Assembly: GCA_029260135.1 (NCBI GenBank)
Contig: JAJDDV010000155.1
Span: 1-64,000, forward strand
Direction of reading: 5' to 3'
Length of the DNA: 64,000 nucleotides
From: Phycisphaerae bacterium
GTDB lineage: Bacteria; Planctomycetota; Phycisphaerae; UBA1845
The notes beneath the pieces were generated by a model that saw only the letters and a list, made by a program, of their open reading frames with translations, did not search any database and was not told the origin of the DNA. Shown here one piece after another: positions 1-64,000 of this stretch. Position 1 is the stretch's first letter, and the number at the start of each line of letters is the position of its first letter. A program made the translations under genes and the position numbers.

Positions 1-2
1 AG

Positions 3-101
3 AAGCGGGCATGGGTCTCTCCCTTTCCGGTCGAGTTCATCCGCAGCGCCGATAGGTGGAAGAAGATCGGCCGCGACATACTCTCACACAAGAACGGGTG
101 A
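3..101 (+). CDS. C-terminal fragment of an unidentified protein (left edge truncated)
   Basis: Open frame from the window edge, ...KRAWVSPFPVEFIRSADRWKKIGRDILSHKNG*, ending TGA at 99-101. Confidence 0.4.
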   Translation, partial: KRAWVSPFPVEFIRSADRWKKIGRDILSHKNG

Positions 102-419
102 CGCTGCGCTGTATAGCAGAGTATGGGACGTCAGGTCAAGATGTGAACCAAGTTCATTCCTGAGGCTTCCACTGTCCGCAAGTCGAAGTGGATCCGGGTG
201 ACGGGAGAACTGGCACACTGCACTGTCTCCCAGTGCGTCTAGGGCCAATGTAAACGGCGTTGCTGACGGGTCATCGTGTAGCCATGTGGCACGCTCAATA
301 GTCCGGTCTACCCGTTCGTGAACCTTCGGATGCTGGCGTCTGCGTTCCGATAGTTCGAGTTTCGCACTTCTTGGTGTCGATTCGTGAGCCCAGGGTGAAC
401 TCCAATGGGTTCGCCTGAA

Positions 420-447
420 CACGCCCCCCAGCGGGGCGTTTTTTTAT
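420..447 (+). terminator. Rho-independent terminator
   Basis: ACGCCCC-CCAGC-GGGGCGT stem-loop followed by a T7 run. Confidence 0.75.
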
Positions 448-686
448 GGGAGTGCAGGTTCGAGCCAACCGCAGGCACGGGATGCGCGACAGCGACGTCC
501 TCGCTCGATGACCGGCGCCTCCCACCCCTCTCCGCCGGTTCCCTCCTGTTCTGTCCTCGCCCCGGAGCCTGCCCCGGCGCGCCGGGATCCCTACCCTGTC
601 CCGACGAAGCCGGGGCTCCTTCCCCCCAGCACGCATTCACGTCCCCCGTTGTGCCCGATCACCGATCAGCTATCCTCGACAACGCC

Positions 687-2276
687 ATGACGACACCGAG
701 CCACACATCCATGCGCGCAGGCAAACCGAGCATCACCGCGCGGTGTGCCGACACGCTGCTCTCGACCTGGATCACAACAGGCCGCATCGTCGTCATCACG
801 GCCGGAATCGCCTTCGCCCTCTACCTGACCCTCCGACCCTTCCTCCCGTCGCCATCCACAACCGCCACGCCCACTTCCTCATGGCTGACGATCATCCAAT
901 CCTGGCCCACGCTGCTGGCCAACACCCTGACCGTCGCCGGAACCGCGACCCTCATCAGCCTGAGCCTGGCCATCCCCCTCTCGTTCCTTCTCTTCCGCAC
1001 CGACCTCCCCGCGCGCCGCCTGATCACCGCGGCCCTCCTCTTCCTGGCCTGCCTGCCCGTCTTCGCCACCGCCTCCGCCGTGCTCTCCGTCTTCGGGATC
1101 CAGCCTTCACGAGGAAACGCCTGGGTCGCCGGCCTCATCCACGGCTGGATTGGAACACCGCTCGCCCTGTTGCAGATCGGACTGGGCTACCGCTCCATCA
1201 ACGGAGACATCGTCGAAGCCGCCTCCCTCGACGCCTCGCGGCGTCGCATCTGGGCGCACATCGACTGGCCACACATTCGCTGGAGCGTCGGCGCCGTCCT
1301 TCTCATCCAGCTTTGGATCGCCGGCACCGACGTCACCGTCAGCGACCTCCTGTCCGTCCGCACCTTCACCGAAGAGGTCTACATCACCTACCAGTTGAGC
1401 GGTTCCGCCGCCATGCAGTCCCTTCAGATCGCCCCCTACCTGATCCTCTTCGGATTGCTGGTCATGGCGATCCGTCGAACCATGACGGTCAGCCATGTGA
1501 CACCGATGGCGCGCCGCCCCCCTCCTGTCGCACTCAAACACCTGCGCGCGCCCGTCGCCGTCGCTGTGGCGATCACCCTCCTGGGCATGGTCGCAGTGCC
1601 CGTCACCGCCCTAGCCCGGCAGATCGAAAGCTGGCCCGACTTCATCCGCATCTCTCAAACGCTCGTCAACGAGCTTTGCGCGTCGATTTTTCTTTCAGGG
1701 GGGGTTGGCGTCGTTACGGTCGCGTTGACCATGAGTGTCATGATGTTGGCAGTTTCGGCAGGGCGCGCCGGTCGCCTCCTCCGCCTCTCTCTTTTGATTC
1801 TCTTTGTTCTGCCCACGCCGTGTTTGGCGATCGGGTTGATCGAGGGGTTGAACCGTCCGGGTCCGCCGGGTTTGATCTACGATTCACCTGCGGCGTTGGT
1901 CATCGGCCAGACGCTTCGATGGCTGCCGCTGGCGGTGCTGATCACCGTTCCGGCGCTCCTGCGCATTTCCGGTGACGCGGTCGACGCGGCGCGAGTCGAC
2001 GGGTGCGACGGCGCGTGCCTGCACCGTGAACTCTACTGGCCTTTATCGTCGCGATTTCTCGCGTTGGCGTTTGCCGCGGTCATCATTCTGGTTCTGGGCG
2101 AAGTCACGACGTGTGTCCTGCTGCAGCCGCCTGGTTTCTTGCCGTTGTCGGTTCGTTTCTTTACACTGGTTCACTACGGACTGCGCAACGAAGCCGCCGT
2201 AATCTGTTGGCTGATGGTTATCGTGCTGCTAATTCCATGGAGCATCCTCACCTACTTCCTCCACCGCGCGGACTGA
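687..2276 (+). CDS. ABC transporter permease, Fe(III)/FbpB-like, two permease halves
   Basis: ORF 405-2276; ATG at 687 fits better. Many TM segments; EAA-like loops 'EAASLDASRRRIWAHIDWPHIR' and 'DAARVDGCDGACLHRELYWPL'. Confidence 0.8.
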   Translation: MTTPSHTSMRAGKPSITARCADTLLSTWITTGRIVVITAGIAFALYLTLRPFLPSPSTTATPTSSWLTIIQSWPTLLANTLTVAGTATLISLSLAIPLSFLLFRTDLPARRLITAALLFLACLPVFATASAVLSVFGIQPSRGNAWVAGLIHGWIGTPLALLQIGLGYRSINGDIVEAASLDASRRRIWAHIDWPHIRWSVGAVLLIQLWIAGTDVTVSDLLSVRTFTEEVYITYQLSGSAAMQSLQIAPYLILFGLLVMAIRRTMTVSHVTPMARRPPPVALKHLRAPVAVAVAITLLGMVAVPVTALARQIESWPDFIRISQTLVNELCASIFLSGGVGVVTVALTMSVMMLAVSAGRAGRLLRLSLLILFVLPTPCLAIGLIEGLNRPGPPGLIYDSPAALVIGQTLRWLPLAVLITVPALLRISGDAVDAARVDGCDGACLHRELYWPLSSRFLALAFAAVIILVLGEVTTCVLLQPPGFLPLSVRFFTLVHYGLRNEAAVICWLMVIVLLIPWSILTYFLHRAD

Positions 2277-3301
2277 CGCGTGCCCTTGGGGTCGCGGTCG
2301 TCTTGACGGTCACTCTCGCGTTTGGAGCCTGTCGGCGTGAGCGTTCATCATCCATCGCCCCCGTCGTCATCTATACTTCGCTCGATCGCTCCTTCTCTGA
2401 GCCGATCCTCACTGAGTTCTCGAAGAGAACCGGGATCGAGGTTCGCCCGGTCTACGATACGGAGTCGACGAAGACGGTCGGTCTGGTCAACCGGATCCGC
2501 GCCGAGCGCAACCGACCCCGCTGCGACGTTTTCTGGAATAACGAGATTCTCAACACTCTCCTTCTCGCGCAGGAAGGGCTCCTTCGGCCAACCACGCCGG
2601 CAAACGCCGCGCATTATCCTCCCGGCGTTCGTGATCCCGGGTCGCTCTGGCACGGGTTTGCCGCCAGAGCACGGGTGCTGATCGTGAACACGGAGTTGCT
2701 GGCCGGTGGTCCCCCGCCGGGTTCGATGTACGACCTACTCGATGCGAAGTGGAGAGGCCGAATCGGCATCGCCAAGCCGGTGGCGGGGACGACGGCGTCC
2801 CACGTCGCGTGTTTGTTCGCCCTTCTCGGCGAAGCGGACGCCGTCACGTATCTCGAGGGGCTGAAGGCCAACGAGGTGAGCATCGAGTCCGGCAACAAAT
2901 CGTGTGCGCGGAACGTAGCCTCCGGCGTTTTGGCGATGGCGTGGACGGACACGGATGACGCGATCATCGAAGTCGAGAGGGGGTACCCGGTGATGATCGT
3001 CTATCCCGACAATGGCCCGAACGGCGTCGGTACGCTGTTCATTCCGAACACGTTGACCGCCCTTGCAGGCTCGCCGAACTCGTCCGGAGCCGACCGTCTT
3101 ATCGACTACCTTCTTTCGCCCGACGTCGAACAGCGGTTGGCGGCGGGCCCGTCGGCTCAGATCCCTCTGGGTCGAGAAAGTGTCCCTTCAACGCGGACGA
3201 GAGGTCCCAAAGAGGTGAAGTCGATGTCGGTCGATTTCGCGGAAGCGGCGCGACAGTGGCCCGCCGCCCAGACGTACATCCAGACCCAGTTTCTCAAGTA
3301 G
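2237..3301 (+). CDS. Extracellular solute-binding lipoprotein, Fe(III)-type (FbpA/FutA-like)
   Basis: Lipobox LAFGAC; 'VVIYTSLDRSFSEPILTEFSKRTGIEV' and 'RPRCDVFWNNEILNTLLLAQEGLL' are typical of the family; overlaps the permease 3' end. Confidence 0.85.
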   Translation: MEHPHLLPPPRGLTRALGVAVVLTVTLAFGACRRERSSSIAPVVIYTSLDRSFSEPILTEFSKRTGIEVRPVYDTESTKTVGLVNRIRAERNRPRCDVFWNNEILNTLLLAQEGLLRPTTPANAAHYPPGVRDPGSLWHGFAARARVLIVNTELLAGGPPPGSMYDLLDAKWRGRIGIAKPVAGTTASHVACLFALLGEADAVTYLEGLKANEVSIESGNKSCARNVASGVLAMAWTDTDDAIIEVERGYPVMIVYPDNGPNGVGTLFIPNTLTALAGSPNSSGADRLIDYLLSPDVEQRLAAGPSAQIPLGRESVPSTRTRGPKEVKSMSVDFAEAARQWPAAQTYIQTQFLK

Positions 3302-4302
3302 ATATCCGGATCACACTTCGCGGGGCAGGGGCGTCCGGATTTGCGGCGCCGCGTTTCAGTGACGTCTGAAACTGTACATTCGCCTTCGTGGTGTGAGACC
3401 CTATGGGAGGGAGGAGACCCTGTTGCGCTCCTCGTCTGCGCTCCGGGCAGGATGTTAAGAAGGCGTACTTTCTTCACCAGGCGGGTGACCGTTGTGCGGA
3501 ATTTCGCGCGACCCTGGGCCAACTCCCTCAGTCCGCAGTTGACCAGTTTCTCCCGACCTGTGTCCGTGCTGCCACTACATTTCCCAAGAACCGCGCCTGG
3601 ACTGCCCTGATGGCAATCTCGGTTGACCTAACGTGATTTGGAGGAAAGAATTCGTTGCGGCATGAGGATTGCCGGTAGAAACCGCGTGGGAGGTGTCGGC
3701 GCCGAAATCAGGTAGCCTAGATTGTGCGGTGATGGTCTACGGTCACGAGGCCGTAGTTGCGGCGCTTCTGCGTGTTCCGCGAGTGGTTCTTATTTAGGAA
3801 TTCATCCGGCTTGACCGGCGTACCATGGCTCTTACGAGGTCAGCGACACAAAGCCCTTCCATCCTCCTCTCTCCGGCCCGATAGCGGGAGGGCGTCGCTG
3901 ACCTCACTCACAGACTTCTCGACTTGGTGAGATCGGCGGAGTCCGGCTTTTCCGAAAGTACTCCTTTCCTCTCTCTCCGGCCCGAACAGGGAGAAGCCCC
4001 GCCGGTCTCGCTATTTTTTTCTGCACCGCAGCAGCATCAGACGCTCGCCCCTCCTGGGTCGCTGGAGAGGGTCCGGTCTGGCACGGCGGCGGCCTGCCTC
4101 GTGGCGGCACCGAGCATCCTTCGAATCCGAACCTCGGCTCGGCGAGCGCCGCCAAGTGCCGAAGCGGCGTAATCCTCTAGATACGTTGGGGGCTTTCCTT
4201 ACAGTCGAGGGCTCCGGGATCCGGCGGCGGTTGCCGCCCGGCGGGCTTTGCTGCATGATGGTGCGGTCGTTTCGTGGCAACCATCCTGCAGGATGAAGCG
4301 TA

Positions 4303-5169
4303 ATGCGGTCGTCTTCTCAGAGATCTCAGACGCTTCGGCAGCTCATTGCGGAAGACATCGTGATGATGCCGGGGGCGTTCAACGCGCTGAGTGGTCGCAT
4401 GGTCGAGCGCGAGGGGTTCGGTGCGATCTATCTTTCCGGGGCGGTGCTGGCCAATTCGGTCGGCGGCGTTCCGGATACCGGTCTTATGACGCTGAGTGAG
4501 GCTCGCGACCACGCGGACCACATCGCCCGATCGACGTCGGTGCCGCTCCTGATGGACGCGGACACCGGATACGGTGGCGCGGAGAATGCGGCTCGGACCG
4601 TCCGCGTCCTCGAGTCGGCCGGCGTGAGCGGGATTCACCTGGAGGACCAGGAGTTTCCGAAGCGATGCGGCCATCTCGACGGCAAGCAGCTTGTTGAAGT
4701 CGGGGAGATGTGCGAGAAGATCGCGGCGGCGGCGGCGGCCAAGACGAGTGCGGATTTCCTTCTCCTGGCCCGGACGGACGCTCGCGGCGTCACAGGGTAT
4801 GACGATGCCGTCGAGCGATCACAGGCCTATCTTCGAGCCGGTGCCGACGGCATTTTTCCTGAGGCGCTTCAGGGGAGGGAGGAATTCCAACGTTTTGCGA
4901 AGGATGTGAAGACCATCTTGCTGGCCAACATGACCGAGTTCGGCAAGTCGCCCTTCTTTACGGCGTCGGAATTCAAGGACATGGGGTACAACCTCGTCAT
5001 CTATCCGGTGACGTTGCAGCGATGTGCGATGCATTCGATCGGCGAAGCGCTGCGCACGATGCGCCAGGAGGGCACACAGCAGTCGATCGTGGACCGTATG
5101 CAGACACGGCAGGAGCTGTATGATCTTCTCGGTTATCGTCCCGAGGAGAATCCACGGGCTGGATCATAA
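4303..5169 (+). CDS. prpB: Isocitrate lyase/PEP mutase family; likely 2-methylisocitrate lyase
   Basis: KRCGH catalytic motif, 'MPGAFNALSGRMVEREGFGAIYLSGAVLANS', 'LMDADTGYGG', 'IHLEDQ'. Confidence 0.85.
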   Translation: MRSSSQRSQTLRQLIAEDIVMMPGAFNALSGRMVEREGFGAIYLSGAVLANSVGGVPDTGLMTLSEARDHADHIARSTSVPLLMDADTGYGGAENAARTVRVLESAGVSGIHLEDQEFPKRCGHLDGKQLVEVGEMCEKIAAAAAAKTSADFLLLARTDARGVTGYDDAVERSQAYLRAGADGIFPEALQGREEFQRFAKDVKTILLANMTEFGKSPFFTASEFKDMGYNLVIYPVTLQRCAMHSIGEALRTMRQEGTQQSIVDRMQTRQELYDLLGYRPEENPRAGS

Positions 5170-5222
5170 TCGCGAGAAACACGCTTTAACCCGTACCACT
5201 GAGAATCGAGAGGCGGTGCAGA

Positions 5223-6500
5223 ATGTCGAGCTTGAAGGAAGTACTGACAGACAAGATCCCGGAGTATCGCGAGAAGACCAAAGACATCCTTGCCCGGCAC
5301 GGCGAGACGGTGATCTCGGAGGTTACCGTCGCACAGGCCTACGGAGGGATGCGCGGGGTCAAGGGACAGATCTGCGACACGTCGACGGTGAATCCGGATA
5401 CGGGTCTGATCGTGCGCGGCCGCCCGCTAGCCACGATTACCGATCGGTGTCCCGAGGAGATGTTCTGGTTGCTGGTGACCGGGGAACTTCCCGAGCCCGA
5501 CTCGCTGAAGGGACTGCAAGACGAGCTTGCCCGTCGGAGCGAGGTTCCCGCCGCGGTGTTCGACGCGTTGCGAGCGCTTCCGAAGACGACGCACCCGATG
5601 GCCATGCAGAGCATCGGTCTGCTGGCGATGCAGGAGGGGTCGAAGTTCAGGAAGCAGTATGACGCCGGGATGCGTAAGACGGAATATTGGGAGGCCTGCC
5701 TGGACGATTCGCTCGACCTGCTGGCTCGCATCCCGACGCTCACGGCGGGTGTGTATCGCATTCGCTACGAGGACGGCAAGTTGATTCCTCGTGACCCGAG
5801 CAAGGATTGGAGCGCGAACTTTGCGCACATGATGGGCGTTGCCGACCCGTCGGGCAATCTGGCCAATCTGATGCGTCTGTACCTGAACCTTCACGCCGAC
5901 CACGAGAGCGGTAACGTCAGCGCCAACCTTTGTCATGTCACGGGTTCGGCGCTGTCCGATCCGTACTATGCGGTGTCCGCCGGTCTCAACGGTCTGGCCG
6001 GTCCGCTTCATGGACTCGCGAATCAGGAATGCCTCAACTTCCACCTTGCGATTCTCGAGAAGTTCGGCGGCGTCCCGACGGCAGCGCAACTCCAGGACTT
6101 CACCTGGGAGAATCTCAACTCCGGTCGGGTGATTCCGGGGTTTGGTCATGCCGTCCTTCGCTGCATTGATCCTCGCTACACGGCCTGCCACGAGTTCGGT
6201 CTCACCGCGTGTGCGAACGAACCGCTCTTCAAGCTGGCGGACCTCATGCTCAAGGTGATTCCCGGTGTGTTGACGGAACACGGCAAGGCCAAGAACGTCA
6301 ACCCGAACGTCGACGCGCTCTCGGGTGTGTTGATGTACTCGCTCGGCGTGACGCACTCGCCGTTCTACACGGCGATCTTCGGCGTCTCGCGTGCCATCGG
6401 GATGTGCGCTCAGATGATCCTGAATCGTGCGATCGGGACTCCGATCACGCGCCCCAAGTCGGTGACGACGGAGTGGGTGATCAAGCAGGTTGGGGCGTAG
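5223..6500 (+). CDS. Citrate/2-methylcitrate synthase, eukaryote (mitochondrial)-type
   Basis: 'GGMRGVKGQICDTS', 'MFWLLVTGELP', 'HADHESGNVSANLCHVTGSALSDPYYAVSAGLNGLAGPLHGLANQE', 'SGRVIPGFGHAVLR' resemble mitochondrial citrate synthase. Confidence 0.9.
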   Translation: MSSLKEVLTDKIPEYREKTKDILARHGETVISEVTVAQAYGGMRGVKGQICDTSTVNPDTGLIVRGRPLATITDRCPEEMFWLLVTGELPEPDSLKGLQDELARRSEVPAAVFDALRALPKTTHPMAMQSIGLLAMQEGSKFRKQYDAGMRKTEYWEACLDDSLDLLARIPTLTAGVYRIRYEDGKLIPRDPSKDWSANFAHMMGVADPSGNLANLMRLYLNLHADHESGNVSANLCHVTGSALSDPYYAVSAGLNGLAGPLHGLANQECLNFHLAILEKFGGVPTAAQLQDFTWENLNSGRVIPGFGHAVLRCIDPRYTACHEFGLTACANEPLFKLADLMLKVIPGVLTEHGKAKNVNPNVDALSGVLMYSLGVTHSPFYTAIFGVSRAIGMCAQMILNRAIGTPITRPKSVTTEWVIKQVGA

Positions 6501-6583
6501 GCACGAGGACCGCGGCTGAGGTCGGCGGCTCTACGCGCACAGAACATGGCGACGCACCGCCTGGAGGTTGCGAACGCCAACAG

Positions 6584-7330
6584 ATGAACACCCTCGACCA
6601 GCTCACGGAACTTCTTCATGACGCGCGCGCGGGCGTCGCGTTCACCGGTGCGGGAATCAGTACGGAGAGCGGCCTGTCCGATTTTCGCAGTCCCGGCGGC
6701 GTTTGGGCGCGCCATCAGCCGGTGCTGTACGACGAGTTTCTCGCTTCGAAAGAGGCGCGAGCACGCTACTGGGCGATGCGTCTGGAACTCCACGAACAGC
6801 TCGACGAGGCCAAGCCCAACGCAGGCCATCGTGCGTTGGCAAGGCTCGAACAGCTCGGGAAGATTGGGGTTGTCGTTACGCAGAACATCGATGGGCTTCA
6901 TCAGGACGCCGGTAGTCGGCACGTGATCGAGATTCACGGAACGGCACGGGTCGTCGAGTGCATCGGATGCCACAAGGAGTGGCGGCCGAGTGAGATTGTC
7001 GCGCGGGTTCGCAACGGAGACGAGGCACCCGAATGTGACGCGTGTGGCGCGCCGCTCAAATCGAAGACGATTTCGTTCGGACAGGCGATGCCGGTCGAGG
7101 ACGTTCAGAAGGCGGCGGCGCTGTGCACCGGCGCGGATGTCTGCCTGGCGATCGGTTCGTCGCTGGTTGTCGAGCCGGCGGCGTCGCTACCGCGCCTGGC
7201 GAAGCAGCACGGCGCGAAGCTGGCGATCCTCAATAACACCGAGACGCCGCTGGATTTTCTCGCCGACGTCGTCGTTCGCGAACCGATCGGCAGAACGCTT
7301 CAGGAGGCGCTAGCGTGCCTTGAGTTGTAA
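6584..7330 (+). CDS. cobB: NAD-dependent protein deacylase, Sir2 family
   Basis: GAGISTESGLSDFRS, TQNIDGLHQDAGS, CIGC/CDAC zinc motif, GSSLVVEPA; start taken at ATG 6584. Confidence 0.93.
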   Translation: MNTLDQLTELLHDARAGVAFTGAGISTESGLSDFRSPGGVWARHQPVLYDEFLASKEARARYWAMRLELHEQLDEAKPNAGHRALARLEQLGKIGVVVTQNIDGLHQDAGSRHVIEIHGTARVVECIGCHKEWRPSEIVARVRNGDEAPECDACGAPLKSKTISFGQAMPVEDVQKAAALCTGADVCLAIGSSLVVEPAASLPRLAKQHGAKLAILNNTETPLDFLADVVVREPIGRTLQEALACLEL

Positions 7331-7910
7331 CCCTCACGGCTTTCGAGCGTCCGAAGCCGGGTCGCGCATCTCCGGCCCGTGCCCCTTCCTGACGGATGAT
7401 TACGTTTGGACCTTATCGGTCCGTCCGAGAATCAGCTTGTTTCTCGACTGATAGTGGCGGTTTCTCGGACCGGTGAGTTCAGCGAAGAGAGGTAGTGCCG
7501 TGAGCGTGACATTGGCACTCTCGTCGCGCTCTTGCGTAACTCGGTAAACTAGGGACGTCCGATAGCCGGTTCGCCGCGACATGTGGCGCACATTGGTTTT
7601 CCACTTGCAACATCTTGTGTGACCGGTGGCTTATCCGGGCGTAAGGGTCATTTTTCTTCAAGAACGAGAAACGGGCCTGACGATACTAAGAACGGCGACA
7701 GGGCAGTTCAGGTTGCCCGATGGAACGGCACCTCGCAGCCCGACACACCTCGGCTCACTCCCGTCGTTCACGGATGGATGTGTGTGCGGATGCTGATACG
7801 CCCTGCGGGGCGTTCGACCTGGGCAGCGGACGGGTTTCCTGTCGCGAACCGTTCCTCCTCGTGGCAATCGGAGGGGCGGTGGAAGGGAGAGCCCGAAGGA
7901 ACGTGGCGAC

Positions 7911-8189
7911 ATGAGCTTTCTCGAGAACATCGACGGCGCAAACTTTCCGCTTCACCACTCCGAGATCAGGCGGATCCCGCACCATCCCCGTGAGGACCGA
8001 CCGTCCTTTCCGTTGGAGGACACGGTCGAGTTCTCGAGTGCGGGGAGACAGCTGGCGGAGACCGTCGGATCATCGTCGTTTCGGGCTGCCCGGATTCAAG
8101 CCATCCGCAGCGAGATCGCTGCCGGCACGTATGAGACGCGGGAGCGCATCGAGGGCGCCGTCTCGCGTTTGCTCGACATTCTGGCCTAG
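7911..8189 (+). CDS. FlgM-like anti-sigma-28 family protein
   Basis: C-terminal 'RAARIQAIRSEIAAGTYETRERIEGAVSRLLDIL' matches the FlgM signature R..I..I..I..G.Y. Confidence 0.65.
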   Translation: MSFLENIDGANFPLHHSEIRRIPHHPREDRPSFPLEDTVEFSSAGRQLAETVGSSSFRAARIQAIRSEIAAGTYETRERIEGAVSRLLDILA

Positions 8190-8652
8190 CGCGATCCGCG
8201 TGAGAGACGTACCTGTCGTTTGGGCATTCCCATCGCGTTGCCGCCGCGCCGATTCACACGAGAGCAGGGAGCGCACCGTGAGCCATGCGGTTCTTCTCGA
8301 GGGACGGCGCGTCGTCTGACGGGAGTGACACGGTCGTGTCGCTGGGGTAACGAACGACACGGTCCCGTAAGACGCGGGGTCGTACACGATTCTTCGCACG
8401 CGCGATAACATCGGGGTTTGAAGGCCGAAATATCTTTTCATTTCTTGGCGCCCGCGTGCGACACGTCCCCTTCGCCTACGCGCCGCCTGCACAGCGCCGC
8501 ACCACGCGTATTATCGGTAGCGCGATGCGGGACCGTCCTCGTGAAGCGTGGTTCATCCATTGAATTGTAGACTGCCAGTGTCCTAGGATTTCAAGGGCCT
8601 TGGGCCGTATTTGCACGGGAATTCGTGATTCGCTGCGTGGATGTGCCGAGTG

Positions 8653-9423
8653 ATGTCCTACGTTGATCTAACCCAGGCGTTGCGCGACTGGCCTTACGAG
8701 CCGGACAAGATCTCCGTACGGAAGATCCTCGGTACGGACGGTGCCGTTCGGATTCAAATGCGCGTCGAGCTTGGTGTCTTGCAGATGAACGCGGAAGGTC
8801 GGCCTGACGGCGCGAGTCCTTGCGGGTGCGAGTCGCTTCTTCGATTCCACCAGAAGAGTCTCGCGGAGCACGAGGAGCGTAACGGCGCGCCGCTGGGGTT
8901 CGGTCTTTCCCGTGAAGAGTGTCATGCGCTTCGGGTCGAGGCGTCGCTGTATTACCGTCGATACATCGCTTTTTTCGTGCTCGAGGAATACGCCAACGTC
9001 TCGAACGATACGGCGACGAGCCTGGATCTCTTCGATTTCTGTCGAGAGTACGCGATGGAACCGGAAGACCGTGTCGCGCTCGAGGAGTTTCGCCCGTATG
9101 TGCTGATGATGGACGCCCGCGCCCGGGCGTATCAAGCCGTTGAGGAAGGTGAGCCGGCGAGTGCGTTGGCGCACGTGAATCGCGGCATTCTCTCCGTCAG
9201 GGACCATTTCGAGCGTCACGGTCAGCCGGATGCGGAATCTACGAGCGAGGAGCTCAGGATCCTCCGCGCGCTGGCGGCGGAACTCGGCGACCGCGTTCCG
9301 AAGGACTCGCTGATCGTCACGCGTAAAGCCCTTCGCACCGCGATCGAACAGGAGCGGTTCGAGGACGCCGCCCGTCTTCGTGACGCCCTCAAGACCCGCC
9401 TCGACAAAGATCAGACAGCCTGA
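8653..9423 (+). CDS. UvrB/UvrC motif-containing protein
   Basis: C-terminal 'LRTAIEQERFEDAARLRDALKTR' is a UVR motif. Confidence 0.7.
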   Translation: MSYVDLTQALRDWPYEPDKISVRKILGTDGAVRIQMRVELGVLQMNAEGRPDGASPCGCESLLRFHQKSLAEHEERNGAPLGFGLSREECHALRVEASLYYRRYIAFFVLEEYANVSNDTATSLDLFDFCREYAMEPEDRVALEEFRPYVLMMDARARAYQAVEEGEPASALAHVNRGILSVRDHFERHGQPDAESTSEELRILRALAAELGDRVPKDSLIVTRKALRTAIEQERFEDAARLRDALKTRLDKDQTA

Positions 9424-9466
9424 TCGCTCCACGCGCCCTCACCTGGCGTCCTCCGCCGATGTGTCG

Positions 9467-10417
9467 CTAACCGCTTTTTCCGGCGGGAGATTCCGTGCGC
9501 GCGCTCGTTGTTGCGTTCGCGCAGATGGCGCCGAACTGACGGCAGGTGTGGCAGGCGGCGTGGCGGAGCGGATAGTCGCCCATCGTGACGGAGAGTGAAT
9601 CGCCCATGCGCGCTTCAGGTGCATCGAGAAGGATCGGGCAAACCCACACGCCCTGATCGGTGACGAGGCGAGAATTGCTGCACAGCAGTTGGCTGGTGTC
9701 GAAGTCTCTCATCATCTCGTGCGTGACGCGAACCTCGCTGCAATACCCGCCACCGCGTTGCTCCTCGGCGCCTAGCTTTAGAAGCGGAAGTACCTTGAGC
9801 CGGGGTGCTTCGTATCCGCGCTGTTGCAGCATTCTTCGGAAGCCCGCGAGCACTTGGTCGTCTCGCTCACTGCAACCCCACGTGCGTGTGATCGTGATGA
9901 TCGGTTTGAAGCCGCGATGAACCAAGCGTTGCACGCCGTCCATGGCCCGGTCGAATGTTCCTTCGCCGCGAACGGGGTCGTTCATTTCGGCGGAGTATCC
10001 ATCGAGGCTCACGCGGATTTCCAGTCGATTCAGGGCGGTGCTCACCAGGGCCGTGAGCCGATTGAGCACGGGATCACGAAGGAGCGTCGCGTTGGTGAGT
10101 ACTGTCGTCGGTCCGAATGCCAGGGCGGCTTCGAGAATGTCGCACATCTGCGGATGAGCGAAGGGTTCACCGCCGGTGAAATAGTATTCGGACGCGCCGA
10201 GTGATTTCGCTTCGGTCAGGAAGCGCTGGATCGTGGCAAGTGAGAGAAACGAAAACTTGTCGTTGTCCGGTGAACAACTGATGAAACAGTGGTGACACCG
10301 GAGGTTGCAGATCGTCCCGCCGACCTGAAACCAGACGGTTTCCAGCTTCTGCAGCGGTACGCGCGGCGAAGTCACATCGGCTTCGTTGAGAAGTTGCTCG
10401 TACACAGGCGTCGTCAC
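9467..10417 (-). CDS. Radical SAM protein with SPASM-like C-terminal cysteines
   Basis: CNLRCHHC (CX3CX2C), 'YFTGGEPFAHP', C-terminal 'CHTCRQFGAICAN'. Confidence 0.85.
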   Translation of the reverse strand: MTTPVYEQLLNEADVTSPRVPLQKLETVWFQVGGTICNLRCHHCFISCSPDNDKFSFLSLATIQRFLTEAKSLGASEYYFTGGEPFAHPQMCDILEAALAFGPTTVLTNATLLRDPVLNRLTALVSTALNRLEIRVSLDGYSAEMNDPVRGEGTFDRAMDGVQRLVHRGFKPIITITRTWGCSERDDQVLAGFRRMLQQRGYEAPRLKVLPLLKLGAEEQRGGGYCSEVRVTHEMMRDFDTSQLLCSNSRLVTDQGVWVCPILLDAPEARMGDSLSVTMGDYPLRHAACHTCRQFGAICANATTSARTESPAGKSG

Positions 10418-10550
10418 TCCAGACCCTCGACCTTCGAGAACAGACCCGTTGCACCTTCAACGATCCGGCCGGGCATATTATTCCGTGGTTTCGCGGGTGA
10501 GGCTATCGGGCCAAAGGGGAATCGGCAAGGAATCGCGTGAGGGCCTTGAA

Positions 10551-11036
10551 TCAGGCGGAGATGTCGAGTCGTCCACCGGATTGCGGTGCTTGTGCATCGC
10601 CGAAGGCGGCTTCGCCGCTGAATTCGCCAAAGGCGATCATGGTCGTGGACTGCTCGATCGTGATCGTAGTGGAGGAGGCGTAGGCGTTGAACATGATGGA
10701 GCCGTCGCCGCCCGGTGCGGATTGCCCGCCGGCGAGTCCTTCACGTTCATTCGAGCCGTTCTGGAGGCTCTCGAGAACCGCGAGCAGAATGAGCAGCGCG
10801 ATCAGCATCTCGAGGGCTTTGTTGTTCTCGGCGTCGAGCCCGAGCGTTTCGAAGAGCTGGGTGAGGATCTCCTGTAGCGGCGCGGTTGAAGAGGCTGAGC
10901 TCTGCGATTGCGGGGCTTGAACGGCACCGCGGGTGCTGTCGGCGCGGGGAATGTCCGTCGGACGCGACGCCCGCAGCGCCATGCTCGAAATGTCACCGGC
11001 CGGTCCGGCACCAACCGGCTGTATGGGCCCCAGCAT
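10551..11036 (-). CDS. Hypothetical protein, about 161 aa
   Basis: ATG at 11036 preceded by GGAGGGGAGAAT ribosome-binding site; no family recognised. Confidence 0.55.
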   Translation of the reverse strand: MLGPIQPVGAGPAGDISSMALRASRPTDIPRADSTRGAVQAPQSQSSASSTAPLQEILTQLFETLGLDAENNKALEMLIALLILLAVLESLQNGSNEREGLAGGQSAPGGDGSIMFNAYASSTTITIEQSTTMIAFGEFSGEAAFGDAQAPQSGGRLDISA

Positions 11037-11416
11037 ATTCTCCCCTCCGTTGGCGCACCGTCGACAGGGCGGACTGGTGCGTCGACTCACAAAGGGCACG
11101 CTCTCTTCCGCCGGCGGCGGAGTCGGGCGGATCGCATGTAACTCGTTATATCACAAGCAGTTACGTGTTCATTTGGATACGGGTGGGGGTAGGGATTATG
11201 CCGGATGGTTGATTCCGTGCCACATCCCGTGTCGACGCGGCAGCACGCCGAGGGTTGCGTAGTGCCTCCGTTCGAGACGCCCGGATTCGCCGTGGTGGTC
11301 TGCCTTGGACGGCTTCAGGATGCGGCGCGGGCGGGATGTCACTTGGTTGACAGGGTTGGCGGGCGATCTACCATGCTTCCAACCGGCTTTTCTTCGGATT
11401 CGCCGCGCTCGGTGGG

Positions 11417-12337
11417 ATGAACGCTGCTCTTTCGGACACGACGATGAACGCCGCGGCGGCGATGGGTGATGCCTACGCCAAAATCAACCTTACCCTGGAT
11501 GTCCAGGGCCGCCGCGACGACGGCTTCCACGAGATTCGCTCGCTCGTGATCGGCGTGGGCCTTCGTGATCGCGTCTGTTGCCGCCTTTCGCGCACGTCCG
11601 AGCTGACGCTGCGTTGTTCGGATTCCCGAATTCCGGAAGATCAGAACCTCGTCGGTCGTGCGGCCTTGATGCTCGCTGAGCGTCTGGGTCGCGCGCCGTC
11701 CTGCGAGATTCAGCTCGATAAGTTGATCCCGCTGGGCGCGGGAATGGGCGGTGGGAGCAGTGACGCAGCCACGACGCTTCGGGTCCTGAACGAACTTTGG
11801 AGCGGCGGGCTGGGAGAGGAGGAACTGGCTTCGATCGGAGCTGAGTTGGGCTCCGACGTGCCGTTGTTCTTTCATCTGCCCGGCGCACGGATGACCGGTC
11901 GAGGTGATCGCGTGGAGCCGATCTCGCTGCGTTGGCGTGGCTGGGTGTTGCTCGTGTTCGTGGCGGAGATTGTTTCGACGCCAAGGGTCTACGGGCTCTG
12001 GCGTCGTGAGGACGCCGCGGACATGCCGCGTAAGATGGATGAAGCGATCGTGGCGGCGGAGACGGCGGATCAGCTTTCTGCGCTGCTGTCGAACCACCTC
12101 GAGCCGGCGGTGTTTCGGGTGTCGCCGCGGGTCGCGCAGACGTTTGAGGCCCTACATTGCCGAGGATTGGGTCCGATGCGCGTAGCCGGAGCAGGATCCA
12201 CGTTGTATCGTTTGTTTGACGAACCGGAGGCCGCCCGAAGGGCGGCGGCAGGGATTGAGGATTTGGGCCTGGGCGTTACTACCAGGATCGTCGAAGCCCC
12301 GGCGGGACCGGGCCCTATTGTCACTGAGGAGTGTTGA
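11417..12337 (+). CDS. ispE: 4-diphosphocytidyl-2-C-methyl-D-erythritol kinase
   Basis: 'AYAKINLTLDVQGRRDDGFHEIRS' and GHMP motif 'PLGAGMGGGSSDAATTL'. Confidence 0.95.
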   Translation: MNAALSDTTMNAAAAMGDAYAKINLTLDVQGRRDDGFHEIRSLVIGVGLRDRVCCRLSRTSELTLRCSDSRIPEDQNLVGRAALMLAERLGRAPSCEIQLDKLIPLGAGMGGGSSDAATTLRVLNELWSGGLGEEELASIGAELGSDVPLFFHLPGARMTGRGDRVEPISLRWRGWVLLVFVAEIVSTPRVYGLWRREDAADMPRKMDEAIVAAETADQLSALLSNHLEPAVFRVSPRVAQTFEALHCRGLGPMRVAGAGSTLYRLFDEPEAARRAAAGIEDLGLGVTTRIVEAPAGPGPIVTEEC

Positions 12338-13369
12338 ATGGAGATTTCAGACGTACGGGTCAGAATCGTAGACGCCAACGCCGGCGACCGCCTGAAGGCG
12401 GTCTGCACGGTCACGCTGGATGAGATGTTTGTCGTTCGCGACGTGAAAGTCGTGGAAGGTTCGCACGGACCTTTCGTGGCGATGCCCTCGCGCAAACTCT
12501 CTTTGCCGTGTCCTAAGTGCCGTACACAGAACCACCTTCGAGCGAAGCACTGCAACGAATGCGGCAAGAGGCTGCCGCCGCCGCGTATTCCTTCCGACGA
12601 CGACGGGCGCGAGAAAGTTCATCGTGACATTGCGCATCCCATTACGGCTGCGTTTCGCCAGATCATTCAAGAGAGCGTTCTCGATGCGTACGAGGCGGAG
12701 CGAGGCGACATCGAAGAAGAGCAGGACACCGAAACACGCTTCGAAGTCGAGCAGAAGGAAGAAGAAGTAGAGGTCACGGAATCGCAGACCGAGGGCAAGG
12801 ACGACTTTGACGACGAGGACGAGGAGGAGCGAGAAGAGAAGAAGGGCGAGATCAGCGAGTACGACGCGATCATCGCCGACCTGCGCGGGGACCGCACGCG
12901 ATTCGTCAAGGACCGCGACGGCGGCGCGAAGAGCGGCCCTAGCGAGCCCCGAGACAAGGCTTCCGATGGTCCGGGTCGACGAAGGCGAGGCCGACGACGC
13001 CCCGACCGCGACGACCGGCCCGACCGAGATCGCCCCGCAAAAGCCGCGGAAGATCAGAAACGCGAGACGCCGCCGCCTGCCCCGGCGCCGCAGCCACCGC
13101 GGGTCAGGGAGCCTGAACCCGCACGGGTCAGAGAGCCGGAACCGGCCAGGTGCGACGCCCCTCGCGAAGAACCGGAAGTCGAATCGAACGACGGTTTTGC
13201 CGCAGGGCTTCTCGACACGCCCGCTCCCCGGCGTGCGCCTTCGCCGCGCCCGGCTGCTCCTGTGAGCGCACCCGAGCCGGTGGTGCAGGAACCGGCTGAG
13301 GTCGAAGAGGCGAGTGAACCGAGCACGGACGACAGCAACGACACCGGGTTCGGTGCCGGCATTTTATAG
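12338..13369 (+). CDS. spoVG: SpoVG family protein with internal zinc ribbon and long charged/Pro-rich C-terminal tail
   Basis: N-term 'MEISDVRVRIVDANAGDRLKAVCTVTLDEMFVVRDVKVVEGSHGPFVAMPSRK' and later 'RDIAHPITAAFRQIIQESVLDAYEAE'; CPKC-X10-CNEC in between; begins directly after the ispE stop. Confidence 0.88.
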   Translation: MEISDVRVRIVDANAGDRLKAVCTVTLDEMFVVRDVKVVEGSHGPFVAMPSRKLSLPCPKCRTQNHLRAKHCNECGKRLPPPRIPSDDDGREKVHRDIAHPITAAFRQIIQESVLDAYEAERGDIEEEQDTETRFEVEQKEEEVEVTESQTEGKDDFDDEDEEEREEKKGEISEYDAIIADLRGDRTRFVKDRDGGAKSGPSEPRDKASDGPGRRRRGRRRPDRDDRPDRDRPAKAAEDQKRETPPPAPAPQPPRVREPEPARVREPEPARCDAPREEPEVESNDGFAAGLLDTPAPRRAPSPRPAAPVSAPEPVVQEPAEVEEASEPSTDDSNDTGFGAGIL

Positions 13370-13577
13370 CGAGCGCCGCACGGGCGATCGAGCGGTTAAC
13401 AGCTGCCAGTGCCGTTTACTTCACGGTTGTGGTACTTTCAAGTTGTCCGCTCCCTCACGGTCGCGGCTCGGAGTGGTCACCGCTGTACGGTGTGGACGTG
13501 ACAGAAACGCGAGCGCCCCTTCCAGAATCGGCGCCAATGCGTCGAGATGGGCTTGCGCCGGCGACAGAAAGAAAGAC

Positions 13578-15176
<1,599 letters not shown>

Positions 15177-15182
15177 AACGCC

Positions 15183-15743
15183 ATGTCACTGACGGACGAT
15201 CTGAGGCGAGGCATGGTCATCCGGCACGAAGGACAGCTCTTTACGGTTCTCGATTTCCGGGTGGCGCATACCGGTAAGCAACGACCCACCGTACACGTCA
15301 AGCTCCGCTCCGTGAATACGGGACACACGGGCGAACGCACGCTCGACGAACTCGGCAAGATCGACGAGGTCGATGCCCAGGTTCGCCACCTGCAATACCT
15401 CTACGCCGCCGGCAGAGAACGGGTCTTCATGGACACGGAGTCGTTCGAACAATACCCGCTCGGCGAGGATTTCCTCGGCAGCCACATCGAACTTCTGACC
15501 GAAGAAGAGACCTACCCTTTCCAGTTCATCGAAGAGAAGGCCGTGGCCATCCAGATGCCGCCGGCCGTCGTGCTGGAGGTGGTCGACACAGCCCCGGTTC
15601 AACACGCGGGCGGTAACACGAACGTCCACAAGGAGGCGAAACTCTCCAGCGGTATCGAGGTTTCGGTTCCACTGTTCATCAAGAACGGCGACAAGATCCG
15701 CATCAAGACGGAAACGCGCGAGTACCTCGGCAAGGACCACTAG
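15183..15743 (+). CDS. efp: Elongation factor P
   Basis: 'LRRGMVIRHEGQLFTVLDFRVAHTGKQRPTVHVKLRSVNTG', 'KNGDKIRIKTETREYLGK'. Confidence 0.92.
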   Translation: MSLTDDLRRGMVIRHEGQLFTVLDFRVAHTGKQRPTVHVKLRSVNTGHTGERTLDELGKIDEVDAQVRHLQYLYAAGRERVFMDTESFEQYPLGEDFLGSHIELLTEEETYPFQFIEEKAVAIQMPPAVVLEVVDTAPVQHAGGNTNVHKEAKLSSGIEVSVPLFIKNGDKIRIKTETREYLGKDH

Positions 15744-15906
15744 AGCAAGCTCTCTTCAAGTGTAGCGTCTTGAACGACTCCGCGCGCGGGAGACACGGCA
15801 CTTTCGCCGCTACGCTCGAGCGTTACACGCTATAGCCGACGCTTCGACACCGCGAGACGATCCTCAGACACTTGATCGGGGCGAGTTCTCGCGGCATGAT
15901 GCCTCG

Positions 15907-17172
15907 ATGGACACGCGCGCCGCTCGCCGCTGGGGACGATACAAGTCGGTCGGACCGGGAATCCTGTACGCCGGGGCTGCCATCGGCGTGTCACACCTGG
16001 TTCAATCGACGCGGGCGGGCGCCGGGTATGGCTTCGCGCTCGTGTGGGCGGTGCTGGCTGTTCACTTGTTCAAGTATCCGTTCTTCGAGTTCGGCCATCG
16101 CTATCCCGCGGCCACGGGAGAGAACCTTCTTTGTGGATACCGCCATGTCGGACGATGGGCGCTGGTCGGTTACATTGTCGTCGCGCTGCTGCTGAGCATT
16201 CCCACGGCTGCGGTTCTGACGATTGTGACGGCCGGGATGGCGGCGCAACTGCTGCCGCTGACTTGGTCACCGATGCAATGGGGTCTGCTGCTGCTGGGCG
16301 TGTGTGCGGTCGTACTGGGTACGGGTGGCTATCCGCTGCTCGACCGGGTCATGAAGATCCTGATGATCTTTCTCGCACTGTGTACGCTGTTTGCGGTCGC
16401 GGCCGCCACGGGACACGATCGCCCGGCCGGGGAATCGACACCGGCGCCGCCACTCTGGAACGAGGTTGGGATCGTCTTCTTGATCGCGCTGATGGGCTGG
16501 ATGCCGACGCCGGTCGATGCGTCTGCGTGGGCGTCGGTCTGGATGGAGGAGCGGGTCAAACAGACCGGCCACCGCCCCACCCTTCGCGAAGCACTGTTTG
16601 ATTTTCGCCTCGGGTATGGCGCGTCACTGCTCACGGCGTTCATGTTCTTGAGCCTCGGGGCGTTGGTCATGTTCGGATCGGGCGAGACGTTCGCGCGCAG
16701 CGCCGGCGGGTTTGCGGCGCAGTTCGTCGAGATGTATTCCCGCGCTTTGGGCGGATGGGCGCGGCCGATCGTGGTTACGGTCGCGTTTGCGGCGATGCTC
16801 AGCACGTTGCTCACCGTGCTGGACGGATACCCGCGGGTACTTTCGGCGGGTTGCCGCCTGGTGTGGCCTGTTGCGGATCGTCACCATCGCACGGTCTATT
16901 GGATCGTCATGGTTCTGATGATGGGCGGCACGTTGTTCATTTTTGGATTTCTGACCAGCCGAATGCGCCCGCTGATCGACGGTACGACGGTGTTGGCTTT
17001 TTTGTCGGCGCCGTTGTTCGCGTATCTCAATCACCGCGTCATCGTCTCGGATCGACTTCCTCGCGAAGCCCGACCCCCGCGCTGGCTGATCGCGCTGAGT
17101 TGGGCGGGGCTCGCCTTCCTGATTTGCTTTTCGATTGTCTTTCTGGTCGTGCGCTTCGGCGGATCAGCTTGA
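15907..17172 (+). CDS. Nramp family divalent metal transporter
   Basis: 'VGPGILYAGAAIGVSHLVQSTRAGAGYG' and about 11 hydrophobic segments. Confidence 0.8.
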   Translation: MDTRAARRWGRYKSVGPGILYAGAAIGVSHLVQSTRAGAGYGFALVWAVLAVHLFKYPFFEFGHRYPAATGENLLCGYRHVGRWALVGYIVVALLLSIPTAAVLTIVTAGMAAQLLPLTWSPMQWGLLLLGVCAVVLGTGGYPLLDRVMKILMIFLALCTLFAVAAATGHDRPAGESTPAPPLWNEVGIVFLIALMGWMPTPVDASAWASVWMEERVKQTGHRPTLREALFDFRLGYGASLLTAFMFLSLGALVMFGSGETFARSAGGFAAQFVEMYSRALGGWARPIVVTVAFAAMLSTLLTVLDGYPRVLSAGCRLVWPVADRHHRTVYWIVMVLMMGGTLFIFGFLTSRMRPLIDGTTVLAFLSAPLFAYLNHRVIVSDRLPREARPPRWLIALSWAGLAFLICFSIVFLVVRFGGSA

Positions 17173-17191
17173 TCGTCGCGGCGCCTACGCC

Positions 17192-17662
17192 TTATCGGTA
17201 CTTGCGCATTTCGCGGTCGACCTCGCGCTGATGGTCGCGGGCTTTGAGGTCTTGGCGTTTGTCCGCGTGTTTTTTGCCGCGCACAACACCGAGTGTAAGC
17301 TTGGCGACACCTCGGTCGTTGAAGTGAAGCCCCAGGGGCACCAGGGTGAGCCCTTTTTGTTCAACGCGGACCGTGAGCTTGGCCAGTTCGCGCTTGTGGA
17401 TCAGCAGTTTTCGTCGTCGCATGGGCTCGTGGTTGAGCGTGTGGCCGTGCTTATAGGGCGCAATGTGACAGCCGATCAGCCAGAGCTCCCGGCGTTCGAT
17501 CCGCGCGAAGGCCTCGTCGATGGAGACGTTTCGGTCTCGCAGGCTTTTGACCTCGGTACCGACCAGAACGAGGCCACATTCGATCTTCTCGAGAATCTCG
17601 AACTGGTGCGAGGCCCGCCGATTGCGGCAGATCGTGTTGTCCGGCGCCTTCTTTTTTTTCAT
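17192..17662 (-). CDS. smpB: SsrA-binding protein
   Basis: 'NRRASHQFEILEKIECGLVLVGTEVKSLRDRNVSIDEAFARIE', 'LTLVPLGLHFNDRGVAKLTLGVVRGKKHADKR'. Confidence 0.95.
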   Translation of the reverse strand: MKKKKAPDNTICRNRRASHQFEILEKIECGLVLVGTEVKSLRDRNVSIDEAFARIERRELWLIGCHIAPYKHGHTLNHEPMRRRKLLIHKRELAKLTVRVEQKGLTLVPLGLHFNDRGVAKLTLGVVRGKKHADKRQDLKARDHQREVDREMRKYR

Positions 17663-17783
17663 AACGTTCTTATTGACAGGCAGTTAGCGAAAGCGATACG
17701 TTGTATTTATGGGACCGCTAGCGCCTGGCCGATTCTACATTGAGGTTCCGAAGCTGCAACGCGACGGCGCAGAAGAGGTTATA

Positions 17784-18431
17784 ATGAATCAGGGACGAGA
17801 ACGTGCGATCGAGACAGGTGTAACCTTGGTGGCCGCCGACCGGAATTACGAGAAGCAGCTCATCGCGCAGGCGCGCCTGGGCGAAGCGACCGCGCTGCGC
17901 CGGCTGGTTGACCTCCATAAAGACCGCCTGTTCGCGTTCATCTGGCGCATGGTTCGTCATCACCACGACGCGGAAGAGATCTGCCAGGAGGCGTTTCTCA
18001 AGGCGTTCGGCTCGCTGAACAGCTTCTCGGTCGACTATCGGTTCAGTACGTGGTTGTTTACGATCGGTTACCGTGTCTGCTTGAATCATCTGAGACGGAA
18101 GCGTGCCGTTTCGTCGGAGATGGATCTGGCGGTGTTACCGGGCCCCGTCGACACCGGTCCGGAAACGTCCCTTGAATCTGAGGAAGCGACGCGATTGAAG
18201 GAGAGCGTTTGGAGCGCGGTCGACCGCTTGAGTCCGCCGCAGCGTGCCACCGTGCTTCTTTTCTATCGCCATGAGATGAGTTGTCACGAGATCGCCCGGG
18301 TACTGGAATTCCCCGTAGCGACCGTAAAAAGCCATCTGCACCGTGCGCGGAATCGGCTTCGCGACGTGCTGGAACCCGTCACCGAACAAGATCTGCAATC
18401 TTTCCGCAATCGTTTCGGTACAACCGGGTAA
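17784..18431 (+). CDS. ECF RNA polymerase sigma factor (RpoE-like)
   Basis: 'HHDAEEICQEAFLKAFGSLNSF' region 2 and 'LSPPQRATVLLFYRHEMSCHEIARVLEFPVATVKSHLHRARNRLR' region 4. Confidence 0.92.
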   Translation: MNQGRERAIETGVTLVAADRNYEKQLIAQARLGEATALRRLVDLHKDRLFAFIWRMVRHHHDAEEICQEAFLKAFGSLNSFSVDYRFSTWLFTIGYRVCLNHLRRKRAVSSEMDLAVLPGPVDTGPETSLESEEATRLKESVWSAVDRLSPPQRATVLLFYRHEMSCHEIARVLEFPVATVKSHLHRARNRLRDVLEPVTEQDLQSFRNRFGTTG

Positions 18432-18498
18432 AAGGGGATGTCGCGAGGAGGCTGACGGAGCCTCCACCCTGACGCAGGCAAGTGGATCGAGTTTCGAG

Positions 18499-19173
18499 AT
18501 GCGTTGCGAACAAGCGCAAGAACTTTTTGGCGCCTACCTCAATGGCGAGCTTGCCGGCTCACTGGCGACCGAGCTTGGTGCCCACCGCGTTCAGTGTGCC
18601 GATTGTCGCCGAGCGCTCGCGCTGATGGAGGTGAGCGGTCAGATTGTTGCATCGGACCGTGACCCGGTGACGCTTCGCCAAGACTTCACGGACCGGTTGC
18701 TGGCGTGTGTCGAACCGCACCAGGCGTCGCGCACTTTGCGGTGGCGTCGTAGGCTTTATGTCGCGGGTCCGCTCGCGGCGGCTGCGGTCGTGGCGCTGGC
18801 GTTCTTCGGCGTGTTCGACAATCGCGAGACGCAAGTCGCCGGCACGGTCGAAAAGGGCATTCCTAAAGCGAACGAGACGGAGGGCCCGGCGGTGACAGAC
18901 CTCCCCGCCGAGGACCTCCCCGTTCCACCGACCGGCGACGAGCGACTTTTGCAGGAATTGGCGGAGCAGACCCGGCGGAACCTCGAAGCCAAACGTCAGA
19001 GCGGCGAGTCGCTTCAGCAGCATTTGGACCTGACCGCTCGGCAGTTGATGGAGATGCTCAACGAGGCGGATCAGAAGACCGACGAGACGAAACCCCCTCC
19101 GGTCAAAGACGAGGTGAAACCGCCCGCACCCGAGTCGACGGATGATCCAACGGACGACTCCGAGGACCCCTAG
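18499..19173 (+). CDS. Putative zinc-finger anti-sigma factor, single TM
   Basis: 'MRCEQAQELFGAYLNGELAGSLATELGAHRVQCADCRRAL' matches the anti-sigma zinc finger; TM 'LYVAGPLAAAAVVALAFFGVF'. Confidence 0.8.
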   Translation: MRCEQAQELFGAYLNGELAGSLATELGAHRVQCADCRRALALMEVSGQIVASDRDPVTLRQDFTDRLLACVEPHQASRTLRWRRRLYVAGPLAAAAVVALAFFGVFDNRETQVAGTVEKGIPKANETEGPAVTDLPAEDLPVPPTGDERLLQELAEQTRRNLEAKRQSGESLQQHLDLTARQLMEMLNEADQKTDETKPPPVKDEVKPPAPESTDDPTDDSEDP

Positions 19174-19191
19174 GACCTGCGCTTCGGCATT

Positions 19192-21228
19192 GTGATTCAT
19201 CGCATCCGCCAGCCATACCCTTCAGACTTGCTGTGGGTGTCGACCGCAGCCCTGTTTCTGTTCGTCGCGACCGTACCCGCCGCGTCGACCGCACGCGCGG
19301 AGAGCGCACAGGCATCACGATTTCCGCGATATGTTCCGCAATCCGCTCGGCTGTTCGTCAGCACGGCGAAGCTGAGCGATCTCGAGGAGGCGCTGAACCG
19401 AGCCCACGCACGGGAACTGTTGCCGATTCTGACCGGTATTCCCATCGGCGGACCGCGCAGCTTTAGCATCTCCAAAGTGATCAAGGGCTTCTGCGGAATC
19501 CAACACCGGATCGCCGCGGAAGAAGTGGAGGCGCTTGAGGTTGGGCTCCTGGCCAGAGCACCTCAGAATCTTGCCGATGCGGTTTGGCTGATCCGCCTTC
19601 CGGGAGGCTCGACGCTCGACCGCTGGTATCCGAAAAACCGGCGCACCTCCGAGGGCAAGCGCGGAGAGGCTCGGTTCTTTGAAACCACGGCGGGCGTCAC
19701 GGTTTGCTATCGCGACACGGTGGCCGCCGTCGCTCGTATCTGGGGACCTGGCTCCATGATGGACCAGACGATGGCCTTGATGGCCAGACCCACCGGTGCC
19801 TCTATGGACCGATTGCCGGCGTTTCGCGATCTCGGCGCCTACCTGCCCACCGGCCCCCTGGCGACCGTCTTCTTCGCCGATGATGCTCCCGTCGTTTCGT
19901 CCAACACCGTAGCGTCGCCGTTCTGGCCGGACATTGACCGGGCCGCCATCGGACTCTACGAGGGACAAGGCAGGCTCGATGTCGCCATCCGCGCGTCACT
20001 CGGGCAGCCGCGTCACAATCCGGGCATCACGAAAGTCGCCATCGATCGATTGATGAGGCTCCCCCAGACAACCCTGTTCGCGTCGGTCCTGACCGCCGAC
20101 CCGACGCAGGACTTTGCCACCAACGCCACGAGTTCCTCGTCGGGCACGCTCGCGCGGTATCTCGCCCTCCTCGGCGCGCTGCAGCGAACAGGCGACAAAG
20201 CCACACGGACGCAGCTGGGCCCGCACCTCATCCTGGCCTGGGGACAGGACCCCCATCACGACCGGGAGACGCCGCAGGCCGTCCTGATGATCGAAAGCGG
20301 CAACGAAAACGCCGCCCGCGAAACCGCCAGCCGCTTCGCGAAGAAGCTCATCCAGCTTCTCGGCTGGCTGGAACCCGGACGTACCGTCCAGCCCCCGGCC
20401 ATCGAGAACCGTTCGCACCTTGGCGTGCGTATCGAACACATCCCTCTGGCCGCCTACGCCAAAGCGTCGAAGCTTCCCTTCCTCAAGCTCCTGCACAACA
20501 CGAACCCCGCGTGGGCGGTGTGGGGCGGTTGGCTCGTCGTCGCGCTCGACCATGAGCACATCGAGCGTGTGCTTGACGCCCAGTTCGGTCTGCGTCCGAC
20601 ACTGGCTGACGTCCGCGACATGCAACCCCTCCGACGCCAATCGGCGCAGCGATCCGCCCTGGCTGTTCTTCAGGCTGATCTCGTCACCCAGGTACTCGAT
20701 CGGTGGATCACTGCAGCCGAAACCGGCGCCCCGACCCTCCTCGACCCGAGCTGGTGGGACGGTTCCATTTCCGGCAAGCGGATCGACCCGGCGCTGATGG
20801 GGATTCAACTCAGTAACGCGCCCACGGACGGTGCCGTCGTCGTGGCACAGGCGTCACCGCACTCCCCCGCCGCCCGCCGCCTGCAGCCCGGCGACAAGAT
20901 CCTCGGCGTCAACGGTCACCTGCTCTCGCTGCACGCCGCCAAGGAAGACCTGCGAAATCGACTGGTCGACAGCAAAGCCGCCCCCGGACCCACGCTCCGC
21001 ATTCAGCGAGATGGGAAGCTTCAGGACATCGTTCTGGTGGCCAGTCGAAGAGACACGGTTCGTACGAACCTCCGCACAAAACCGGCCGACGCTCTACGTG
21101 AACTCGCCGCGCTGGGCCGTACGCTGGCGTTCTCGACCTTTGTCGTCGATGCCACGGACCCTCAGCATTACTCCGCGAGGCTATCCCTGCGATTCCGCGC
21201 AACCCAAGAGGCCACGGGCGGCAACTGA
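19192..21228 (+). CDS. Secreted PDZ-domain protein of unknown function
   Basis: GTG start, N-terminal signal-like segment, C-terminal PDZ 'HSPAARRLQPGDKILGVNGHLL...LRIQRDGKLQDIVLVA'. Confidence 0.6.
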   Translation: MIHRIRQPYPSDLLWVSTAALFLFVATVPAASTARAESAQASRFPRYVPQSARLFVSTAKLSDLEEALNRAHARELLPILTGIPIGGPRSFSISKVIKGFCGIQHRIAAEEVEALEVGLLARAPQNLADAVWLIRLPGGSTLDRWYPKNRRTSEGKRGEARFFETTAGVTVCYRDTVAAVARIWGPGSMMDQTMALMARPTGASMDRLPAFRDLGAYLPTGPLATVFFADDAPVVSSNTVASPFWPDIDRAAIGLYEGQGRLDVAIRASLGQPRHNPGITKVAIDRLMRLPQTTLFASVLTADPTQDFATNATSSSSGTLARYLALLGALQRTGDKATRTQLGPHLILAWGQDPHHDRETPQAVLMIESGNENAARETASRFAKKLIQLLGWLEPGRTVQPPAIENRSHLGVRIEHIPLAAYAKASKLPFLKLLHNTNPAWAVWGGWLVVALDHEHIERVLDAQFGLRPTLADVRDMQPLRRQSAQRSALAVLQADLVTQVLDRWITAAETGAPTLLDPSWWDGSISGKRIDPALMGIQLSNAPTDGAVVVAQASPHSPAARRLQPGDKILGVNGHLLSLHAAKEDLRNRLVDSKAAPGPTLRIQRDGKLQDIVLVASRRDTVRTNLRTKPADALRELAALGRTLAFSTFVVDATDPQHYSARLSLRFRATQEATGGN

Positions 21229-21273
21229 ATCCACCGCGCCCTCCCGAAGACGCAAGGGGCCGCTCCCCCTCTC

Positions 21274-21918
21274 TCACTCCACCTTCCGGTACGCGACCCG
21301 ATAGATCGTGCGTCCACTACGCGTGTACTTCACCTCGAAGTTCGTCCCTTCCCAGTCCGGTCCCGGTCCCACGCCACTGTCGGACCAGCTGATCTCGGTC
21401 AAGTCGACCCGCGGGTCGAGCACGCGACGGATGTGCTCGAAATACTCCGCGTGATCCGACTGAATCATCCACAAGCCGCTTGGCACCAGTGCACGAAGAA
21501 CCGCGTCGGCGAAGTCCGGCTGAATCAGCCGACGCTTGTGATGCCTCTTCTTAGGCCAGGGGTCCGGGTGGTACACGTGCAGCACGGATACCGACGCCGG
21601 CGGTAAGTGATGAAGCACAAGGTGCTTCGCGTCGGTGCGCATGACGCGCACATTCGTCAGCCCCCACCGCACCATGCGATCGGCGCAGAACCGGAAGTAC
21701 TTGTTGGCCCATTCAATCCCCAGCATGCTAATCTGCGAATTCGCCCGAGCCCGGCTGAGCAGGAACCCGCCCTTCCCACAGCCGATCTCGATCTCGAAGG
21801 TCCCGGGTGATGTGAACCATGCACGAGTATCGATCAGCTCCGCATCAGCGGGTGGCTCGACAACAATGTCCTCCAGGCTCGGCATCAGGCTTTCCCTGCG
21901 TATATGTTCGTGTGTCAT
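21274..21918 (-). CDS. trmB: tRNA (guanine-N7)-methyltransferase
   Basis: 'FEIEIGCGKGGFLLSRA', 'VLHVYHPDPWPKKRHHKRRLIQPDF'; start uncertain (ATG 21918 or 21885). Confidence 0.9.
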   Translation of the reverse strand: MTHEHIRRESLMPSLEDIVVEPPADAELIDTRAWFTSPGTFEIEIGCGKGGFLLSRARANSQISMLGIEWANKYFRFCADRMVRWGLTNVRVMRTDAKHLVLHHLPPASVSVLHVYHPDPWPKKRHHKRRLIQPDFADAVLRALVPSGLWMIQSDHAEYFEHIRRVLDPRVDLTEISWSDSGVGPGPDWEGTNFEVKYTRSGRTIYRVAYRKVE

Positions 21919-22067
21919 GACGTACCGCGCCATTCTACGGCGTACGGGCGGTCTTCCAAGGCCTACTCGATTCGTGCCTTCTTTCGAAATCCATTGATTG
22001 CTGTACCGTGTTCTGGTAGAGTTTCTTAACAGACGACGCCGGAAATCCAATCCAAGGAGGCACAAAG

Positions 22068-24467
22068 ATGCACTCGGTCTATCCGCGCAGCCTGGCGTTC
22101 ACCGTCGTCGTTCTAGTTTCCCCCTTGTTCACGCCGTCCTCCTCGCGCGCGCAGTGCCAGCTCGCGAAGATCTTACCCCCGGATGGTCAGAGCGGCGACC
22201 ATTTTGGCGCCACCGTAGACATGGACGGTGATCGGCTCATCGTCGGCGCGCCGTGCAATAGCAGACACGGAACATGCACCGGCACCGCGTATGTCTATCG
22301 GCGCGCTGGAACCGAGTGGCGTTTCGAGACGCGGTTGGTCCCGAGTGCCCAGAGTCTTTGGGGAGATTTCGGAACTTCAGTCAGCATCAAGAACAACCTC
22401 GTTCTGGTTACCGCACCGCAGCATCAACACGCATTTGTCTTTCGCCGTACGAACGGCACATGGATGGAAGAATCGCGGTTGCCAGAAAACGATCCCTCTC
22501 CTCGGTTCGGACGTCCGGCGGCCCTCAGCGAATCACACGCCCTTGTAGAAGATGACTACGAGATTCGGGTCTTCAGGCGCATGGGACCCGTATGGTCCGA
22601 ACTCCGCGAGATGGCGCCGCCAATAGGTGATCGCCACGGCAAGTTTGGGGCCAGTGTCGCGGCCGACAGAGAGACCGCCGTGGTAGGGAAAACGGGAAGC
22701 CGAACCAATGCCATCGCGGGTGTCGTCTTCGTCTACGATCTGCTTGCGTACGGCACGAGTTACCGATGGACGCCCGAAGCGTCACTCACATCCACACATC
22801 CGGAGGATGGGTTTGAGTTTGGGGCAGGCAGCGCGATCGACGGTGACACCATTCTCGTCGGCACGCCATCCAGCTTCGACGGCGGCGATCGATCCGGCGC
22901 GGCCTATGTCTACCGATTCAACGGCGAATGGGTCGAGGAATCGCGTCTCAAGGCAAGCGACGCCGCGGCCAACGACCGCTTCGGTTCCGAAGTAGCGATC
23001 TTTGGTGACTACGCCGCTGTAGTGGCCAGGGATAGCAACGCGGGAGAGGCGACGTCTGGTGCGGCCTACATCTTTCAGCGCGAACCTGATCAATGGCGTC
23101 AGCTCGCCAAGCTCGTTGCCGACCAGGATTCCACCGAGGACGGATTCGCCGCATCCTTGACCATCGGACATGGTGCCGTCGTCGTTGGGGCACCGTACGA
23201 CGACACGCTGGGGCAAGACGCCGGCGCCGTATACATCTTCGGCATCGGCGATGACTGCAACGGCAACGGCCAAGTCGACATCTGCGAGATCGCCAGAAAC
23301 TCGTTGCCGGACTGCGGTGACAACGTCATCCTGGACGAATGTGAACCTGACTGCAACGCAAACGGATCGCCGGATGGCTGTGACTTGGATAACGGAACAA
23401 GCGTTGACTGCAATATCGACGGTATCCCGGACGAATGCAGCACCATAGCGGACGCCGACGGCGACGGAACTGAGGACTGCCTCGACGCATGCCCGAACGA
23501 TCCGCTGAAGGTCGAGCGCGGTGTATGTGATTGCGGAACGCCCGACGCAGACTGGGACTTCGACGGAACACCGGACTGCCTTGATCGCTGTCGAGAGGAC
23601 AGGTACAAGATCGATCCCGGGGTCTGTGGATGTGACGAACCGGAAACCGACGTAGATGGAGACGGAATTCCGGACTGCGCCGCCATCGTGAATCTGGTTC
23701 CCGTGAGCGCCGAGGGGCTGCACGTGATCTCGGGAAACAACATCAGGTTGACGCACGGCGGGCAGAATTTCACTGTCGAGATCTACTTTTCGAATTGGTC
23801 GCCGAACGGCGAGAGTCTGCGTGCCTATCAAGTGGATGTGGATGAACACTGGTTCGGCGGGGGCGAATCCGGTGAGGTTCGAATCCTCGATGACCGAAGG
23901 CCTTGCTTGACGGACCTCGATTGCATCGATCTTGGCGTCGCCTGCTTCAACAGATACTGCGAAACGCGCGTTGATTTCGGCCCGGGGGCCTTTCTCGAGT
24001 TCTGGCGCATCGACTTCGTCTTCCGCGGCGGCATGAACATGGGCGGTATCGACTATCACGTCCCCGGGATCGTGAGGATTGGCAGTGTCCTTCAAGCCTC
24101 CAGTTTGCCCTGGGTGCCGCCTCCCCGGTACGCAGGAACGCTCGTCTTGAAGGTCAGTGATGACGCTGTTGGGACGTTCACCATTGGATTCCCACGATCC
24201 ATCGAAACATCTGTTCAATTGATGGACAAAGACAACCAGCCCGTCAAGTACGTCGTCGTACCGGCCACCATCACCGTCACGCCCACGGCGTGCGGCAACG
24301 GCATGTGCGAACTGGGCGAGGACGAGTACACCTGCTGGGTCGATTGCACAGACAGCGAGATTCCGACGGTTTCGTCGTGGAGCCTGCTCGCGTTGACGCT
24401 CGGGCTTCTCACCGGCGCCAAAATCGCCTATCGTAACCAGCGACGAACGAGCAGTGCGAGCGGATGA
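22068..24467 (+). CDS. Secreted FG-GAP / DxNxNGxxD repeat protein with IPTL-CTERM-like sorting tail
   Basis: Signal peptide; repeats like 'GDHFGATVDMDGDRLIVGAP'; 'DCNGNGQVDICEI'; C-terminal 'IPTVSSWSLLALTLGLLTGAKIAYRNQRR'. Confidence 0.8.
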   Translation: MHSVYPRSLAFTVVVLVSPLFTPSSSRAQCQLAKILPPDGQSGDHFGATVDMDGDRLIVGAPCNSRHGTCTGTAYVYRRAGTEWRFETRLVPSAQSLWGDFGTSVSIKNNLVLVTAPQHQHAFVFRRTNGTWMEESRLPENDPSPRFGRPAALSESHALVEDDYEIRVFRRMGPVWSELREMAPPIGDRHGKFGASVAADRETAVVGKTGSRTNAIAGVVFVYDLLAYGTSYRWTPEASLTSTHPEDGFEFGAGSAIDGDTILVGTPSSFDGGDRSGAAYVYRFNGEWVEESRLKASDAAANDRFGSEVAIFGDYAAVVARDSNAGEATSGAAYIFQREPDQWRQLAKLVADQDSTEDGFAASLTIGHGAVVVGAPYDDTLGQDAGAVYIFGIGDDCNGNGQVDICEIARNSLPDCGDNVILDECEPDCNANGSPDGCDLDNGTSVDCNIDGIPDECSTIADADGDGTEDCLDACPNDPLKVERGVCDCGTPDADWDFDGTPDCLDRCREDRYKIDPGVCGCDEPETDVDGDGIPDCAAIVNLVPVSAEGLHVISGNNIRLTHGGQNFTVEIYFSNWSPNGESLRAYQVDVDEHWFGGGESGEVRILDDRRPCLTDLDCIDLGVACFNRYCETRVDFGPGAFLEFWRIDFVFRGGMNMGGIDYHVPGIVRIGSVLQASSLPWVPPPRYAGTLVLKVSDDAVGTFTIGFPRSIETSVQLMDKDNQPVKYVVVPATITVTPTACGNGMCELGEDEYTCWVDCTDSEIPTVSSWSLLALTLGLLTGAKIAYRNQRRTSSASG

Positions 24468-24507
24468 ACCGTTCGGACCGGCGTCGACGAATGAGCGATA
24501 CAAAGCG

Positions 24508-24714
24508 ATGAATCGAAAACTACCGTTTGTTGGAAGGATCTTCTGGAAGGTCTTCGTGACCGTCGTGGTCCTGCTGATCGCCGGGTGGGTGCTGATCCCC
24601 CGCGTGTCGGAATACGAAATCACCAACGCGGATTACGGCGGATCTTCGATCTGCGCCGTCATCCTCTCCTACCTCGTCCACCTCTGGATGCTGCCGCAGG
24701 AAGACCAGGCGTAG
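24508..24714 (+). CDS. Small membrane protein, hypothetical
   Basis: MNRKLPFVGRIFWKVFVTVVVLLIAGWVL...; two hydrophobic segments. Confidence 0.45.
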   Translation: MNRKLPFVGRIFWKVFVTVVVLLIAGWVLIPRVSEYEITNADYGGSSICAVILSYLVHLWMLPQEDQA

Positions 24715-24802
24715 GTCGACTTCCGGACTATCTGGAGCGAACCGCCGGCCGGCGACCGCCGAAGCGGCGCAACACCCCGAGCGGCTGGCCCCTCTACCGA
24801 GC

Positions 24803-26986
24803 CTACGGAGGGCAATTCGCCGGACCACCGTATGGATAGGGCAGGCCGCGAAACGCGTCCACGGCGACGGCGACGTCGACGATATCGATCTTTCCGTTGG
24901 GCAGCCCTGGACTGATATCCGATCGTGCCTTGGCCACGGCGCCGCCGAAGTTCTGGAACTTGTCCAGGAGCGCCACCACGTCGAAGGTCACGTCCACGAC
25001 CCCGTTCGGCGGGGTACACGGCGCCACGGTGCAGTCGCCGACCACGTCGCCCCAGATGCTGGTCGTCAGCGTCAGCGGTGAAGAGTATTCCTCCAACCCG
25101 TCATTCAGACAACTCGCTCCGATCGACTGCACGCTGTACGAACCGCCGGGCACAATCCCGTCGCCGTAGACGTGAATCGTCCCTTCCGCGCCGAAGTCCA
25201 TCAGGACCGGATTACAGCTCAGCGGTGCGAACTTGGATGTGGGGAGCGTCCCGTCCGTGCTACCCGCCAGTTCCGTCATGTCGACCGGCTGCCCCACCCA
25301 CCGCGAGGTACCATTGAACGCCTGAAACGGCGCCGGAAGACCGGAGAGCGTCACGCGCAGCGCGGTGACATCCCCCGCGCTCTGCGGCGTCAGCGAGAGA
25401 AAGCGGCTCTTGGCCGTTACGAATCCCGACTCGCCCAGCGGTGCTTCCACCGCGTCGCACGGCAAACAGGAACAGACCCCCGCCTGCGTGTCGCAGGTGC
25501 TCGAACCGCACACCGTATCATCGACGCACGAAAGCGTGTTGACGTCGGTACCCACACACTGGGCCGCCGCGTTGCACGTCTCATTGATCGTACATGGGTT
25601 GGTGTCCTGACAGACGGTTCCGATCGCCAGCGGCACATTCGAGCAAGCCCCGCCAACGCAGGTGTCCGTCGTACACGCATTCTGATCGTTGCACTGCCCG
25701 TCCGTCAGGCAGCCCACCGCTCCGGAGGGGTCCAGCACGAACAGCCCACCTTGTTGATCGGATATGAGGACGATCCCGCTCGGCAAGTCGCTGTAGACAC
25801 CCCACGCACCGTCATATCCCGGTCCCTCCGGAAGCAGGCTCGTCTTGAAGTGGCCGACCTCCTGGACGTTGAAGATGTTGCTGTAGTCGAAAATGCGAAG
25901 TCCGCTCGTGTAGTTGGCCGCGAAGATGTAATTTCCGCGAACCATCAGGTTGTGGTCCGTCGCCTGATTGCCGTTCGTATAGGAAAGAACGTACGTCGGC
26001 GAGGCGACGTTCTCCACGTTGAAGACGTATGTCGTGGTCGTAACCGCCGGATCCCAGTCGTCCAGCTCGTCGTCGACAAACAGGTACTTTCGATCCGCAC
26101 TCAACCAGCCCTGGTGGCAATACGCCAGGTTCGGATAGGTCAGGTTTCCGGCCATCGTCGTGATGTTCGACTTGTCCGTGACGTCGACCACAAACAAACC
26201 GGCGCCGCCGCCGAACGCGAACGCAATTTCGCACGGTTGACCCGCGCGCGGATGAAGGGCTGAAACGGGACAGGTATCGTAGCTGACCACGTACAAGTCA
26301 TGTGCGTAGTTCCCGTCCCAAGCGCCGACCGGCTGCGGATTGGCTGGATTCGCCAGATCGTACGCCAGGAATCCGAAGCCCTGCGGAACGTTGGTCCCAC
26401 ACGGATATACGTAGCCGCTGTCGGGATTGGCGTACACGTTATGCGCCGTCGCCAACCCGTTCTCGACCGAACCGACCAGCGTGACGACGCCGCTGTCAAT
26501 CTGCGACAGGTCGATCACCTGCATGCCGCCGGCTGACTCGTTCACGTTGTACGCGTAGTGACCGTAAACGGCGATGTCGCTCCAGGTCGACGCGGCGTCC
26601 GAAACCACCCCGAGGATCACCGGATTCGTCGGATCGGTCACCTCGACAAAACCCGTTCCTCGGAAGAGACCGACGATCGCATACTCCCGCCCGGACCCGG
26701 AGACGTACCCCCACACATCATTCGCCGCCGCGGCGCCGCCCGGAAAGTCGGCGACGGGTACCTGACTGAGCAGTTCAACGTTCAAGGCATCAAACACGGC
26801 GGCCTTACCCGCTGTCGTACCAGTCGCCTTCACCGATTCACGCTCGGACGCCGGCAAGAAGCGCCCAGACCGTTCGGCCTCGATCACCGCCTCATCCGGC
26901 GGGACCGCCCTGACCGGTGCGGTCATCAACGCTAGAACCAAACAGCATACAACTCGATACGCGATGTGAGCGTTCAGCGTGCGCAT
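24803..26986 (-). CDS. Choice-of-anchor B / LVIVD-type secreted protein with dockerin-like tail
   Basis: 'NDVWGYVSGSGREYAIVGLFRGTGFVEVTDPTNPVILG', 'GGMQVIDLSQI', 'CHQGWLSADRKYLFVDDELDDWD'; C-terminal 'PNGVVDVTFDVVALLDKF...NGKIDIVDVAVAVDAFRG'. Confidence 0.82.
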   Translation of the reverse strand: MRTLNAHIAYRVVCCLVLALMTAPVRAVPPDEAVIEAERSGRFLPASERESVKATGTTAGKAAVFDALNVELLSQVPVADFPGGAAAANDVWGYVSGSGREYAIVGLFRGTGFVEVTDPTNPVILGVVSDAASTWSDIAVYGHYAYNVNESAGGMQVIDLSQIDSGVVTLVGSVENGLATAHNVYANPDSGYVYPCGTNVPQGFGFLAYDLANPANPQPVGAWDGNYAHDLYVVSYDTCPVSALHPRAGQPCEIAFAFGGGAGLFVVDVTDKSNITTMAGNLTYPNLAYCHQGWLSADRKYLFVDDELDDWDPAVTTTTYVFNVENVASPTYVLSYTNGNQATDHNLMVRGNYIFAANYTSGLRIFDYSNIFNVQEVGHFKTSLLPEGPGYDGAWGVYSDLPSGIVLISDQQGGLFVLDPSGAVGCLTDGQCNDQNACTTDTCVGGACSNVPLAIGTVCQDTNPCTINETCNAAAQCVGTDVNTLSCVDDTVCGSSTCDTQAGVCSCLPCDAVEAPLGESGFVTAKSRFLSLTPQSAGDVTALRVTLSGLPAPFQAFNGTSRWVGQPVDMTELAGSTDGTLPTSKFAPLSCNPVLMDFGAEGTIHVYGDGIVPGGSYSVQSIGASCLNDGLEEYSSPLTLTTSIWGDVVGDCTVAPCTPPNGVVDVTFDVVALLDKFQNFGGAVAKARSDISPGLPNGKIDIVDVAVAVDAFRGLPYPYGGPANCPP

Positions 26987-27227
26987 CCAAAAACCTCCCG
27001 ACGAAAAAACAAGGAAACCCCGTATTCGGCCCAATCCGGTGCGGCTCTCCGGAACCACAGGCGCACCATATTATCAGAATCTGCCCCGATTTCAATGTTG
27101 CGACAAGGCAGTCGGCGGTCGAATTCGGTCGCAACAACCGCGTACGGAGCGACAAGAAAACACGATTCGCAAATCCGAGAATGAAAACTACATCACGGCT
27201 TGACGAATTGACCTGCAAACCAAGCGT

Positions 27228-28469
27228 GTGCTACCATGGTTAGGCTGGACCGCAGGGGTATTCTGCGCATCGTATAGACTCGACGCAGGCCAGGGAGTGT
27301 GGCTCGTAACCCGGGGAAGATCCAATCTATTGATCCTTGCGCTCGGAATGGTCTGCGCGCTCTTCCGCCCGCACACGCCGAACGTAATGGCACACGTCTT
27401 TGTCCCGCAGTCGTTCCGCGTCGGGGCCTACCCGCCCTATGACGGCAGCGGATGGATCGTCGAAGTGTTTCTCGACATTCCAAGCTACAACCGCGATCAC
27501 TTCGCGAAGCTGCAACAATGCCTTTCCGGACCAGGCGGCGGCATGATCGGCGACTGCAGCGCCGGTGACCTGGACGACGATGGCGGCGCGTCCTTTCGTG
27601 ACGGAGACGTCGACCTTCGGGATGTCGCGCGATTCCAGCTCGACTACCTGGCCTACCACCTGCTTCACGCGCGGCGACACATCGAGACACGCACGGCTGA
27701 CTTCACGTTTCGCACCGACTGGCTGGACTTCCCTCCGGGGCCGGTGGGTTCCGACCTCGATGCGAACCTTCAAACGGTCGGGGAGTTTCTGGGCGACTTG
27801 CCGCACGACGTATCCGACCCCTCGAAGCTCAATGAACCGTTTGGAAGTCTCCTGCTTCGCTGCACCGGATTCATCAAAGTACTCGTCTCCGATGAAGTTC
27901 GCGTGCGCGACGTCGTCGCCTTGCCGATCTGGATCGAAGTCGGAACGCTGGGTTATGACGGCTTCCAGGTCGACGTGGGCGAGACTTCCTACCGCTTCCT
28001 GAACGTCAAGTGGGCAAGGCCCTTCTACCATTGGGGACCCAGCGTCGAACTCGTCGGTCTCTTCCCGATCGAGATTTCGTATCTCAACATCTACGATCCC
28101 GATGCCACGCTCGGCAACGAACGCGCCGGACTCGAGATCTACAGTTGGCACGGTGACGGACTCCCCTGGCCTGCCGGTCTGGAAATGCTGCACGAAACAC
28201 GCGGCCCCGGGACCCTGCTGCCTCCGCGCGTCATCTATCAGAAAGAGGACATTCGCCCGATCGTCAAAGGGGACTTCAACGCCGATACCGACATCGACCT
28301 GAGCGATTTCCGCTGGTACGCCATCTGCGCCGATCCCGACTTCTTCTTCCTCCCGGCCGGATGCGACTGGCTGGACATGAACGACGATCGACGCTTTCAA
28401 GGCTCCGACTACCGACAGTTCCAGCAAACCATGACCGGACCCGCGTTTCCGGAGAACGCGGGACCATGA
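27228..28469 (+). CDS. Secreted hypothetical protein with dockerin-like tail
   Basis: C-terminal 'GDFNADTDIDLSDFRWYAICAD...DMNDDRRFQGSDYRQFQQTM'; stop overlaps the next gene's ATG; 5' start uncertain. Confidence 0.65.
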   Translation: MLPWLGWTAGVFCASYRLDAGQGVWLVTRGRSNLLILALGMVCALFRPHTPNVMAHVFVPQSFRVGAYPPYDGSGWIVEVFLDIPSYNRDHFAKLQQCLSGPGGGMIGDCSAGDLDDDGGASFRDGDVDLRDVARFQLDYLAYHLLHARRHIETRTADFTFRTDWLDFPPGPVGSDLDANLQTVGEFLGDLPHDVSDPSKLNEPFGSLLLRCTGFIKVLVSDEVRVRDVVALPIWIEVGTLGYDGFQVDVGETSYRFLNVKWARPFYHWGPSVELVGLFPIEISYLNIYDPDATLGNERAGLEIYSWHGDGLPWPAGLEMLHETRGPGTLLPPRVIYQKEDIRPIVKGDFNADTDIDLSDFRWYAICADPDFFFLPAGCDWLDMNDDRRFQGSDYRQFQQTMTGPAFPENAGP

Positions 28470-30307
28470 ACACCGTCGCCCGCGCCGTCCTCTGGACGCT
28501 GATCATCACTCCCCTTCCCTGCGCCTATTCGCAGACCGTCCCCACGACGCTGGAAGATTTCTTTCAGCCGGGGTCGCAGCCGACCAGTGGAGTCACGTAC
28601 GTGTCATTTCGGTCGAGTGCGGTGTGTGCGACCTGCCACACGGCCGGCAGCGCGGGGGCGGAGGCGATTTACGAGCCGTGGCGCGGCAGCATGATGGCCC
28701 ACTCGGCGCGCGATCCGCTGTTTCTGGCCAGCCTGGCCATCGCCAATCAGGACGCGGATTTCGCCGGTGACCTGTGCCTGCGCTGCCATACGCCGGGTGG
28801 GTGGATCTCCGGCCGTTCGTCGCCGCCGGATGGGTCGTCGCTCACCGGGTCGGATCGGGACGGCGTCAACTGCACCGCCTGTCACCGCATGGTCGAGCCG
28901 GCGTATCTTCCGGGGGTCAGTCCGATCGTGGACGAGACAATCCTGGGGGACATCGATCCGCTGCCAACCCGCCCGGGCGGGGGCAACTTCGTACTGGATC
29001 CGCAACGGCGGTATCGCGGCCCCTACGATGATCTAGCGGGAAATCCGGGGCACGCGTTTGCGTCGACGCCGTACTATCGCTCGTCGGCCTACTGCGGAAC
29101 GTGTCACGACATCGGCAATCCGGCGTTCGAGCGACAGGCGGATGACACCTATGCGCTGACGGCCATCGATGCGGCCCATCCGACCGGTGATCCGTACGAC
29201 ATGTTTCCGCTCGAGCGGACGTACAGCGAGTGGTTGCACAGTTCGTTCGCCAGAGGCGGTGTGGATATGATGGGTCGCTTCGGCGGCAACCAGCCGGTGG
29301 TGAGCACGTGCCAGGACTGTCACATGCCACGAAGACTGGGCGTGGGAAGCAACGTCACAGGCGCGCCGCTTCGGGATGACCTGGCGGCTCACGACCTGGC
29401 CGGCGGGAACGCGTGGGTGCAGGACATGTTGATCAACCTGTATCCGAACGACGGGATCGACCCCGCGCATCTCGAGGCGGGTAAGCAACGTGCCATCTCG
29501 ATGCTCACGCGGGCCTGTTCACTCGAGACGGTGCAAGAGGGAAACCGGATTCGCATACGAATCGTCAATGAGACCGGCCACAAGCTGCCGACGGGGTATC
29601 CTGAGGGGCGACGGATGTGGATCAACGTCGAGGTGTTCGACGAGGCGCTCACGTTGATCGAGGATCACGGGGCCTATGACGACGTGAGCGCCGAGCTTTC
29701 CGTCGATGATACGAAGGTGTATGAGTCCAACCTGGGTGTGGACGCTGCGGTTTCCGAGGCCACCGGGATTCCTGAAGGCAAGAGCTTTCACTTCGCTGTC
29801 AACAATGTCATTCTGAAGGACAATCGGATTCCTCCACGAGGGTTCACCAACGCGGCATATCGCGAGGTTCAGGCCGCGCCGATCGGGACACAATACGCGG
29901 ATGGTCAGTACTGGGATGACACCTGGTATCGGCTGCCTATCGCGGCGAGGTTTGTGACAGTTCGAGTTTATTACCAGACGGCGAGTAAGGAATACATCAC
30001 ATTTCTGCGTGACGAAAATCGTACGGACAGCGCGGGCGATGTGCTCTATCAGCAATGGGAGCTGACAGGCAAATCGCCGCCGGTGTTGATGGCGGTCTCG
30101 TCTCTGACGCTGGGGCCTTTCGCCGACGGGGACATCGATGGTGATCGCACGATCACGCTCGACGACTATGCAGTGTTTGAGCTTCACTGTCTAACCGGGC
30201 CTGGCAGACCGTATGTCGATCCGGGCTGTTGGCGCGTTGACTTTGACGACAACGGAGGTGGCGACCTGCGGGATTTCAGTGATCTTGCGGTAGGGTTGGG
30301 AGGTTAG
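28466..30307 (+). CDS. Secreted pentaheme c-type cytochrome with dockerin-like C-terminal tail
   Basis: Five CxxCH motifs (CATCH, CLRCH, CTACH, CGTCH, CQDCH); tail 'GDIDGDRTITLDDYAVFELHC...VDFDDNGGGDLRDFSDLAVGL'. Confidence 0.88.
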   Translation: MNTVARAVLWTLIITPLPCAYSQTVPTTLEDFFQPGSQPTSGVTYVSFRSSAVCATCHTAGSAGAEAIYEPWRGSMMAHSARDPLFLASLAIANQDADFAGDLCLRCHTPGGWISGRSSPPDGSSLTGSDRDGVNCTACHRMVEPAYLPGVSPIVDETILGDIDPLPTRPGGGNFVLDPQRRYRGPYDDLAGNPGHAFASTPYYRSSAYCGTCHDIGNPAFERQADDTYALTAIDAAHPTGDPYDMFPLERTYSEWLHSSFARGGVDMMGRFGGNQPVVSTCQDCHMPRRLGVGSNVTGAPLRDDLAAHDLAGGNAWVQDMLINLYPNDGIDPAHLEAGKQRAISMLTRACSLETVQEGNRIRIRIVNETGHKLPTGYPEGRRMWINVEVFDEALTLIEDHGAYDDVSAELSVDDTKVYESNLGVDAAVSEATGIPEGKSFHFAVNNVILKDNRIPPRGFTNAAYREVQAAPIGTQYADGQYWDDTWYRLPIAARFVTVRVYYQTASKEYITFLRDENRTDSAGDVLYQQWELTGKSPPVLMAVSSLTLGPFADGDIDGDRTITLDDYAVFELHCLTGPGRPYVDPGCWRVDFDDNGGGDLRDFSDLAVGLGG

Positions 30308-30470
30308 TCCTCAACTCATCGCGTACATCGAGCCGTCCGCGTACCAGCAGGCCGCTAAGGAATGCTATTGTTCGGTGAGCGTCTTCTTATCGCGGAGTGT
30401 TTGGGTGTCGGAGATGCTTGGTTGGTTCGCGAAGTTCGATAGAGTCGGCCGCTCTTGCGGAGCGTGGCGC

Positions 30471-30700
30471 TCAGACCGTCGGTGCCAATCGAGCCATTTT
30501 CAGGAGACTGTACGCCGCGGCCGTCACTTCGCCCTGTTGCTTGAGCTTCCAACGACCCACGAATCGACAACGTGCCAAGCCACCCACGGCCTTGCACCAG
30601 CCGATGATCTCCTCGACCCGTTTCTGAATCCGCCGGCTGATTGCGTAGGCCGCTGTCGATCCGCGAGACCGGTCACGCCGACGCGCTTGAGATGCGGAAT
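30471..30700 (-). pseudogene. IS5-type transposase C-terminal remnant
   Basis: Reverse-strand frame ...STAAYAISRRIQKRVEEIIGWCKAVGGLARCRFVGRWKLKQQGEVTAAAYSLLKMARLAPTV*; no N-terminal catalytic part visible. Confidence 0.75.
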
Positions 30701-31377
30701 GGTCACCCTGGATCGGACCGTCGCCTAGAGTGAACTCTATTCGATTGTAGCGTTCGGGAGTCCATTTCGCCCGGAGAATCCTGCCAGTCTTCCGCTACGT
30801 TTGGACTGGTTGCGCTGTAGCAGAAGCGTGCAGCATACGTCCCGGACGCATCATTCTGCTCTACCAACAGGGGCCGATCAGCCAATGCCCCCAACGCCCA
30901 CCCATCCGCTGGGCCCCGCGTGCCAATGCAAAGCCCGACCATCCCCTAGCACCCTCAGCATGGCCGGCTCACCACACTCGCCCTCCGAGAAGTGCCACAT
31001 GGTGACACTCGAATGAAAACCGCATATGCGAAACGGACCCATTGACGCCCGATACTTCAGTACACGGGAGGCCTGCGTGCCCGATCCTTGCGAATCAGGA
31101 ACGGCGGCCGAAACCGTCAAACGATCGTCAGGTGCCGTGCCGAGGCAGAGGGCACGGGCATGCCATGCTGACGGCGTCATGGATCGGGCTCCGCGCCAGT
31201 GCCGCCATGTCCGTCAACGGCAGAGCACCCCAGATGCGGTCTCGGGGACCAAGGACATCGCAGCGTGCGCCCCGGACGCACCCTGCTTCTGAGAAACTCC
31301 GTGGGTTTTCGCGCGCGTCGGTGTCATACTCTGAGGACGGAAGTGAGGACGTGTCGAGCACGGCAGGATGAGATCGC

Positions 31378-31905
31378 ATGAAAACACAGCAGCGCGAGCG
31401 GTCGCCGGAGGACCTGATCCTCGTCTACCGGGAGACGATCGAGAAGCTCTACGCGTTTGTCTCGCGACGGGCGGGCGGGTCACGGGAACTGGCGGAGGAT
31501 GTGACGCAGGAGGCGTATCTTCGCGCCATGACCGCGTGGGCTCGCCAAGGTCTGCCCGATTGCCCGCTCGCGTGGCTTCAGACCGTGGCGCGGAACCTCC
31601 TTCTGAACCACTATCGGCGCCGACAGCCGGATCGTTTCGACGGCGGGGACGTTGACGCCGCTCTCGACCGCAAGACGTCGAACGGGGCGGAGACCGGGGC
31701 GCTGGTTTGTTGGGGGCTCGCGAGGATCAGCACAAGACACGCTCGGGTGCTGGAGGCGTATTACCTCGACGACCGGCCTGTACGTGACATCGCAGAGGAT
31801 ATCGGTGTTTCCGAACGAGCCGTCGAGGGTCGGTTGCGGCGAGCCCGCGTAGCACTGAGAAAACTACTCTTGCCCCATGTGGGCACAGAAGGAGACATGA
31901 CATGA
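31378..31905 (+). CDS. ECF RNA polymerase sigma factor
   Basis: 'SRELAEDVTQEAYLRAMTAW' and 'LEAYYLDDRPVRDIAEDIGVSERAVEGRLRRARVALRKLL'. Confidence 0.9.
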   Translation: MKTQQRERSPEDLILVYRETIEKLYAFVSRRAGGSRELAEDVTQEAYLRAMTAWARQGLPDCPLAWLQTVARNLLLNHYRRRQPDRFDGGDVDAALDRKTSNGAETGALVCWGLARISTRHARVLEAYYLDDRPVRDIAEDIGVSERAVEGRLRRARVALRKLLLPHVGTEGDMT

Positions 31906-32822
31906 CCCTTCATCATCAACCGGATCCGGAGTTCGTCGGCCATCTCGAGCGGGAATTGCAGTCGACGATTCGCCGACAGTGTCAGTTCGAGAACGGGCGG
32001 CCGGAGCGAATGAATGGCGGGCGCCGTCTTCGATGGACGACGGTTTTCGTCGCGCTGGCTGCGATGGGGATCGGGAGTGCAGCTACGTTTGCGGTGACGC
32101 AGCGTCTGGCCGCGCGGACGGCGCACCTGATCATCGCCCGGTCGGAGGCGATTCTGGAGTTTGCCAATGCGCGCAAGGAGATGTTCCTCGAAGAACTTCG
32201 CGAGAGGGAGGGACTTGTCGCGGATGGGATGCTCACTTCGCAAGAGGTTGACGCCATGCGGCTCGAGCATGCGCAGGTCAAAGCCGATGCCTCAGCTCGT
32301 GCGCTCGACGTCGAAGAATCGCGAATCACCGGGCGTGACCCGGACAACTCGCTCTCGGCGCCGCTCTTTGGGGGACGCGATTTCGTGACGGAGCGCTTGG
32401 AACTGGAGCGGGCGGTGCTGGCGCAGCGCGCAGCCATGGTCGAGAAGCTGGCGTCCAGGCCTGGACTATTTCAGCAGGAAGTCTCGGCGATGGCGATGGA
32501 GCAAGAAGCCGTCCGAGCTGCGGTAGCGGTCGTCGATGAACGTATCGCACTTCGGCAGGACTACATCGATGGGACGCGAACAGCTCGCCAGATCGAACTG
32601 GCGGATCTGCAGTTTTCGGTCGGGCGGCAGCGGGAGACGGCTGAGCTGCGCGTGGCCGAGGTGCAGAAGCACCTGGACCGCATGCGTACCCTGGTCGAGG
32701 GCGGGCTCGCTTCGCGATCGGAGGCGCGGCAGGTCGAGATCGAGTATCGGGCGGTGGTGTTGCAGCGCGACCTGGCGGTGTTGGAGATGCAGATTCTCGA
32801 GGAGAAGCTGGCGGGTCCGTGA
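31902..32822 (+). CDS. Single-TM membrane protein with long coiled coil; candidate anti-sigma partner
   Basis: ATGA overlap with the sigma factor gene; TM 'WTTVFVALAAMGIGSAATFAV'; three HlyD-hairpin-like repeats. Confidence 0.65.
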   Translation: MTLHHQPDPEFVGHLERELQSTIRRQCQFENGRPERMNGGRRLRWTTVFVALAAMGIGSAATFAVTQRLAARTAHLIIARSEAILEFANARKEMFLEELREREGLVADGMLTSQEVDAMRLEHAQVKADASARALDVEESRITGRDPDNSLSAPLFGGRDFVTERLELERAVLAQRAAMVEKLASRPGLFQQEVSAMAMEQEAVRAAVAVVDERIALRQDYIDGTRTARQIELADLQFSVGRQRETAELRVAEVQKHLDRMRTLVEGGLASRSEARQVEIEYRAVVLQRDLAVLEMQILEEKLAGP

Positions 32823-32954
32823 CTGTGGGTTGGGCGGGATCCTAATCTGTCGGTACTGCACGTTAGGGGGTATCCTCTGGTACAGGTTTGGTGAGAGCGC
32901 GTTCAGTGCAGCAGGTTGGCGGGCGTAACGCCAACGGATGCGTGGAGGTTCTTG

Positions 32955-35132
32955 ATGCGGAAGTTCCTGTGCCGAGGATGCCTTGGTCTTGTCCTGCTGC
33001 TCGCGGTGGCGCGGACTGGTGCGGCGCAAGAGGATCAGGGCAGGGCCGGGCTTTCGGACGCGGCGGCGTTGGGGAGAACGCTTCTGCGCGATCACCGGAA
33101 CCTCGTTCCCGAAGATCGTCGAGCGGAACTCGGTCGGCTTGCGGACCGGGCTGGGGAAGCCATTCAGCGCGTCAAGGATGGTGTACCCCCGACGACGGGC
33201 GAATCGGCGGCGGATTCGGGTGAGCGGTTGCTCGATCGGCTCGGTGCGTTTCTGGATTCACTTACGGCGGTGGTGCGTGTCGAGGTCGTTGACGGCCTGC
33301 CCCGGACCGTGAGCCGCAGTCCGTCTTCGTTGCCTGGTGATCGAGGGGCGGTGCTCTTGCGCATCGCCGCGGGTGATGGCGGATCCCATTTTGTCACAAC
33401 GTCGCATGATCTATCCGACGGAAGTGAGAGCGTCCAGATCGCGGTTGCCGGTCGTGGCGTTACGTGGGCGTTGGTCGGGTTGATGAACGTTCCGCCTGGA
33501 CCATCGTCGCTGCTCTTCAAATTCGAGGGTGTTATCGAGCGGTGGATACCGTTCCTCTGGAATGTGACGGCCCCGAAGCCCGGACGACTCCGTATCAACA
33601 TTCTCGACGAGAAGGGAACGGGGTCGACGCCGGCGATGGTGCGTTTGGTCTGGGACACGGACGGTCACGTTCGCCGACCTGGAAATGCCATTCTCTTGGC
33701 ACCACAGTTCGACGGGCAGGGCGAACCGGACGATCCTCGGCAGGCGAATCTACCTGGTCGTCTCGAGGGCGCCTATTGGTGCGTACCGGAGTCCTTTGAC
33801 ATGGCGGTCTCCCCTGGAACATGGTCACTGACGATCCGTCGCGGGATCGAGCATGTTCCGGTCTTCGACACGATCAGGGTGGAGTCGGGACAGCGGGTCG
33901 AGAAGACCTATCAGGTGCGCCGGTTTGTGGATATGCGCAAGCTTGGATGGTACTCGGGGGACGGCCACATCCACGGACGGTTGACCAGTGACCGTGATGC
34001 CGAACAGCTCCTTACTTGGGTGCGGGCTGAGGACATTCACCTCGCCAACGTCCTGAAGATGGGCGACATCAATCGTACCTATTTTCAGCAGCGGGGCTTC
34101 GGGCCGGACTACCGCGTGCTGGACGGCGATTACGCGCTGGTTCCGGGGCAGGAGTGTCCGCGATCCTACGAGCAGCTCGGGCACACCGTGGCGTGGAATA
34201 CGCGCCGGATGGTGCGCGACACGAGCCGCTACTATCTGTATGACGAGGCGATGAAGGCGCTTCGGGCCGACGGTGCCGTAACGGGTTACGCTCATGTCGA
34301 ATCGAACCACTTCGAGGTAGACCGCGACATGAGCCTGAATGTTCCGAAGGGTCTGGCCGACTTTGTCGAGATTCTACAGTTCGGTCGGCTCGGGACGGAC
34401 CTTTACTACGGATTCCTCAACCTCGGGTTCAAGCTGACGGCGGCGGCGGGGAGCGACGTTCCGTGGGGCGGATCGATCGGCGAAGTGCGCATGTATGCCT
34501 ATCTGGGTGATACGGCGTTTTCACCGGACGCCTGGTTTGCCGCGGTCAAGCGAGGTCGAACGTTTGTCACGAACGGACTGATGATCGATCTTCGCGTGGA
34601 TGAAGCGTTTCCCGGCGATGAACTCGCCGCCACTGACGGCCGGCATGTGCGGGTTCGCGCGCGGGCGTGGGGGCATGCGAAGGGTGCCATTCCGGGACGG
34701 CTCGACGTCGTCGTTCAGGGTGAGGTGGTTCGCAGCGCATCGCCGCGCGACGTGGGTATCACGGAGTTGTCTCTTGATTTCACGCTTCCCGCACAAAACG
34801 GTTTTTGGGTGGCAGCATCTGCTGAGGGTGAGGATGGATCGGCGGCGCATACGACGCCGGTGTATGTGGTTCGGTCGTCGCTTCGTTTTTGGAAGCACGA
34901 AGAGGTTGACGAATTGATTGGCAAGCGGATGGAGAGCCTGGCGGACATTGAGCGGCTGGTACGAACCGCGAGGCAGCTAGACCGTCAGGGAAGCATTGAA
35001 TACCACCGCCCTTGGAAGCAACTGGCGTTGCAGAGCGCCGCGCTGCTCGACCGGGTGGAGGCTGCTCGCCGTTTTTATGAAGGCCTTGAACAAACGGCGA
35101 GAGAGGAGCGGGCGTTGAGGCAGAAGCGCTAA
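32955..35132 (+). CDS. Secreted CehA/McbA-type metallohydrolase (PHP domain)
   Basis: Signal peptide; 'LGWYSGDGHIHGRLTSDRDAEQLLTWVRAEDIHLANV', 'AAAGSDVPWG', 'GRTFVTNGLMIDL'. Confidence 0.8.
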   Translation: MRKFLCRGCLGLVLLLAVARTGAAQEDQGRAGLSDAAALGRTLLRDHRNLVPEDRRAELGRLADRAGEAIQRVKDGVPPTTGESAADSGERLLDRLGAFLDSLTAVVRVEVVDGLPRTVSRSPSSLPGDRGAVLLRIAAGDGGSHFVTTSHDLSDGSESVQIAVAGRGVTWALVGLMNVPPGPSSLLFKFEGVIERWIPFLWNVTAPKPGRLRINILDEKGTGSTPAMVRLVWDTDGHVRRPGNAILLAPQFDGQGEPDDPRQANLPGRLEGAYWCVPESFDMAVSPGTWSLTIRRGIEHVPVFDTIRVESGQRVEKTYQVRRFVDMRKLGWYSGDGHIHGRLTSDRDAEQLLTWVRAEDIHLANVLKMGDINRTYFQQRGFGPDYRVLDGDYALVPGQECPRSYEQLGHTVAWNTRRMVRDTSRYYLYDEAMKALRADGAVTGYAHVESNHFEVDRDMSLNVPKGLADFVEILQFGRLGTDLYYGFLNLGFKLTAAAGSDVPWGGSIGEVRMYAYLGDTAFSPDAWFAAVKRGRTFVTNGLMIDLRVDEAFPGDELAATDGRHVRVRARAWGHAKGAIPGRLDVVVQGEVVRSASPRDVGITELSLDFTLPAQNGFWVAASAEGEDGSAAHTTPVYVVRSSLRFWKHEEVDELIGKRMESLADIERLVRTARQLDRQGSIEYHRPWKQLALQSAALLDRVEAARRFYEGLEQTAREERALRQKR

Positions 35133-35500
35133 GGTCCGCCGCCGCGCGGATGGTTCGGCGACAGTTTTCGACACATCACGTACAGCCACACGGGAAGAAC
35201 CGTTCTCTTGCCCGGAATCATTCTCGTTCGGCATCTTCATGACCGGAAACAAGCGCTCTGACGTATCGCCCGACAGGGGGGCGTTGCATTGCACGGATAG
35301 CGGAATTCGGGTACACTGATGCCGTGGGGATCACGCTTTTGAACGGTTGCTCGAAGTGGGCTGACCGTCACCCCGGGCCGTGCGGCCGGAGACTCAAAGC
35401 ATTGGGCTGCGATCGAGCGCGTTGAGCTATCGCTGCAGCGTAAACGATGCCACGGATGAGGGCGTGATCCGACGACGATTTCCTTCACAGGGGGAGACGC

Positions 35501-37342
35501 ATGTTGGCGATGAAGAGTCGGCACATTCGTTGGAGCGGTTGTGCGTTCGCACTGATCGCTTCGTTATCGGGAGTCGTGGCTTCGTACGGTGCGGAGCCGC
35601 CGACTCCGGCGACGACGACGGTTATAGATTTCTTTCGTGGGGGCAGCCAGCCAACCAGTACGTATGAGCAGTTCGTGACGAGCCGCAACTGCGGTTTGTG
35701 TCACAGGAGCGATGACGCTTCGATTCTGATCAACAAGCCGTGGGAAGGCAGCATGCACGGTTTGTCGGCTAGAGACCCGCTGTGGCGCGCGTCGTTTACG
35801 ATTGCCGAGCAGGATGCGCCGTTTGTGGGTGACATGTGCATTCGCTGTCATGTGCCGCGGGCGTGGATTATGGGTCGCTCAAAGCCGACGGACGGTTCCA
35901 AGATCAATCGAGGTGACCGCGACGGGGTGACGTGTCATTACTGCCATCGCATGGTCGACCCATTCTACAAGGAGGGGGTCAGTCCGGCGATCGACGCGGC
36001 GATTCTTGATAACATTCAGGATCTTCCGACCGCGCATGGGAGCGCCGGGGCCGTACTGGATCCCTTCAATCGCCTGCGCGGTAGCCGGGCGGAACCTAAT
36101 CCGCACAGCCGGTTCAAGTCGCCGTTCTTCGAGGAGTCGGCGATCTGCGAAACGTGTCACGACGTGAGCAACCCGGCGCTCGATCGCCAGCCGGACGGCA
36201 CCTACGTCGGCAACGCGTCCGATACGCGTCACCCGACGATGCAGAAGCACGACATGTTCCCCGGCGAGCGGACGTCGAGCGAATGGAAGGCCAGCGCCTA
36301 CGCCAAAGGCGGTGTGGACGCAGAGGGGCGATTTGGCGGCAACAAGCGAATCGTCAGCACGTGCCAAGACTGCCACATGCCTGACACCACCGCCAAAGGC
36401 GCGAAAACCGGACCGATCCGCGACGACCTTGCGGATCACGGGATGTACGGCGGCGGTACGTGGATTCCGCTCGTCGTGGCGAACCTCTATCCGGACGAGG
36501 TGGATCCGGTGGCGATTGCCATGGGTGTCGCGGGGTCGAAGTCCATTCTGGAGCGGGCGGCCACGCTCGAACTGTCGCAGTCGGGTGAGGTCGTCGATGT
36601 GCGGTTGATCAACGAGACGGGTCACAAGCTGCCGACCGGTCAGCCTGAAGGCCGTGAGATGTGGATCAACGTGCGGTTCATCGACGATGCGGGGCAGTTG
36701 ATCGCAGAGCGTGGTGCGTATGATGCGTCCACGGGTCGACCGTCGACCGAAGACAGCAAGATGTATGAAATCGTCCTCGGAATCGACCAGGCGACGGCCG
36801 ATGCGACCGGACTGCCGGTAGGCCCGACCCACCACGTGGCGTTCTGCAATGTGATCTATAAGGACAACCGAATTCCACCACGCGGATACTTGAACGCAGA
36901 ATTCGAGCGGATCGGCGCGCCGGTGGTCGGCGCCTATTTCCAGGACGGGCAGTACTGGGATGACACGCGGTTCGCCCTTCCGAAAAACACGGTTCGTGTG
37001 GAGGTCGCGGCCTACTACAAGACGGCGAGCACGGACTTTATCGAGTTTCTGCGTGACGCCAACTTCACGAACGATTCCGGGCAGGTTCTGTACGACCAGT
37101 GGGAAATTACGGGTCGCTCGCCGCCGGTGAAGATGGTCTCGGGAGCGATCGATCTGGTGCCGTTCGACGTCGGCGATTTCAACGAGGATGGGGTTGTCGA
37201 CGTTGCGGATGCGCCGGGGTTTGTGGCTTGTCTCGACGGACTGGGCTCGGGGCCGTGTGATCCGGGTGATCTTGACGGCGACAACGACGTGGACCTCGTC
37301 GACGCCGGTCGATTCCAGCGTCGGTTTGGGTCTTCAGAGTAA
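35501..37342 (+). CDS. Secreted pentaheme c-type cytochrome with dockerin-like C-terminal tail (paralogue of 28466-30307)
   Basis: Five CxxCH motifs (CGLCH, CIRCH, CHYCH, CETCH, CQDCH); tail 'GDFNEDGVVDVADAPGFVACL...GDLDGDNDVDLVDAGRFQRRF'. Confidence 0.88.
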   Translation: MLAMKSRHIRWSGCAFALIASLSGVVASYGAEPPTPATTTVIDFFRGGSQPTSTYEQFVTSRNCGLCHRSDDASILINKPWEGSMHGLSARDPLWRASFTIAEQDAPFVGDMCIRCHVPRAWIMGRSKPTDGSKINRGDRDGVTCHYCHRMVDPFYKEGVSPAIDAAILDNIQDLPTAHGSAGAVLDPFNRLRGSRAEPNPHSRFKSPFFEESAICETCHDVSNPALDRQPDGTYVGNASDTRHPTMQKHDMFPGERTSSEWKASAYAKGGVDAEGRFGGNKRIVSTCQDCHMPDTTAKGAKTGPIRDDLADHGMYGGGTWIPLVVANLYPDEVDPVAIAMGVAGSKSILERAATLELSQSGEVVDVRLINETGHKLPTGQPEGREMWINVRFIDDAGQLIAERGAYDASTGRPSTEDSKMYEIVLGIDQATADATGLPVGPTHHVAFCNVIYKDNRIPPRGYLNAEFERIGAPVVGAYFQDGQYWDDTRFALPKNTVRVEVAAYYKTASTDFIEFLRDANFTNDSGQVLYDQWEITGRSPPVKMVSGAIDLVPFDVGDFNEDGVVDVADAPGFVACLDGLGSGPCDPGDLDGDNDVDLVDAGRFQRRFGSSE

Positions 37343-38325
37343 TGGTATGCACGCGTTGGGGAGGAAGTACTGTGAGGGGTAAACTCATCGGCAAGCTGAG
37401 CGCATGCGTCATGGTGATTGTCGGCGTCGGAATCGGTGTAGGTTCCGTGGATGCCGGACATCCGATGCCGCAAGGAACCAGCACGACCACGATCAGCTAT
37501 GACACGACCGGTCCGGTTTCGGTCAGCGGCGATCGCGACTTCAGCGGCGTAGGCCCTACGGATGCATCGGTCCTCGTCGGAGCGGACAACGTCAAGATCT
37601 TCAACTCGGTCAACGGGTTCGGCCGGCGGATGATCGTCGGGGGTGTGGTCGGCGCGCACGAATCATTGATCACGCACGCGTTTTTCAAGAGCGACATCGA
37701 CACCGACTATTTTCCCGGTCTGGTTTCGGGTGGTGCGTTGAACCTGGAGTTTTCGACGATTCAGTTCGATCGGCCCGTGACGGTGGATCGATCGACGGCG
37801 ATGCTGCACGTGCTGTGGAACGCGGATCAGGTCGACGTGCTGGACAATTTCTACATCCACCTGAGCAATCACCATACGCTGACGGATCCATTTCGCGACT
37901 TTGGCGATTTCTTCGGTTTGCTGTTCTTCGAGCTTCCGTCGCCGAACTTCGCCATAGAGCAGAGCGATATCGTCTGGACGATCTCCGGTGAGGGGACCGA
38001 CGTTCTGGACGTCAGCGTCACCTTTCCCTATGCGCGACTGCAATCGCTGGAAGAACAAGGACAGCCAGTTCCGGTCGGCTTGCCGGCGCCGCACGGGTTC
38101 CTCGAGCCTTTCCACTTTCACGTCGAGTACATTGTCGTCGATGCGATGGGCGATGCGGATGCGGACGGGGACGTCGACCTCGGTGATGTCGCCGGACTAC
38201 AGAACTGTATGGGAACCGCCGCTCCGGGTGGGTCGCCCTGCCGGCGTCTCGACACCGATCCGGACGACTTCGTCGATGCACTGGATATCACGGGCGTGCT
38301 GGACCGGATGACTGGACCTAAGTAA
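37342..38325 (+). CDS. Secreted hypothetical protein with dockerin-like tail
   Basis: TAATG overlap with cytochrome gene; tail 'GDADADGDVDLGDVAGLQNCM...DTDPDDFVDALDITGVLDRM'. Confidence 0.7.
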   Translation: MVCTRWGGSTVRGKLIGKLSACVMVIVGVGIGVGSVDAGHPMPQGTSTTTISYDTTGPVSVSGDRDFSGVGPTDASVLVGADNVKIFNSVNGFGRRMIVGGVVGAHESLITHAFFKSDIDTDYFPGLVSGGALNLEFSTIQFDRPVTVDRSTAMLHVLWNADQVDVLDNFYIHLSNHHTLTDPFRDFGDFFGLLFFELPSPNFAIEQSDIVWTISGEGTDVLDVSVTFPYARLQSLEEQGQPVPVGLPAPHGFLEPFHFHVEYIVVDAMGDADADGDVDLGDVAGLQNCMGTAAPGGSPCRRLDTDPDDFVDALDITGVLDRMTGPK

Positions 38326-39886
38326 CGGGCACCTGCGAAGCGTCGCGGTGCGAGGTGGGCAGCCAGCGGCGCGCTTGGGCCAACAGCGCGAGCCCCCCTA
38401 CCACGAGCGCCCCCGCCAGCGTCGTATCCGTCATCAGCCAGGTGAATTGAATGCGGGCCGTCGTCGGCGTCAGGAAGCCGATGAAAACCGCATCCAAGAT
38501 GTAGGCGAGTGCCAGGAACAGACAGGTCTTTCGATTGAGTCCAAGCCAGTAGGACCCGAGCAACGCGAAGCCTGGCCAGAGCGTCGCCACGTAGTCCATT
38601 CCTTTGACGACATGCGCAGCGGGCGCCTTTGTCTTCCAATAACGCAGCGCTTTCCAAATGGCGGAGGCTCCAAAGGGCGCTTTTCGAGCCGCGGCGATCT
38701 TCATGCCCTCGACCCGCGCGATCGACTCTTCCAGGGGTAGATGCGGCAGACCCCAGTAGGCGAACCAGTAGGTCTTGGCCTCTTCCGTGTCCATCGCGGC
38801 GGGGTGAATCAGAGGTTCCGCGAGGCGGTCCGGGGCGATCGGCGACAGAGATTGGCCATCCGGTTGGCGCAGAAGGTGGTGCAGCGTCATGCGAGCGCTC
38901 GACGCAGCGTAGTCGCCGAAGTTCCGCACAAGGATCTCGACGCCGACGCGTCGCATGAGGCTGTCATACTCCCACTCGTCCATGTCCATCAGATATATGG
39001 CATGATAGCGCGCGACCCATGCGTCGAGCAGGTTGGCGACGTAGACGCTGTCGGCGCTTCGCTGAGGAACAAGGCTGATGACACGCTTCGCCTCCTCGGT
39101 CTGAGGCCAATCAAGACCCTCGAAGTTGCGCGCGCGAAGCAGGATCGTCGCACCGGCTGTTCCGTTCGATGGGCGAAACTGGTGGCCGTAGGCTCGGTTC
39201 AGACTACACTCGAGAAGGGCAAACCCGGCGATCGGTATCACGAGAGCGACGCCTGCCGCAATGGCGCGCCGCATGTCGGCTCGCATCACGATCACGATCG
39301 TCAGTAGTGCGGCGCCGATCAACGGCGTCGCGGCCGACCGCGTAAACCAAGCCAGCCCCAAGAGGATGCCGGCGATGGTCATCCAGCGATACACGTCGTA
39401 GCGCGAAAGACCCGTCACCAGTGCCAACAATCCGAACGATAGAACGCAGGTGTACAGCGCTTCCGACATCATCCGATCCGCGTAGTGCACGCCCTGAAGT
39501 CGCGCGATCACGAGTGCGGCCGCCAGCCAGGCGAGCGAGCGCCCTCGAAGGTGAAGACCGAATCCGTAGGCGGCGACGGGAATCAACGCGAGCAGAACGT
39601 GATTGCAGGTGATCGCCGCCCAGCCCATGTTGCCCGACAACAGCGCAACGCCGGCAAGAAAGAGAATGTACCCGGGCTTTCGCATCTCGAAGTGAGGCGT
39701 CTGGTCACCATCGAGCAGCGCTTGCGCCGAGGCGATGTACTGCACGGAATCGCCACTGATGACGGCGCGGCCTTGTTGGAAGGAAAAATGTGTGGTTTGG
39801 GCGACGCCACTTATCGCGACGATGACCAGGAGGTCGAAGATCAGCGCTCTGTGACTGGTCGTTGTTGGTGACGGTGCCGTCGACAT
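38318..39886 (-). CDS. Multi-TM glycosyltransferase-like protein (GT39/ArnT-like)
   Basis: 'VISGDSVQYIASAQALLDGDQTPHFEMRKPGYILFLAGVALL' N-terminal region, about 10 TM segments. Confidence 0.6.
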   Translation of the reverse strand: MSTAPSPTTTSHRALIFDLLVIVAISGVAQTTHFSFQQGRAVISGDSVQYIASAQALLDGDQTPHFEMRKPGYILFLAGVALLSGNMGWAAITCNHVLLALIPVAAYGFGLHLRGRSLAWLAAALVIARLQGVHYADRMMSEALYTCVLSFGLLALVTGLSRYDVYRWMTIAGILLGLAWFTRSAATPLIGAALLTIVIVMRADMRRAIAAGVALVIPIAGFALLECSLNRAYGHQFRPSNGTAGATILLRARNFEGLDWPQTEEAKRVISLVPQRSADSVYVANLLDAWVARYHAIYLMDMDEWEYDSLMRRVGVEILVRNFGDYAASSARMTLHHLLRQPDGQSLSPIAPDRLAEPLIHPAAMDTEEAKTYWFAYWGLPHLPLEESIARVEGMKIAAARKAPFGASAIWKALRYWKTKAPAAHVVKGMDYVATLWPGFALLGSYWLGLNRKTCLFLALAYILDAVFIGFLTPTTARIQFTWLMTDTTLAGALVVGGLALLAQARRWLPTSHRDASQVPVT

Positions 39887-40032
39887 TGTCAGCTACCCGG
39901 CCTCTCAAATGCCACTCCGCCCCCGAGCCTCTCCAGGCGCACCCGCTCCGCAGAGTGCTCAGACAACATCTACTATCGGACGATTCGACGCAGCCGGTTA
40001 GAAACGCCATTTCCCGCAGTCGGACGTGATTC

Positions 40033-41457
40033 TCAGCACTGGTCGTCAGGACCCAAGCCACATGGTTCTTCGGCGCCAAGAGGGTCGCTCGTCACCGACG
40101 GGATCAGCGCCACAAGCAGCAGCAGGGGAATCATCGGGACACGGAATCGAGGATCCAATTGCGGTGTGCTGGTCATCAGAAGAGCAGCGACGATAACGAG
40201 CGGGAAGTAAACCTGCGTGAGCGCAAGGCGATGACGCAGTAGACGGACGACAACCCAAACGCAGAGTAGCAGATAGGGCAGACCCTTGGCGAGCCTGGCA
40301 CTGCGCGACGCGTGATCGTCTCGCGGCGGATTGATGGCGAGGCTGAGTGGAAACGTCAAGATCGATCCACACCGCACAAAGTAACAAACCATCGCGCTGA
40401 GGGGTGAGGCGGAAAGCGTCGACACGCCGATCTCGCGCAGCGCGTTGGAGATCGCGAACGAATCGGCCTGAGTCTTGTTGCCTTGGGCGAGGTTGGGCCA
40501 GCGGAGTGTTTCGTTGATGTCCGCAGGAAGCGAAGTCATCTTGGCGCGCAACTGCTCGTCGATCTTCTCCCAGGTCGGATGCGGTGCATCCCTCTTGTTT
40601 TCGTTGAGTGACGTCTCGACGTATCGGTCGGCGGTTCTCCCCTGTCGCCACAACTCGACCTCCGCCCCCTTGAAATAAGCAAGGACGACGCCGCTCTGAT
40701 CGGAGAGGGCGAAATACCCGAACTGGACCTGATTGCGGAGCATCCACGATCCGACGACCAGCGCACAGGCGGCAGCGAAGATGGGAACGCTCGTCCACGA
40801 CGGACCGAACGGCCGCTCGTTGACGGTGCCGCGACGCCACCGAAGCACGACCACCAACAGGCCGGCCAGCACCACCGCGGGAACCAGCGCGGCTACCGGT
40901 CGAACCAACACGAGAAAGCCGGTCAACAGTCCCAGCAAGGCGATCCAAACCGGGCGCCCGGTGTCGACGGCCCTCTGCCACACGAGCCAGGTCAACAGCA
41001 GCAGTGTGACGAAGACGGTCGTTGCGAGAAGCCAGAGCGAGTAGAAGAGGTGGTAGGGTTCGACCAGAAACAGCAGCGCCACGATCAGCGCGCGGCGGTC
41101 CGACATCCATCTGCGCGCCAGGTGAAAGAGCAACCAGACGCTCAAGATCGCGAGGAGTTGATGGACGACGATGACGGCTGTGGGCGAGTCGCCGATCACG
41201 ATCATGAGACCCGCCAGTACCATCGGGTAACCCGGCGTGCGCCAGGTGTCGAGGGTAAGAGGTGGTGCTTCCTCTTGGCTGAACGTGGCGTGATCGGCAA
41301 GGTTTCGGGCAAGCCGGTAATACTCTCCCGCGTCAAGCGAATCGAACGCGAACGTGTCGATCCGCCCCGTTCGCACTTTGGCAAAACACAGGACTGAGGC
41401 GTGAACCACAATGGCGGACAAGAGCAGGATCAGCGTAGAACGCGTAACGGGCCTCAT
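40033..41457 (-). CDS. Multi-TM glycosyltransferase-like protein (GT39/ArnT-like)
   Basis: 'DSLDAGEYYRLARNLADHATFS...DTWRTPGYPMVLAGLMIVIG', many TM segments. Confidence 0.65.
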   Translation of the reverse strand: MRPVTRSTLILLLSAIVVHASVLCFAKVRTGRIDTFAFDSLDAGEYYRLARNLADHATFSQEEAPPLTLDTWRTPGYPMVLAGLMIVIGDSPTAVIVVHQLLAILSVWLLFHLARRWMSDRRALIVALLFLVEPYHLFYSLWLLATTVFVTLLLLTWLVWQRAVDTGRPVWIALLGLLTGFLVLVRPVAALVPAVVLAGLLVVVLRWRRGTVNERPFGPSWTSVPIFAAACALVVGSWMLRNQVQFGYFALSDQSGVVLAYFKGAEVELWRQGRTADRYVETSLNENKRDAPHPTWEKIDEQLRAKMTSLPADINETLRWPNLAQGNKTQADSFAISNALREIGVSTLSASPLSAMVCYFVRCGSILTFPLSLAINPPRDDHASRSARLAKGLPYLLLCVWVVVRLLRHRLALTQVYFPLVIVAALLMTSTPQLDPRFRVPMIPLLLLVALIPSVTSDPLGAEEPCGLGPDDQC

Positions 41458-41568
41458 GTCGAGACACTGTAGTCGAACGATTCGGGATTGCCCAACGCGG
41501 CCATGCAGAGACGTCGAGCCGCACCGTGGGCGGCGGAAAACGCGCCGCGCGAGGGCGACCGTCGCCCG

Positions 41569-42330
41569 CTACACAAGGTTGTGCTCCTTCATGACGTCTA
41601 CGTACCCCGGTACGGGATCGGGATAGTCGCCGGGCTCGGGGAGACTCCACTTAGTGAAGAGCTTGGCGTTATCTTCCGCGCCGATGTCGAGGTCGGCCAC
41701 CTTGCGATCGTCGTGATGCTCTTCGTGATGAACGAGCGCGTTGCGACATCCGATGACCTTCAGGCGTTCATCGAGCTGGACCTTGAGAGACAAGTCGGGG
41801 TCGAACCCGAAGAAGTAGAACCGTTCATCGGCGAAGCCGACCTTCGCGAGTAGGGATCGGCGGAGCAGGCCGAAGTTGGCGTAAACGTATCCGCGAACGT
41901 GGCAGAGTTCGTAGGATTGCCCATCGTGCTCGATCCGGTCGAGGACGTTGCGCTCGCTTCTCCAGTTGTGATAGAAGGCCACCATGCCGACGTCGGTCAA
42001 GTCCGGGCGTTCGATCAGGGCGACGGCCTTTTCAACTGCGCCGGGCAGCGGATAGGCGTCGTCGTTGAGCCACATAGCGTAATACCCGGTGGCGACCATG
42101 AAGCCCTTGTTGAAGGCCTTGACGGCACCTTCGCGGTGGGACTCGAGAACGGTGCGGACGTCTTCCTGCCGGGCCAGCCACGCTCGGGTCTCGTCCGTGG
42201 ATCCGCCGTCGACGACGATCATCTCACAGGGCTGCTTGACGTTTTGCCGAATCTTGTCGATACAGCGGCGAAGCCGTTCAAACCGGTTGAATGTCGGTAC
42301 GACAATGCTGACAATACGCTTTGCGTTCAC
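41569..42330 (-). CDS. Glycosyltransferase family 2
   Basis: 'VSIVVPTFNRFERLRRCIDKI', 'MIVVDGGSTDETRAWL', 'AMWLNDDAYP'. Confidence 0.88.
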   Translation of the reverse strand: MNAKRIVSIVVPTFNRFERLRRCIDKIRQNVKQPCEMIVVDGGSTDETRAWLARQEDVRTVLESHREGAVKAFNKGFMVATGYYAMWLNDDAYPLPGAVEKAVALIERPDLTDVGMVAFYHNWRSERNVLDRIEHDGQSYELCHVRGYVYANFGLLRRSLLAKVGFADERFYFFGFDPDLSLKVQLDERLKVIGCRNALVHHEEHHDDRKVADLDIGAEDNAKLFTKWSLPEPGDYPDPVPGYVDVMKEHNLV

Positions 42331-42437
42331 GGTCGACTCCCCTGGTCCTGCGCAACAGTGGTTCCAGGATCGATATCGGCCAGGGACCGTCTAATTCTGT
42401 GGTCCGGTGCGTCCGGATCGGGCACGTGGAGAAGGTC

Positions 42438-43499
42438 ATGCTGTCGCTGTTGCCGATGATCGCCGTCGCTGTCGGGCTTGCGCCACCGGAAAACAAAAAT
42501 GCGGCGTCCGCGCCGGTGGCGGTCAAATCGCAGCCCATCTCAGAGGGCCTCTGGCCCTCGCCCAGGCTGATGGACCTCATGCTGGCGAGATGGGCGGACG
42601 AATTAGCGGATGACTACGAACTCGACGAGACACAGCAGACCAAGGTCCGCGAGGCGGTCGCCAAACGCTGGGGTCCCTATTTCAACGAGAACCGCAATCG
42701 CATCCAGCCGCTCGTCAACGAGTTTCTCGAAATCCGGCTGGACCTCGAGCCCCCCTCCAAGGAGAGGCTTCAGCAGTGGGCTCAGAAGGCGCTCCCGATG
42801 CTGGATTCGTTCGGTGACCAGATCGGCGAGGCCAAGACGGAGTTCAGGAAGATTCTCACGCCGGCGCAGCGGGTCGAGTTCGAGCTTCGTTCGCTCCAGT
42901 TCGGGGCAGGTATGAAGGTCGCCCGGCAGCGGCTGATACAACTGGAGAGCGGTGAGTTTGATCCGGAGACGATCCGCGAGTTCTGGCAACCGACCGCCAT
43001 GGAACGGAAACGGCGCCGGACCGAGCGTGAGGCGCTGGCTGTGGGTCCGCCCGCGGACAAGGGTAAGGACCCCGACGCGCCGGATGAATCGAAGGATGCA
43101 GAGGCGTCTGCTGACGCGAAGCCCGCGTCAGATCAGATCGCCGAGGACCTCAAGAGATGGGACAGGTACGTGGCGGAGTTCGTTCGGATCTACGGCCTCG
43201 ATGATGGTCAGCGAAACGCGGTCACGTCCTGCCTGATGGAATTGAAACAACGAGCGCTCGATCATCGCGATCGGCGGCGCGAGGACATTACCCGCCTGGA
43301 AGAGCGGATCGCCGCCGGTACGTATAGCGATGAGGAGCTGGCTGGAGCCAAGAAACAGTTGACCGAGCTCTACGGCCCGATCGACGAGATGTTCCTGGAA
43401 CTCCAGCGGCGTATCAAGTCGGTCCCGACCGCCAAACAGCGGGCAGCGGTTGCATCCGGTCCGGCGGACCGCCCGCCGGCGTCACCGGGGAAGCCGTAG
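42438..43499 (+). CDS. Secreted helical hypothetical protein
   Basis: Signal-like N-terminus MLSLLPMIAVAVGLA; charged helical body 'YELDETQQTKVREAVAKRW', 'ILTPAQRVEFELR'. Confidence 0.55.
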   Translation: MLSLLPMIAVAVGLAPPENKNAASAPVAVKSQPISEGLWPSPRLMDLMLARWADELADDYELDETQQTKVREAVAKRWGPYFNENRNRIQPLVNEFLEIRLDLEPPSKERLQQWAQKALPMLDSFGDQIGEAKTEFRKILTPAQRVEFELRSLQFGAGMKVARQRLIQLESGEFDPETIREFWQPTAMERKRRRTEREALAVGPPADKGKDPDAPDESKDAEASADAKPASDQIAEDLKRWDRYVAEFVRIYGLDDGQRNAVTSCLMELKQRALDHRDRRREDITRLEERIAAGTYSDEELAGAKKQLTELYGPIDEMFLELQRRIKSVPTAKQRAAVASGPADRPPASPGKP

Positions 43500-43547
43500 C
43501 CGTCAAGTCAGAACGCCGGAGCCAACGATCTGCGCTGAAGCGGGACC

Positions 43548-43937
43548 CTACTCCGCAGCCTGCAGTGCCGGTGCAGCCACCTGGGCCGTCTTGATGCGAT
43601 AGATGTAGACGGTCCAGAACAGCCACCAGCCAATCAGAGCGACCTTGATCGCTGTCTGGGGAACGAAGTAGATGCTGACGGCGAAGAGGATCGTGAAGGA
43701 GCTGACGATCCGCAGCTTCTGTGTACGCGTGAGCCCCGTCTTGTTGCGGAAGGCGTGAACGTAGGGGCCCAAGTACTTATGGCTCAGCAGCCAGTGATAC
43801 CATCGCTCGTTGCTCTTTGCGAAGAGAAACGCCGCCAACAGTAGAAACGGCGTCGTCGGTAGCAATGGCAGAAAGATCCCTGCCGTGCCGAGTCCGACGG
43901 CAAGCAAACCGAGGAATGTGTAGATGGATCGCTTCAT
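43548..43937 (-). CDS. DUF454 / YbaN family inner membrane protein
   Basis: 'LGLLAVGLGTAGIFLPLLPTTPFLLLAAFLFAKSNERWYHWLLSHKYLGPYV'. Confidence 0.88.
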   Translation of the reverse strand: MKRSIYTFLGLLAVGLGTAGIFLPLLPTTPFLLLAAFLFAKSNERWYHWLLSHKYLGPYVHAFRNKTGLTRTQKLRIVSSFTILFAVSIYFVPQTAIKVALIGWWLFWTVYIYRIKTAQVAAPALQAAE

Positions 43938-44051
43938 GCCAAAGCGCAGTGCGTCTGTTCGTTCACCTTGGGGACAGCGGCGGTATCGCGACCGGCCCGG
44001 ATGCGTAACCGCAACACAGCCATGTTAGGGCGCAAGAGCCTGGAGGTCCAA

Positions 44052-45674
44052 TCACGTCGTCTGATCCGCGATCAGTGAGTGTCCGATCATGGACGCGGGC
44101 TTGGGGAGACCGAGCATGTCGAGCAGCGTCGGAGCGATGTCGGCCAGGCGACCGTCTGTGTGAAGCGTCTGGCCAAGGTATCTCTCGTCGACGATGATGC
44201 ACTCGACGTCATAGGTGGTGTGCGCGGTATGAGGTCCGCCCGTCTCGGGATGGGTCATCTGCTCGCAGTTGCCATGGTCGGCGGTGACGATCAGACCGCC
44301 GCCTCGTTCGAGCACGGCGTCGACGATTCGTCCCACGCAGTCATCGACGGTTTCAACCGCGCGAATGGCGGCTTGCAGATCGGCGGTGTGCCCGACCATG
44401 TCTCCGTTGGCGTAGTTGATGATGAGCAGATCGTCGGTACCGACGGCGATGCGTGAGAGAACGGCCTGCGTCACCTCCGGGGCGGCCATTTCGGGCTTCT
44501 GGTCGTAGGTGGTGATGTCGCGCGGTGACGGGCAGAGGTGGTGCTCCTCGCCGTCGAACTTGCCGTCGCGGTAGTCATTGAAGAAGAACGTTACGTGCGG
44601 GTACTTCTCGGTCTCGGCACATCGGAACTGCTTGAGGCCTTGCTGGGAAATATGGGCGCCGAGAATGTCCGGCATTTTGTCCGGCTTGCCGAAGGCGACG
44701 TCCACGGGCAGGCCTTGCTCGTACCCGGTCATCGCGACGAAGCACAGATCGAGCTTCTTGCCTCGGTCGAATCCCATGGAAGTCTTCGCGCCGTCCTTTG
44801 CGACGCCCTCGAACGGAAACTCGTCATAGACAAACGCCTTGCAGAGCTCGCGCGGCCGATCGCCGCGATAGTTGAAGAAAATGACGCTGTCCCCATTGCG
44901 AATGGTGGCGGGTGTTCCCGCATCCGGGCAAATAACGCTCGGAACCACGAACTCGTCGCCGGAGCGGCTGGGTTCCGTCGGGTTCTCGTAGTAGTGGCGG
45001 AGCGCATCGGCTGCGCACGCGAATCGCTGACCTTCTCCGTGGGCGAGCAAACGATAGGCCTGTTCGACACGATCCCACCGGTTGTCGCGGTCCATCGCGT
45101 AATATCGCCCGATGACACTGGCGACGGGGTTGATGCCAAGCTCACGGCACTTGGCGTCGATCGACTCTACGTATCCAACGCCGTTGTTGGGCGGCGTGTC
45201 GCGCCCGTCGGTGAAGGCATGGACGTAGACACGATCACCGGGGAAGCCCCGCCGGCGCGTCAACTCGAGCAGGCCTTCGAGGTGTTCGAGATCGCTATGG
45301 ACGCGACCGTCGCTGCACAGGCCCATGATATGCACGTTGCCGCCGGTCTGGGTCGCGCGCTGCAGCGCATCGATCAACGCGGGATTCTCGAAGAAGGAGC
45401 CATCTTCAATCCGACCGGTGATGCGCATGATCTCTTGCTCGACAATGCGCCCGGCGCCGATGTTCTGGTGGCCGACTTCGCTGTTGCCCATCACACCTGA
45501 CGGAAGACCGACGTCTTTGCCGCTGGTCTTGATCTGTACGTGCGGATAGCGCGCCATCAATCGGTCGTCGACGGGCGTCTTCCCGAGGTGAACGGCGTTG
45601 GCATGATTCCACTCGGGAAACGGATTGGCACCCCAACCGTCACGGACGATGAGTACAATGGGTCGATGGTTCAA
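44052..45674 (-). CDS. gpmI: 2,3-bisphosphoglycerate-independent phosphoglycerate mutase
   Basis: 'LIVRDGWGANPF', 'GLPSGVMGNSEVGHQNIGAGRIV', 'VHAFTDGRDTPPN', 'ADHGNCEQM'. Confidence 0.95.
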   Translation of the reverse strand: MNHRPIVLIVRDGWGANPFPEWNHANAVHLGKTPVDDRLMARYPHVQIKTSGKDVGLPSGVMGNSEVGHQNIGAGRIVEQEIMRITGRIEDGSFFENPALIDALQRATQTGGNVHIMGLCSDGRVHSDLEHLEGLLELTRRRGFPGDRVYVHAFTDGRDTPPNNGVGYVESIDAKCRELGINPVASVIGRYYAMDRDNRWDRVEQAYRLLAHGEGQRFACAADALRHYYENPTEPSRSGDEFVVPSVICPDAGTPATIRNGDSVIFFNYRGDRPRELCKAFVYDEFPFEGVAKDGAKTSMGFDRGKKLDLCFVAMTGYEQGLPVDVAFGKPDKMPDILGAHISQQGLKQFRCAETEKYPHVTFFFNDYRDGKFDGEEHHLCPSPRDITTYDQKPEMAAPEVTQAVLSRIAVGTDDLLIINYANGDMVGHTADLQAAIRAVETVDDCVGRIVDAVLERGGGLIVTADHGNCEQMTHPETGGPHTAHTTYDVECIIVDERYLGQTLHTDGRLADIAPTLLDMLGLPKPASMIGHSLIADQTT

Positions 45675-46654
45675 GGAATTCGCTCCGCATAGACCACCAG
45701 TTCATCTTCGAAAGATCGCATCCGCATCCCCAGCAGCGCCTCGGCTTCTGTGTGGTCGCAGGTGTTGTCCTCTTGGGACATGTCGACCTGTCCACCGTCG
45801 AAACGGAAAAGCCCCATGGACGGGATTGCGATCTCCGCCATGGCCATGGGCAGAGCAGACACGACCGCCATCAACTTGGCCACGGGAACCGGCTGGGAAA
45901 CCAGCGGCTTCCAGTGCTTAGCCCGTGGCATCAGGGCGCGGCAGGCGCTGTAAAGCTCGACCCATGAGTAGGCCTTGGGACCGCCCAGTGCGATCGTCTT
46001 ACCGATCGTATCGGCACGAAAAAGCGCCTCGACCAGACCGTAGGCGACATCTTTCACGGAAACGGGCTGCACTTTGGCTCTGCCGCTGCCAAAATAGGGG
46101 ATCATCGGCGGAAGCGACCCGCAAATAAACCGCTTCATGAGCTGCATAAACTCGCCGTCACCGCCGTGGATCAGGCTGGGATGGAAGACGGTCCAGTCCA
46201 GCCCGGACGCTTCGACGTATTGCTGGGCCTGCCATTTCGATCGATGGTACTCCGAGACGGCATCTTCCCGCGTTCCCAATGCCGACATGTGGATAAAGCG
46301 GCGGACTGCGCCCTCGCGGACGGCGTCAACGACGTTGCGCGTGCCTTCAACGTGCACGCGCTGAAAGCTCTGCCCCTGGAGTCGCCGGGCGATGATGATG
46401 CCGACCAGGTGGATGGCGGCCTGGCACTGCTCCGCGGCGTCATACAATGCCCCGTGATCCGCGAGCTCACCGGTGATCGGCACGATCCGTTTCGCGGGGA
46501 CGTCCGGATGTTGACGGTGAAGCTTCTCGACCGAGCGCACCAGACAGACGGGGGTCACACCGCGCGCGAGGAGCTCTCTGACCACGCTACGACCGACGAA
46601 GCCGGTCGCACCGGTTACCATAACGCGTTCGATGGGTGCAGAGTCCACGGCCAA
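45671..46654 (-). CDS. NAD(P)-binding protein, NDUFA9-like atypical SDR
   Basis: 'VMVTGATGFVGRSVVRELLARG', 'EYHRSKWQAQQYVEASGLDWTVFHPSLIHG'; 4-bp overlap with gpmI. Confidence 0.82.
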   Translation of the reverse strand: MAVDSAPIERVMVTGATGFVGRSVVRELLARGVTPVCLVRSVEKLHRQHPDVPAKRIVPITGELADHGALYDAAEQCQAAIHLVGIIIARRLQGQSFQRVHVEGTRNVVDAVREGAVRRFIHMSALGTREDAVSEYHRSKWQAQQYVEASGLDWTVFHPSLIHGGDGEFMQLMKRFICGSLPPMIPYFGSGRAKVQPVSVKDVAYGLVEALFRADTIGKTIALGGPKAYSWVELYSACRALMPRAKHWKPLVSQPVPVAKLMAVVSALPMAMAEIAIPSMGLFRFDGGQVDMSQEDNTCDHTEAEALLGMRMRSFEDELVVYAERIP

Positions 46655-46751
46655 GGCTCCTCACAAACGGCCCGATCGACGTTCCATCTGAATCGTATGG
46701 GCGTGGATGGACCGCGTCGAGCGGAAGGCCCTGCGCGCGTCAGCTGAAAGA

Positions 46752-47165
46752 TCAGTGTTGGTGTGCAACCTCGGGCGCAGCGCCCTCAGGCGGTGGCACG
46801 AGCGACGCAACGGGTTCGTTCGCTTCGTTGAGGCGAATGATCCGCGGTTGGCAGCGACCCTCGCGAACGTCGGATTCCTCGACACGGCAGAACGACATGA
46901 TGATGACGCGGTCGCCGGCCGCTCCGAGTCGGGCGGCAGCCCCATTGAGCACCATCCGTCGCGAACCTCGGGGTTCCGGAATGACGTAGGTTTCGAGGCG
47001 GCTTCCGTTGTTGATGTTCGAAATGAGAACTTTCTCGTACGGAAGCAGGCCTACAGCGTCCATCAGCTCGACGTCGATGCCGAAACTTCCTTCGTATTCG
47101 ACATCCGCGTGGGTCACACACGCCTGGTGCAGCTTGGATTTCAGGATCTCAATCTTCATGGGCAT
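46752..47165 (-). CDS. panD: Aspartate 1-decarboxylase
   Basis: 'KSKLHQACVTHADVEYEGSFGIDVELMDAVGLLPYEKVLISNINNGSRLETY', with the Gly-Ser self-processing site. Confidence 0.93.
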   Translation of the reverse strand: MPMKIEILKSKLHQACVTHADVEYEGSFGIDVELMDAVGLLPYEKVLISNINNGSRLETYVIPEPRGSRRMVLNGAAARLGAAGDRVIIMSFCRVEESDVREGRCQPRIIRLNEANEPVASLVPPPEGAAPEVAHQH

Positions 47166-47539
47166 ACCCCGCTCCCTACCGGCTCCACCCCATTTTTGCC
47201 CGTTTCGGTCGGCGTGTCAAAAGACAAGTTCTTGCCACACCGCCCAGACTCTCGCGTGAGAACGCGGTATCATACGGCACAGCGGGGAGTTGGGAAGACC
47301 CACCGAAGTCGGGCTGAATCTTGTGTATGGGTCGCGGTCCGGTGTGGTGGGCGTCTTCGTCGAATTGGGTCCGGAGAAGAAACATGTCGTCACTGCCCAT
47401 ATGGTTCGCCGCGATGGTCCCGGTCGGTGGGATCGCGCTGAAAATGGCTACCTGCTGAGGCGAGCCTCTCGACATGCTCGGTACGGGCATGATACTCGCG
47501 GGGATTCCGCTCTTTCTCGTTACGACCGAGCGGAAGAAG

Positions 47540-48646
47540 TCAAAGTGACAGCGCCCAGTCGACGACGGCGTCAATGCCCTCGTCGCGAACGGCGCTGACC
47601 CTCCAGATCGGCCGGGAATCGCCCACGGCGCTGACGAGCTGCGCTTGGCAAGCGTCAGCCCCGGACAGATCGCACTTGTTGAGCACGAATCCGCCGGCGA
47701 TTTCCATGATGCCGGCCTTGGAAAACTGGACGGAATCGCCGGAGTCGGGCATCAGAAGCAGCAGCGTGTGATCCGCCAGCTTGGCGACGCTGACGTCGGC
47801 TTGGCCCGCACCGACCGTTTCAACAAGGATGAAATCGAAACCGAAGCCCTTCATCGTGTCCACCACGTCACCACAGTGAGGCGCCAGACCGCCCGTCGCC
47901 CCGCCCGAGGAGAGGCTACGGATGAAGAAGTCGGCGTCCGGCGAGCCGAGCATCATGCGGAGTCGGTCGCCGAGCAATGCCCCGCCGGTTATCGGGCTAC
48001 TCGGGTCGATTGCCACGACCGCCACGCGCTTGCCCCGATCGCACAGCATTCGGCCGAGCTTGCCGATGAACGAACTCTTCCCCACGCCCGGCGCACCGGT
48101 GACACCGATGACGGTGGCGTTTCCGCCCGGCGGCTTCCAGCCCTCCGGCAGTGTCTCTCGCTGAATCGCCGTGATGACCTTGGCGAGAATGCGAGCATCT
48201 CGTTTGGCGAATCCCTCGCGGATTTGTGCTTCGTCCATATTGCTTCGTGGTCGCGACGCCAGCTCCTGCATCGCCGTCATGATCTTGTCCAAGGGTGAAC
48301 CGGGATTAAAAACCGCGGCGATGCCCATCTCTTCCAGTGCGGCGTAGTCGCTCTCCGGAACGATACCACCGAGCACGACGGGAAGGTCCTCGATCCCACA
48401 CGCTTTTCGAATTCGCAGAATCTCGGGCATGACCGTCATGTGCGCCGCGGAAAGCAGGCTCACACCAACGACGTCGGCGTCTTCCTGCAAGGCCGCGAAC
48501 ATCGTCGCTTCACACGTCTGCCACAAACCGGTGTAGATTACCTCGATCCCGGCATCGCGAAACGACCGTGCCAACACCTTGACACCACGATCGTGACCAT
48601 CCAGGCCGATCTTGGCGAGTAGAACACGGGGTGGATTCGTTGTCAT
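47540..48646 (-). CDS. Fusion: acyl-CoA mutase cobalamin-binding domain + MeaB/ArgK-type GTPase
   Basis: B12 motif 'KIGLDGHDRGVKVLARSFRDAGIEVIYTGLWQT'; GTPase 'IGVTGAPGVGKSSFIGKLG', 'VAIDPSSPITGGALLGDRLRM', 'LNKCDLSGAD'; start taken at ATG 48646. Confidence 0.9.
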   Translation of the reverse strand: MTTNPPRVLLAKIGLDGHDRGVKVLARSFRDAGIEVIYTGLWQTCEATMFAALQEDADVVGVSLLSAAHMTVMPEILRIRKACGIEDLPVVLGGIVPESDYAALEEMGIAAVFNPGSPLDKIMTAMQELASRPRSNMDEAQIREGFAKRDARILAKVITAIQRETLPEGWKPPGGNATVIGVTGAPGVGKSSFIGKLGRMLCDRGKRVAVVAIDPSSPITGGALLGDRLRMMLGSPDADFFIRSLSSGGATGGLAPHCGDVVDTMKGFGFDFILVETVGAGQADVSVAKLADHTLLLLMPDSGDSVQFSKAGIMEIAGGFVLNKCDLSGADACQAQLVSAVGDSRPIWRVSAVRDEGIDAVVDWALSL

Positions 48647-48666
48647 GTTGAAGCAAACCTCAAGTC

Positions 48667-49266
48667 TCAAGCCACCTTCTCGGCACCGGCGAACTCGAGC
48701 AGCGAATTCAGGAACAACTTCAGCTCGGGGCACTGGTCTGCCGCGATTGCGAGACGTTCGGCGGTAAGCCACTTTGAAGCATGAAGGACCTTCTGATACT
48801 TGGACCTTGCACGTTTGAACAAGTTATCCAGATGAACAGAAGGCGGCTTGTCGCTATCGATCTCCTCTGGCTTGGCACCCGGCTTCTTCGCATCCAATTT
48901 CAAGGACTTTGCGATCTCCTCCCAGAAAGGGATCATCCACGCTTCCACTTCAAACTGCGCAGCGTGAGCGCGGAACTTTGAATCATCTCCAGAAGAGCCA
49001 ACGTGTTTCCTGATCCTGGCCTTCGCGTCTTGAGCATTCTTGAATAGTGGGTAAACGTCGGCCAAGGCAATAACGCCAGTAACGTCGTCGTCACCAACGT
49101 ACTTGGCCACCAACAACGGAAGTTGACGCTGAAGCAGATGTCCATCGAGCTTTCGCGTGCATATCCCTGTGCGATTCTCGCTTGGCTTGCGAAGGTTCAC
49201 GAAGTCGCCGAGCGCTCGCCTCAACGCGCGTTCCGTTTTGCCTTCGCAGATGACGACAATCTTCAT
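48667..49266 (-). CDS. DUF4276-like protein (possible TOPRIM-type nuclease partner)
   Basis: 'MKIVVICEGKTERALRRALGDFV', 'ALADVYPLF', 'AAQFEVEAWMIPFW'; ATGA overlap with the ATPase gene. Confidence 0.7.
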   Translation of the reverse strand: MKIVVICEGKTERALRRALGDFVNLRKPSENRTGICTRKLDGHLLQRQLPLLVAKYVGDDDVTGVIALADVYPLFKNAQDAKARIRKHVGSSGDDSKFRAHAAQFEVEAWMIPFWEEIAKSLKLDAKKPGAKPEEIDSDKPPSVHLDNLFKRARSKYQKVLHASKWLTAERLAIAADQCPELKLFLNSLLEFAGAEKVA

Positions 49267-50393
49267 CGACGCCCCCCAAGCTCGCCCATCGTCCAGAGCT
49301 CGGAGAGGCTGAAGTCCTCAAGCCACCCCTTCAAATCAGGTCGATCATCCGCCCGCGATAGACAGGCCCCTTCTGCACCAATATCCGCGATTATGAGCTC
49401 TTCGGGCTCAAGCCAACGGACAAGCTCTGCGCTCTGCGTTGCGGCCACAATCGTCTTCCGCGCCGACATCTTTCGGAGTATCGAAGTGATGAGCATGACC
49501 CATTCGGGGTGAAGGCTCAGTTCAGGTTCATCGATAAGCACAAGCTCGTCATCGGGGACGGCGTGCAGTAGGGTCAGCAACCAGATCATCCGGAGTATCC
49601 CGTCGGACAGCTGATTGGAGTAGAAGACATCCTCGACATCCTTCTGTCGCCAAGTCAGGCTTACGGTTCCGGCACCGGCAAGCGGAAAATCGAGCTCGTC
49701 CAGTTCCGGAACGGCGTTGCGAAGATCGTCGACCAGCTCCCGAAATGCCTCTCGCCGCTCGGTCTTCATCCCATATAAGACAGAGTAGAGGTTGGCTCCA
49801 TCATGCCTCGGTATTGTCGCGAGCTGTAGTTGTTGAGGATCCCTAACCTTTCCACCAGGATCGAACTTACCGGATGGCCAGAAGGAAATGGACCGAAAGT
49901 CCTTCAGTACCTCGTCGATGACAGGAACGTTCGACCGGACGTTGGGAAGCGCGATACCAGAGCCATGTCCGACACTTCCGCCGGATGTCTTCCCACGATC
50001 ATCGAGGGTGATCATGTTATCTTGACGCTTGAACAGAATGGGGTTTTGACCAGCCATCTTGGGCCTGAGTTCAAGACGTTCCGACCGAACAAAGAATCCG
50101 ATTCCCTCTTTTTCAAGCTCCAGATCATATTCAACTGATTCCGCGTCGCGAGTGGCGCCCAGCCCGATCTTCATCGACGGTTCTTCGGCGCCATATCGCA
50201 GGGAAGCAGGGAACCCCCCCCATTTAGCGAAGCCGTTGGCAAGCTGTTCGACGCCCGAAAAGAGGCGGATCAACTCCAGAAAACTCGACTTCCCCGCCCC
50301 ATTCGGACCGATGATGACATTGAACGGACGCAGCTCGAGATCCACGTCACCCAGGCAACGGAAGTTCTTGGCTCGAATATGCGTGATTCGCAT
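49263..50393 (-). CDS. AAA family ATPase (AAA_21 / OLD-like)
   Basis: 'ITHIRAKNFRCLGDVDLELRPFNVIIGPNGAGKSSFLELIRLF', 'LSDGILRMIWLLTLL', 'LVLIDEPELSLHPEWVMLI', 'IVAATQSAELV'. Confidence 0.88.
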   Translation of the reverse strand: MRITHIRAKNFRCLGDVDLELRPFNVIIGPNGAGKSSFLELIRLFSGVEQLANGFAKWGGFPASLRYGAEEPSMKIGLGATRDAESVEYDLELEKEGIGFFVRSERLELRPKMAGQNPILFKRQDNMITLDDRGKTSGGSVGHGSGIALPNVRSNVPVIDEVLKDFRSISFWPSGKFDPGGKVRDPQQLQLATIPRHDGANLYSVLYGMKTERREAFRELVDDLRNAVPELDELDFPLAGAGTVSLTWRQKDVEDVFYSNQLSDGILRMIWLLTLLHAVPDDELVLIDEPELSLHPEWVMLITSILRKMSARKTIVAATQSAELVRWLEPEELIIADIGAEGACLSRADDRPDLKGWLEDFSLSELWTMGELGGRR

Positions 50394-50431
50394 GGGACCA
50401 GACTCCTGCCAACACATTCACTTCGCAAACG

Positions 50432-52036
50432 TCACCACTCCGGCCCACCGTCGTAGGAACCGAAGACGGTCTTCATCGTGGCCATCATCTCGCCGACGGT
50501 CGCGTCGGCCTCGGCGGCGTCTATCAGCGCGGGCATGAGGTTGACACCCTCACGCGCGTCGCTCTTCAATCGATCGAGTGCTTGCTCGTGCCTCTTCGCG
50601 TCGCGTGATTGTTTGAGTTCCTTCAGGCGCCGTACCTGCTCATCCTCGGTATCCTGCGATATTTTGAGCGTGTCGATACCCGGCGGGCCGTCCTCGATAA
50701 ACTCGTTGACGCCGACGATGATCTTGTCCTTGGCGTCGATACGCTTCTGCTCGGCATGGGCCGATTCGGCAATACGGCGCCGGAAGAAGCCTCGATCGAT
50801 AGCTTTGAGCACACCGCCCATCGCATCGATCTGATCGATAATGGCGTAGGCCTTCGCCTCGATCTCGTTGGTCATCTTCTCCATGAAAAAGCTGCCGCCG
50901 AGCGGATCGACGGTCTGCGTCACGTTCGACTCGTGCGCAAGCACCTGCTGCGTGCGAAGGGCAAGTTTGGCGGCCGTTTCGGTGGGAAGGGCCAGCGTCT
51001 CGTCCATGCTGTTGGTGTGCAGAGACTGCGTACCGCCGAGCACCGCCGCCATGGCCTGATATGCCACACGAACGACGTTGTTCATCGGCTGCTGCTCGGT
51101 CAATGAAACACCGGCCGTCTGGCAGTGCATTCGCAGCAACAAGCTTCGCTCGCTCTTGGCTTTGAACCGGTCGCGCATCGTGTGCGACCAGATCCGCCGC
51201 GAGGCACGGAGCTTGGCGATCTCCTCCAAGAAGTCGTTGTGAACGTCGAAGAAGAAGCTCAATCGCGGCGCGAACGCGTCGACGTCCAATCCTCGTTCGA
51301 TCGACTTCTCGGTATACGCCATGCCGTCGGCCAGCGTGAAGGCGAGCTCCTCCGCAGCCGTCGCCCCCGCCTCGCGAATGTGATAGCCGCTGATGCTGAC
51401 CGTGTTCCACTGGGGCAGGTGCTGCGTGCAGTACTCGATCGTGTCGATCACGAGCTTGACGCTCGGCTCGGGCGGAAAAACGTATTCGTTCTGCGCGTGG
51501 AACTCCTTGAGAATATCGTTCTGCAGCGTGCCCCGAAGTTTCTCCGTCGGTACGCCCTGCTCCTGTCCAACGGCGATGTAGAAAGCCAGCAGAATCGCCG
51601 CGGGAGCGTTGATCGTCATACTCGTGCTGACGGCACCCAGATCGATTCCATCGAACAATCGGCGCATGTCCGCCAGCGAAGCGATGGCCACGCCGCACCG
51701 CCCCACCTCGCCGAGTGACAGCGGGTCGTCACTATCGCGCCCCATCAACGTGGGCAGATCGAACGCCGTACTCAGCCCCGTCTGGCCGTGTTCGAGCAGG
51801 TACTTGAAGCGCGCGTTCGTGTCATCGGCGGATCCGAACCCCGCGAACTGGCGCATCGTCCACAATCGCTCGCGATACATCGTCCGATGCGGGCCGCGCG
51901 TGTAGGGGAAACTACCGGGAACGCCCAGCGCCTCCGGGGCATCGAACGAACCCAAATCTTCCGGCCCGGTCCAGGGTTTGGTGTCGGCGCCGTCAACCGG
52001 GGGACTCGACGGATCGGCGGACGGTTCCACACTCAT
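50432..52036 (-). CDS. icmA: Adenosylcobalamin-dependent acyl-CoA mutase large subunit, isobutyryl-CoA mutase-like
   Basis: MCM-family fold; '[15 protein letters not shown]', '[18 protein letters not shown]', '[15 protein letters not shown]', '[25 protein letters not shown]'. Confidence 0.82.
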
Positions 52037-52054
52037 ACTTCTGCTGCCTCCGGA

Positions 52055-52912
52055 CTAGTCATACTCGTAGAATCCTCGTTTCGTCTTGCGGCCCATACGC
52101 CCCGCGGCCACCATCTTACGCAGAAGCGGCGAGGGGCGGTAGCGATCGTCGCCCAAATCGCGGTGAAGGACACTCAGGATGTCCAGACACACGTCCAGGC
52201 CGATCAAATCAGCCAGAGCGAGCGGTCCCATCGGATGATTCATACCGAGCTTCATGATGTCGTCGATGGCGGTCGCTTCCGCGACACCTTCCTGCAGCGC
52301 GAAGACCGCCTCGTTGATCATCGGCATCAACACGCGGTTCGAAACGAAACCGGGATAGTCGTTGCACTCGACCGGCGACTTGCCGACGGCTTGCGCCAGC
52401 GCGATCGTGTGCTGAGCCGTCTCATCACTCGTCTGCAACCCTCGCACGACCTCGACGAGCTTCATCAGTGGAACCGGATTGAAGAAGTGCATACCGATGA
52501 ACCGCTCGGGTCGTTTCGTGCCCGCCGCCAGACGCGTGATGCTGATACTGGAGGTGTTGCTCGCAAGAATGCCATCCTCTGTCACCATCGACTGAACAGC
52601 TGCGAGCACTTCGAGCTTGGCATCGAGATTCTCGAAGATGGCCTCGACGACCAGCGAGCGGTCGCCCAGATCCGACAGATTCGTCACTGCGCAGATCCTC
52701 TGCTTGGTCCCACCGGCATCGTCGGCCGACATCTTGCCCTTCTCGACCGCGCGATCCAGCATCTTGCCGATATGACCGATAGCCGCGTCCACCGCACCGG
52801 ATATGCTGTCGAACAACCCCACTTCGAACCCGGCCTGTGCAAACACCTGCGCAATACCGCGCCCCATCGTCCCCGCGCCGATCACGGCGATTCGACCTGT
52901 CTTGGCATCCAT
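52055..52912 (-). CDS. 3-hydroxybutyryl-CoA dehydrogenase
   Basis: '[24 protein letters not shown]', '[13 protein letters not shown]', '[19 protein letters not shown]'; ATG at 52912. Confidence 0.93.
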
Positions 52913-52958
52913 CTCGAGAGTACCTCCCACTTGGTCATTTTTCCCGCGCGCCCGCGTT

Positions 52959-53306
52959 TCAAGGCGACTCGGGTGGCAATGCCGCCTGCAACTCATCCTG
53001 AAGCACAGGCAGCTTTTTCTCAATCACCAGCCAGACAACATCAGGATCGAGGCTGTGGTATCCATGCACGAGAACGTGGCGGAATCCGATGATGCGATCG
53101 TGATCGGTAAACGTCTCAGCCATCGCCGGAATATGCGACTTGAGCTGCAACATCGCCTCCCCAATGATCTGCAACTCGCGCTCGACGGCGCCTCGAAAGA
53201 CGCGGTCCGACCGGTACCGGTCCACGCTTTCGGTCCTTGTCAGATCCAGCAAGAATCGACATGAATCAAGCATGTCAAAAATGAACTTGTTCGGATTACG
53301 CCGCAT
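52959..53306 (-). CDS. hepT: HEPN-domain toxin-like protein (DUF86/HepT)
   Basis: RX4H motif in '[19 protein letters not shown]'; overlaps the MNT gene. Confidence 0.88.
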
Positions 53307-53607
53307 ATACCACTTTCCGCGTGGCGTTCACCTCGAGGATGAAGTACGGATTACGCATGGTATGAGGCTCGATCAGGTCCACCTTCCGCTGGAACAGCGT
53401 AACCAGGTCCTCCCAGAGCCCGAAGTACGCCTCATAGTGCTCGGCGGGTGACAGCGGTTCGTACTCCACAAGAAAGTCCAGGTCGCTCGTGTCGGGGTCG
53501 AACGATCCGTCAACCACGGATCCGAAGACCTCCAGCTGACGAACGCGATGCTTCTTGCACAGCAGTTCGACACCGGCGCGTTGTGCATCGATGACCGCAA
53601 CCATCAC
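53296..53607 (-). CDS. mntA: MNT nucleotidyltransferase antitoxin-like protein
   Basis: 'VFGSVVDGSFDPDTSDLDFLVEYE' (GSX10DXD motif). Confidence 0.9.
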   Translation of the reverse strand: MMVAVIDAQRAGVELLCKKHRVRQLEVFGSVVDGSFDPDTSDLDFLVEYEPLSPAEHYEAYFGLWEDLVTLFQRKVDLIEPHTMRNPYFILEVNATRKVVYAA

Positions 53608-53691
53608 GTGCTCTCACCACGCGGACAAGGCGTTCGAATCTCAAACATCGAGAGACCGACACTCGCCCACTCAGACTGCAGAAAGCTAGCG

Positions 53692-54831
53692 CTAGACCGC
53701 CAGGGACCGACCGATCACAAGCCTATGAATCTCGCTGGTCCCTTCGTAAAGCTCGGTGATCTTGGCGTCACGAAGGTACCGCTCGACCGGATAGTCGTTG
53801 CAGTACCCATACCCCCCGAACACCTGCACCGCGTGATTCGCGGCCTTGGAACACATCTCGCTGGCGAACAGCTTGGCCATCGCCGCCGGCGGTGAGTAGG
53901 GCTGGCCCTGATCTTTCAACCACGCGGCGCGATAGACCAGCATCCGCGCGGCCTCGACGCCAACGGCCATGTCCGCGAGCTTGCTCTGAATCGCCTGGAA
54001 CTTGCCAATCGGCCGGCCGAACTGAACACGCGTCCCAGCATATTCCGTCGCTTCTCGAAGGCATGCCTGCCCGATCCCCAGCGCCTGCGAGGCAATGCCG
54101 ATCCGCCCTCCATCCAGCGTGTTGAGGGCCACCCGCATACCGCGACCCCGTTCACCCAGCAGCGCTTCTTTGGGCACGACGCAATCTTCGAAGACGAACT
54201 CCGCCGTCGACGAGCAGCGAATCCCGAGCTTCTTCTCCAGTTTAGGCACGCGAAGGCCGTCGATCGGCATGTCGACAATGAACGCGCTGAGTCGGCGCTT
54301 GGGCTCATCAGGATCCGTCACGGCGATGAGCGCCATCACGCCCGCCTCGCCGCCGTTGGTGACGAAGATCTTCGAGCCGGTGATGTGCCAACCGTCATCC
54401 TTGAGAACCGCGGTACAGGTGGCCGCCCCGGCGTCGCTTCCGCTGCCCGGTTCCGTGAGCGACAGACAGCCGATCATTTCTCCGCTGGCCATGCGCGGCA
54501 GATAGGACTGCTTCTGCGCTTCGGTGCCGAACGTCATGATAGGATCGACGCACAGCGACGTGTGCGCGCTGAGCAAGACACCCGTCCCCGCGCAGGCCTT
54601 CGATACTTCTTCGACCACGCAGGACGACGCGACGGTTCCCATACCGGCGCCGCCGTACGCCTCTGGGATCGTGATGCCGAACAGACCAAGCTCGCGCAAC
54701 TGCGCGAGCAGCTCGGGCGTCATCTTCGCGTTTGTATCTCGCTCCGCTGCGCCGACCGCGACCTCGTTGGTGGCGAACTCGCGCACCGAATCCTGCAGCA
54801 TTCTGTGGTCATCGTCGAGATGGAAGTCCAT
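53692..54831 (-). CDS. Acyl-CoA dehydrogenase
   Basis: 'CLSLTEPGSGSDAGA', 'FVTNGGEAGVMALIAVTDP', '[42 protein letters not shown]'. Confidence 0.93.
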   Translation of the reverse strand: MDFHLDDDHRMLQDSVREFATNEVAVGAAERDTNAKMTPELLAQLRELGLFGITIPEAYGGAGMGTVASSCVVEEVSKACAGTGVLLSAHTSLCVDPIMTFGTEAQKQSYLPRMASGEMIGCLSLTEPGSGSDAGAATCTAVLKDDGWHITGSKIFVTNGGEAGVMALIAVTDPDEPKRRLSAFIVDMPIDGLRVPKLEKKLGIRCSSTAEFVFEDCVVPKEALLGERGRGMRVALNTLDGGRIGIASQALGIGQACLREATEYAGTRVQFGRPIGKFQAIQSKLADMAVGVEAARMLVYRAAWLKDQGQPYSPPAAMAKLFASEMCSKAANHAVQVFGGYGYCNDYPVERYLRDAKITELYEGTSEIHRLVIGRSLAV

Positions 54832-54842
54832 TCCGTACGTCC

Positions 54843-55985
54843 TTACTGTTCAAGTAGGTGGCGGGCAATGATCATCCGCTGAATCTGGCTCGATCCCTCA
54901 CCGATTTCACAAAGCTTGGCATCGCGCAGATAACGCTCGACCGGAACCTCTTTGGTATACCCCATACCCCCGAAGATCTGAATCGCGTTGAGACACGCCT
55001 GCGTCGCCATTTCGCTGGCAAAGAGCTTTGCGATCGAGGCGGCAATGTTCGACGGCTCATTCGAATCCGCCAGAATTCCCGCCTCACGCGTGAGAAGTCG
55101 CGCCGCATCGATCTCCGTCGCCATATCCGCCAGCATGAACTGTATCGACTGATGCTCGAAGATCGGCTTGCCGAACGCCGTGCGATCCTTGGCGTAGGCC
55201 AGCGCCTCTTCGAACGCGCCGCGCCCCAGCCCCACCGACATCGAAGCGATCGTAATCCGTCCGCGCTCGAGAACCTTCATCGAGTCGACGAAACCACCAT
55301 GGAGCTCGCCGCACAAGTTCTCTTTGGGAAGGCGAACGTTGTCGAGCGTCGACCCGACCGTGTCGGAACCTCGCATCCCCATCTTGTCTTCTTTGGCGCC
55401 GATCGAGAATCCCGGCGTGTCGCGATCGACAATGAACGCGCTGATACCCTTCGGACCACCCTCCGGCGTCGTCTTCGCCATCACCACGAAGACGCCCGCG
55501 TAGAGGCCGTTCGTGATCCACTGCTTCGATCCGTTCAAGACCCAGGTATCACCGTCCAGTTCCGCCGTGGTCGTGAGCGCAGCCGCATCGCTGCCACAAC
55601 CCGGCTCCGACAGCGCCCACGCACCGAGGTACTTACCCACGGCAAGGTCCGGAAGGTACTTCGCCTTCTGTGTTTCGTTGGCACCGATCAGAAAGTGCGC
55701 ACAGCACAAGGCGTTGTGCGCGTCGAGCATCAGTGCCGTCGCACCGCAATGGCGCGCGACTTCCTCCATGATGACCGTCGCCGCCAAGTCGCCCAAACCC
55801 GATCCGCCATACTCGGTCGGAATGAAGATGCCCAGGAATCCCAGCTCGGCCAGCTTGGCGACGACGTCGCGAGGGATGTTCGCCTCGCGATCCCACTGGC
55901 GCGCACCGGGGGCCAGCGTATCCGCGGCAAATCGCCTAGCGAGATCCTGAAGCGCCACCAGCTCATCGGGAAGCTCAAAGTCCAT
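54843..55985 (-). CDS. Acyl-CoA dehydrogenase
   Basis: '[16 protein letters not shown]', '[18 protein letters not shown]', '[41 protein letters not shown]'; ATG at 55985. Confidence 0.93.
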
Positions 55986-56181
55986 GAGGTCTGCATCCCA
56001 GCGCTGCACGGGGCAACGCGAAAAGAGAAAACTAGGGTCCTTCCCAAACCGGAACGGCTGGATCAAACCGGGTGCAAACCCGCCTTCGCCGTACCCGACA
56101 CGAACCTACAATTCTTATGCCAACACCGAGCCCAATCACCCGCGACAATCGCCGGAATTCGCACCACGATCGCATTCGCCA

Positions 56182-57357
56182 TCAAGCCTCAGACAGGGCA
56201 GCCCCGTCCCGGGCGAGACCATTCGCGATGACGATACGCTGAACCTCCGACGTGCCTTCGTAAATCGTGGTCACACGCGCGTCGCGATAGAGCTGCTCCA
56301 CCCGACACTCACGCACATACCCACTTCCACCGTGGACCTGAACTGCGCGATACGCAATCCGGTTCGCGGCCTCCGTCGCGTAGAGCTTGGCCATGGAACT
56401 CATCCGGCGATCCGCCTCACCCCGGTCAATCAGCCTCGCGGCCCGCCACGTCAGCGCCTTGGCCGCCTCCAGCTCCACGGCGCTCTTGGCAATCATGTCC
56501 CCCACGGCGGCAAACGTGCCGATCGGCCGACCGAACTGCTCGCGCTGCCTCGCATAGGAGACCATCTCCGAGAGGCAGGCCTCCGCGATGCCGGTCGCCT
56601 GCGAGGCGATTCCCACCCGGCCGCGGTTCAGACCCGAGAGAAAAACGTGCAATCCTCGACCCGGTACATCCAGTTGAAACTTGTCCGGGACGAACGAATC
56701 CGTGAAATGGACGACCGCTGTCTCACTTCCGCGAATCCCCATCTTGCCGTGGATCGCAGTCCGCTCGAGACCGTTATCCCTTCCGTCGACCAGAAAAGCA
56801 CAGAGGCTCGCATCGTCCGACGCCCCCACTAGCCGTGCCAGCGTCAAGAACCAGCGACCCGTCAGCCCGTTGGTGATCCACATCTTCTCGCCGTTGATCC
56901 GAAACCCACCGTCGACCTTCGTGGCGGTCGTCGTTACGGCCGCGGCGTCACTGCCTGCGCCCGCCTCCGTCAACGCAAACGCGGCAAAGCTCCCCGGATC
57001 GCCCCAATGAGGAAGGCACTCGCTGCGCGCCGCTTGCGACGCCCGGTGATCCAGAATCGTCCCGACCAGACTGTGAACGCTCAAGGTTACACACGTGGCC
57101 GGCGAACTGGCGGAAATCTCATGGAGAATGGCTCCGTACGTCGAAAACGGACACCCGACACCCTCCAGATCCTCCGGAACGAGGAGATTCATGAACCCCA
57201 TTTCGCCGAGTTTCGGAAGAACCTCAGCCACGGATGATTCGCCCGCGTCCCACTTGCGATCGTGCGCAAACAGCTCGTGACGAGCGTACTCGCGGGCGGC
57301 GTCAATGAGCGCCACCTGATCATCTTCAACGGCTACGTGATTCGGTACGAGCGACAC
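56182..57357 (-). CDS. Acyl-CoA dehydrogenase
   Basis: 'ALTEAGAGSDAAAVTTTATK', 'MWITNGLTGRWFLTLARLV', 'VQVHGGSGYVRECRVEQLYRDARVTTIYEGTSEVQRIVIANGLARD'. Confidence 0.93.
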   Translation of the reverse strand: MSLVPNHVAVEDDQVALIDAAREYARHELFAHDRKWDAGESSVAEVLPKLGEMGFMNLLVPEDLEGVGCPFSTYGAILHEISASSPATCVTLSVHSLVGTILDHRASQAARSECLPHWGDPGSFAAFALTEAGAGSDAAAVTTTATKVDGGFRINGEKMWITNGLTGRWFLTLARLVGASDDASLCAFLVDGRDNGLERTAIHGKMGIRGSETAVVHFTDSFVPDKFQLDVPGRGLHVFLSGLNRGRVGIASQATGIAEACLSEMVSYARQREQFGRPIGTFAAVGDMIAKSAVELEAAKALTWRAARLIDRGEADRRMSSMAKLYATEAANRIAYRAVQVHGGSGYVRECRVEQLYRDARVTTIYEGTSEVQRIVIANGLARDGAALSEA

Positions 57358-57846
57358 GACGAACGGATCTCCTCAATCAAACGCGAGGCTTCCATCTGGA
57401 ACACTTGCGCCGAGTATAGGCGCCCCTGCGAGCGTGGCCAACCGTTGCGGACCCGTGGACGAGAACACGCAAGCCGCCAACACACGAAAGCCAACGAAAA
57501 ACGGCGATCTGAAACGGAGTTCGGCCGACAGGGAGGCACGCCATCGAGCGCGAATGCAACACCCGGTCGAGCGGACATCAGCGGTCGTGGTGCAACGCCA
57601 AGCAAGTGTCATGCGCCGGAAAAGCCGTTCGAACGATCGTTCAATCGAACGTGCGTCGCACGCTCGCTTTGACCAGACGCCGCGGCCGAGCCTACCGCAC
57701 GCCAGGTGCCGTCGACAGCGACATTCATCGTTCACCCGCGAACACCAACCCAATCCCGGACGCCCCCCAGCAATACAACGAAGACGTAGTTATAGGACCT
57801 AAACGCGCCACCCGAAAAATAATACCAATTTGGTGATTCTTCGCCT

Positions 57847-57875
57847 TTGAACTATCACCGATATAGTGCTATATT
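57847..57875 (+). promoter_or_regulatory. Sigma70-type promoter with inverted repeat over the -10, upstream of the rrf2-suf operon
   Basis: TTGAAC-17 bp-TATATT; perfect palindrome ATATAG-TG-CTATAT at 57861-57874. Confidence 0.6.
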
Positions 57876-57916
57876 TGGGTGTGCAGGAACATCGTTGGGT
57901 TTTTCGAGGATGAAGC

Positions 57917-58405
57917 GTGCTTTCACTAACGCGAAAGGCGGATTACGCCATCTTGGCGACGGCCGAGCTGGCACGACGGGGAGCGAACCGAGTCAGCGCG
58001 CGTGAACTCGCCGAGCATACGCGTGTTCCGCTCCCCATGCTCACCAACGTGTTGCATCAGCTGCTTCACCACGGACTGGTGACCTCCGCGATGGGCTCCA
58101 AGGGCGGTTACCGTCTCGCCAGAGCCGCCTCCGAAATCACCCTCGCGGAACTCATCGGCGCCATCGAGGGGCAGTTCCGTCTGGCGGCCTGTTGCGACGA
58201 CGAGCCCGAACTCAACGACCCGGTCTGCGATCTGGCCGAGAGCTGCCAGATCAAGGGACCGGTCAAGCGGGTCCATGACGCCTTGAGGGGGTTCCTCGGT
58301 GACGTGACCCTGGCACAGATTGCGTTTGATCATGTCGCGGTCGGAGGCGTAAAGGAAGTCGACGACCCAGAGAGTAAGGCAGGAACAACCGTCGCGCTGG
58401 AATAA
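57917..58405 (+). CDS. Rrf2 family transcriptional regulator (SUF operon regulator type)
   Basis: 'LTRKADYAILATAELARRGANRVSARELAEHTRVPLPMLTNVLHQL', 'GSKGGYRLARA', cysteine cluster CC...C....C; GTG start. Confidence 0.9.
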   Translation: MLSLTRKADYAILATAELARRGANRVSARELAEHTRVPLPMLTNVLHQLLHHGLVTSAMGSKGGYRLARAASEITLAELIGAIEGQFRLAACCDDEPELNDPVCDLAESCQIKGPVKRVHDALRGFLGDVTLAQIAFDHVAVGGVKEVDDPESKAGTTVALE

Positions 58406-58464
58406 CGTGCCCAAACGGCGGGCGCGGCAGCACGAAAGCGAAAATCGAGAGGAGTCGCAGGCGA

Positions 58465-58818
58465 ATGGCCATTACGTTGACCGAGATGGCGGCAAAGGAA
58501 ATCAGCGGGATCATGCAGCAGCAAACCGAGACCGCAAAGAACGGCGGTGAAGAGCCCACGCAACTCTTCCTGCGCGTCGGCGTCAAGGGCGGCGGGTGCA
58601 GCGGGTTCAGCTATTCACTCGACCTGACGGACGACAAGCGAGACGATGACGAAGCCTGGGAGCAAAACGGCGTCACGATGATCTGTGACTCGCGAAGCCT
58701 CATCTATCTCGAAGGCACAACCGTAGACTTCAAGGACGGGCTGATGGGACGCGGCTTCGTGTTCAACAATCCCAACGCGACCAGCTCCTGCGGATGTGGC
58801 AGCAGCTTCAGCGCCTAG
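58465..58818 (+). CDS. sufA: Fe-S cluster assembly accessory/scaffold protein (SufA/IscA/HesB type)
   Basis: 'LRVGVKGGGCSGFSYSLDL' and C-terminal 'SSCGCGSSF'. Confidence 0.92.
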   Translation: MAITLTEMAAKEISGIMQQQTETAKNGGEEPTQLFLRVGVKGGGCSGFSYSLDLTDDKRDDDEAWEQNGVTMICDSRSLIYLEGTTVDFKDGLMGRGFVFNNPNATSSCGCGSSFSA

Positions 58819-58941
58819 ACCTGGTCAACGCACCGGTGGCATAAGGATTGGACCCACGTAACGCAGTGGCCCAAACGGTCTATGCGTTCGCGAGCAAGCC
58901 GATCCACTCCGGACCGAGACCAAGGAAGAGAGACCGACAAC

Positions 58942-60447
<1,506 letters not shown>

Positions 60448-60511
60448 TTCACGAAGATTCGGTGAACCGCATCGCGCGGGCTGAAGCCCGCGGCTCAGGA
60501 CTGGCAGAAAA

Positions 60512-61282
60512 ATGCTTGAAATTCGAAATCTACAGGCCAACGTCGAAGGCAAAGAGATCCTCAAAGGCATCAACCTGACGGTGGCCGCCGGCGAGATCCA
60601 CTCCATCATGGGACCCAACGGGTCCGGCAAGAGCACACTCGCGCAGGTGCTCGCAGGACGCGATACCTACGAAGTCACCGAAGGCGAGATCCTCTTCGAG
60701 GGCAAGGACCTTCTCGAACTCTCGCCCGACGAGCGGGCCGGCGAAGGACTCTTCCTCGCGTTTCAATACCCCGTCGAGATTCCAGGCGTCACCACGAACT
60801 ACTTCCTCAAAGCCGCGCTCAACGCCGTACGGAAATATCGCGGCGAAGACGAGCTCGACGCGATGGACTTCCTCGCGCACATCAAGGAAAAAGCCGAGCT
60901 CGTCGACATTCCGCAAGACCTGCTCAAACGCGCCATCAACGAGGGATTCTCCGGCGGCGAAAAGAAACGAAACGAAGTCTTCCAGATGGCCGTGCTCGAA
61001 CCGAAACTCTCCGTCCTCGATGAAACCGACTCCGGACTCGACATCGACGCCCTGAGGATCGTCGCCAACGGCGTCAACCAGCTTCGTTCACCACAGCGTG
61101 CCGGCATCGTCATCACGCACTATCAGCGCCTGCTCGACTATATCGTTCCGGATTTCGTGCACGTTCTGGTCGACGGACGAATCGTCCAGTCCGGCGACAA
61201 GGACCTGGCGTTGCACCTCGAAGACAAGGGCTACGGGTGGATCCGGGAGGATGTGCCCGGCGGCGAACCCGTGGCATCGTAG
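60512..61282 (+). CDS. sufC: Fe-S cluster assembly ATPase SufC
   Basis: 'SIMGPNGSGKSTLAQVLAGRDTYEVTEGEI', 'GFSGGEKKRNEVFQMAVLEPKLSVLDETDSGLDIDALRIVANGVN'. Confidence 0.97.
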   Translation: MLEIRNLQANVEGKEILKGINLTVAAGEIHSIMGPNGSGKSTLAQVLAGRDTYEVTEGEILFEGKDLLELSPDERAGEGLFLAFQYPVEIPGVTTNYFLKAALNAVRKYRGEDELDAMDFLAHIKEKAELVDIPQDLLKRAINEGFSGGEKKRNEVFQMAVLEPKLSVLDETDSGLDIDALRIVANGVNQLRSPQRAGIVITHYQRLLDYIVPDFVHVLVDGRIVQSGDKDLALHLEDKGYGWIREDVPGGEPVAS

Positions 61283-61300
61283 AGCGAGGCTGCGCCTGAC

Positions 61301-62638
61301 ATGATCGAAGTGAAAGAACAAAAACAAACCTACGCAACGCGATTCGAGCGAATCGAGGCCGGAGTCGTCGAAGGCGGTTCCGCGTCGCTACTCGCCATCC
61401 GCAAGGCGGCCTTCTCCCGCTTCACGGAACTGGGCTTCCCCACCACCAAGCACGAAGAGTGGCAGTACACCAACATCGCGCCGATCGCCGAAGCCGAGTT
61501 CGAGCGGATGGAAACCGACACGGCATCCGGTTCGATCGACGACATCGCCCCATTCAACTTCGGCGCGTGTGCTGCAACCCTCGTCTTCATGAACGGGAAA
61601 TTCGCACCGCACCTGTCCGCCGTCGGAAACCTGCACGAAGGAATCCGGGCGCGATCTCTGGCCGATGCGCTGAGTTCGGACGATCCGCTGATCACACGCC
61701 ATTTGGCGCGACACGCCAAGTTCGACGAACACGCCTTCACCGCGCTGAACACCGCCATGATGGAGGACGGCGCGTTTGTCTACATCCCTCCCGGCGTCGT
61801 TGTCGAGCAACCGATCCACCTGATCTATCTGACCTCGAGCGCCCAGCCGGGGAGCTATCACCCACGTAACCTCTTCGTCCTCGGTTCCTCCAGCCAGGCA
61901 ACCCTTGTCGAGAGCTACGCGGGCCTCGAAGGCACCCGTTACTTCTCGAACCCGGTCACGGAAATCGTCACCGAAGCGGGCGCCGTGCTCGACCATTACA
62001 AAATCGTCCGCGAGAGCGACGAGGCCTTCCACGTTTCGACCCTGCAACTGCACCAACATCAAGGCAGCAACGCCTCGTCCACCACGGTCTCCATGAATGG
62101 ACGCCTCGTCCGCAACGACATCCGAACACTACTCGACGGAGATGGCTGCGACTGCACGCTCAACGGCGTGCAGGTCATCGACGGAACGCAGCACGTCGAC
62201 AATCACCTCGTGGTCGACCACGCCAAACCGAACTGCAACAGTCGAGAGTTCTTCAAGAACGTGCTCAACGGCAAGAGCCGAGGCGTCTTCAGTGGCCGCA
62301 TCATGGTCCGTGAGGATGCTCAGAAAACCGACGCCAAACAGACCAACCAAAGCCTCCTGCTTTCCGAAGACGCACAGGTGGACAGCAAACCGCAACTCGA
62401 GATCCTTGCGGATGACGTGAAATGTACGCACGGCGCCACCATCGGGCAGCTCGATGAAGACGCCGTCTTCTACCTTCAATCTCGCGGCCTGGACTTCGAA
62501 ACAGCCAGAAGCCTTCTCGTCTATGCGTTCGCTCGCGAAGTGATCGACGAGGTACGAATCGACGGGCTGAGAAATCAACTCGATGAACTGCTCATCGCGC
62601 GTCTCCCCCAAGGACAACTGCTTCGGGAAAGACTATGA
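61301..62638 (+). CDS. sufD: Fe-S cluster assembly protein SufD
   Basis: 'RFTELGFPTTKHEEWQYTNIAPI', 'VKCTHGATIGQLDEDAVFYLQSRGLDFETARSLLVYAFAREV'. Confidence 0.95.
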   Translation: MIEVKEQKQTYATRFERIEAGVVEGGSASLLAIRKAAFSRFTELGFPTTKHEEWQYTNIAPIAEAEFERMETDTASGSIDDIAPFNFGACAATLVFMNGKFAPHLSAVGNLHEGIRARSLADALSSDDPLITRHLARHAKFDEHAFTALNTAMMEDGAFVYIPPGVVVEQPIHLIYLTSSAQPGSYHPRNLFVLGSSSQATLVESYAGLEGTRYFSNPVTEIVTEAGAVLDHYKIVRESDEAFHVSTLQLHQHQGSNASSTTVSMNGRLVRNDIRTLLDGDGCDCTLNGVQVIDGTQHVDNHLVVDHAKPNCNSREFFKNVLNGKSRGVFSGRIMVREDAQKTDAKQTNQSLLLSEDAQVDSKPQLEILADDVKCTHGATIGQLDEDAVFYLQSRGLDFETARSLLVYAFAREVIDEVRIDGLRNQLDELLIARLPQGQLLRERL

Positions 62639-63906
62639 CAACCGTGGCTGATACGTCGAACAAGACTTCCTTCGAACCTGCAACACACGGATTTGACGTC
62701 GCGCGCGTCCGGCAAGACTTCCCCATCCTCCACCAGAGCGTGCACGGCCATCCGCTTGTCTACTTCGACAACGCCGCCAGTGCCCAGAAACCACAGGCGG
62801 TGATCGACGCCGTCAAACGATTCTACGAAACCGACAACGCCAACATTCACCGCGGCGTTCACAAGCTCAGCGTTCGCGCAACAGAGTCGTATGAACGCGC
62901 CCGTATCCGCGCCCGCGACCTCCTCGGCGCTCGCCACCAGGAAGAAATCATCTTCGTCCGCGGCGCCTCAGAGGCCGTCAATCTGGTCGCGCAGACGTTC
63001 GGCCGCGCCAACGTCACCTCCGGCGATGAGATCGTGGTCTCCCACATGGAGCACCATTCCAACATCGTCCCCTGGCAGATCCTCTGCCAGCAGACCGGCG
63101 CCGTGCTTCGCGTCGCTCCCGTGAACGATCAAGGCGAACTCATCTTCGAGGAATACGAGAAACTCCTCAGCCCACGCACCAAGCTCGTGGCCATGACGCA
63201 CGTGTCAAACGCCATCGGAACCATCGTCCCCATTCGCGACGTCATCGAGAAAGCACACAAGGTCGGAGCGAAGGTCCTCGTCGACGGCGCACAGGCCGTC
63301 CCGCATCTCTCCGTGAACGTGAAAGAACTGGACTGCGACTTCTACACCTTCTCCGGTCACAAGTTCTTCGGACCAACCGGTGTCGGCATCCTCTTCGGAA
63401 AGAAAGACATCCTCGAGCACATGCCCCCCTACCAGGGCGGCGGCGAGATGATCCGCTCCGTCACATTCGAGGAAACCACCTACAACGACCTTCCGCATCG
63501 CTTCGAAGCCGGAACACCCAACATCGCCGGCGGCGTCGGACTCGGCGCCATCATCGACTACGTCAACGCCCTGGGCTTTGGCAACATCGCAGCCTACGAA
63601 CATGAGCTGCTCGCCTACGCCACCGCCGCACTCGAAGCGGTCCCCGAGGTTCGACTCGTTGGTACCGCCGCAAACAAGGTCGCCGTAATCTCGTTTGTCG
63701 TCGACGGCGTTCATCCGCACGACGTCGGGACGATCCTCGACCAATACGGTATCGCGATCCGAACAGGCCACCACTGTGCCCAACCACTGATGGCACGATT
63801 CCAGGTGCCCGCCACCTGCCGCGCATCGCTGGCCTTCTACAACACACGCCAGGAAGTCGACGCCCTGGTTGCGGGAATCCGCCAGGTCGTTAAGGTATTC
63901 GGGTAA
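62635..63906 (+). CDS. sufS: Cysteine desulfurase SufS
   Basis: 'VRQDFPILHQSVHGHPLVYFDNAASAQKP', 'FYTFSGHKFFGPTGVGILFGKK', 'IAIRTGHHCAQPLM'; ATGA overlap with sufD. Confidence 0.96.
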   Translation: MTTVADTSNKTSFEPATHGFDVARVRQDFPILHQSVHGHPLVYFDNAASAQKPQAVIDAVKRFYETDNANIHRGVHKLSVRATESYERARIRARDLLGARHQEEIIFVRGASEAVNLVAQTFGRANVTSGDEIVVSHMEHHSNIVPWQILCQQTGAVLRVAPVNDQGELIFEEYEKLLSPRTKLVAMTHVSNAIGTIVPIRDVIEKAHKVGAKVLVDGAQAVPHLSVNVKELDCDFYTFSGHKFFGPTGVGILFGKKDILEHMPPYQGGGEMIRSVTFEETTYNDLPHRFEAGTPNIAGGVGLGAIIDYVNALGFGNIAAYEHELLAYATAALEAVPEVRLVGTAANKVAVISFVVDGVHPHDVGTILDQYGIAIRTGHHCAQPLMARFQVPATCRASLAFYNTRQEVDALVAGIRQVVKVFG

Positions 63907-64000
63907 TGGGTGACCTCGACGATCTCTATCAGGAACTGATCCTCGACCACAACAAGAGTCCGCGCAATCGCGGTGAACTCGAAAACGCCACCTGCAAAGC
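63906..64000 (+). CDS. sufU: SufU-type Fe-S cluster scaffold/sulfur transfer protein (right edge truncated)
   Basis: MGDLDDLYQELILDHNKSPRNRGELENATCK..., SufU/IscU N-terminus; ATG overlaps the sufS stop. Confidence 0.9.
   Translation, partial: MGDLDDLYQELILDHNKSPRNRGELENATCK

Follow-up and report, generated by a model that had tools for sequence, protein, structure and literature searches.

A free-standing Phycisphaerae mutase with isobutyryl-CoA mutase residues, and its B12-binding partner with a fused MeaB-type GTPase

In a Phycisphaerae bacterium (assembly GCA_029260135.1), a gene that resembles methylmalonyl-CoA mutase (MCM) carries the active-site residues of an isobutyryl-CoA mutase (ICM), raising the question of which acyl-CoA its product rearranges and how that enzyme is provided with its B12 cofactor. 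The gene lies at 50432-52036 of the window, by which we mean the whole stretch of 64,000 nucleotides of contig JAJDDV010000155.1 that was analysed; like all window genes discussed here, it is on the minus strand. We consider it very likely that the product belongs to a two-chain isobutyryl-CoA/butyryl-CoA mutase, a 'split IcmF' with a free mutase and with a chaperone joined to the B12 subunit. Both IcmF and the misannotation of ICM as MCM are prior knowledge, the latter being mentioned in the part of PMC7764203 that cites Cracan et al. 2010. Beyond the residue observation, the newer part is the fusion partner.

Active-site residues of the mutase and its relatives

The mutase reading frame is open throughout, its translation giving 534 residues with no internal stop, and a domain search found PF01642 only, with no B12 domain in this large, substrate-binding subunit. 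Alignment with PDB sequences (phmmer and MAFFT) sets Phe64, Gln182 and His219 against the Tyr, Arg and His of 1req at chain indices 88, 206 and 243, which are one lower than the author numbers Tyr89, Arg207 and His244; 5req, in the same PDB match list, is the Y89F mutant. The preliminary description had placed the three residues correctly: counted in codons from the start at 52036, Phe64 falls at 51845-51847 and Gln182 at 51491-51493, and the spacing that it likened to that of Propionibacterium shermanii MCM matches exactly. In MCM, the Tyr/Arg pair holds the carboxylate of methylmalonyl-CoA. The IcmF of C. metallidurans has Phe and Gln in the two corresponding columns, at chain indices 618 and 762, which we take to be Phe598 and Gln742 after subtracting a 20-residue PDB chain offset; both have a role in the IcmF active site, and the description of Phe and Gln as ICM residues is borne out by this enzyme. 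The predicted structure of the mutase matches the folds of MCM, IcmF and 2-hydroxyisobutyryl-CoA mutase (HCM), with confidence at residues 46-64 in the pocket region too low for a reading of its geometry. Since the only NCBIfam model above cutoff is that of the MCM N-terminal domain, the automatic annotation as methylmalonyl-CoA mutase that had been foreseen is realistic. The IcmF model NF045497 falls below its cutoff (356.8 versus 1500 bits).

The residue pattern is constant among relatives. A search of 198 genomes of the class with the entire mutase, with no motif seeding, gave a set of 30 sequences, and all 29 members other than the window protein have Phe, Ala, Gln and His at positions 64, 91, 182 and 219. 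The roughly 80 nearest named relatives, found by a motif-seeded scan of genome contigs, have the Phe, Gln and His without exception, a set that would be biased if taken alone because Phe64 and Gln182 lie inside two of the six seed patterns. At the same four positions the MCMs of human, P. shermanii, Agrobacterium and Nonomuraea read Y/A/R/H and the HCMs I/D/Q/H, and this separation of the families indicates that the pattern is not due to chance. The ethylmalonyl-CoA mutase (ECM) of Tritonibacter also reads Y/A/R/H, with Gly following the Arg; the window mutase has neither this Tyr nor the Arg-Gly.

In the tree, the window mutase falls within a Planctomycetota-dominated clade, amid free-standing subunits of many phyla that share the Phe/Gln pair (F/Q mutases). 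The MCM, HCM and IcmF clades are each strongly supported and exclude it, the bona fide MCMs and the IcmFs at 100/100 each, with relations between the clades weakly fixed. The alignment and tree with MCM, IcmF, HCM and ECM that had been proposed as a check thus agree with the earlier reading, with Phe and Gln at the carboxylate-binding positions and the window protein outside the MCM clade. However, the characterised F/Q enzyme, IcmF, branches far from the window mutase, so that the residue pair alone is not proof of the same substrate.

Like the window mutase, IcmA of the Streptomyces IcmA/IcmB system is a separate large subunit that lacks a B12 domain, and it has the Phe and Gln residues. When an approximate IcmA fragment was compared with plasmids, the relatives found were at most 63% identical and no Streptomyces IcmA was among the top matches. 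A Sphingobium plasmid 'methylmalonyl-CoA mutase' (L099:2851-4572) has Val/Glu/Val and a Gln at the position of the catalytic His244, and by its sequence appears to be an odd mutase. Another, from a Sinorhizobium plasmid (L096:4833-6533), has Val/Asp/Gln/His, intermediate between the HCM and ICM types, and lies near aminotransferase, crotonase and AMP-binding protein genes.

The fused B12-binding domain and GTPase

As in an IcmA-type system, a B12-binding partner (47540-48646) is encoded with the mutase, downstream of it, but here it is fused to a GTPase, unlike the small subunit IcmB. The protein has 368 residues and consists of a B12-binding domain (DGHDRG) followed by a MeaB-type GTPase with P-loop (GAPGVGKSS), switch II (ETVGAGQ), switch III (GDSVQFSK) and NKCD motifs. 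A start at 48646 (MTTNPP) is more likely than one at the opening of the reading frame at 48772. No other MeaB in the genome scores above cutoff. According to the literature, G-protein metallochaperones are stand-alone proteins, with IcmF the notable exception (PMC10481361; PMC9164220). We found no description of a B12 subunit fused to its chaperone and working with a separate mutase, in a search that did not extend to the original IcmF paper, so that priority is not certain.

The full-length fusion is present in 55 of the 198 sampled Phycisphaerae genomes, 53 of which also have an F/Q mutase; two have the fusion only, six the mutase only and 137 neither, where membership of the F/Q group past the 30 loci that were read was assigned by identity of at least 55% and not from the residues themselves. 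For this link a Fisher test gives 1e-38, a value that ignores shared ancestry and shows only that the link is strong. Where the mutase occurs without the fusion, G185, G396, G398, G406 and G450 have separate B12 and G-domain genes or matches, and G489 has a match to neither domain. Three genomes (G325, G372 and G472) contain the F/Q-type mutase and the fusion together with a long MCM-like mutase that adjoins a separate G domain, and are a natural control inside one genome. Further candidate fusions were rejected: L152 and L153 hold a full IcmF beside a normal MCM and MeaB, and the B12 and MeaB genes of G185 are separate and adjacent. That the fusion arose only once was neither rejected nor shown (p-AU 0.27).

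In all 28 of the B12-fused reading frames compared, the last residue lies -2 to +6 positions from that of the window protein, and true stand-alone MeaBs continue for at least 66 residues past this aligned end (L121, whose frame is cut by the locus edge, was excluded from this measure). In MeaB and MMAA, the C-terminal extension is involved in dimerisation (PMC9974510). The fused chaperones end where this extension would begin and, as their aligned ends show, have lost it. They retain the P-loop, switch II, NKxD and the switch III Asp/Gln/Lys that the window G domain shares with MeaB and MMAA, from which it differs in its fusion to a B12 domain and in the absent extension.

The closest known arrangement is IcmF (C. 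metallidurans 4xc6/8ssl), in which a B12 domain is also followed by a MeaB-like GTPase and the active site is likewise Phe/Gln/His. However, IcmF is one chain, whereas here there are two, of 368 and 534 residues, with the mutase separate and 36-39% identical to IcmF and with the partner ending right after its G domain. This similarity raises the alternative that the fused protein descended from the front half of IcmF and did not arise by independent fusion, a proposal that concerns the origin of the partner only and that we regard as rather unlikely. The domain order is identical to that of IcmF, and the tree does not fix the point at which IcmF joins, where long branches meet. The predicted fold also fits: the AlphaFold2 model of the fusion is confident (mean pLDDT 86, pTM 0.88), its B12-G arrangement is like that of IcmF, and its PDB matches at ranks 1-14 are all IcmF, over the full-length B12-G half at TMq 0.80-0.82, although IcmF structures seen in training may have shaped the model. 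Against descent from IcmF, the G domain is closer to most stand-alone MeaBs (41-52% identity) than to IcmF (37-40%), switch III keeps the Asp of MeaB where IcmF has Ala, and IcmF is only distantly related to the mutase chain.

Operon context and the predicted substrate

The mutase is preceded by three acyl-CoA dehydrogenase genes (56182-57357, 54843-56066 and 53692-54831), whose order is conserved in relatives, and by a gene for 3-hydroxybutyryl-CoA dehydrogenase (HBDH; 52055-53023), whose reading frame is probably over-extended at its 5' end. Relatives of the same family have the operon ACD-ACD-ACD-HBDH-ECH-MUT-(B12+G), some with two acyl-CoA dehydrogenases in place of three, which by gene content is a complete set for converting butyryl-CoA to acetoacetyl-CoA. 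In the window, a crotonase is absent from its usual slot between HBDH and the mutase, which are separated by fewer than 20 bases (52036-52055); crotonases and thiolases are present elsewhere in the genome.

Two gene pairs are inserted into the operon. The first, a candidate defence pair similar to HEC-01 (48667-50417), lies directly downstream of the mutase and ahead of the fusion, and is not part of the enzyme; it consists of an AAA ATPase (49263-50417) and a DUF4276 partner (48667-49266). A diverged AAA/DUF4276 pair with 45-51% identity occupies the equivalent site at L232:2161-3932, as does a candidate pair of similar appearance at L228:11265-13057, pointing to a site that has taken up insertions more than once. 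The second, a HepT-like/MntA-like toxin-antitoxin pair (52959-53607), is inserted between the third acyl-CoA dehydrogenase and HBDH. Such pairs also occur within the operon at L228:6915-7554, L235:6877-7663, L233:8088-8739 and L017:3680-4436, and across genomes they use two sites, ahead of HBDH or in the gap between HBDH and crotonase.

The remaining genome is consistent with an ICM. No methylmalonyl-CoA epimerase and no methylmalonate-semialdehyde dehydrogenase (MMSDH) scored above cutoff in this genome, which is 95% complete, so that either gene could be hidden, and the only carboxyltransferase matches are partial ones to PF01039 on frames of 269 and 379 residues, which we read as probable AccD and AccA and not as a clear propionyl-CoA carboxylase. 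An MCM would therefore have no obvious supply route, whereas an ICM fits. The substrate is predicted from two residues, from the genes of the operon and from what this 95% complete genome lacks; the prediction is well supported, and the interconversion of isobutyryl-CoA and butyryl-CoA proposed in the preliminary description is strengthened by the operon of the relatives and by the apparent lack of a propionyl-CoA/methylmalonyl-CoA route. The genome has a second mutase (L002 / L154:8318-10326), in which Tyr and Arg occupy the two positions and Gly follows the Arg; it lacks the conserved His and Gln near residues 304 and 306 of the window mutase, where it reads AGGGGGGLTIEQ. Beside it lie genes for a B12 subunit of its own, for an acyl-CoA dehydrogenase and for hydantoinase A/B. 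It has no separate MeaB, and might therefore share the fused chaperone.

From the residues and the gene neighbourhood, we infer the following route. The mutase chain would bind the acyl-CoA, and with Phe64 and Gln182 in place of the Tyr and Arg that hold a carboxylate, an uncharged isobutyryl group would fit. The fused chain would carry adenosylcobalamin (AdoCbl) on its B12 domain, with the tethered GTPase loading or repairing the cofactor. Isobutyryl-CoA, probably from valine, would be converted to butyryl-CoA, which the neighbouring acyl-CoA dehydrogenases, a crotonase, HBDH and a thiolase would take to acetyl-CoA, the crotonase being supplied from the operon in relatives and from elsewhere in this genome.

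Other substrates have to be weighed. It is improbable that the F/Q mutase acts on another uncharged branched acyl-CoA, such as pivalyl-CoA, isovaleryl-CoA or a 2-methylacyl-CoA. IcmF prefers isobutyryl-CoA. Three acyl-CoA dehydrogenases would permit several chain types, and pivalyl- and isovaleryl-CoA are also taken by IcmF (PMC10481361), but the short C4 route from butyryl-CoA is the best match to the operon.

Slimmer still are the prospects of a 2-hydroxyisobutyryl-CoA mutase, of the HCM or RCM type, that would feed 3-hydroxybutyryl-CoA directly to the neighbouring HBDH. The best PDB sequence match of the mutase is in fact the HCM 4r3u, HcmA/HcmB with MeaH also has a separate large subunit (about 49% identity), the Gln is common to both, and in Methylibium, too, the mutase genes have HBDH nearby. 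However, where HCM of the HcmA type has Ile90 and Asp117, the window mutase has Phe and Ala, and its chaperone is fused to the B12 subunit and not separate as MeaH is. The operon also lacks a CoA ligase, whereas hcl is usual beside hcm/rcm genes (PMC7176365), and its acyl-CoA dehydrogenases, together with the crotonase, would be pointless. Least probable of all is an MCM with unusual residues, since 45-48% identity to MCMs and the lone NCBIfam match stand against the replacement of both Tyr89 and Arg207 in every relative, the position outside the MCM clade, and a genome in which neither epimerase nor MMSDH scored above cutoff and no propionyl-CoA carboxylase is clearly recognisable.

Consequences for valine carbon and B12 loading in Phycisphaerae

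The isobutyryl-CoA/butyryl-CoA reading would correct a likely misannotation in many members of the class Phycisphaerae, where valine carbon would then be predicted to end up as butyryl-CoA and acetyl-CoA instead of succinyl-CoA.

The fused partner bears on cofactor loading as well. As it retains switch III and lacks the MeaB extension, we infer that the G domains are brought together when the protein assembles with the dimeric mutase, and not by a permanent chaperone dimer. A broader proposal, whose chances we put at about even, is that Phycisphaerae load B12 into a mutase in a manner of their own, with a chaperone that is permanently attached to the cofactor subunit instead of the catalytic one, has lost its dimerisation tail and originated independently of IcmF. 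The loaded subunit would then dock onto the mutase as a single unit, in which form it would also be made, gated and repaired, and its G domains would pair no more than transiently, by way of switch III. A study of the MeaB structure (PMC9974510) asks what is gained by fusion in IcmF and whether transient pairing of the IcmF G domains is required, and the fusion partner is a natural test of these questions. With switch III present, the tail gone and the mutase on a chain of its own, the fusion allows the two functions to be studied apart.
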